DNA from: a virus
DNA: 28,768 bases
Strand: one strand, 5' to 3'
Virus record (IMG/VR): IMGVR_UViG_3300030108_000186
Location: 1-28,768 of that record
Every line of letters begins with the position of its first letter. Position 1 is the first letter of the stretch. Under the pieces are notes generated by a model. The model was not told the DNA's origin and searched no databases. It worked only from the letters and a program-made list of their open reading frames with translations. Below, one piece after another: positions 1-28,768 of the stretch. The translations under genes were made by a program, and so were the position numbers.

Positions 1-100
1 AATAAATTCAGCGAAGGAGATACAATTGATATTATGTGTAATGTATATTCAAGAGAATACAATGGAAAATATTATACAAGTTTAGATGGATATTGGTTCG
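1..100. repeat. Terminal direct repeat, left copy (circular junction)
   Basis: Bases 1-100 repeat at 28669-28768 in the same orientation. The copies match at every position except 99 (C) versus 28767 (T). An open reading frame runs through the join without interruption, so the repeat is best read as the overlap of a circular or circularly permuted molecule. A 100-bp physical terminal repeat is possible but less likely, because the repeat lies inside a coding sequence. Confidence 0.9.
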
Positions 101-162
101 CAAATAAAAATTCTGAAGTACATAAAAACATACAAGAAGATGAAAACGACCTCCCTTTTTAA
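1..162 (+). CDS. SSB-like OB-fold protein (DUF3127 type), 3' part
   Basis: This is the C-terminal part of the gene whose 5' part lies at 28495-28768. Reading frame 1 from base 1 continues that protein and stops at TAA 160-162. The visible residues include the OB-fold segment SREYNGKYYTSLDGYWF, a short charged linker, and the last residues DENDLPF. An acidic tail ending in D-L-P-F is the hallmark by which bacterial and phage single-stranded-DNA-binding proteins recruit partner proteins. The joined protein is about 111 residues. Its role is inferred to be coating single-stranded DNA during phage replication and recombination. The next gene probably begins inside its last codons, at 140. Confidence 0.8.
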   Translation, partial: NKFSEGDTIDIMCNVYSREYNGKYYTSLDGYWFANKNSEVHKNIQEDENDLPF

Positions 163-673
163 AGTGCAGCAGCAAGAATACTTTGATGCATTATGTCAAA
201 TGACAACAAATATGTTACAATTACCTGAGGGTTCATTAGCATCTAGGTCTAGGAAAAAGCACCTGCAATTACCTAGAATGGTTGTAAGCGTTGTTGCAAG
301 TATGGTAGATGAAACTCATTACAACGTTATTGCAAAAGGTATTAATAGAGATAGAACCTGTATCAATTATTATGTTAATATGCACAAATCTAATTACAGA
401 ACATACCCTGAATATAGAGATTTATTTAATAAGATATATGATAAATACGATAATATAAAAAAATCAAAAAGAACTTTTGAGGATGTTATCCAACTCAGAA
501 ATCATTTATCTGCTCATGGTGTAATTAGTAGTGAAAAGAAACAAGTATTGATTAAAGTTACATCAGGTAAAGTAAGCGTAAATATAAAAACTACATACGC
601 AGATTTTTCCAATACGTTAGAAAAGATTAATTTTGCTCTTACAGATTGTAACTATAAATTACACATACGATGA
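140..673 (+). CDS. DnaA C-terminal-domain-like DNA-binding protein
   Basis: 177 residues if started at ATG 140; an in-frame ATG at 86 lies deep inside the SSB gene and is less likely. Residues about 38-86 resemble the DnaA DNA-binding domain: a basic helix (RKKHLQLPRMVVSVVASM), then a helix-turn-helix with GINRDRTCINYY in the place of the DnaA signature around RDHTTV. The C-terminal ninety residues are lysine-rich and not recognised. DnaA-like domains without the ATPase module occur in phages as origin-binding or regulatory proteins. Its place between SSB and a DnaD-like replication protein supports a role in choosing or marking the replication origin. It overlaps the next gene by ATGA at 670-673. 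Function is inferred; the fold assignment is fairly good. Confidence 0.65.
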   Translation: MKTTSLFKVQQQEYFDALCQMTTNMLQLPEGSLASRSRKKHLQLPRMVVSVVASMVDETHYNVIAKGINRDRTCINYYVNMHKSNYRTYPEYRDLFNKIYDKYDNIKKSKRTFEDVIQLRNHLSAHGVISSEKKQVLIKVTSGKVSVNIKTTYADFSNTLEKINFALTDCNYKLHIR

Positions 674-1287
674 AACACTTATTGAGCAGTACAGCTTTTT
701 TGGTTTTGAATAAAGGGTTAGCAAGACAAATAGGATTGAAAGCAGCAGTCCTACTTGCTGACCTTATTTCAAAGGAAGAATACTTTATTGCTAATGGTAT
801 GACAGATGGTTGGTTTTTTAACACTGAAGCGAATATAGAAGAAGATACAACACTTAACTCATATCATCAAAGAAAGTGCCTTAAAACTCTTAAGGAAAAA
901 GGATTAATACAAGTTAAGCGTAAAGGTATACCTGCGAAACAGTATTTTAAAATAAATGAAGAACAAGTCCTTCAAATTTTAAACAACTTGTCAATTAAAA
1001 ATTATACATCTATTAATAATAATAAAATAATAACAATAAAAAATAAATACTTTAAAAAGCCAAAATTGGAAGAAGTTTTAGAATATTGTTTAGAGCGTAA
1101 TAATAATATAGATGCTGAATCTTTTATAAACTTTTATGAAAGTAAAGATTGGAAAATAGGAAAAAACAAAATGAAAGATTGGAAAGCAGCAGTAAGAACT
1201 TGGGAAAAAAGAAAACAAAAGAAGCCAACAATGTCAAAACTTGATAGTCAGATAAGTGCTTGGCAAGAAGCAAAAAAATTATTATGA
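670..1287 (+). CDS. Replication initiator / helicase-loader-like protein (DnaD-like)
   Basis: 205 residues. The N-terminal hundred residues look like a winged-helix domain: LNSYHQRKCLKTLKEKGLIQVKRKG reads as a recognition helix followed by a wing, as in phage replisome organisers. A low-complexity Asn/Ile/Lys linker (about residues 107-130) leads to a C-terminal segment FINFYESKDWKIGKNKMKDWKAAVRTWEK. This kind of tail (FYxSKxWxxGxNxMxDWKAAxRxW) is typical of DnaD-like phage replication proteins that bring the host DnaB helicase to the origin. No phage polymerase, primase or helicase is seen, so this protein is probably the key link to the host replisome. ATGA overlaps couple it to both neighbours. 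Confidence 0.7.
   Translation: MKHLLSSTAFLVLNKGLARQIGLKAAVLLADLISKEEYFIANGMTDGWFFNTEANIEEDTTLNSYHQRKCLKTLKEKGLIQVKRKGIPAKQYFKINEEQVLQILNNLSIKNYTSINNNKIITIKNKYFKKPKLEEVLEYCLERNNNIDAESFINFYESKDWKIGKNKMKDWKAAVRTWEKRKQKKPTMSKLDSQISAWQEAKKLL
991..1058. other. Very AT-rich block inside the replication gene, possible origin/unwinding region
   Basis: This stretch of 68 bases contains no G and only five C. It encodes the linker of the DnaD-like protein. In lambda-type phages the origin lies inside the initiator gene at exactly this kind of linker, with an AT-rich unwinding element. I did not find clear iterons beside it, so the origin call is only an inference; low-complexity linker coding in an AT-rich genome could also produce such a block. 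Confidence 0.25.
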
Positions 1288-1646
1288 AATATTTAAACCA
1301 AGAGAACATACAAGAATTAACTGAAAAGGTATTAGACCTATTAGCTAAAACATCAGTAGAAATAGGACATAAAACAGATGCAAAAACTTTAGCAAGTTTG
1401 AGTAAAATATTTGCAGTTGATTTACAAAAAGAAACTAGATTCAAAAAATTAACGTTTAATCAAATAGAAGATGCGTTTCATATTGGCGTTAGGTTCGGTA
1501 AAGATGAGCCATATATGAACATAAGAACTTTTTACAAATGGGTATATTCTCATAAAAAAACAATAGACGAAGCGTATTACAAAGTACATACATTAAAACA
1601 AAAAAATGTATTATATTATCAGGAACCAATAAAATTAATAAAATGA
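1284..1646 (+). CDS. Small conserved-looking protein of the replication module
   Basis: 120 residues from ATG 1284, which overlaps the stop of the previous gene as ATGA. An in-frame start at 1260 would overlap 28 bases and is less likely. The first half is helical (LTEKVLDLLAKTSVEIG), followed by LTFNQIEDAFHIGVRFG and NIRTFYKWVYSHKK. This pattern, a helical bundle with an 'F..G...G' turn and a terminal aromatic helix, resembles proteins that sit beside DnaD-like initiators in Bacteroidetes phages, perhaps as helicase-loader partners. No catalytic motif or membrane segment is visible. Function is unknown; participation in replication is inferred only from position and translational coupling. 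Confidence 0.6.
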   Translation: MKYLNQENIQELTEKVLDLLAKTSVEIGHKTDAKTLASLSKIFAVDLQKETRFKKLTFNQIEDAFHIGVRFGKDEPYMNIRTFYKWVYSHKKTIDEAYYKVHTLKQKNVLYYQEPIKLIK

Positions 1647-1771
1647 AATATACATTAAAATTTTTACAATTCTATAAAGAATTTTTTGAGGAAGAAGGAG
1701 ATAAATGGAGTTTACAAGAAGTAAAACAAAAACTTATAGAAGATAATATAAAAGAATATCAACTAAAATAA
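1643..1771 (+). CDS. Small unknown protein (42 aa)
   Basis: ATG 1643 overlaps the stop of the preceding gene (ATGA), the same coupling seen for its neighbours, and the frame runs 42 codons to TAA 1769-1771. The peptide begins MKYTLKFLQFYKEFFEEEG and continues with a charged helix (WSLQEVKQKLIEDNIKEY). It is soluble-looking and amphipathic. No function can be assigned. Confidence 0.5.
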   Translation: MKYTLKFLQFYKEFFEEEGDKWSLQEVKQKLIEDNIKEYQLK

Positions 1772-1781
1772 AATTAATAAA

Positions 1782-1841
1782 ATGATAGGATGGGTAATAA
1801 TAACCGCAATAGTAATGTGGATAATCAGAGAACTGAAATAA
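1782..1841 (+). CDS. Possible tiny membrane peptide (19 aa)
   Basis: ATG 1782 to TAA 1839-1841 encodes MIGWVIITAIVMWIIRELK, a single hydrophobic helix with a basic end. It lies in the gap between two genes, and the usual A-rich leader precedes it. Such very short transmembrane peptides occur in phages, but an open frame of this length also arises easily by chance in AT-rich DNA. Confidence 0.3.
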   Translation: MIGWVIITAIVMWIIRELK

Positions 1842-1858
1842 TAACTAAATTTAAAGAA

Positions 1859-2185
1859 ATGAAAAAAATACTTATTACAGAAAATCAGGTTAAAAGCCAA
1901 TCAGATGCTATATTATGGCACTTGAAAAGGTATGGTAACATAACAAGTTATGAAGCTATCAAAGAATACGGAGCAACAAGACTTGCAGCTATAATATGTA
2001 ACCATAGAAAAAATGGATATGAAATAGAAAGTATTCCTATACACAGGAAAACTAGATTCGGAAGAACTGTTACATTATCTAAATATGTATATAATGAACC
2101 TAATAAAGAAATGAATTTGTTCAAGAGTTGTGAAACCAGCATAAGTACAAAACCATATACAATAGGTGGTTACGATATATACTAA
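1859..2185 (+). CDS. Helix-turn-helix protein (HTH_39-like)
   Basis: 108 residues from ATG 1859; an in-frame ATG at 1790 would overlap the preceding tiny frame and adds a non-conserved Asn-rich leader. Residues about 12-60 form a compact DNA-binding motif: AILWHLKRYGNITSYEAI, then KEYGATRLAAIICNHRKNGYEI. The order 'hL..G.ITs.eA...yG.tRLaa.I...R..GyeI' is typical of the small helix-turn-helix domain common in phage and prophage genomes near NinG and replication genes. It is followed by a basic strand (HRKTRFGRTV) that may form a wing. It is probably a transcriptional regulator or DNA-binding accessory factor; its target is unknown. Confidence 0.65.
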   Translation: MKKILITENQVKSQSDAILWHLKRYGNITSYEAIKEYGATRLAAIICNHRKNGYEIESIPIHRKTRFGRTVTLSKYVYNEPNKEMNLFKSCETSISTKPYTIGGYDIY

Positions 2186-2189
2186 AAAT

Positions 2190-2253
2190 AGGGGGTAGTA
2201 ATTGAAACTAATAACAATGAGCGGTTATACTTTGTGGATTTTACGTTCCCCCT
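2190..2253 (+). other. Long-range G5/C5 inverted repeat between genes
   Basis: AGGGGG at 2190-2195 can pair with CCCCCT at 2248-2253, with a loop of about 52 bases, just upstream of the NinG-like gene. The stem is short and there is no T run, so this is a weak candidate for an RNA structure. A 19-codon frame (2217-2276) also crosses the gap but I do not consider it a gene. Confidence 0.2.
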
Positions 2254-2259
2254 TATATT

Positions 2260-2667
2260 ATGAAAAATATAAGTAAATTAAAAAAAGAACTAGACAAATG
2301 GTTTAGTCTATACATAAGACTACGAGATTCAAATGAATACGGTATGGTGCAATGCTTTACCTGCGGTATAGTCAAGCCATATAACAAAGGTATGCAATGC
2401 GGTCACTTTCAAAGCCGAACACATCTCTCAACAAGATATGATGAACAAAATTGTCAACCTCAATGCGTAGGCTGCAATATGTTTAAGCAAGGCGAACAAT
2501 ACAAGTTTTCATTACAATTAGATGCAAAATATGGCGAAGGAACAGCACAAGAACTACAATTTTTTGCACATCAAACAGTAAAGTTTACTAGAGTAGATTA
2601 TCAAGAAAAGATAAGTTATTACAAATCTGTTGTTAATAAATTGAAAAAAGATAAGATTTTAGAGTAA
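2260..2667 (+). CDS. ninG: NinG/Rap-like recombination nuclease
   Basis: 135 residues. The protein has a NinG layout: an N-terminal helix, a zinc-knuckle pair C32/C35 (QCFTCG), then the block GMQCGHFQSRTHLSTRYDEQ with C47 and H49, and a second pair C69/C72 (CVGCN) followed by a helical tail. Lambda NinG (Rap) is a structure-specific endonuclease that cuts Holliday junctions and D-loops in phage recombination. The conserved CGHF and the cysteine spacing make an HNH-like metal-dependent nuclease likely. It sits beside the replication genes, which fits branch resolution during replication. It starts at ATG 2260; a 74-base gap precedes it. Confidence 0.8.
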   Translation: MKNISKLKKELDKWFSLYIRLRDSNEYGMVQCFTCGIVKPYNKGMQCGHFQSRTHLSTRYDEQNCQPQCVGCNMFKQGEQYKFSLQLDAKYGEGTAQELQFFAHQTVKFTRVDYQEKISYYKSVVNKLKKDKILE

Positions 2668-2676
2668 CTTTTTTTT

Positions 2677-2684
2677 TACCTTTG
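2677..2684 (+). promoter_or_regulatory. Possible host -7 box (TACCTTTG) before 2689
   Basis: TACCTTTG matches the Bacteroidetes -7 consensus TAnnTTTG and ends four bases before ATG 2689, so a transcript from it would be leaderless. No TTTG is found at the expected -33 distance. An 8-mer of this composition is expected by chance many times in this genome. It is of interest because the sigma-like gene lies just downstream. Confidence 0.25.
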
Positions 2685-2688
2685 GCGT

Positions 2689-3045
2689 ATGAATGTTGCT
2701 ATATACGCAAACGAACAACACAAACAAGCAGTTGAAACATATCTCAACTTTTGTGATGAATTTGTTAATGAAGTAAGCAACAAAACAAGATACGACAATT
2801 ACAAAGAAGTTTTAGATGTTATAATTGAATATCATAATAATTATGGCAAAGGTAAACGAGAAAATAATTATTGGGATTGGCTGATGATTATACCTATTAA
2901 TGTATCAGTTATGACACAAGGATATTTCGCAGGTATAGAAACAAAAAGAAATACAGCAAAAATAAGAGCATACAGAGTTGTTTTAGCAGAAATGTTAGAA
3001 CAGCTAATTGATAAAATAGAAAAACTCGAACCAACTGATGAATGA
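2689..3045 (+). CDS. Unknown protein (118 aa)
   Basis: A soluble helical protein. Tyr- and Asn-rich helices (NNYGKGKRENNYWDWL) are followed by a mildly hydrophobic stretch (MIIPINVSVMTQGYFAG) and a charged C-terminal helix (AEMLEQLIDKIEKLEPTDE). I do not recognise the family. It starts 21 bases after the NinG-like gene, behind a T-rich stretch, and its last eight bases overlap the start of the sigma-like gene at 3038, so the two are probably co-translated. A partner or regulator of the sigma-like factor is conceivable from position alone. Confidence 0.6.
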   Translation: MNVAIYANEQHKQAVETYLNFCDEFVNEVSNKTRYDNYKEVLDVIIEYHNNYGKGKRENNYWDWLMIIPINVSVMTQGYFAGIETKRNTAKIRAYRVVLAEMLEQLIDKIEKLEPTDE

Positions 3046-3610
3046 TATTTACATTGAAATATCTAAATTGTCAGACAAGTTCAGAGAAATGTGTTACGGT
3101 ATTACAAATGACAAAGAAGATATTGACAATGTAGTACAAGAATTGATGCTTTATTTCTTACAGATGAATCCTGATACTATAAAAAAAATATGGTTACAAG
3201 ACGGAAAAAAAGGAATAATAAGATATGGTGCGGTTGTAATCAGAAGAGCCTTAACCTGTAAAAATAATGCGTTCTACTATAAATACAAAAAGTACAATAC
3301 ACATCTTGATAGCAGTATTCACGTTAGTAGTATTACTACTGATTTTAATTATGTATATGACCATCGTATTAATTATAAAACTCTTGAAAATATTCCAGAA
3401 GAAACTCAAACAGATAAATCATATTATTTTAAAGAAATAGACGATGTTCTTGAACAATTAAATTGGTATGATAAAAAAATATTTGAATTATATTATTACG
3501 AAGGTAACACATTAGACAGTCTTGCTAAAAAAACAAAAATTAGCAGGAACAGTTTATTTACTACAATAGACAAAGTAAGAAACATTCTTAAAATTAAATT
3601 AAATGAGTAA
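3038..3610 (+). CDS. Sigma-70-family-like RNA polymerase sigma factor
   Basis: 190 residues with two recognisable parts. Residues about 25-41 (DKEDIDNVVQELMLYFL) resemble sigma region 2.1/2.2, in which an acidic 'DdlvQE' helix contacts the RNA polymerase clamp. Residues about 135-185 (LEQLNWYDKKIFELYYYEG, then LDSLAKKTKISRNSL and a third helix) look like region 4, the helix-turn-helix that reads the upstream promoter element. The middle (75-130) is Lys/Tyr-rich and variable. The protein is about the size of ECF-type sigmas. In context it is the only transcription-factor-like protein suited to drive the five identical non-host promoters upstream of the modification, tail and head operons. Sequence similarity is moderate; a general DNA-binding role is the main alternative. 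Confidence 0.7.
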   Translation: MNDIYIEISKLSDKFREMCYGITNDKEDIDNVVQELMLYFLQMNPDTIKKIWLQDGKKGIIRYGAVVIRRALTCKNNAFYYKYKKYNTHLDSSIHVSSITTDFNYVYDHRINYKTLENIPEETQTDKSYYFKEIDDVLEQLNWYDKKIFELYYYEGNTLDSLAKKTKISRNSLFTTIDKVRNILKIKLNE

Positions 3611-3710
3611 AGTAAAATTATACAATCCTGTAAAGAATAATACTTGGGTAATGATGTTTGGCTTTGAAGCACCAAAAGATTATAAATACAAAAGAAGATG
3701 GACTAAATGA
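3603..3710 (+). CDS. Small basic protein (35 aa)
   Basis: ATG 3603 overlaps the end of the sigma-like gene by eight bases, and the stop TGA 3708-3710 overlaps the next ATG (ATGA). The peptide starts MSKVKLYNPVKNNTWVMMFG and ends in a basic tail (KYKRRWTK). The double coupling is good evidence that it is translated. No function is evident. Confidence 0.5.
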   Translation: MSKVKLYNPVKNNTWVMMFGFEAPKDYKYKRRWTK

Positions 3711-4114
3711 AATTTTTTGTACCTGATAACATATATCAAGATAGAATAGCAATATGCAAATCTTGTGAACATTATTTAGGTTTACTAGGTAATTGTGGTA
3801 TATGCAAATGTTTCATGAAAATAAAAGCACGATTGGCACCTATGGAATGTGCAGATAATCCTAAGAAGTGGGAAAAAACTACAGATATTCAAGTGCCTGA
3901 TAATTTACCTGAAGATGTAATAGAAGAAATAAAAAATGTATGGCAAGATATACAATCAGGAGTTGCAAGTCATGTAGAAGCAAAAAGAAAAATGGTTGAA
4001 TTATATAACGCAATACACAATACAAGTTACAATCCTAATACTAATTGTGGCTCTTGCTTATCTGCCTGTCGTGATGGAATACAAAAATTATATAACAAAT
4101 ACAATACAGAATGA
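3707..4114 (+). CDS. Cys-rich zinc-binding phage protein
   Basis: 135 residues with two cysteine clusters. The first (C17, C20, C30, C33, C35, C48; CKSCEHYLGLLGNCGICKC) looks like a zinc ribbon or knuckle, followed by MKIKARLAPMECADNPKKW. The second, near the C terminus, has NTNCGSCLSACRDGIQKLY. This two-part arrangement is familiar from Bacteroidetes phages and prophages, where it is annotated only as hypothetical. Nucleic-acid or protein binding is likely; catalytic residues are not apparent. It is coupled at both ends by ATGA overlaps. Confidence 0.6.
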   Translation: MKFFVPDNIYQDRIAICKSCEHYLGLLGNCGICKCFMKIKARLAPMECADNPKKWEKTTDIQVPDNLPEDVIEEIKNVWQDIQSGVASHVEAKRKMVELYNAIHNTSYNPNTNCGSCLSACRDGIQKLYNKYNTE

Positions 4115-4260
4115 TGAAATACGCACTTATAGTAATGGCGATTATTGCCTTGATATTTTTATTTGCAGCAATTATGATTGAAGCAGCATTCAAAAAACAT
4201 GAAAGAAATAAATTCTATAAAAACTTAAATAAATATAAAAATGACAATGACAATAGATGA
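4111..4260 (+). CDS. Small single-pass membrane protein (49 aa)
   Basis: Starts at ATG 4111 (or the adjacent ATG 4114) overlapping the previous stop. Residues about 4-26 are one strongly hydrophobic helix (YALIVMAIIALIFLFAAIM), followed by a basic cytoplasmic-type tail (FKKHERNKFYKN). The last twenty bases overlap the next gene. It is too far from the lysis genes to call a holin; it could be an early membrane-acting or superinfection-related peptide, but this is a guess. Confidence 0.5.
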   Translation: MMKYALIVMAIIALIFLFAAIMIEAAFKKHERNKFYKNLNKYKNDNDNR

Positions 4261-4495
4261 TATGCCCACATATTACAAGGGTTCTAACGGATATATAGCA
4301 AAAGATGTAGTAAAGAATTTTAATTTAAGTTACAATGTAGGAACAGCTGTAACGTATTTGCTGAGAAGTAAAAATAAACATGATGATGGGGGTATAGAAG
4401 ATATAAAAAAAGCAATTAATCATTTAAACTTTGAACTTGAAGAATTATATGATAGAGATTTTTTTAATAAAATAAAAAATAATGACAACGTATAA
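4241..4495 (+). CDS. DUF3310-like small protein
   Basis: 84 residues. The core YNVGTAVTYLLRSKNKHDDGG followed by IEDIKKAINHLNFELEEL matches the DUF3310 pattern (nlGnA.kYilRa..K.....eDl.KAi.yl..E), a short helical domain common in phages and sometimes loosely called a nucleotide kinase, without evidence of such activity. ATG 4241 follows an A-rich leader, but ATG 4262, just after the previous stop, would avoid overlap and keeps the domain. It lies in the early region. Function is unknown. Confidence 0.65.
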   Translation: MTMTIDDMPTYYKGSNGYIAKDVVKNFNLSYNVGTAVTYLLRSKNKHDDGGIEDIKKAINHLNFELEELYDRDFFNKIKNNDNV

Positions 4496-4742
4496 ATGCT
4501 TATGTTGTAAAGAAACAAAAGAAGTAGGTAAAGCTACTATCGTACACAGAGAAGGTAAATGGGTATGCAAGGAAGCTGTATGCAGTTGTGGTAAATACAT
4601 GGATAGTGAACCTGAAGATGGAATACCTAATTTACACAGAACAGAAGAATCACTGAGCAGAAATAAGAAACGTAATTACCTTTGGGATAGTGCAAAAGAA
4701 AAACTAGTAGGAGAAAGAGGTATTAACGAAGACTTTAAATAA
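4482..4742 (+). CDS. Zinc-ribbon-like small protein
   Basis: 86 residues. Cysteines arranged as CLCC (residues 6-9) and CSCG (34-37), with a further C29, suggest a zinc ribbon of two CxxC-type knuckles. A charged tail follows (HRTEESLSRNKKRNYLWDSAKEKL). It overlaps the preceding gene by fourteen bases. The gene ends 25 bases before ATG 4768, and its stop codon falls within the upstream block of the phage-type promoter there, so the early block closes here. No function is assigned beyond probable zinc binding. Confidence 0.55.
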   Translation: MTTYKCLCCKETKEVGKATIVHREGKWVCKEAVCSCGKYMDSEPEDGIPNLHRTEESLSRNKKRNYLWDSAKEKLVGERGINEDFK

Positions 4743-4765
4743 AAATCAAATAAATACATTATATA
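4734..4765 (+). promoter_or_regulatory. Phage-type bipartite promoter, site A
   Basis: TTTAAATAA at 4734-4742, 12 nt, then TACATTATATA at 4755-4765, two bases before ATG 4768. The same two blocks with identical spacing occur at four other operon starts. It would drive the ParB-glycosyltransferase-dioxygenase-terminase operon. Its -10-like and upstream blocks do not fit the Bacteroidetes housekeeping consensus. Confidence 0.65.
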
Positions 4766-4767
4766 CT

Positions 4768-5325
4768 ATGAAAATAAAATTAAGCAAATTAAAACCAAAT
4801 GAAAGTAATCCTAGAATAATTAAAGAACCTAAGTTCAGGAAGTTAGTACAAAGCATAAAAGACTTTCCAGAAATGTTAGACTTACGACCTATTGTTGTTG
4901 ATGAGCAAATGACAATACTAGGAGGTAATATGCGTTACAAAGCATGTATACAAGCAGGAATCAAAGAAGTACCTATTAAGATTGCTGAAGGATTAACTGA
5001 TGAACAAAAAAAAGAATTTATTGTAAAAGATAATGTAGGCTTCGGTGAATGGGATTGGGATAGTTTAGGTAATGATTGGGATAATGTGAAACTAGGTGAA
5101 TGGGGTATGGATGTATGGCAACCTGAAGAAGCAGTTGATTATTCTGTATTAGATGATATAGACTTAGGCGAAACATTAGAAGATAAAACAGCCGGAGTAA
5201 AAAGAGCAATCTGTATAGAATTTGATACTTTGATATATGATGAAGCTAGTGAATTAATAAAAAAATCTAGAGAAGAAGGTAATGATGTAGGAGCAATAGT
5301 ATTACAAGCATTTAAGAATGTATAA
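4768..5325 (+). CDS. ParB-like nuclease-domain protein
   Basis: 185 residues. The N-terminal ninety residues carry ParB/sulfiredoxin-fold marks: LKPNESNPR (box I, 8-16), LRPIVVD, and ILGGNMRYKACIQAG (50-64), the GG.xRyxA box that binds a nucleotide in ParB-family proteins. IVKDNVGFGEWDWDSL follows, a stretch common to phage ParB-like proteins. The C-terminal part is acidic and unassigned. No partition ParA partner exists here. In phages such ParB-like proteins occur next to TET/JBP dioxygenases, base glycosyltransferases and terminases, where a targeting or processing role in DNA modification is suspected. The last eight bases overlap the glycosyltransferase gene. It is the first gene after promoter A. 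Confidence 0.8.
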   Translation: MKIKLSKLKPNESNPRIIKEPKFRKLVQSIKDFPEMLDLRPIVVDEQMTILGGNMRYKACIQAGIKEVPIKIAEGLTDEQKKEFIVKDNVGFGEWDWDSLGNDWDNVKLGEWGMDVWQPEEAVDYSVLDDIDLGETLEDKTAGVKRAICIEFDTLIYDEASELIKKSREEGNDVGAIVLQAFKNV

Positions 5326-6154
5326 AGTATTTACATTTTTTTATAATCGTTTCACAGATGCAACCACTTCTTTAGCGTTAAAAGAAAACGGTATTGAACA
5401 TAATGTATTAATACATAAAGAAGAAGATTTAGATAAGTTTATAAAAGGTAAAACAATAGCAGGTAATCCTATAATCACAAATAAGCCAAAAGGATTAGCA
5501 TATCAAAGAAATGCAGCATTAGAATTAATGGAAGAAGGAGAATGGGCAGTTTTCATGTGTGATGATTTTAAAGATATACGTTCATATCCTATCAATGATA
5601 TTATGAATGTAAATAAAAAAATAAATGTAAATTTTGAAAACCAACAAGAACATACACTCAGACAAGATAAATTTAAAATGAATCTATCTGAAATGTTTAC
5701 AATGTTCCCAAGATTGATTGAATTAGCTGAAAAAAATAAAATACATCTAGTAGGTTTTGGTTTACACGATAATCCTTTGAACTTAGGTAGAAAATTTGCA
5801 ACAAGAGGATTAGCTGACGGAAGGTTTTGGTTAGTTAAAAAATCAAAATATAAATTTGATGAAAACGTACAAATGGTAGATGATGTATGTTGGACCGCTG
5901 AAAACTTAATTAGGCATAATAATGTTTTAATTTTAAATTGGACTGTGCCATATTTTAAAAGATATACTGCAGGAGCTTTTGGCAGTATAAGTGAACGTAA
6001 ACAACAAAGATTAAGAGAATGTAAATATTTAGCTAATAAGTTCAATCCCTTAATTAAAATAGCACACAAAGCTAATTGGGATTACGGTACGCACGTTAGA
6101 ATTTATGGCAGTAATAATAACATAAGGAAAGCTAGAATAAATAATGGATTATGA
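5318..6154 (+). CDS. TET-associated-type DNA-base glycosyltransferase (putative)
   Basis: 278 residues with a GT-A-like layout. The N terminus (YKVFTFFYNR) is followed by a nucleotide-sugar-fold region; GLAYQRNAALELMEEGEW (59-76) contains the RN pair seen in this glycosyltransferase group, and VFMCDDFKDI (78-87) has the acidic DD motif expected to hold metal and sugar nucleotide. A second acidic site, MVDDVCWTAENL (186-197), is placed like the acceptor-side motif. Families of this kind sit next to TET/JBP dioxygenases in phages and are proposed, and in some cases shown, to put sugars on hydroxymethylated bases in DNA. Here the dioxygenase gene starts four bases before its stop (ATGA). A sugar transferase acting on a surface polymer is the main alternative, but the context argues against it. 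Confidence 0.72.
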   Translation: MYKVFTFFYNRFTDATTSLALKENGIEHNVLIHKEEDLDKFIKGKTIAGNPIITNKPKGLAYQRNAALELMEEGEWAVFMCDDFKDIRSYPINDIMNVNKKINVNFENQQEHTLRQDKFKMNLSEMFTMFPRLIELAEKNKIHLVGFGLHDNPLNLGRKFATRGLADGRFWLVKKSKYKFDENVQMVDDVCWTAENLIRHNNVLILNWTVPYFKRYTAGAFGSISERKQQRLRECKYLANKFNPLIKIAHKANWDYGTHVRIYGSNNNIRKARINNGL

Positions 6155-6960
6155 AAACACTTAAATTACAAAAAATAGAACACAATAGGAAAGTAGGTAA
6201 TCGTTGTGAATATATAGAACCCAACGTAACTGAAAACTGTCTGTTAGAAGTTGATGGCGAAATAATAGGATTCTACATAAAAGATGTAGCTGAATATAGT
6301 GAACGTATGAGCAAACTATTAGCAGTAGCAGACAAAGAGTTTAGAAGCGATAATGTGCCGAAGTCTTTATTAGAACGTAGTGATGTGTTCAGTAAAGTAT
6401 ATTCAGAAGGTATGACTCGTAAACAAGCAAAGAAAGAAGGAACAATACAGATGAGTGCAATATTAGGAAGCGTAGCACCAAAACCACATATGCGTAGACC
6501 TTACCCTACAATATCAGCAGTACACAGAGATAAGAAAGCACAAACATTCATCAAAGCAATGTGGGGTTGTTGTATAGAAGCAGAACAAATCATCAAGAAA
6601 CTAACTCCTGAAATATATAAAAGGCAAGTTGAATTATTTGAAGATATAAAAAAAGATTGGCGATTCGGTAATATGTATACAAGTAGTATATCTAATTTCA
6701 ACATATCAGCACCATTTCACAGAGATACAGGAAACATTGTAGGAACAGTAAACACAATACTCACAAAAAGAAATAATGCGAATGGTGGTTGTTTAAATGT
6801 GCCTGACTACGATGCAACCTTTGAACAAGCTGACAATTCAATGTTAGTATATCCTGCTTGGAAAAACGTACACGGAGTAACTCCTATAAAACAAATCAGC
6901 GAAGATGGGTATAGAAATAGCTTAATATTTTATCCTCTCAAAGCATTTAAAGGAATATAG
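6151..6960 (+). CDS. TET/JBP-family 2-oxoglutarate/Fe(II) dioxygenase
   Basis: 269 residues. The C-terminal 90 residues show the double-stranded beta-helix core: SAPFHRDTGN (186-195) gives the iron-binding H190-x-D192, GGCLNVPDY (212-220) is the conserved GG-L strand, H241 in WKNVHGVTP is the distal iron ligand, and R255 in GYRNSLIFYP should bind 2-oxoglutarate. The HRDxxN-GGxL-H-R order is typical of TET/JBP enzymes that hydroxylate the 5-methyl group of pyrimidines in DNA. The N-terminal half is basic and includes KPHMRRPYPT. Key residues are all present, so it should be active. The likely product, a 5-hydroxymethyl base, would be the acceptor for the adjacent glycosyltransferase. Whether the substrate is 5-methylcytosine or thymine cannot be told from the sequence. 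Confidence 0.82.
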   Translation: MKTLKLQKIEHNRKVGNRCEYIEPNVTENCLLEVDGEIIGFYIKDVAEYSERMSKLLAVADKEFRSDNVPKSLLERSDVFSKVYSEGMTRKQAKKEGTIQMSAILGSVAPKPHMRRPYPTISAVHRDKKAQTFIKAMWGCCIEAEQIIKKLTPEIYKRQVELFEDIKKDWRFGNMYTSSISNFNISAPFHRDTGNIVGTVNTILTKRNNANGGCLNVPDYDATFEQADNSMLVYPAWKNVHGVTPIKQISEDGYRNSLIFYPLKAFKGI

Positions 6961-6961
6961 T

Positions 6962-7315
6962 ATGGACAAAAGTAGACACATAAAAAAGGAAGCAATGCTA
7001 CAAGCATTAGAGAATAGTTTAGGAGTAGTAACAGTAGCCTGTAAACAAAGCGATACGCCAAGAAGCACATATTACAAATGGTTAAAAGAAGATGAAGAGT
7101 TTGCGAAGTCAGTTAAGGAAATAGAGAATATTGCATTAGACTTTGCAGAAAGCCAATTACATTCACAAATGAAAGATGGTAACACTTCAGCTACAATCTT
7201 CTATTTAAAAACAAAAGGCAAGAAGCGAGGATATATAGAACGAAGCGAGTTAGATTTAAGTTCAGGCGATGAGCCGATTAAAATTAACGTAAACATCAAA
7301 GGAGTTGAACATTAA
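6962..7315 (+). CDS. terS: Terminase small subunit (HTH)
   Basis: 117 residues. The N-terminal half is a helix-turn-helix of the small-terminase type: MLQALENSLGVVTVACKQ then SDTPRSTYYKWLKEDEEFAKSV. IENIALDFAESQLHSQMKDGNTSATIFYLKTKGKKRGY follows, the oligomerisation-like segment usual in Bacteroidetes phage small terminases. The tail SSGDEPIKINVNI is a typical end for this family. It binds the phage DNA and feeds it to the large subunit. It begins one base after the dioxygenase stop, and its end overlaps the TTG start of the large subunit, so modification and packaging genes are in one operon. Confidence 0.8.
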   Translation: MDKSRHIKKEAMLQALENSLGVVTVACKQSDTPRSTYYKWLKEDEEFAKSVKEIENIALDFAESQLHSQMKDGNTSATIFYLKTKGKKRGYIERSELDLSSGDEPIKINVNIKGVEH

Positions 7316-8615
7316 TGCAGTATTTACACACACGCAAGAACAAGCGATTGAATATCTCTTTGACAAAGAAACTACAGAAGTACTATTCGGAGGAGCAGCA
7401 GGAGGTGGTAAGTCTTGGGTAGGTTGTTCGTGGTTAATATTGATGTGCTTAAAATACCCTAAGACAAGATTCTTAATGGGTAGGAGTAAACTAGATTCAT
7501 TAAAGAAAACAACACTAAATACATTTTTTGAAGTTTGCGAAACTTGGGGAATTAAAGCAGGCAAGCATTACAACTTCAATGCAGGTTCAAACATTATAAC
7601 TTTTTTTAATAAGTCAGAGATAATGCTCAAAGATTTATTCTTATACCCTTCAGATAGAAACTTTGATAATTTAGGTTCATTAGAAATAACAGGAGCATTT
7701 ATAGATGAAGCAAATCAAGTAACTGAGAAAGCAAAAAACATAGTAGCATCAAGATTAAGATACAAACTAGATGATTACAATTTAATACCTAAAATGCTAA
7801 TGACTTGTAACCCTGCTAAAAATTGGGTATATACACAATACTACAGACCTGCAAAAGACGGTAAACAAAAAAAGCACAGGAAGTTTATACAAAGTCTAGT
7901 TGATGATAATGAGTATATTTCTAAATATTATAAAACACAACTACAAACGCTTGACGAATTAAGCAAACAAAGATTACTATTTGGTAATTGGGAATACGAT
8001 GCGAGTGATGACGCATTAATTAATTACGATTCAATAATTAACCTATTCAATCAAAAAGGCGTAGCAGGGCAAAAATACATATCTTGTGATGTAGCACGTT
8101 TTGGAAGCGATAAGACAGTTATAATGTATTGGGAAGGGTTATACCTTAAAAAAACAATAACGTTGCTTAAATCGGCTATAAATGATGTTGTAGAGCAAGT
8201 TAGAGCATTACAACAGGAATATGCAGTTAATCTTAGTAATATAATAATTGATGAAGATGGTGTAGGTGGTGGTGCTAAAGATTTTTTGAGATGTAAAGGT
8301 TTTGTAAATAACTCAAAGGCATTAAAGAACGAAAACTACCAAAACTTAAAAACACAATGTTACTACAAATTAGCTGACCTAATAAATAAAGGACAAATTG
8401 GTATAGATTGTCCTGATGTTAATGTGCGTAATAATATTATAGAAGAACTTGAACAAGTTAGAACAAAAGATGCAGACAAAGATAACAAGTTGCAAATAAT
8501 ACCTAAAGACACAGTAAAAGCCATACTAGGACGTTCACCTGATTATTCTGATGCATTAGCTATGCGTATGTATTATGAAATAGATGGTAACTACGGAAGG
8601 TATTTTGTGCAATAA
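7305..8615 (+). CDS. terL: Terminase large subunit
   Basis: 436 residues. ATPase motifs: Walker A FGGAAGGGKS (28-37), Walker B AFIDEA (131-136) and the coupling motif MTCNP (166-170). The RNase-H-like nuclease domain has CDVARFGSDKT (D262), IIIDEDGVGGG (D316/D318) and SPDYSDALA (D416). This is a full-length enzyme of the usual size that cuts and pumps DNA into the prohead. No ATG lies in frame upstream of Walker A, so the TTG at 7305 is the most likely start; it overlaps the small-subunit stop. A strong GC-clamped hairpin follows the stop codon at 8618-8657. Confidence 0.93.
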   Translation: MNINAVFTHTQEQAIEYLFDKETTEVLFGGAAGGGKSWVGCSWLILMCLKYPKTRFLMGRSKLDSLKKTTLNTFFEVCETWGIKAGKHYNFNAGSNIITFFNKSEIMLKDLFLYPSDRNFDNLGSLEITGAFIDEANQVTEKAKNIVASRLRYKLDDYNLIPKMLMTCNPAKNWVYTQYYRPAKDGKQKKHRKFIQSLVDDNEYISKYYKTQLQTLDELSKQRLLFGNWEYDASDDALINYDSIINLFNQKGVAGQKYISCDVARFGSDKTVIMYWEGLYLKKTITLLKSAINDVVEQVRALQQEYAVNLSNIIIDEDGVGGGAKDFLRCKGFVNNSKALKNENYQNLKTQCYYKLADLINKGQIGIDCPDVNVRNNIIEELEQVRTKDADKDNKLQIIPKDTVKAILGRSPDYSDALAMRMYYEIDGNYGRYFVQ

Positions 8616-8617
8616 GA

Positions 8618-8657
8618 AAGGGGGGCAAGCATTTTAGTAAACTTTAGAACCCCCCTT
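8618..8657 (+). terminator. GC-clamped hairpin after terminase (likely terminator)
   Basis: AAGGGGGG at 8618-8625 pairs perfectly with CCCCCCTT at 8650-8657 across a 24-base loop. It begins three bases after the terminase stop and lies between promoter A's operon and promoter B. There is no T run, so it may instead stabilise or process the RNA 3' end. Confidence 0.5.
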
Positions 8658-8700
8658 ACGACAAGAGAAAAACAGAAATGAAGCTGCGAATATACAAACT

Positions 8701-8732
8701 TTAAACTAAATACAAACTTTTTACATTATATA
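8701..8732 (+). promoter_or_regulatory. Phage-type bipartite promoter, site B
   Basis: TTAAACTAA at 8701-8709, 12 nt, then TACATTATATA at 8722-8732, two bases before ATG 8735. It is the most divergent upstream block of the five copies, but the downstream 11-mer is identical. It would start the tail operon. Confidence 0.6.
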
Positions 8733-8734
8733 TT

Positions 8735-9376
8735 ATGAAGGTCAAGATAAAAAAAGGCAAAAAAACTAAAGATTACAACATTATAAATAGTTGGTCAGAT
8801 GTAACATTAGATAAGTGGCTTACATTGATAGGTTACGAAAACCTTACAGGCAGTGAAGAAGCATTGAAAATAGTTAAATTATTTTCAGATATTCCTACAA
8901 AATTAATTAAGCAGTTAAGCGTACAAGATGTTGCATTAGTTATGAAACGACTGACTGATTTACAAACTGAACAAAATACTACTCTAAATAAAATTATAGA
9001 AATAGATGGTATTGAATATGGTTTTCACCCTGACTTAGAAGAAATTACATTAGGCGAATATGCTGATATTGAAACATACATTAAATTAGGAATTGATAAG
9101 TACTTACCTGAATTATGTGCTATTTTATTTAGACCTGTAATTGAAAAGAAAAACAATATATACACGATTGAAGCGTATAATGGCAATATAAAAATTAGAA
9201 GCGAAATATTTAAAAAAATGCCTGCAGAACAAGTGCAGAACATGCTGGTTTTTTTTTGGACTTTCGTAAACAAGTTATTTCAGATTTTGCCATCGTATTT
9301 GATGCAGAGGACGGAGGAAATGAGTACGCAATCGCAAGTGAAAGTTTCGCAGAAAAATGGGGTTGGTTCGGAGTAA
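8735..9376 (+). CDS. Tail assembly chaperone, 0-frame product (gpG-like)
   Basis: 213 residues with the layout usual for Bacteroidetes tail chaperones: an opening INSWSDVTLDKWLTLIG, a helical middle (LSVQDVALVMKRLTDL), GIEYGFHPDLEEITLGEYADIE, and the end MPAEQVQNMLVFFWTFVNKLFQILPSYL. At 9249-9257 the gene crosses nine T residues, where a -1 slip leads into the overlapping frame 9256-9516. In lambda and many siphophages the chaperone is made in a short and a long form by just such a slip; both coat the tape measure during tail assembly. It is the first gene after promoter B. Recognition rests on pattern and context. Confidence 0.7.
   Translation: MKVKIKKGKKTKDYNIINSWSDVTLDKWLTLIGYENLTGSEEALKIVKLFSDIPTKLIKQLSVQDVALVMKRLTDLQTEQNTTLNKIIEIDGIEYGFHPDLEEITLGEYADIETYIKLGIDKYLPELCAILFRPVIEKKNNIYTIEAYNGNIKIRSEIFKKMPAEQVQNMLVFFWTFVNKLFQILPSYLMQRTEEMSTQSQVKVSQKNGVGSE
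9249..9257 (+). promoter_or_regulatory. Probable -1 programmed frameshift site (T9 run)
   Basis: Nine consecutive T residues contain the heptamer T-TTT-TTT in the 0 frame (9250-9256), the classic X-XXY-YYZ arrangement. A -1 slip reads on as TTG-GAC-TTT and joins 174 residues of the chaperone to the 86-residue second frame, giving 260 residues. I did not identify a definite stimulatory structure downstream. Confidence 0.6.
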
Positions 9377-9516
9377 TGCACAGACTTTGTAACCAAGATG
9401 TTAGTAAACTAGATAGTGTAACGAGTTTAAAATTGTTAGAATGCCTGACTTGGTTAAGTTACGAAACAGACTTGAACTCACAACAAAAAGTAAAATTGAA
9501 TAATGAGCGTATATAA
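9256..9516 (+). CDS. Tail assembly chaperone, -1 frame extension (gpGT-like T domain)
   Basis: This open frame lies in the -1 frame relative to 8735-9376 and has no good start codon of its own; only a TTG inside the T run opens it. After the joint it reads LDFRKQVISDFAIVFD, then FAEKWGWFGVMHRLCNQDVSKLDSV and CLTWLSYETDL. The block EKWGW(F/Y)GV...L...D..k.d.Vt.L....cl..L.ye is common in Bacteroidetes tail regions, where it forms the second part of the chaperone. It is therefore most likely made as a fusion through frameshifting. The stop at 9514-9516 overlaps the next gene at 9503. A sequencing or natural indel in the T run is the alternative, but the 0-frame end also looks conserved. Confidence 0.65.
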   Translation: MDFRKQVISDFAIVFDAEDGGNEYAIASESFAEKWGWFGVMHRLCNQDVSKLDSVTSLKLLECLTWLSYETDLNSQQKVKLNNERI

Positions 9517-10111
9517 TAAAACATACAACAACGTAGTAAATACTTTACTGCTTATGGCAGAAAAACACTACGGAATACAAGCAACTTCAGTAGGAGATGT
9601 ATTTGAAATAGATTTACAAAAGCATACTAAATTCCCATTACTACATATCAATCCTGTAAACGTAGAAACAGGTGATGCTACTCTGACATATAACTTTCAA
9701 ATATTTATAATGTCAATGGTTACGCAAGAAAGTAATTGGACAGAGAACAGAGCTCCTGCAGAAGGTAATACTGCAAATGCTTTTAATAAACTTTATAAGA
9801 CATTGACAAATGAACAAACAGTATACAGCGAAATGTTACAAATTGCAACAGATTTTATCAGTATGTTAAGGCATTCAAAATTTCAATCAATGAATAGTGA
9901 AGAATTAATAAAACCTGATGGATTCCCTATTGCTACAAATGATATTAACTTTCCTATATACTTTACAGAAGGACAATTTACATTAGAACCTTTTGCAGAA
10001 AGATTTGATAATCTTTGCGTAGGTTGGGTATTTAATATTGGCGTTTTAGTACAGAATGATTTTAATTCTTGTGATGTACCGAACCCACAAAGTAGAGGAG
10101 CAGGATTCTAA
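9503..10111 (+). CDS. Tail completion / terminator-like protein (putative)
   Basis: 202 residues of mixed alpha/beta character. The features YNNVVNTLLLMAEKHYGIQ, FEIDLQKHTKFPLLHINP and LTYNFQIFIMSM, followed by a helical TDFISMLR block and an end with CVGWVFNIGVLVQNDFNSCDVP, give the rhythm of small tail-completion proteins in Bacteroidetes phages, which cap the tail tube before it joins the head. It overlaps the chaperone second frame by fourteen bases, and its stop overlaps the next start by one base. The specific role is inferred; a general tail structural protein is the safe reading. Confidence 0.5.
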   Translation: MSVYNKTYNNVVNTLLLMAEKHYGIQATSVGDVFEIDLQKHTKFPLLHINPVNVETGDATLTYNFQIFIMSMVTQESNWTENRAPAEGNTANAFNKLYKTLTNEQTVYSEMLQIATDFISMLRHSKFQSMNSEELIKPDGFPIATNDINFPIYFTEGQFTLEPFAERFDNLCVGWVFNIGVLVQNDFNSCDVPNPQSRGAGF

Positions 10112-10200
10112 TGATTGAGTATTTAAAAAAAATAAATAAAATAAAATTTGGTAAAATAGAAATACAAATAATACCACCAACAATAAGAATAAAAATATGA
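10111..10200 (+). CDS. Tiny protein (29 aa) between tail genes
   Basis: ATG 10111 overlaps the previous stop by one base (TAATG) and TGA 10198-10200 overlaps the next ATG (ATGA), so it forms a link in the chain of coupled genes. The peptide starts MIEYLKKINKIKFGKIEIQI and is rich in Lys and Ile. It may serve mainly to keep ribosomes moving between its neighbours. No function is known. Confidence 0.45.
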   Translation: MIEYLKKINKIKFGKIEIQIIPPTIRIKI

Positions 10201-10547
10201 ACTACGAAGATGTACTAGAAAAATTAGAAGCAATAAGTATTAATCTTGAAAGCTATACAGACTATCCACAAGCAGCAACGAATAATGCAAAGCGTGCTAG
10301 AAAATGGAAAGAAGAAAATGGCTCTGATTGCGGAACTCGTGTGGGCTGGACTCGCTCTTCACAATTAGCAGAAAGAAAACCAATTAGCAGAGATACAATA
10401 GCACGTATGGCTTCATTTAAAAGACATCAACAAAATAAAGATGTACCCTACTCAGAAGGTTGTGGCGGATTAATGTGGGATGCTTGGGGTGGTTCATCAG
10501 GAATAAATTGGGCAATAAATAAATTAAAACAAATAGATAAAAAATAA
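10197..10547 (+). CDS. Conserved phage domain protein (HQQNKDVPYSEGCGGLMWDAWGG type)
   Basis: 116 residues. After a short helical opening come AATNNAKRARKWKEENGSDC, RKPISRDTIARMASFKRHQQ and NKDVPYSEGCGGLMWDAWGG. This motif chain is widely seen in phage structural clusters, alone or fused to prohead protease or portal proteins, but its activity is not known to me. Two cysteines and the Trp/Gly-rich end may form a compact binding module. It starts at an ATGA overlap and ends five bases before the next ATG. Here it stands alone in the tail operon, away from the protease at 18289. Confidence 0.6.
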   Translation: MNYEDVLEKLEAISINLESYTDYPQAATNNAKRARKWKEENGSDCGTRVGWTRSSQLAERKPISRDTIARMASFKRHQQNKDVPYSEGCGGLMWDAWGGSSGINWAINKLKQIDKK

Positions 10548-10551
10548 AATT

Positions 10552-11004
10552 ATGGCAGAATTAACAACAACGATTACAGAGAATGTTATATTGAATGGCT
10601 CAATAAGAGGTTCTTCAAATGTATTGACAACATCAGATATAGTTGATGTGATGGAGCGTATTTTAACATGTGCACATTCTAATTCAACTAAAGTAGCTGT
10701 ATTTGCAACTACTCCTCACACGAGTCCAGGAGCAATAGACGTAGAAAATGTAGCTTATGTAAGGGTAACTAATTTAAGCACAACAGACGCAATATATGTA
10801 GCTGTAATATCAGGTTCTACAAGTTATACAGTAAAAGTAAGACCTGGTGGCTCTCATATACTTTATAATGGTGAACAAGTTATGATTGGTGAAGCAAGCA
10901 CAACGCCATCACTACCTGCAACACTTGAAACATTATCAAGTATAGCAGTAAAACCTTATGGAACTACTGATTGTCAAGTAGAACTTTTTGTTGCATTAAC
11001 ATAA
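10552..11004 (+). CDS. Beta-rich virion protein (putative)
   Basis: 150 residues, rich in Thr, Ser and Val with few charged residues, predicted to be nearly all beta strand. AYVRVTNLSTTDAIYVAVIS, YTVKVRPGGSHILYNGEQ and IAVKPYGTTDCQVELFVAL resemble small beta-sandwich decoration or tail proteins: a 'phase-locked' positional-quantity domain with the 'r.gGs..l...g' turn. There is no signal peptide or membrane helix. Its position between the conserved domain protein and the gp10-like joining protein suggests a structural role. The stop overlaps the next start by one base. Confidence 0.5.
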   Translation: MAELTTTITENVILNGSIRGSSNVLTTSDIVDVMERILTCAHSNSTKVAVFATTPHTSPGAIDVENVAYVRVTNLSTTDAIYVAVISGSTSYTVKVRPGGSHILYNGEQVMIGEASTTPSLPATLETLSSIAVKPYGTTDCQVELFVALT

Positions 11005-11534
11005 TGAAACTTAAAAACGTAGAAAGGTATTTAGATAGTTTTGGTAAGTATACAATACAACAAGCAAGACAAGTATTGACTAAAAAGAAAAAAAACGTAT
11101 CTAAAGATTTATACAATTCGTTACGTTTTGTCGTTAGGCACACTAAAGATGGATACGAGATTGGGTTTTATATGCTTCCTTATGGAGCTTTCGTAGACAA
11201 AGGCGTGTCAGGAACAGACAATCAACAAATATTTAGAAATGTTGAAGGAAAAGAAGTTATATCGCCTTTTAAATATACTACAAAAAAACCACCTGCAGGA
11301 ATATTATTTAAGTGGATAAAAAATAGAAGTTTAAAAGGCAGAGATAAAGAAACAGGCAGATTTATAACTGACAAATCATTTTCTTTTGCTTTACAAAATA
11401 GCATATACAAATATGGTATGAAAGGAATTAGTTTTTTTTCAAGACCATTAGAATTAGGTTTAAAAAGATTTGGAGAAGATATACTGAAAAGTCTTAGTAA
11501 AGATATAGTAAAAGAAGTAAAAAATAATACATAA
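11004..11534 (+). CDS. HK97-gp10-like head-tail joining / tail protein (putative)
   Basis: 176 residues from ATG 11004 (TAATG with the previous stop; the in-frame start at 10971 is upstream inside the previous gene). GYEIGFYMLPYGAFVDKGVSG followed by KPPAGILFKWIKNRSLKGRD matches the pattern 'yg.fvdkGvsG' and 'P....l..wik.k.lk.rd..grf' of gp10-like joining and tail-completion proteins. The end, SFFSRPLELGLKRFGEDI, is also usual for this group. It would sit at the neck between head and tail. The next gene starts at its stop codon's last base. Confidence 0.55.
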   Translation: MKLKNVERYLDSFGKYTIQQARQVLTKKKKNVSKDLYNSLRFVVRHTKDGYEIGFYMLPYGAFVDKGVSGTDNQQIFRNVEGKEVISPFKYTTKKPPAGILFKWIKNRSLKGRDKETGRFITDKSFSFALQNSIYKYGMKGISFFSRPLELGLKRFGEDILKSLSKDIVKEVKNNT

Positions 11535-12985
11535 TGGCAACTGAAATCATACAACAACCTCTATACACTTTTGTACCTGTAGGTCAAGAGTTAATATATA
11601 CAGTAGCAAATCCTACTCAGGTAGCTACAAAGAAGCAAGTAAAATTTGTAGCTGAAGTTTATATCAGTGCAGATGTACCACCTACAATGACAGGCTCAAC
11701 AAATAAAGTGGCTACATTTAAAACTACGCCGAACAATGCAGGAGTCGGTATTTTTGATTTAAGAGAGGTCATAGAAACTTTTGTAAAAGCAGACAATCTA
11801 GCATACGAATTATCATCATTCAAAACAGAAACAGTAACTAGTAATGATTATATTCCTATACATATAATAGACAAAGCAAGTAGGGCGGCAAACTCTATAA
11901 AATATTTAGGTATAAAATTTAGTACAGAAAGATTCAGTTCTGTTTCAAATAGCATAATTCAGTATGATGAAGTTAATTCAGAAATAAGAAGGATTTTCAA
12001 TGGGTATATAAGTTATAATGAAGTCTTAAGACATGGTACAGGTGCTGAACAATATTACTATGGTTATAATATGAAAAGATTTAACTTGAATGGTTCAACA
12101 AAAGAGTTTTTAACAAATGCACCTAATACGCAATACGCAAATCAAAATGACTACGGAACTGCTGCTATAATGTTAGGAATTAATGGTTTATTTCCTGCTA
12201 CAGATGGTGCTGTAAGAATTAAATTTACATATCATACATATTTGTCAGGTTCATCAAATGAGTTCTACGAAATAAAACAACCTAATGGAGGTCCTGCTTC
12301 TAATTCGCAAATGTCTTTAATATACAACAATATACTTTTCTTTGGTGTATTTCCTGGTAACTTGAAAGGATGGAGTACAATGTATAATGGTATAGGAACT
12401 GATATAGATTTTTATACATTTAAAATTGAAGGAGATGGTGGTGTAGATTTAAGTAAAGAATATACGATTAAAGTAAATTGTCCTGAATCAATACCAGGTG
12501 GTTCAAGTGCGTTTCCTGTAACGCCAAAAAAAGGATATGAGCCAATTAGATTATGTTGGTTAAATCAATGGGGTGCTTGGGATTATTATACTTTTACTTT
12601 AAAATCTACTAAAACAATATCAACAAAAGGCACAACATACCATCAGTTAGGCGGTTCTTGGAACAATAATGTATATAGGTACCAGATGCACAAAGGTGGC
12701 AAAAAAACATTCAGAGTCAATGCTACTGAAAAATTAAAAATAAATACAGATTACATTACAGAAGATGAAGCGGTTTGGTTAGAAGAATTAATGAACAGTC
12801 CAGAAACATATATGCTTCTGAGAGGATATGATACAGATGAAAGTAATTCTATATATAATGACTATGTATGCCCTGTAAGATTAATTACAAATTCTTATGT
12901 TAAAAAAACAGTAGCAAATGATAAGTTAATACAATATACATTTGAAATAGAAAAAGCAAAAATACTTAGAACACAATCTATCTAA
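11534..12985 (+). CDS. Tail-associated / distal tail-like structural protein
   Basis: 483 residues, beta-rich. Visible anchors are VPVGQELIYTVANPTQVATK near the start, IFDLREVIETFVKADN, and a C-terminal section with YEPIRLCWLNQWGAWDYYTF and ITEDEAVWLEELMNSPETYML and an end of LIQYTFEIEKAKILRTQSI. The last block (a 'nqwG.wd.ytF' strand, then a 'W..el..sp..yl' helix, then 'qYtfeie.a...rtQ') is characteristic of a tail protein present in many Bacteroidetes phages just before the large baseplate/hub protein. A role in the tail tip is likely; which ring it forms is unclear. It is followed by one intergenic base. Confidence 0.6.
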   Translation: MATEIIQQPLYTFVPVGQELIYTVANPTQVATKKQVKFVAEVYISADVPPTMTGSTNKVATFKTTPNNAGVGIFDLREVIETFVKADNLAYELSSFKTETVTSNDYIPIHIIDKASRAANSIKYLGIKFSTERFSSVSNSIIQYDEVNSEIRRIFNGYISYNEVLRHGTGAEQYYYGYNMKRFNLNGSTKEFLTNAPNTQYANQNDYGTAAIMLGINGLFPATDGAVRIKFTYHTYLSGSSNEFYEIKQPNGGPASNSQMSLIYNNILFFGVFPGNLKGWSTMYNGIGTDIDFYTFKIEGDGGVDLSKEYTIKVNCPESIPGGSSAFPVTPKKGYEPIRLCWLNQWGAWDYYTFTLKSTKTISTKGTTYHQLGGSWNNNVYRYQMHKGGKKTFRVNATEKLKINTDYITEDEAVWLEELMNSPETYMLLRGYDTDESNSIYNDYVCPVRLITNSYVKKTVANDKLIQYTFEIEKAKILRTQSI

Positions 12986-12986
12986 T

Positions 12987-15893
12987 ATGTCAGTACAATT
13001 AAGTTTATACCCACAGCAATATGACGGTACTTTTAATAGTATAACAGTTAATGCCACTAATATGTGTGCAGATGCTGAATTTGGTTTTACTTGGCTAAAT
13101 GCAGTAAATAATTATACTACTGTTTCATCTGCAACAACTTGGTTCAATATGCCTTTGAAAATGGCGCAAGATTTGAATTTAACCGCTTCACCTATGCCGA
13201 TGAATGAATGGTTAGTAGGTGCAAGACTTGCATCAGATATGTTTACAGGAATAGTCGGCTCTGATAGGGTATTGTATTTAGGTCAAGCAACAGTAACAAG
13301 CACACTAGGAGAAGCGTGTTTGATACAAAGAATAACAGGATTGACAGTAGGTGCTCAATATAGGTCTGAAGCGTTTTTTTCAATAGATGGTGGTACTGCT
13401 GAAGTATCACATTCTATTATTGATAGTGCTAATGGCTTAAATGCACCTGTATTAAATCAAGTTACAACGTATGCTAATGGACAACATTCTGATGCCAAAC
13501 TTTTTACAGCACCTTCTGATGAAGTTATAATTGGTATATCATTCAAACCTGCTTCAGGTGCTACATCAAATACTATTCAGTTTGATACTAATGTTAGTTA
13601 TACAGGACAGCAATATGTATGGAATGTTAGCTTAGAGCAGCAATCAGGTTCAGGTGCTATTAATCAGCTTGCAGATGGTCAGGTAATAGTAGATTTATAT
13701 GAAGATGAAAACATACCGTTGACATTGAGTATAGATGACTTTACTAATGTAGCAGAGAAAGTACAATCTTACTCAAAAGCGTTTAAATTACCAGGAACGA
13801 AAAGAAATAATTTAATATTTGATAATATATTTGAGATAACTAGAACCGCACAAAAATCTTTATTATTTAATCCTTATCGTAGAACACAATGTTGTTTAAA
13901 AGAAAATGGTATAATACTATTTGAGGGATATTTAAGACTAATAGATGTTCAAGATAAAGAAGATGAAAGAAGTTACAACGTAAATTTATACTCTGATAAT
14001 ATAGCACTTGCAGATGTTCTAAAAGACAGAGAATTTAAAGATATAGGGTTTGAAGAACTTGAACATTTATATGACAAATCTAATATCAAAAGAAGTTGGA
14101 ATGATAACGCAGCAGCAGGTAGCGCAATAGCTTGGACAAATACAAATATTTCAGGATTTAGAACAGATTATCAAACATTGAAATATCCATTTGTAGATTG
14201 GAATCATCAATTTAAAATAGCAGATGGTTCTGATGGTACTAATGCAGAAGTAGGTATGCCACAACTGAACACACTAGCTGAAGCATTTAGACCCTGGATT
14301 AGTTTACATTATTTAGTAAATAGAATATTTGATGCTACTGATTTTACATACAGTAGTGAATTTTTTGAAAGTGATGATTTTAAAAATATGTATATGGACT
14401 TCAATTGGGGTTCTGATGTAACTCCAGGTTCATACGGATTTTTTGGTTATAGAAAAACAAGAGACATAACAGGAGTTACTGGAAATTATTTATTATCAGC
14501 ATCATATTTAAAGTTACCTCCTACGCCACAAACAGGAACAGGTATTTCGCAAATAGGAAACTCATATCCTATTGAACTAGGTCATTCTGCTACAGATTTT
14601 CTTGCAGGAACAGGTTCTATGTGGACTGCACAATATGACAATCAATTATACAGAGTGAATTGGCGTTACGCTTTTAAACAAGTATCAGGTACTCCTACAG
14701 TAGAATACAGATGGATTCACGAAAATGCAACAGGTGTTACTACTACAATTATACCTGGACAAAATGGCTCAAGTACATTCTCAAGTTATATGGGTGCTTC
14801 AGGAGACTTTGAGATATATTTACCAATAGGAGACAAAATATATTGTCAAGCAAAATGTAGTGCAGGTAGTGCTCGTGTTTATGAAGCTAGAGTATGGATA
14901 AATACTGTAACTGCTACAACAACAAATGACTCACTACTTGGAAGTATTAGAGGTGATTTAAAACAATGGGATTTTCTTAAAGGATTGATTAATATGTTTA
15001 ATCTTGTAACTATCCCTGACCCTGATAATAAAAATGTAATAAAGATTGAACCCTACCCTACTATATTCAATCAAGATATTGTAGACCCATCATCAGCAAT
15101 TGGTACAGAATTAAAAGACAGGATAATACAACACAATTGGACAGATAAAATAGATGTATCACAAATTGTACTAAAACCTTTGACAGACTTAAATAAATTT
15201 ACAATATTCAAATATGAAGAAGAAAGCGATGATTATATGTTCAATAATTATAAGCATGCAGTAAATGGATATTTATATGGTAGTAAACTTCACGATGCTA
15301 GTGGTTTTGATACATTAACAGGAAAAGATGAAATAATTGCTTCACCTTTTGCTGCAACAATTATGAAGCCTTTAATGACAGAATACGAAGAATTGATAGT
15401 GCCTACAATGTATGCTTTAGATGAAGATGGTGCTACATCAGGTATAGAAAATATGCCAAGAATATGTTATAATAATGGACTAATTGATTTAACATCTTCA
15501 GGAATCACTTATTATATACCACAGCAAAATGGTGGTGCTAGTGCTAATGAAGACTCATACTTAAGATTTAGTCACTTATCACAATTACCTGTTACAGGAA
15601 CGCCAACATCAGGCACAGTAAGAGATTTGAACTATGCAGCAATACAATTAGTGGTGCCAGGAGTTACAGCTCCAATAGATAATCTATACAATATGTATTG
15701 GGCTCCTTATTATAATGAATTATACAATTCAGATACTAGAACTATGACTATAAAAGTTGATTTAAATTCATCAGATATTGCTAGCTTCCAATTTAGTGAT
15801 AGAGTATTTATAAAAAATAGAGCATTTAGAGTTAATAAAATTGACTATAAACCAGGAGATTTATCAACAGTTGAATTTATTTTAATACCTTAA
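12987..15893 (+). CDS. Large tail tip / baseplate hub-like protein with N-terminal sugar-binding-like domain
   Basis: 968 residues, the largest protein here. Residues about 1-230 are beta-rich and end in QYVWNVSLEQQSG, resembling a jelly-roll module of carbohydrate-binding type. From about 230 the conserved part begins: VIVDLYEDENIPLTLSID, VQSYSKAFKLPGTKRN, and LFEGYLRLIDVQDKEDERSY, which looks like a hub protein of contractile or siphovirus tail tips. LKGLINMFNLVTIPDPDNK and an end of MTIKVDLNSSDIASFQFSD and VFIKNRAFRVNKIDYKPGDL are also typical. It probably forms the tail tip that meets the cell surface. The N-terminal module may be an acquired receptor- or glycan-binding part. Confidence 0.6.
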   Translation: MSVQLSLYPQQYDGTFNSITVNATNMCADAEFGFTWLNAVNNYTTVSSATTWFNMPLKMAQDLNLTASPMPMNEWLVGARLASDMFTGIVGSDRVLYLGQATVTSTLGEACLIQRITGLTVGAQYRSEAFFSIDGGTAEVSHSIIDSANGLNAPVLNQVTTYANGQHSDAKLFTAPSDEVIIGISFKPASGATSNTIQFDTNVSYTGQQYVWNVSLEQQSGSGAINQLADGQVIVDLYEDENIPLTLSIDDFTNVAEKVQSYSKAFKLPGTKRNNLIFDNIFEITRTAQKSLLFNPYRRTQCCLKENGIILFEGYLRLIDVQDKEDERSYNVNLYSDNIALADVLKDREFKDIGFEELEHLYDKSNIKRSWNDNAAAGSAIAWTNTNISGFRTDYQTLKYPFVDWNHQFKIADGSDGTNAEVGMPQLNTLAEAFRPWISLHYLVNRIFDATDFTYSSEFFESDDFKNMYMDFNWGSDVTPGSYGFFGYRKTRDITGVTGNYLLSASYLKLPPTPQTGTGISQIGNSYPIELGHSATDFLAGTGSMWTAQYDNQLYRVNWRYAFKQVSGTPTVEYRWIHENATGVTTTIIPGQNGSSTFSSYMGASGDFEIYLPIGDKIYCQAKCSAGSARVYEARVWINTVTATTTNDSLLGSIRGDLKQWDFLKGLINMFNLVTIPDPDNKNVIKIEPYPTIFNQDIVDPSSAIGTELKDRIIQHNWTDKIDVSQIVLKPLTDLNKFTIFKYEEESDDYMFNNYKHAVNGYLYGSKLHDASGFDTLTGKDEIIASPFAATIMKPLMTEYEELIVPTMYALDEDGATSGIENMPRICYNNGLIDLTSSGITYYIPQQNGGASANEDSYLRFSHLSQLPVTGTPTSGTVRDLNYAAIQLVVPGVTAPIDNLYNMYWAPYYNELYNSDTRTMTIKVDLNSSDIASFQFSDRVFIKNRAFRVNKIDYKPGDLSTVEFILIP

Positions 15894-15895
15894 AT

Positions 15896-16768
15896 ATGAG
15901 TAAAGTTTATACCCACCCAACAGTAAGTGCAGCACCAGGATTTAGTGTATATCCATTAGAGGTGTCTGAAATAGGAATAGTTACATTCACAGATGATGGT
16001 ACAACTGAAATTAGACCTACTCAATTACAATGCGAAAGGTATGGTTACAAATTTGATGTAACAACAGGAACTTGCTATGCATTCAAACCTTCTTTTAAAT
16101 TAGATGAATTAATAGGGCAGACTACTAACTTTGTAAAAGGTCAAGACAATACACTTGCAAGAGGTGTAGAAAATACATCTATTACAGGGCAATCTAATAC
16201 AGTTTTAAACAATACTAGAAGCAATGTAATTATAGGTAACAATCATACTATAAATACTAATCTTAATAATGGTATAGTTACAGGAACGAAAGCAAATGTT
16301 ACAACTTCAGGTTCATTAACAATGGGTGGTAATCAACCTACTGATAATTTATCTGAAAGGCAAACTATAATATTACAATATGGTTGTCAGACTACAGGAA
16401 CAGCTAATGTTTCAGCAGGTATAAATAATGAATCAGGAGTACGATTTGTGTTACCACAAGAAGCTATATGTTATTTTCACGCAGATACAATAGCAGTTAG
16501 AACAGGGGGTTCTTCAGGAACAGGTGCAGTTGGTGATTATGCTTCTTATGTTGAACGTGGCGTATTGATAAATAAAGGTGGCACAACAAGTATACAAAGA
16601 GAAAGAGATACAATAAAGACTTCAGGAACTGTAACAAATTGGCGAATATTAGCAGCAGCAGGTTCAGGACAAACATTAGCGTTACAGTGTAGAGGAAACA
16701 CGAATCAGACATTAGAATGGAATATGACAGTTAGAATAACAATGATACAAACAGACGTAAGTTTATAA
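15896..16768 (+). CDS. Fibre-like receptor-binding protein with YadA-head-like repeats (putative)
   Basis: 290 residues. The middle (about 80-150) has short degenerate repeats of the form 'N...N.s.I.G..N.v': VKGQDNTLARGVENTSITGQ, SNTVLNNTRSNVIIGNNHTI and NTNLNNGIVTG. They resemble the left-handed beta-roll of YadA/hemagglutinin heads and of phage fibres. The C-terminal part is a beta-rich domain with many Gly and Thr (ADTIAVRTGGSSGTGAVGD). The first 60 residues (YTHPTVSAAPGFSVYPLEV) could attach it to the baseplate. Trimeric fibre is the best guess. It lies between the hub and the tape measure, two bases after the hub gene. Confidence 0.5.
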   Translation: MSKVYTHPTVSAAPGFSVYPLEVSEIGIVTFTDDGTTEIRPTQLQCERYGYKFDVTTGTCYAFKPSFKLDELIGQTTNFVKGQDNTLARGVENTSITGQSNTVLNNTRSNVIIGNNHTINTNLNNGIVTGTKANVTTSGSLTMGGNQPTDNLSERQTIILQYGCQTTGTANVSAGINNESGVRFVLPQEAICYFHADTIAVRTGGSSGTGAVGDYASYVERGVLINKGGTTSIQRERDTIKTSGTVTNWRILAAAGSGQTLALQCRGNTNQTLEWNMTVRITMIQTDVSL

Positions 16769-16779
16769 AAAAATAAGAT

Positions 16780-18252
16780 ATGGCAACTACAGAAACATTA
16801 ACGTTCAACGTAAAATCTAATATAGGAAAAACAGCAAAAGATGCATCAGAATTAGCTAGTGAATTTAAGCTAATGGGCGTTTCTTTAAATGATGTTAGAA
16901 ATGGCTTTAGAGCTATCGCAAGAACTGCTGCAGCTTCATTCGCAACTATTAACAAAGCAATAAAGACATCTATCATTGGTGTATTTATAGCAGCAATAGC
17001 ATCATTAGTAACTTATTTTACTCAATCAAAAAGAGGTGCAGAACAATTAGGTCAAGCATTAGCAGGATTGACAGCAGGATTTAATGTTTTAGTTGATAGA
17101 GTTATACAATTTGGTGAAGGTTTAGGTAAACTACTTAGTGGTAATTTAAGTGGCTTGACACAAATGAAAAATGCTTTTAAAGATATAGGGGTTGAAATAG
17201 CAAATGACGTGAGAGAAGCTACTGCATTAGAAGAAGCATTTCAAAGATTGAAAGATTCAAATAGAGAATTAAATGTTGAAACAGCAAGACGTAGAGCAGA
17301 AATTGAAGCGTTGAAGTTAATTGCTGAAGATACAACAAAGACAGAAGAAGAAAGATTAGCAGCAGCACAAAAAGCATTTAAAATTGAAAATGATTTATTA
17401 TCACAACGTATAGCAAATGCAGAAGAAGGTGTTAGAATACAAAGAGAGCAAAATGAAATAAACGAAAGTAGTGAAGCGGATTTAGATGCTTTAGCACAAA
17501 GAGAAATAGAGCTATTTAATATTAGGCAAGAAAGTACAACAAAACAAATTGAATTAAATAACAAAATTAACTCTATTAAAAGAGAAGCAGAAGCAAAAGA
17601 ATTAGAAGCACTACAAGCCCTTAAAGACGCAGAAGCTGAAAGATTAGGCGAGTTAGAAAGAATATCTACAAGTATAGAACAAGCATACGACAAACAACAA
17701 AAAGCCATCACGAATTTAATGGATACTGAAAAGCAATTTTTTAATGAAAAAGTAGAGCAAGATATGACTATTCAACAATTGAGTGAGCAAAGAGTTGAAT
17801 GGGCTGCAATGTCAGACAAAGAAAGAATGAATATAGCTTCGACTACTGCTAAAAATATGTCAAAAGTATTAGGAGAAGAAAGTGAAGCAGGAAAAGCGTT
17901 TGCAATTATGGCAACAACAGTTGATACTTTTCAATCTGCACAATCAGCATTCAAATCAATGGCAGGTATTCCTGTTGTTGGTCCTGCGTTAGGAGCAGTA
18001 GCAGCAGCCGCAGCAGTAGCAGCAGGTATGAAAAATATTGCAGCAATTAAAAGTGCAAAAAAAGGCGGCGGTGGTGGTGCTTCAATACCTGCAGCAGCAC
18101 CTGCAGCAACTCCAGCACCACAAATGATGTCAGGTGAGTTTGACTTAACAGGCGGAATAGAACCTGAGCCTACTAAGGCGTTTGTAGTGACAGATGAAAT
18201 GACAGACAGTCAGAATCAATTAGCAAACATTAGAAGGAGAGCAACAATTTAA
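16780..18252 (+). CDS. Tape measure protein (short)
   Basis: 490 residues. The N terminus binds with a typical opening (TETLTFNVKSNIGKTAKDA), then a membrane-like helix at about 62-81 (KTSIIGVFIAAIASLVTYF), a long charged coiled coil (about 140-330, with many EA/ER/EL repeats), and an Ala/Gly-rich hydrophobic part at about 390-430 (GIPVVGPALGAVAAAAAVAA) followed by GGGGG and a Pro/Ala linker. This pattern is that of tape measures, which set tail length and help eject DNA. At roughly 0.15 nm per residue the tail would be about 70 nm, so short for a siphophage. The gene ends the tail operon before promoter C. Confidence 0.7.
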   Translation: MATTETLTFNVKSNIGKTAKDASELASEFKLMGVSLNDVRNGFRAIARTAAASFATINKAIKTSIIGVFIAAIASLVTYFTQSKRGAEQLGQALAGLTAGFNVLVDRVIQFGEGLGKLLSGNLSGLTQMKNAFKDIGVEIANDVREATALEEAFQRLKDSNRELNVETARRRAEIEALKLIAEDTTKTEEERLAAAQKAFKIENDLLSQRIANAEEGVRIQREQNEINESSEADLDALAQREIELFNIRQESTTKQIELNNKINSIKREAEAKELEALQALKDAEAERLGELERISTSIEQAYDKQQKAITNLMDTEKQFFNEKVEQDMTIQQLSEQRVEWAAMSDKERMNIASTTAKNMSKVLGEESEAGKAFAIMATTVDTFQSAQSAFKSMAGIPVVGPALGAVAAAAAVAAGMKNIAAIKSAKKGGGGGASIPAAAPAATPAPQMMSGEFDLTGGIEPEPTKAFVVTDEMTDSQNQLANIRRRATI

Positions 18253-18254
18253 AA

Positions 18255-18286
18255 ATCAAATAAATATTAATTAAATACATTATATA
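18255..18286 (+). promoter_or_regulatory. Phage-type bipartite promoter, site C
   Basis: ATCAAATAA at 18255-18263, 12 nt, then TACATTATATA at 18276-18286, two bases before ATG 18289. The upstream block is identical to that of site D. It would start the head operon at the XkdF-type protease. Confidence 0.65.
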
Positions 18287-18288
18287 AT

Positions 18289-19014
18289 ATGCCTTGCGAA
18301 AAATGTGATAACGGAAAATATAAATGGGGAACTAGAGGTTCATGTGAATATGAAACAGCACAAGAATGTGAAGAAGCCAATAAAGATTATTATGAAGAAA
18401 TGAAAACTACTAGAATTGTTGAGTTAGTAATATCTGATGAAAATCAAGAACTAGCTATTGATGCAATAAGTTTAGTGGCTAGTCCTGCTATTGAGCAAGA
18501 TATGGTTTACTTCAATAAAAAGAAAAACAACTTGACATTAGCTAAAATAGATGAAGATAAAAGAATGCTAGTAAGCCCTGCATTAATACCAAATAAACAA
18601 ATATTTAGATACGACCCAAATACTGATTCAGAATACTACGTTTATTTCAGTCCTGAAACAGTACGTAAAGCATCTGAATTATACTTAAAACACAACAATC
18701 ACCACAAAGCTACATACGAACATCAAGATAGAGTGAGCGGCGTTTTAACTGTTGAATCTTGGATAAAAGAAGGAGACATGGATAAGTCAAAAATGTATGG
18801 TTACGATTTACCTAATGGAACATGGTTCGTTAAGATGAAAATAAACAATACAGAACTTTGGAATAAAATAAAAGCAGGGGAATTGAAGGGCTTATCTATT
18901 GAAGGTTACTTTACAGATAAAATGGAAGAAATGTCTGAAAGGACGCCAACAAACGAAGAAATACTATCGGCTTTGAATGAGATAATAAAGGAAAATCAAA
19001 TAACTAACAAATAA
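18289..19014 (+). CDS. XkdF-type prohead serine protease (putative)
   Basis: 241 residues. A Cys-rich N-terminal tag (MPCEKCDNGKYKWGTRGSC) precedes a domain with LVASPAIEQDMVYF, LVSPALIPNKQIFRYDP, YYVYFSPETVRKASELYL and WFVKMKINNTELWNKIKAGE, ending GLSIEGYF. This order (vSPAliPn..IyR......eYyvyFs..Ti......yl and 'lkGlSieG.F') is that of XkdF-like proteins, regarded as phage prohead proteases. It would cut the scaffold and capsid during maturation. Position before the acidic scaffold and the major capsid protein agrees. The catalytic triad was not assigned residue by residue. Confidence 0.75.
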   Translation: MPCEKCDNGKYKWGTRGSCEYETAQECEEANKDYYEEMKTTRIVELVISDENQELAIDAISLVASPAIEQDMVYFNKKKNNLTLAKIDEDKRMLVSPALIPNKQIFRYDPNTDSEYYVYFSPETVRKASELYLKHNNHHKATYEHQDRVSGVLTVESWIKEGDMDKSKMYGYDLPNGTWFVKMKINNTELWNKIKAGELKGLSIEGYFTDKMEEMSERTPTNEEILSALNEIIKENQITNK

Positions 19015-19026
19015 TTACATTATATA
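18995..19026 (+). promoter_or_regulatory. Phage-type bipartite promoter, site D
   Basis: ATCAAATAA at 18995-19003 (inside the last codons of the protease gene), 12 nt, then TACATTATATA at 19016-19026. It differs from the other four by having 12 rather than 2 bases before the ATG at 19039. This shows that the 11-mer is not merely a start-codon context. It would add transcription for scaffold and major capsid protein. Confidence 0.65.
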
Positions 19027-19038
19027 AAAAAAGAACCT

Positions 19039-19818
19039 ATGGACATCAAAGAACAAATACTAGTAGCTCTTGGTCTTAATAAAGATGAAGAAGTTAAATT
19101 AGCTTGGCAGGGAAAATCAGAAGATGGAACTATCTTCGTATCAACTGCTGAAGAATTAGAAGCAGGCGTAGACATCTCAGTAATGACTGATGATGGTACT
19201 ACAATTTTATTACCTGTTGGAACTTATAAAACTGATACAGGAGTATCTTTCAGAGTAGAAGAAGAAGGCATAGTTGCTGAAGTTATTGAAAGTGAGACTG
19301 AAGAAGAAATAGAAGCAGGAGATGATAAAGAAGAAATGACTGCTGATGAAGCATACGAGAAAGCTGAATTTGAAGATAAAGACAAAGACATGAAAAAACA
19401 TGATGAAGATGAATATGATGAGCATGATGAAAGCAGAGCAGAAAAGGCAGATTGGGCAAAGTCTTATGAGGAGATGAAAGATAGAGTTGATAATTTAGAA
19501 GATGCAATAGCTGATATAAAAGCAAAAATGGGAGAAGGAATGGAAGAAGAAGTTGATTTATCAGAAGAAGAAAATCAAGAAAAATCTGATTCACCTAAAA
19601 CTGTTACAACTAAGACTACTGAAGTTGTTGAATTTTCTAAAGATGAAGTAGAAGCATTAAAAGAAGAAAATGAGAAGCTTAAAGCTGAATTATCTGCTAC
19701 TCCTGCTGAATCACCTTTAAATACTAACAAGTTCAGTTCAGAAAGAAAGCCTTTGAGCAGAAAAGAATACAACAAACTTTCTAGACAGGAAAGATTTATA
19801 TACAATTTAAACAAATAA
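19039..19818 (+). CDS. Acidic scaffolding-like protein
   Basis: 259 residues, extremely rich in Glu and Asp with patches of His and Lys (MKKHDEDEYDEHDES). The first eighty residues include a small beta-rich part (FVSTAEELEAGVDISVMTDD). Two coiled-coil regions follow (EEMKDRVDNLEDAIADIKAK and VEALKEENEKLKAEL), and the tail is basic (RKEYNKLSRQERFIYNLNK), as needed for contact with capsid subunits. Scaffolds of this kind occur just before the capsid gene in this phage group and are removed by the protease. There is no catalytic motif. Confidence 0.65.
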   Translation: MDIKEQILVALGLNKDEEVKLAWQGKSEDGTIFVSTAEELEAGVDISVMTDDGTTILLPVGTYKTDTGVSFRVEEEGIVAEVIESETEEEIEAGDDKEEMTADEAYEKAEFEDKDKDMKKHDEDEYDEHDESRAEKADWAKSYEEMKDRVDNLEDAIADIKAKMGEGMEEEVDLSEEENQEKSDSPKTVTTKTTEVVEFSKDEVEALKEENEKLKAELSATPAESPLNTNKFSSERKPLSRKEYNKLSRQERFIYNLNK

Positions 19819-19842
19819 TATTAACTAAAAAAATAATTAAAA

Positions 19843-20757
19843 ATGAGTTTAACAACAAGTTCACAGTTTTCAGGGAAGGCAGCGGGGTTTTATATCTCAG
19901 CAGCTCTAAAAGAAGCGAAATCATTAGACTTCTTAACTACTATTGAAAACATCAAATTTAAAAGTAACATTCAGAAAATGGCAGCTACAGGAATGGTTGC
20001 AAATGCAACGTGTGACTTTTCTCAAGCAGGTACTCTTGCATTAACTGAGAATGTACTTGAACCAAAATTATTAATGATTAACACTGATTTATGTAAGAAG
20101 GATTTACTTGATTCTTGGGAAGCATTACAAATGAGAGCAGGAGCAGGTGCTCCACCTCCAGCATCTTTTGATGACTATGTAATTTCTTATTTAAGTGGAA
20201 TCATTGCAGACGGAGTTGAAGGTGATATATGGGCAGGTGATAATGGTGCAGGAAGATTCTTAGGATTCTTAGATGCAGCAGCAGGTAGTATAGCAACAGG
20301 TGCAGGTATTGTAACTTCATCAGCTTCAGCAGCTTATACAGCAGCTAACATTATTGCAAACTTACAAACATTAGTTACTGATTGGACAGCAGCTTCAAGT
20401 GCAGTTAACACAATGTACAAAGAAGATACGTACATATACATGAATAAAAAGACTTACTCTATGTATATTTCTGCAGTATCTACATTAGGATATGTAAATG
20501 CTTACAACATGAATGGTGATTATGAGCCTGTATTCGAAGGACACAAGATAGCAGTATGTCCGGGTATGGTAGATAACCAAGTTGTATGTGCTGAGAAATC
20601 TAACTTATTCTTTGGAACTGACTTATTATCTGACCACACTAGAATTCAATTATTAGATATGGGTAACTTAGATGGTTCTGATAACTTAAGAGTAGTTGCT
20701 AGGTATTCAGCAGGTGTTCAGACAGGTATCAACGCTGACATCGTTAGACAATCATAA
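19843..20757 (+). CDS. Major capsid protein (HK97 fold)
   Basis: 304 residues. The position right after protease and scaffold, the size, and the composition (Ala-rich helices and a long beta-rich middle) fit an HK97-fold capsid protein. Segments seen in this group include AAGFYISAALKEAKSLDFLT, IENIKFKSNIQKMAATG, KDLLDSWEALQMRAGAGAPP, and the C-terminal YEPVFEGHKIAVCPGM, ending DNLRVVARYSAGVQTGINAD. The last blocks (the P-domain strands and 'f...a..Gvq') are typical. It assembles into the icosahedral shell that holds the DNA. It is A-rich upstream of ATG 19843 without a clear ribosome-binding site. A hairpin follows the gene. Confidence 0.8.
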   Translation: MSLTTSSQFSGKAAGFYISAALKEAKSLDFLTTIENIKFKSNIQKMAATGMVANATCDFSQAGTLALTENVLEPKLLMINTDLCKKDLLDSWEALQMRAGAGAPPPASFDDYVISYLSGIIADGVEGDIWAGDNGAGRFLGFLDAAAGSIATGAGIVTSSASAAYTAANIIANLQTLVTDWTAASSAVNTMYKEDTYIYMNKKTYSMYISAVSTLGYVNAYNMNGDYEPVFEGHKIAVCPGMVDNQVVCAEKSNLFFGTDLLSDHTRIQLLDMGNLDGSDNLRVVARYSAGVQTGINADIVRQS

Positions 20758-20770
20758 ATAAATTAAATGA

Positions 20771-20795
20771 AAGTGGGGGTATTATACCCTCACTT
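20771..20795 (+). terminator. Hairpin after the capsid gene
   Basis: AAGTGGGGGT (20771-20780) pairs with ACCCTCACTT (20786-20795) in a ten-pair stem with one G-T pair and a five-base loop ATTAT. It is only 13 bases after the capsid stop. The following bases lack a T run, so it may act as a partial terminator or mRNA 3' stabiliser that keeps capsid expression higher than the downstream tail tube gene. Confidence 0.5.
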
Positions 20796-20821
20796 CCTTA
20801 ACCTTAAAAACATAAATAAAT

Positions 20822-21403
20822 ATGGCATGCGGAACATTAACAAAAGGTAGAGGGCTAGATTGTAATAGAATATCAGGCGGAATTAAGAATGTTTATTTTG
20901 CAGTATATGACCAAGTAGCTTCAACAACTTTAGGTACTGGAGCTGATTTAGGTAGTATTACAGATATAGATATGGGTACAAATAGTATATATAAATATGT
21001 TATGCCTTTAGGCGTTGCAAGTTTGACAGATACTATAACAGGTTCACGAGAAAATGGTACTATCTTTTATACTCCTACAATAAACATTATACTAAATAGA
21101 CTAACAAAAGAAGACCAAAATCAGATAAAATTATTAGGTGCTACTAAGACTATTATATTTGCTGAATTAAATGCTACATTGACTTCAAGTGGTAACACAG
21201 TTATTGTATGCCTTGGTAGAGTTAATGGTATGGAACTTAATACAGGTACTATGGATAGTGGTGCTGCATTCGGTGATAGAGGAGGTTATACATTGACATT
21301 TGACGGCTTAGAAAATGAGCCTTTCCAAATGGTAAAAGATTATAATTCTACTCCATTTGATAATGCAGATAGTGGTGCACAAATACCGATTGTATCAGTT
21401 TAA
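20822..21403 (+). CDS. Tail tube (major tail) protein
   Basis: 193 residues. The opening MACGTLTKGRGLDCNRISGG followed by IKNVYFAVYDQV is a hallmark of a tail-tube-like family in Bacteroidetes phages. YKYVMPLGVASLTDTITGSR and ENGTIFYTPTINIILNRLTK then lead to LNTGTMDSGAAFGDRGGYTL and a final GLENEPFQM. The beta-sandwich arrangement with 'Gt..tGaa.GD..GYtLt..G.E..p' is shared with the tube protein that polymerises around the tape measure. It is unusual that it lies among head genes, 4 kb from the tail operon. It is followed by an RNA-structure-like region and a clear terminator. Confidence 0.65.
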   Translation: MACGTLTKGRGLDCNRISGGIKNVYFAVYDQVASTTLGTGADLGSITDIDMGTNSIYKYVMPLGVASLTDTITGSRENGTIFYTPTINIILNRLTKEDQNQIKLLGATKTIIFAELNATLTSSGNTVIVCLGRVNGMELNTGTMDSGAAFGDRGGYTLTFDGLENEPFQMVKDYNSTPFDNADSGAQIPIVSV

Positions 21404-21428
21404 AACTTTTTGTAGTTTTAATATAGCT

Positions 21429-21479
21429 TGATGGGGGTGGTAAGGTTCGACCTTATATAGAGTAATCTAGCGTTCATCA
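21429..21479 (+). ncRNA. Candidate structured RNA (three-stem junction) between operons
   Basis: Three stems nest neatly: an outer stem TGATG 21429-21433 with CATCA 21475-21479; an inner stem TAAGG 21441-21445 with CCTTA 21451-21455 and loop TTCGA; and a stem TAGA 21458-21461 with TCTA 21466-21469 closed by GTAA, a GNRA-type tetraloop. The spot is between the tail tube stop and the terminator. It could be a 3' UTR element, a processing site or a small RNA. Pairing was found by eye; stems are short. Confidence 0.35.
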
Positions 21480-21484
21480 TAAAG

Positions 21485-21511
21485 AAGGGTAGCTTCGGCT
21501 ACTCTTTTTTT
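21485..21511 (+). terminator. Rho-independent terminator
   Basis: A strong hairpin: AAGGGTAGC (21485-21493) pairs with GCTACTCTT (21498-21506), including one G-T pair, around the very stable TTCG loop. The stem runs directly into a seven-T run at 21505-21511. This is the clearest intrinsic terminator in the window, and it lies just before promoter E. Confidence 0.85.
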
Positions 21512-21516
21512 ATATA

Positions 21517-21548
21517 AGCAAATAAATAGGAAGTTTTTACATTATATA
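21517..21548 (+). promoter_or_regulatory. Phage-type bipartite promoter, site E
   Basis: AGCAAATAA at 21517-21525, 12 nt, then TACATTATATA at 21538-21548, two bases before ATG 21551. It follows directly behind an intrinsic terminator, the layout expected when a new transcription unit begins. This is the best contextual evidence that the repeated element is a promoter. Confidence 0.7.
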
Positions 21549-21550
21549 AT

Positions 21551-22096
21551 ATGATACAAGGTAAAACCAAGTCAGCAATACTAAGCACAACAGATGGAAT
21601 CATAGTTACAGAGGATAATAGAATTTATCAATTTTATCTTCCACCATGTCCTGCTGCTATTGAAGGTCGTAATGTTCCTAAGACACAAATTAGATTATTA
21701 TTCAAGTTCATAAACCAAATGGACAAATCTGTTCAGTATGCTTACCTCAAAGGTGGTAGTGCTAATATATATGATAGATACACAGCTTTACAATTTAGTT
21801 ACGAAGCTACATTAGATTCAAATAGTGTATATAATGGTGAAACTAGCTTTAAAATTGCAGGAACGTATGTTTACGAAGTTTACGAAGTTTCTTGGGATGG
21901 TACGGTAAGTTTGACAGCTACAACAGCACCTGCAACAGAAACGCAAGTTTTAGAGCCTGCAGATACAGCAGGTGTTGTAAGAGGATTAGTTACAAAAGGT
22001 CTGATGTATTTAACAGACGTTGATGGAACACAACAAGTACAATATACGCAACATCCTGAGCCAAGTGGTACAAATTATATATACTACGGACAATAA
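21551..22096 (+). CDS. Structural protein of the head/portal operon (unknown)
   Basis: 181 residues, beta-rich with Tyr-rich strands: TTDGIIVTEDNRIYQFYLPP, IRLLFKFINQMDKSVQYAYL and GTYVYEVYEVSWDGTVSLTA. The end GTNYIYYGQ is one I associate with small virion proteins of Bacteroidetes phages. It is the first gene after promoter E and just before the portal gene, so a role in the head or neck is likely. No motif tells the exact role. Confidence 0.5.
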   Translation: MIQGKTKSAILSTTDGIIVTEDNRIYQFYLPPCPAAIEGRNVPKTQIRLLFKFINQMDKSVQYAYLKGGSANIYDRYTALQFSYEATLDSNSVYNGETSFKIAGTYVYEVYEVSWDGTVSLTATTAPATETQVLEPADTAGVVRGLVTKGLMYLTDVDGTQQVQYTQHPEPSGTNYIYYGQ

Positions 22097-22105
22097 AAAT
22101 ATATT

Positions 22106-24160
22106 ATGAAAGATAACATTTTAAATATCAACTTAGAAACTGAAACAGCACCTCATGTAGTAGAAGAAAGAGGTAAAGATTGGATTAGTTATGGAACAGA
22201 AAATTGGAACAACTTATATCCGCAGTTCTTAATTGATTTATACTACAACTCTTCAACTCAGGCAGCTATTATAAATGCAACTGCAGAAATGATAGCAGCA
22301 GAAAATTTAGTAATAGAAGATGAAGAAAATAGGAATTTAGATGCTAGAGTAAAATTAAGTCATTTCATGGATAGAGCTAACTCAAAAGAAAGCCTACATG
22401 AAGTAATAAAGAAAATATCATTTGATTTTAAACTTCAAGGAGCATTTGCACTTAATATAGTGTGGTCTAAGGACAGAACTCAGATAGCAGAGATATATCA
22501 TATACCTGTTGAGAAGATAAGGGCTGAGAAGCCAAATAAATTAGGTAGAGTAGAAGCGTTTTATGTATCATCTGATTGGAGAAATACAAGAATCAACAAG
22601 CCATACAGAGTACCTGCATTCAACATTAATGACAGAACATCTGCAAATCAAATTCTTTATTCAGGTCTATACAGTCCTAATATGAACGTATATCACACTC
22701 CTGATTATGTAGCTGCAAATAATTGGGCATTAGTAGACCAAAAGGTTGCTGAATACCACCTTTCAAATATATCTAATGGATTCGCAGGTTCGTACTTCAT
22801 CAGCTTTGCTAATGGAGTTCCTACAGCAGAAGAAAGATACCAAATTGAGCAAAGTTTAGCACAAAAATTCACAGGAGAAAAAGCGGCAGGAAGATTCGTA
22901 TTGACATTCTCAGACGATAGAACTAGAACTCCTGAAATTGTACCAATTAGTATGTCTGACGCAGATAAGCAATATCTAGCATTACAGGAACTTTTGGTTC
23001 AGAATATATTGACAGGTCACAGAGTCACTTCTCCGATGCTTATGGGTATTAAAAACGAAACAGGATTAGGTTCTAATGTAGATGAACTTAATGCAGCAGC
23101 GAACTTTTACCTAAATACAGTAGTAAAACCTTACCAAGACCACATCGTAAAAGAGCTAAGAAAGATATTTAAGGTAAACAACATGGATATGCCTGTAAAC
23201 TTCGTTCAGTTAAAACCTATTACAGTACAGTTTACAAGTGAAGATTTAAAAGGTGTAATGACACAAGATGAAATTAGAGATGAATTAGGTCTAGAACCAT
23301 TAGATACTGAAATAGAAGTTAAAGAAAATTTAGCAAAAGTAGGTTCTATGATAACAGATGGTATAGAATTACCTTTATTTGAAACAAAAGAAGAAGCTGA
23401 AGCTGAAGCTAAAAAACTTGGTTGTTCTGGAAGTCATATACATACACAAGACGGTAAGGAGTATTATATGCCTTGTGAAAATCACGACCAAATAAAACAA
23501 GTAAATGCTGAATGTAATTGTAAGTTAAGTAGTGAAACAGAATTTACAGAATTATCTAAATTTATAGAAGAGTTTGGCGAAGATATACCTGAAGATTGGG
23601 AATTAGTAGATGAAGAAATAGTTGATGGTGAACATCAAGATTTTAATTATGAAACTGAATTAAATAAAGCTGTAAACGAAAAATATGATTTTAAAGTAAG
23701 CACAGGAACAGCAAGACCAAACGCAAGAAGCGAACAAGATGGCTTGAACAGGTCAGGCAATGATTTTTACAAAGTTAGATATGTATATACTAAAGATAAT
23801 TTTTTAAGCCAAGAAGGAGAAACAAGAGATTTTTGCAGCCAAATGATGTCAGCTAATAAAATTTATCGTAAAGAAGATATTTTACAAATGACAGATAGAG
23901 CAGTAAATCCAGGTTGGGGACCTCGTGGTGCTGATACATATTCTATATGGCTTTACAAAGGCGGAGGTAACTGCCATCATTTTTGGCTAAGAAGAATTTA
24001 CAAAACATCTCTAAGAGGTGCAAAAAGTAAAATCAACGACAATCAAATAATCAGTTACACTAAAGCACTTTCAGAAGGGTTCACAGCAGAGCGTAATGAT
24101 GCACTTGTAGCAAGACCACCAAAAAGAATGATTAACCAAGGATTTTTAGAACCAAGATAA
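22106..24160 (+). CDS. Portal protein with long C-terminal extension
   Basis: 684 residues. The first 390 residues are portal-like: WISYGTENWNNLYPQFLIDL, a helical clip region, LQGAFALNIVWSKDRTQIAE, IYHIPVEKIRAEKPNKLGRV, and an end with QDEIRDELGLEPLD, a common close of portal domains. Then come an acidic linker with GCSGSHIHTQDGKEYYMPCE (about 433-452), a 'LVDEEIVDGEHQDFNYE' motif, and a final domain from about 530: GTARPNARSEQDGLNRSG, SQMMSANKIYRKEDILQM, VNPGWGPRGADTYSIWLYKG and GNCHHFWLRRIYK. The portal forms the dodecameric ring for DNA passage. The extension is a Cys/His-containing domain known from phages of Bacteroidetes as a fusion or separate protein; its activity is unknown. Confidence 0.75.
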   Translation: MKDNILNINLETETAPHVVEERGKDWISYGTENWNNLYPQFLIDLYYNSSTQAAIINATAEMIAAENLVIEDEENRNLDARVKLSHFMDRANSKESLHEVIKKISFDFKLQGAFALNIVWSKDRTQIAEIYHIPVEKIRAEKPNKLGRVEAFYVSSDWRNTRINKPYRVPAFNINDRTSANQILYSGLYSPNMNVYHTPDYVAANNWALVDQKVAEYHLSNISNGFAGSYFISFANGVPTAEERYQIEQSLAQKFTGEKAAGRFVLTFSDDRTRTPEIVPISMSDADKQYLALQELLVQNILTGHRVTSPMLMGIKNETGLGSNVDELNAAANFYLNTVVKPYQDHIVKELRKIFKVNNMDMPVNFVQLKPITVQFTSEDLKGVMTQDEIRDELGLEPLDTEIEVKENLAKVGSMITDGIELPLFETKEEAEAEAKKLGCSGSHIHTQDGKEYYMPCENHDQIKQVNAECNCKLSSETEFTELSKFIEEFGEDIPEDWELVDEEIVDGEHQDFNYETELNKAVNEKYDFKVSTGTARPNARSEQDGLNRSGNDFYKVRYVYTKDNFLSQEGETRDFCSQMMSANKIYRKEDILQMTDRAVNPGWGPRGADTYSIWLYKGGGNCHHFWLRRIYKTSLRGAKSKINDNQIISYTKALSEGFTAERNDALVARPPKRMINQGFLEPR

Positions 24161-24162
24161 TT

Positions 24163-24738
24163 ATGGCATACGTACTATTCATATCAGAACAGAAGCTAAA
24201 AGACAGCACAGCAATCAACCTTAATGTTGATGTAGAATTACTACTACCATATGTAAGGCAAGCACAGAAGTTGTATGTTGAAGCTAAACTAGGAACAAAA
24301 CTTACTCAAAAATTGAAAGATTTAATTACTGCAGGAACTTTAGGTAATGTAGGTAATGAAGCGTACAAATCTTTAGTTGATGACTACATTGGTGACATGC
24401 TACCGAATTGGGCGTTTTATCACGCAGTACCTTTTTTAAGATTTAAAATAGAAAATGGTAATATATATTCAAAAACATCTGAAACAGGAACTGCTTTAAG
24501 TACAGAAGAAGCACAACATCTTAGAGAAGAAGTAAGAAATACTGCTGAATATTATACAGAACGTATGATAGATTATGTAAGAAACAATATAAGCAGCTTT
24601 CCAGAATACAATCAAAACAGCGGTGCAGATGTCAATCCAGACCCTAATGCATATTATAATGGTATGAATCTTGAAAGACCAAGACAGGGTACTGAGATAA
24701 CTTTGAGAAACTTTTTAAATGCTTCTGACTATTCATAA
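24163..24738 (+). CDS. Head-tail connector-like protein (DUF6712 type)
   Basis: 191 residues, mostly helical. VLFISEQKLKDSTAINLNVD, VELLLPYVRQAQKLYVEAKL, GTKLTQKLKDLITAG and a middle LPNWAFYHAVPFLRFKIENG fit the pattern of Bacteroidetes connector proteins that dock under the portal. The rhythm 'L.....i..aq...i...lG..ly..l' is typical of gp6/gp7-like adaptors. It begins two bases after the portal stop. Its stop overlaps the next small gene by one base, and the lysis genes follow. Confidence 0.65.
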   Translation: MAYVLFISEQKLKDSTAINLNVDVELLLPYVRQAQKLYVEAKLGTKLTQKLKDLITAGTLGNVGNEAYKSLVDDYIGDMLPNWAFYHAVPFLRFKIENGNIYSKTSETGTALSTEEAQHLREEVRNTAEYYTERMIDYVRNNISSFPEYNQNSGADVNPDPNAYYNGMNLERPRQGTEITLRNFLNASDYS

Positions 24739-24854
24739 TGAAGAAATATTACAAGCCAAAAAAAACTAACATAACTAAATTGAAATCATATTTAGATAAA
24801 AATAATACAAATGGACAACGTAAAAGACACAGTACAAGTAGCTGCAGCAAATAG
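24738..24854 (+). CDS. Small basic protein (38 aa)
   Basis: ATG 24738 overlaps the connector stop (TAATG). The peptide begins MKKYYKPKKTNITKLKSYLD and ends Arg/Ser-rich. Its last 44 bases overlap the next gene in another frame. The start coupling supports translation; function is unknown. Confidence 0.4.
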   Translation: MKKYYKPKKTNITKLKSYLDKNNTNGQRKRHSTSSCSK

Positions 24855-24969
24855 CACAGCAATAGGATTCAGTATTACAGATTGTAATGAAATCCTTACA
24901 TTCGTATCATTGATACTAGCAATAGCGTTTACCATTTACAAGTTTTTTAAATTTAACAAAAATGCCTAA
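24811..24969 (+). CDS. Small holin-like membrane protein (52 aa)
   Basis: 52 residues with one hydrophobic helix at about 29-46 (LTFVSLILAIAFTIYKFF) and a basic tail (KFFKFNKNA), N-terminal part polar (MDNVKDTVQVAAANSTAIG). This topology and the place just upstream of an M15 endolysin fit a class-III-like holin or spanin-type helper. It overlaps both neighbours. Holin function is inferred from place and shape only. Confidence 0.45.
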   Translation: MDNVKDTVQVAAANSTAIGFSITDCNEILTFVSLILAIAFTIYKFFKFNKNA

Positions 24970-25093
24970 GAAGAGAAAGCTTAACTCAAAGAACCCTAAA
25001 TATTTAAAAAATGTTGACAAGGATATTAAAGTTCGTAGAGAACCTGCTTGCGAAGCTAAAGGTTGTAAAGTTTACAAAGTATATTCCCTATAA
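24962..25093 (+). CDS. Small basic protein (43 aa) upstream of endolysin
   Basis: ATG 24962 overlaps the previous stop (eight bases). The peptide begins MPKKRKLNSKNPKYLKNVDK and contains two cysteines in ACEAKGCKVYKVY. It shares 83 bases with the 5' part of the next open frame if that is started at ATG 25011. If the endolysin instead starts at TTG 25095, the two genes do not overlap and this one becomes more plausible. Confidence 0.4.
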   Translation: MPKKRKLNSKNPKYLKNVDKDIKVRREPACEAKGCKVYKVYSL

Positions 25094-25457
25094 TTTGGAT
25101 TTAACATATTTTACAATTACTGAATTTGACAGCCCTGATGAATTTGGCTCAGGTTATAGAATGAATAAAGATTTTCTAAGAAGATTAGATACAGCTAGGG
25201 GTATAGCTGGTATACCTTTTAAAATTAATTCAGGGTATAGAACAGCACATCACAATGATACTGTTATTAAAGCTAAAATAACAAGCAGTCACAAAAAAGG
25301 ATTAGCTGTTGATATAGCGTACAAAGGTAGTAGAGAAAGGTATTTGATTATAAATGCTTTAATGATAGTAGGCGTAAACAGATTTGGAATAGGCAAGACT
25401 TTTATACATGCTGATGTTGATAAAAACAAAGATGAAGATGTTATATGGCTATATTGA
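25011..25457 (+). CDS. M15-family peptidase endolysin
   Basis: 148 residues from ATG 25011. The catalytic domain matches peptidase M15A: TITEFDSPDEFGSGYRMN, FKINSGYRTAHHND, then TSSHKKGLAVDIAY with zinc ligands H94 and D101, and FIHADVD with H133. Enzymes of this group cut peptide cross-links in the cell wall and act as phage lysins. No signal peptide is seen, so it needs a holin. The conserved part begins near residue 32; TTG 25095, just past the stop of the overlapping small gene, would give a 120-residue protein of normal M15 length and is a serious alternative start. The amphipathic leader from ATG 25011 would be extra. Confidence 0.8.
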   Translation: MLTRILKFVENLLAKLKVVKFTKYIPYNLDLTYFTITEFDSPDEFGSGYRMNKDFLRRLDTARGIAGIPFKINSGYRTAHHNDTVIKAKITSSHKKGLAVDIAYKGSRERYLIINALMIVGVNRFGIGKTFIHADVDKNKDEDVIWLY

Positions 25458-25493
25458 GCCACTAAATTTGAATATTAACCAAATAAATATATT

Positions 25494-25679
25494 ATGAAAT
25501 TTATTTTAACACAATTACTAAAATCAAAAAAGGTATGGTTAGGTATATCATCTATTATCATTCCTATGATTGCTAACTTTTTAGGAGCTGATGAAGAAGC
25601 TGTATCTAAGATATGGTATTCACTATTAGCTATGTTATTAGGACAATCTGCTGCTGATTTTGGTAAAGAACGAAAGTAA
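25494..25679 (+). CDS. Small membrane protein, holin candidate (61 aa)
   Basis: 61 residues: a basic start (TQLLKSKKVWLG), a hydrophobic helix at about 14-30 (LGISSIIIPMIANFLGA), an acidic bridge, and a second mildly hydrophobic helix (IWYSLLAMLLGQSAADFG). Two-helix proteins of this kind are common next to Bacteroidetes phage lysins and are the usual holin candidates. It lies 36 bases after the endolysin. The end overlaps the start of the phosphoesterase gene. Together with the 52-residue protein upstream there are two membrane candidates in the cassette. Confidence 0.5.
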   Translation: MKFILTQLLKSKKVWLGISSIIIPMIANFLGADEEAVSKIWYSLLAMLLGQSAADFGKERK

Positions 25680-26388
25680 TAGATATAGACTAAAACCACA
25701 CGAGATTGTGGCACTAGAAAAGATGAGGGAATCCGAGACTAGAAATGTTCTAGTCATCGGTGACCTTCATGAACCTTTTTGCTTAGATTCATACTTAGAG
25801 TTCTGTATTGACCAATACTATCTCTATAATTGCACAGAGGTTGTCTTTATAGGCGATATAATAGACAATCACTATTCAAGCTACCATGAGTCCTCAGCTG
25901 ACGGATTGGGTGGCTTAGACGAGCTTGAATTAGCTATTAAGCGTATATCACGTTGGCGTAACGCATTTCCGATGGCTACTGTTATAATCGGTAACCATGA
26001 CAGAATTATAATGAGGAAGGCACAAACATCTAGTATTCCTAGCAAATGGATAAAATCATACAAAGAAGTATTAGAAGTACCTGATTGGAACTTCGTTGAA
26101 AGATACGAGAAAGACAACGTACAATACATTCATGGAGAAGGTGGTACGGCGAGAACCAAATGTCGTGCTGATATGATGAATACAGTACAAGGACATTTAC
26201 ACACACAAGCATACTGCGAACATTATGTTGGTAAGCGTTTCAGAGTATTTGGAATGCAAGTTGGTTGCGGTATTAATCACAAAAGTTACGCGATGGCGTA
26301 TGCAAAATACGGAAAAAGACCAGCCGTGGGGGTAGGAATTGTCAGCAATAATGGCAAAACTCCCATCAATATTCTGATGCCTTTATAA
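25660..26388 (+). CDS. Calcineurin-like metallophosphoesterase
   Basis: 242 residues with all core motifs: GDLHEPF (D35, H37), FIGDIIDNH (D66), IIGNHD (N112, H113), a later metal ligand YIHGEG (H158) and GHLHT (H179, H181). It is therefore a complete two-metal phosphoesterase of about the length usual in phages. Substrate is unknown; phage members may act on nucleotides, RNA ends or cyclic nucleotide signals. The TTG at 25660 opens the frame and gives the usual leader RLKPHEIVALEKMRESETRNV before the first strand; the first in-frame ATG (25723) also keeps all motifs. It is the last gene before the 130-base early promoter region. Confidence 0.8.
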   Translation: MVKNESNRYRLKPHEIVALEKMRESETRNVLVIGDLHEPFCLDSYLEFCIDQYYLYNCTEVVFIGDIIDNHYSSYHESSADGLGGLDELELAIKRISRWRNAFPMATVIIGNHDRIIMRKAQTSSIPSKWIKSYKEVLEVPDWNFVERYEKDNVQYIHGEGGTARTKCRADMMNTVQGHLHTQAYCEHYVGKRFRVFGMQVGCGINHKSYAMAYAKYGKRPAVGVGIVSNNGKTPINILMPL

Positions 26389-26449
26389 AATTTTCACACT
26401 AATTTACTAGATATAGATACACTTTTTTGTTAAAAAAAGAGTTAAAAAG

Positions 26450-26480
26450 TTTGTTAATTCAAAAAAAGTATTTAAATTTG
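26450..26480 (+). promoter_or_regulatory. Bacteroidetes-type host promoter of the early region
   Basis: TTTG at 26450-26453, exactly 19 bases, then TAAATTTG at 26473-26480. This matches the Bacteroidetes housekeeping promoter (-33 TTTG, about 19-21 bases, -7 TAnnTTTG). It lies in the largest noncoding gap of the genome (26389-26518), ahead of the early small-gene run. Transcription would begin near 26485, leaving a leader of about 35 bases before ATG 26519. Confidence 0.6.
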
Positions 26481-26518
26481 TTCCATAATTAAAACGAAAT
26501 AAACTTAAAAAAACAGAA

Positions 26519-26806
26519 ATGGAAACTAAATTAACATTAGAAAAAATTGAAAAGACAAAATCAGGAGTAGAATTTGCTAATATAATATGCGAACTACCTT
26601 TTGAAAGAGCTAACGCAATCGCACAGCGCAAAGAAACTTTGACTGTTAAGTTAAGAAGCACAGGTTTAGGTTGTAGAATAATGAGTGACCACTTAGTATA
26701 TGAAATGAAGTACATTTGTGAAACTTTAGATACTGCAAAAATATCTAAATGGGTTAAAGAAATTTTACAATCAAATAAATTTTTAAACGAAACTAAAACA
26801 ATATAA
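26519..26806 (+). CDS. Unknown early protein (95 aa)
   Basis: First gene after the host-type promoter. 95 residues, soluble, mixed alpha/beta: METKLTLEKIEKTKSGVEFA, then NIICELPFERANAIAQRKET and a basic middle LTVKLRSTGLGCRIMSDHL, ending in a helix (TAKISKWVKEILQSNKF). The leader ends ACAGAA directly before ATG, as at two other early genes. I do not recognise the family. Being first in the early block, it might be a host-takeover factor, which is an inference from position only. It is followed by a G5C/GC5 hairpin. Confidence 0.55.
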   Translation: METKLTLEKIEKTKSGVEFANIICELPFERANAIAQRKETLTVKLRSTGLGCRIMSDHLVYEMKYICETLDTAKISKWVKEILQSNKFLNETKTI

Positions 26807-26813
26807 TTAATCA

Positions 26814-26831
26814 GGGGGCGTAACAGCCCCC
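26814..26831 (+). terminator. G5C/GC5 hairpin between early genes
   Basis: GGGGGC (26814-26819) pairs with GCCCCC (26826-26831) around loop GTAACA. A perfect six-pair GC stem is conspicuous in this AT-rich genome. It lacks a T run, so it may attenuate transcription or protect the mRNA 3' end after gene 26519. Confidence 0.5.
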
Positions 26832-26848
26832 ATAAAACATTTACAGAA

Positions 26849-27106
26849 ATGAAATCAAATTTTAAAATGCTAGAAGCAACAACTAAACAAGAAGCTATTA
26901 TATCTATATGCGATGTAATGGCAGAAAACCCTATATGGCTAAACAAATGTACATCAGATATATTTGCTCTTATTAATAATTTACATACAACTAGAAAAAA
27001 GACTCATTGGTTGAATCAATTGACATTTAGTCAAGTAAGAGATTTGTTTATCGAAATAAAAACTGAATACTATAACTTTAAAGATAAGACAGAATGGAAC
27101 TTTTAA
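26849..27106 (+). CDS. Unknown early protein (85 aa)
   Basis: 85 residues, helical and soluble: LEATTKQEAIISICDVMAEN, LNKCTSDIFALINNLH, then HWLNQLTFSQVRDLFIEIK and an aromatic end. It has the ACAGAA leader just before ATG 26849 behind the GC hairpin. Its last thirteen bases overlap the next gene. The segment 'LtfsQVRDLFIEIKTEYYN' looks like a protein interaction helix. No function is recognised. Confidence 0.55.
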   Translation: MKSNFKMLEATTKQEAIISICDVMAENPIWLNKCTSDIFALINNLHTTRKKTHWLNQLTFSQVRDLFIEIKTEYYNFKDKTEWNF

Positions 27107-27366
27107 GCGAATATTGGGTACTCAAAGGGTGCTATGATGCAGTATCTGTTCATGATTATAATACTGATACCAAATGTGTTGATTATAGAATGTCAGGAGG
27201 TAGCGTTGTAGTTGTAGGAACTGCAGAACAAATATTAAATAAATTCAGATATATGCTTAGGAATCACGGTTGGCAATTAAGAGATAGTTTTACTATTGAT
27301 TTAAAGCAAGAATGGGTTGATTTATATAATGAGAAAAAAGAATGTTTAATTTTAAATGCAAGATAA
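27094..27366 (+). CDS. Unknown early protein (90 aa)
   Basis: 90 residues, alpha/beta: ELLSEYWVLKGCYDAVSVHD, a beta hairpin GGSVVVVGTAEQILNKFRYM, and a charged helical end (TIDLKQEWVDLYNEKKECL). No known motif is seen. It overlaps the preceding gene by thirteen bases and its stop shares one base with the next ATG (TAATG), so it is in a coupled set of small genes. Confidence 0.55.
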   Translation: MELLSEYWVLKGCYDAVSVHDYNTDTKCVDYRMSGGSVVVVGTAEQILNKFRYMLRNHGWQLRDSFTIDLKQEWVDLYNEKKECLILNAR

Positions 27367-27572
27367 TGGCAAAAGAAAAAGAAATAATAAAACGAATGAA
27401 TGATATAAATACTTTCCAAGCACATGAAAACGAAGTATGCCTAAGAGGAACAGATGAATATGGCAAAGACTTTACAGTTTGGTGGGATAGTTATGATTTT
27501 CTGACTTGGATAGACAAAGAACAATTAGATTATATCAAAGAACAATTAACTAAATACATACAAGAGAAATGA
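27366..27572 (+). CDS. Unknown early protein (68 aa)
   Basis: 68 residues from ATG 27366 (TAATG with the previous stop; the upstream in-frame ATG 27342 lies inside the previous gene). Features are KEKEIIKRMNDINTF, a short beta part (EVCLRGTDEYGKDFTVWWDS) and a helix (LTWIDKEQLDYIKEQLTKYI). It looks like a small ligand-binding or interaction fold. Function is unknown; the end overlaps the next gene by four bases (ATGA). Confidence 0.5.
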   Translation: MAKEKEIIKRMNDINTFQAHENEVCLRGTDEYGKDFTVWWDSYDFLTWIDKEQLDYIKEQLTKYIQEK

Positions 27573-27868
27573 AAACGAATATAAATGAATATGAATTCTG
27601 CAGGTGGTTTGAAATGCACAGGCCAAACAATTTTAGCTACGATGGACTAAGAGCTTTATATGATATGCTTACTAGCTATGAAGAAGATACAGGAGAAGAA
27701 ATAGAATACGACCCAATAGCGTTTTGTTGTGAATATACAGAATACGAAAACATTGAAGAGTTTTGGCAAGATTATGACAAAGAAGAATATCCTGATGAAC
27801 AGTCAATAATGGATAATACATTTTATTGGGCATTTGGAGATGAATCTTTTATAATACAACAATTTTAA
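27569..27868 (+). CDS. Very acidic small protein (99 aa)
   Basis: 99 residues with 17 Glu and 9 Asp but only 5 Lys/Arg, so strongly negative. Order: EYEFCRWFEMHRPNNFSYDG, LRALYDMLTSYEEDTGEEIE, YDPIAFCCEYTEYENIEEFW, and the end FGDESFIIQQF. The pattern 'FSydGLraLyd.Le..eed.geeie.DviaicceyteYe' is one seen in phage proteins of unknown function. Acidic phage proteins can mimic DNA and block host nucleases; that is possible here but unproven. Starts at an ATGA overlap. Confidence 0.55.
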   Translation: MKTNINEYEFCRWFEMHRPNNFSYDGLRALYDMLTSYEEDTGEEIEYDPIAFCCEYTEYENIEEFWQDYDKEEYPDEQSIMDNTFYWAFGDESFIIQQF

Positions 27869-27869
27869 A

Positions 27870-28025
27870 ATGAAATCAAAAATTTATTACTTCCAAGACT
27901 GGTTAATATGGTTAAATAAAAAACAAATACCAGTAAATATAAAACATATGTACTTTGAAGAACAATATCAAAATTTAGAGACATTTGAAAACAACTATAA
28001 AAATTTTAAAAACTTAAATAACTAA
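27870..28025 (+). CDS. Small unknown protein (51 aa)
   Basis: ATG 27870 lies one base after the previous stop, and the frame runs to TAA 28023-28025. The peptide starts MKSKIYYFQDWLIWLNKKQI and is rich in Asn, Lys and aromatics. Codon use is like its neighbours. No function is recognised. Confidence 0.45.
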   Translation: MKSKIYYFQDWLIWLNKKQIPVNIKHMYFEEQYQNLETFENNYKNFKNLNN

Positions 28026-28089
28026 AAACAAAAAGATTTAAATAATTTTTATATTTTTAACAAAATTTTTAACTTAAATATTAACAGAA

Positions 28090-28482
28090 ATGAAAAGAGA
28101 ATTATTAAAACAAAAGTACGAGAAGTACGAACTTACTGCTGACGATGTTTTTAAACATCAGCATTACATTATTATCACAAGAAGTGGTATTGAAAAAATT
28201 CAAGCATTAGAAAACATACATATAAATTATGATGTAATAAAATGCGAACCGAACTTTGCTTCAGTCAAAGCAACAGCAATAAAAGAAACAAATACTATAC
28301 AGACATTTGGTTCAGCTTTAAAGGGTAACAGCTTTAAAGATGGTAATACTAATACTTGGTATGTCTTAGAGATGGCAGAAAAAAGAGCAATGTCAAGAGC
28401 AGTATTGAAGCTGACAGGATTCTATGAGCTAGGAGTATTTGGCGAAGATGAAGCAGAAGATTTTAAAAAGAGTAATAACTAA
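28090..28482 (+). CDS. Putative recombination/annealing accessory protein
   Basis: 130 residues. Key stretches are HYIIITRSGIEKIQALENIH, then CEPNFASVKATAI, and a helix AEKRAMSRAVLKLTGFYELG followed by VFGEDEAEDF. The block 'emAeKRA.sRAvLkl.g.ye.GvfgEdEae' is shared by phage proteins that often accompany SSBs and single-strand-annealing genes and may support ssDNA handling. The next gene, SSB, starts twelve bases later, which fits such a job. It carries an ACAGAA leader before ATG 28090 and a 64-base AT-rich gap before it. Assignment is tentative. Confidence 0.5.
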   Translation: MKRELLKQKYEKYELTADDVFKHQHYIIITRSGIEKIQALENIHINYDVIKCEPNFASVKATAIKETNTIQTFGSALKGNSFKDGNTNTWYVLEMAEKRAMSRAVLKLTGFYELGVFGEDEAEDFKKSNN

Positions 28483-28494
28483 ATAATAATTAAA

Positions 28495-28768
28495 ATGAGC
28501 GTAACAATTAACGGAACAATTAAAAAGATTCTAGAACTAGAACAAGGAACTTCTAAGTCAGGAAAAGAATGGCAAAAGCAAAACGTAATAATAGAACAGA
28601 ATGTTGATAGAGATTGGAACAAAGATGTTGTAATAAGTGCTTTTGGCGTAGATAAAATTAATCAATTAAATAAATTCAGCGAAGGAGATACAATTGATAT
28701 TATGTGTAATGTATATTCAAGAGAATACAATGGAAAATATTATACAAGTTTAGATGGATATTGGTTTG
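28495..28768 (+). CDS. SSB-like OB-fold protein (DUF3127 type), 5' part
   Basis: ATG 28495 opens a frame that runs off the window and continues at base 1. The first residues (SVTINGTIKKILELEQGTSK) and SGKEWQKQNVIIEQNVDRDW are the DUF3127 pattern: 'G.i..i...e.gtsksGkeWqkq..vie'. VVISAFGVDKINQLNKFSEG and SREYNGKYYTSLDGYW follow. The full protein, with the acidic DLPF end read from the left side of the window, is about 111 residues, right for a single OB-fold SSB. It likely coats phage ssDNA and recruits host partners through the tail. The one mismatch of the overlap (28767 T against 99 C) falls in this gene. Confidence 0.8.
   Translation, partial: MSVTINGTIKKILELEQGTSKSGKEWQKQNVIIEQNVDRDWNKDVVISAFGVDKINQLNKFSEGDTIDIMCNVYSREYNGKYYTSLDGYWF
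28669..28768. repeat. Terminal direct repeat, right copy (circular junction)
   Basis: This is the right copy of the 100-base overlap with 1-100, with one difference at 28767. The codon frame is the same on both sides (codon boundary at 28669 and at 1), so joining the ends restores a complete gene and gives a circle of about 28,668 bases. Confidence 0.9.

Follow-up and report, generated by a model that had tools for sequence, protein, structure and literature searches.

The small marine phage (~28.7 kb) analysed here carries a three-gene operon that probably, at a likelihood that we would place near two in three, encodes a post-replicative thymine hypermodification module: a TET enzyme would generate 5-hydroxymethyluracil (5hmU), a TAGT would convert this base into a base-J-like glycosylated 5hmU, and the middle gene of the operon is exchangeable. 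A broader proposal, for which the odds seem to us even, is that a large phage family combines a TET acting as an in-DNA thymine hydroxylase with a rotating tailoring cassette, so that near-identical phages would possess chemically different DNA, the phage studied here bearing base-J-like glycosylated 5hmU and its relatives reaching Vi01-like aminoalkyl thymidines via TET instead of a nucleotide hydroxymethylase.

The whole stretch of DNA that was analysed (28,768 bp, hereafter the window) begins with 100 bp that recur at its end with one mismatch. This end repeat makes it likely that the genome is complete and, probably, circularly permuted; the view of an earlier note on this DNA, which took it for a whole genome, is thus upheld as likely, with the reservation that IMG/VR labels the record linear despite the repeat. 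No near-identical cultured phages were found, and a search of bacterial genomes for relatives of the window TET found none, which leaves the phage with no prophage or host assignment. The features of the window on which the analysis bears are the following:

1-100, no strand: direct terminal repeat, copy 1 (end-to-end repeat comparison)
4768-5325, plus strand: ParB_N-domain protein of 185 aa, constant partner of TET (ORF, Pfam, PHROG, locus comparison)
5318-6154, plus strand: predicted TAGT-like GT-A glycosyltransferase (GT) of 278 aa, filling the exchangeable tailoring slot (ORF, PHROG, fold model)
5324-6150, plus strand: exchanged cassette, with no alignable counterpart in the related genome G001 (28,564 bp)
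6151-6960, plus strand: predicted TET/JBP Fe(II)/2-oxoglutarate dioxygenase of 269 aa, with H190, D192, H241 and R255 (ORF, Pfam, alignment)
6367-6456, plus strand: length-variable TET loop, residues ~73-102, where the otherwise conserved protein varies most (alignment)
6962-7315, plus strand: terminase small subunit (TerS), conserved downstream neighbour of the operon (ORF, PHROG, locus comparison)
7305-8615, plus strand: terminase large subunit, conserved downstream neighbour of the operon (ORF, PHROG, locus comparison)
28669-28768, no strand: direct terminal repeat, copy 2, with one mismatch to copy 1, pointing to a complete genome

ParB, GT and dioxygenase are encoded by three adjacent plus-strand ORFs immediately upstream of the terminase genes, with overlaps of 8 bp (ParB/GT) and 4 bp (GT/dioxygenase), in agreement with the adjacent and overlapping genes described in the earlier note. 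Purifying selection on the operon genes is strong (dN/dS 0.04-0.08). The modification locus adjoins terminase genes in unrelated phage lineages (window 6962-8615; loci L081, L082, L170, L281 and L307), hinting at a link of this locus with late expression or packaging.

The window dioxygenase scores 33.9 bits (2.3e-8) against the Pfam Tet_JBP profile (PF12851), 1 bit short of the cut-off of 34.9, and the profile is matched by all 20 members of the dioxygenase family alignment (A3), which spans the window clade, the clade of Prochlorococcus phage MED4-184 and actinophages. Residues H190, D192, N195, R207, H241 and R255 are invariant across these three phage lineages, and a search with a TET profile weakly retrieves the TET2 structure 4nm6 (E 0.005). 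Searching the PDB by sequence with single window proteins returned nothing useful, and the AlphaFold model of the window TET, built from a narrow alignment, is poor (pLDDT 52.7). Profile matches and residue conservation assign the protein to the TET/JBP family (2OG/Fe(II) domain, HxD...H...R), and both the TET/JBP assignment and the intact HxD, H241 and R255 proposed earlier are borne out. A function as 'queuine tRNA-ribosyltransferase' was rejected as propagated annotation. TET/JBP proteins bear this label in NC_020847.1 (L081:17129-17914) and in several actinophage records, and the ParB protein of MED4-184 (L081:15790-16431) is labelled 'DNA methylase'; both labels look like propagated misannotations.

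The ParB protein matches Pfam ParB_N (PF02195) with 29.2 bits (9.8e-7), above the cut-off of 26.3; in its 185 aa Pfam found ParB_N alone, and no HTH domain was detected. Among several phage ParB families that it also matches, the top hit is to a PHROG labelled DNA methyltransferase, in its ParB-like N-terminal part. Among the loci gathered with the window TET and the MED4-184 TET as queries, ParB stands upstream of TET in all those that extend far enough in that direction, with the exception of L033, where the contig begins inside a two-gene slot, and TerS lies immediately downstream of TET in nearly all. ParB is the constant partner of TET. The ParB domain is a frequent companion of phage DNA-modifying enzymes (PMC12783734).

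As for the GT, no match was found in Pfam, PF20691 TAGT included, and a weak one (3e-4) was obtained with PHROG 842, 'beta-glucosyl-HMC-alpha-glucosyltransferase'. The GT class of L018, 29% identical to the window GT, scores above the PF20691 cut-off, and GTs located between ParB and TET in relatives match PF20691 TAGT. The AlphaFold model of the window GT (pLDDT 85.5) adopts a GT-A fold, with a Z of 13.6 versus ppGalNAc-T2; D82, D189, R11 and N65 are conserved, and the DD motifs at 82-83 and 188-189, which the earlier note had listed for its GT-A-like glycosyltransferase, are confirmed. On sequence and modelled fold the protein is a predicted TAGT-like GT-A glycosyltransferase, TAGT being the PF20691 family named for its association with TET (PMC13216743).

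The interval between ParB and TET usually holds one gene, with two in L057 and L033 and none in L115, L116 and L133-L136. Its occupants comprise many TAGTs, whose mutual identity falls to less than 20%, a P-loop kinase of 154-160 aa and an FkbM methyltransferase. When the window is compared with G001 (28,564 bp), 27,275 of its 28,768 bp align with a mean identity of 93.5%, and the sole unaligned stretch longer than 351 bp in the window is 5324-6150, that is the GT gene. Homology ends at the last bases of ParB and restarts at the A of the TET start codon, and the slot of G001 holds another TAGT than the window GT. Furthermore, GTs that share 84-85% identity with that of the window adjoin TETs only 71-73% identical to the window TET. 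Among 73 TETs, pairs below 88% identity have the same slot class at about the base rate, and the 11 slot classes on a tree of 63 TETs require 31 changes (minimum 10, shuffled mean 39.5). Two TETs that are 97.4% identical are paired with a TAGT in L071 and with a kinase in L073. The position of the middle gene is thus a tailoring slot open to exchange within a ParB-TET pair that is kept: in the related viruses, which number hundreds, the outer two genes are stable and the decorating gene between them is swapped. This trait, which the earlier note had no means of seeing, is more distinctive than the lack of a methyltransferase.

Several slot contents are worth recording on their own. An FkbM-type SAM methyltransferase occupies the slot in L048, L078, L081 and most of L086-L159, a gene content predicting a methoxymethyl pyrimidine, a base of which we know no phage example. 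The two-gene slot of L057 (8599-9327) consists of two TAGTs and that of L033 (3-656) of a TAGT and, before it, an ORF that resembles glycosyltransferases and has a DxD motif, so that a disaccharide decoration is possible in both. The actinophages Acadian (L082:1707-3025) and Lilmac1015 (L169:5828-7158) encode a TET, a TAGT-like GT and a PIG-L/glucosaminyl deacetylase, a combination that points to DNA bearing a deacetylated amino sugar. The variable loop of TET comes in several discrete types spread over the TET tree and could be a DNA-context recognition loop. The idea that loop type tracks slot class was discarded: kinase-bearing TETs share one type, but the TAGT-bearing L074 and L080 have the same one.

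The kinase found in the slot offers an entry to the question of the modified base. It is homologous to gp7 of the Rhodococcus phage Tonitrus, a PF18751 kinase, with an identity of only ~22-28%; the authors who described gp7 call it a 5-hmU DNA kinase and suggest that, together with TET and ParB, it may serve to hypermodify thymidine (PMC11955845). With the slot kinase as query, contigs were reached that encode TETs sharing 53-57% identity with the window TET. In L276 the order is ParB, PLP enzyme, amino-acid:DNA transferase fused to a kinase, and TET; L281, L284 and L295 have the same set as separate genes, L297 has ParB, transferase, FAD-type enzyme, FkbM methyltransferase, kinase and TET, and Mycobacterium phage RawrgerThat has ParB, TET, transferase, kinase and terminase. 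For both the transferase and the PLP enzyme, matching proteins exist in hundreds of Vi01-type phages (of Salmonella, Vibrio, Klebsiella, Escherichia and Dickeya), a family in whose DNA 5-(2-aminoethoxy)methyl-dU replaces part of thymidine (PMC11721090) through a pathway that begins at 5hmdU (PMC6449724). A thymidylate-synthase family enzyme was found in none of 13 TET-bearing kinase/transferase records (0/13), and a C5-methyltransferase in none of 12 (0/12).

The simplest reading of these gene sets is that TET would supply 5hmU from thymine. Indeed, thymine is favoured because TETs of the same family adjoin a kinase, an amino-acid:DNA transferase and a PLP enzyme that have homologues in hypermodified-thymidine phages, and because those TET records are devoid of a thymidylate-synthase-type enzyme and of a C5-methyltransferase. 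Since TETs as close as those of L071 and L073 serve a TAGT and a kinase, respectively, the base modified by the TAGT branch is most likely that of the kinase branch. On the opposite side, a few relatives have a C5-methyltransferase, and the kinase-transferase pathway is found in relatives and not in the window: the 5hmU DNA kinase and the amino-acid:DNA transferase, present in L276, L281, L284, L295 and L297, are not among the window matches. The earlier note had offered thymine or host 5mC; it was right in posing this alternative, which the comparative evidence now tips towards thymine, base J itself being a candidate product.

With respect to completeness and METHYLTRANSFERASE, a profile search of the likely complete window genome for PF00145 gave no match, and no C5-methyltransferase was found among the remaining window ORFs scanned, so that the report of a window without methyltransferase stands. 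PF00145 had no match either in the relatives G006 and G024, which have similar end repeats and are likely complete. The earlier note had considered a methyltransferase-free arrangement unusual, and this has to be abandoned, as it is the rule in the family: PF00145 is present in only 4 of 75 distinct other records (~95% without it; 2/34, 2/25, 0/6 isolates and 0/12 by set, with two isolates shared between the set of 34 and that of 6), many of these records being fragments, so that the absence is strongest for the complete ones. The PF00145-free arrangement includes isolated phages of Prochlorococcus, Mycobacterium, Microbacterium, Arthrobacter and Rhodococcus. A C5-methyltransferase lies directly upstream of ParB in L036 (514-1350) and L038 (6567-7403), and short, divergent methyltransferase-like proteins of 207 aa occur in L038 and L041.

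It is unlikely, in our estimation, that TET oxidises 5mC produced by a host C5-methyltransferase, with TAGT glycosylating the resulting 5hmC at host-methylated sites. Experimentally studied phage TETs do act on 5mC, and the enzymes encoded beside ParB in L036 and L038 speak for the same substrate, as does the known TAGT, which acts on a 5hmC derivative (PMC13216743). A C5-methyltransferase is encoded in 36 of 121 genomes of one Prochlorococcus genus, a sample that neither excludes nor supports the exploitation of host 5mC. However, ~70% of those genomes, many of them incomplete, showed no such enzyme, so that a virus dependent on it would often remain unmodified, and the ParB-TET pair is nonetheless kept in all loci with enough upstream sequence but L033. 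Moreover, host 5mC leaves the presence of the kinase, the amino-acid:DNA transferase and the PLP enzyme beside same-family TETs unexplained.

Still more improbable is a methyltransferase of the phage itself that escaped recognition, for example a small early ORF, making 5mC so that TET and TAGT then act on cytosine. Many small early ORFs of the window are unannotated, and the 207-aa proteins show that short and divergent C5-methyltransferase-like sequences do occur in relatives; these proteins, however, have no match in the window, neither the window nor the likely complete G006 and G024 contains PF00145, and independent lineages are also without it. Least probable of all is that TET acts on DNA and that the gene in the slot is an unconnected accessory, for instance for virion or cell-surface glycosylation, which happens to lie in an insertion hotspot: phage glycosyltransferases often have other targets and the loci with an empty slot indicate that TET does not need a slot gene, but the occupants (TAGT, hydroxymethyl-base kinase, methyltransferase) could all act on a hydroxymethyl group, the TAGT family owes its name to TET, and start and stop codons overlap in the window.

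For the thymine hypermodification module that we favour, we infer thymine as the substrate and a sugar on the base, as well as the role of ParB and defence as the selective force, in the following scheme. The phage DNA would be replicated with ordinary thymine, and ParB, which has no recognisable HTH domain, would probably load or target the enzymes on DNA. TET would then hydroxylate the methyl group of thymine in the phage DNA to give 5-hydroxymethyluracil, and TAGT would move a sugar from a nucleotide-sugar donor to the hydroxymethyl group, yielding base-J-like glycosylated 5hmU. Recombination would join one ParB-TET core with one TAGT or another, with a hydroxymethyl-base kinase or with an FkbM methyltransferase, or would leave its slot empty, and phages would in this way switch their DNA decoration, presumably, and this is speculation, against modification-dependent restriction and nucleases or base-excision (DNA glycosylase) defences.

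Phage TET/JBP-TAGT-ParB systems were reportedly predicted by Iyer et al. in 2013, possible thymine use being anticipated. As in the window, the predicted systems unite TET/JBP, TAGT and a ParB-domain protein in one phage locus; what distinguishes the window is a likely complete 28.7-kb genome without C5-methyltransferase, in which the tailoring gene is exchanged and ParB-TET kept. If the base of the window is thymine, the kinetoplastid base J pathway (JBP1/JBP2 and JGT), with thymine as substrate and beta-D-glucose as sugar, has the same logic of hydroxylation followed by glycosylation, whereas the window system is viral, employs another glycosyltransferase family and has ParB in place of the J-DNA-binding domain. 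Phage 5mC-TET systems with a phage C5-methyltransferase, reportedly described by Burke et al. 2021 and Pyle et al. 2024, share TET and diverse DNA-decorating glycosyltransferases with the window, but their defining C5-methyltransferase is absent from it. Glucosylated 5hmdU had not been reported from a phage by 2019 (PMC6449724).

Relatives of the window encode an amino-acid:DNA transferase, a PLP enzyme and a kinase that are homologous or analogous to the thymidine hypermodification pathway of phages Vi01/ViI, M6 and phi W-14. In Vi01/M6-type phages 5hmdU is thought to be incorporated as a nucleotide during replication (PMC6449724), whereas TET would make 5hmdU in DNA afterwards, and the window has a TAGT and not the kinase-transferase branch. 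The five-gene locus of Tonitrus includes ParB, TET, kinase and amino-acid:DNA transferase, and thymidine has already been suggested for it (PMC11955845), but its TET is only 26% identical to that of the window, in which TAGT replaces kinase and transferase. A literature search, beyond whose reach lay the main phage-TET papers, found no earlier description of the exchangeable slot or of a TET replacing the Vi01-type 5hmdU-forming enzyme. The slot exchange and the Vi01-type link are new; phage TET, TAGT and ParB systems had already been predicted.

If the thymine reading is true, base-J-type chemistry would be widespread in marine phages, beyond kinetoplastids and their kin, and phage TET/JBP enzymes would have two substrates, divided by the presence of a C5-methyltransferase. 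The slot is a catalogue of enzymes that would decorate hydroxymethyl bases in DNA, and near-identical phage pairs differing mainly in the tailoring gene constitute natural tests of decoration versus restriction, CRISPR and DNA-glycosylase defences. Furthermore, cultured actinophages of the TET family make the thymine question directly testable.
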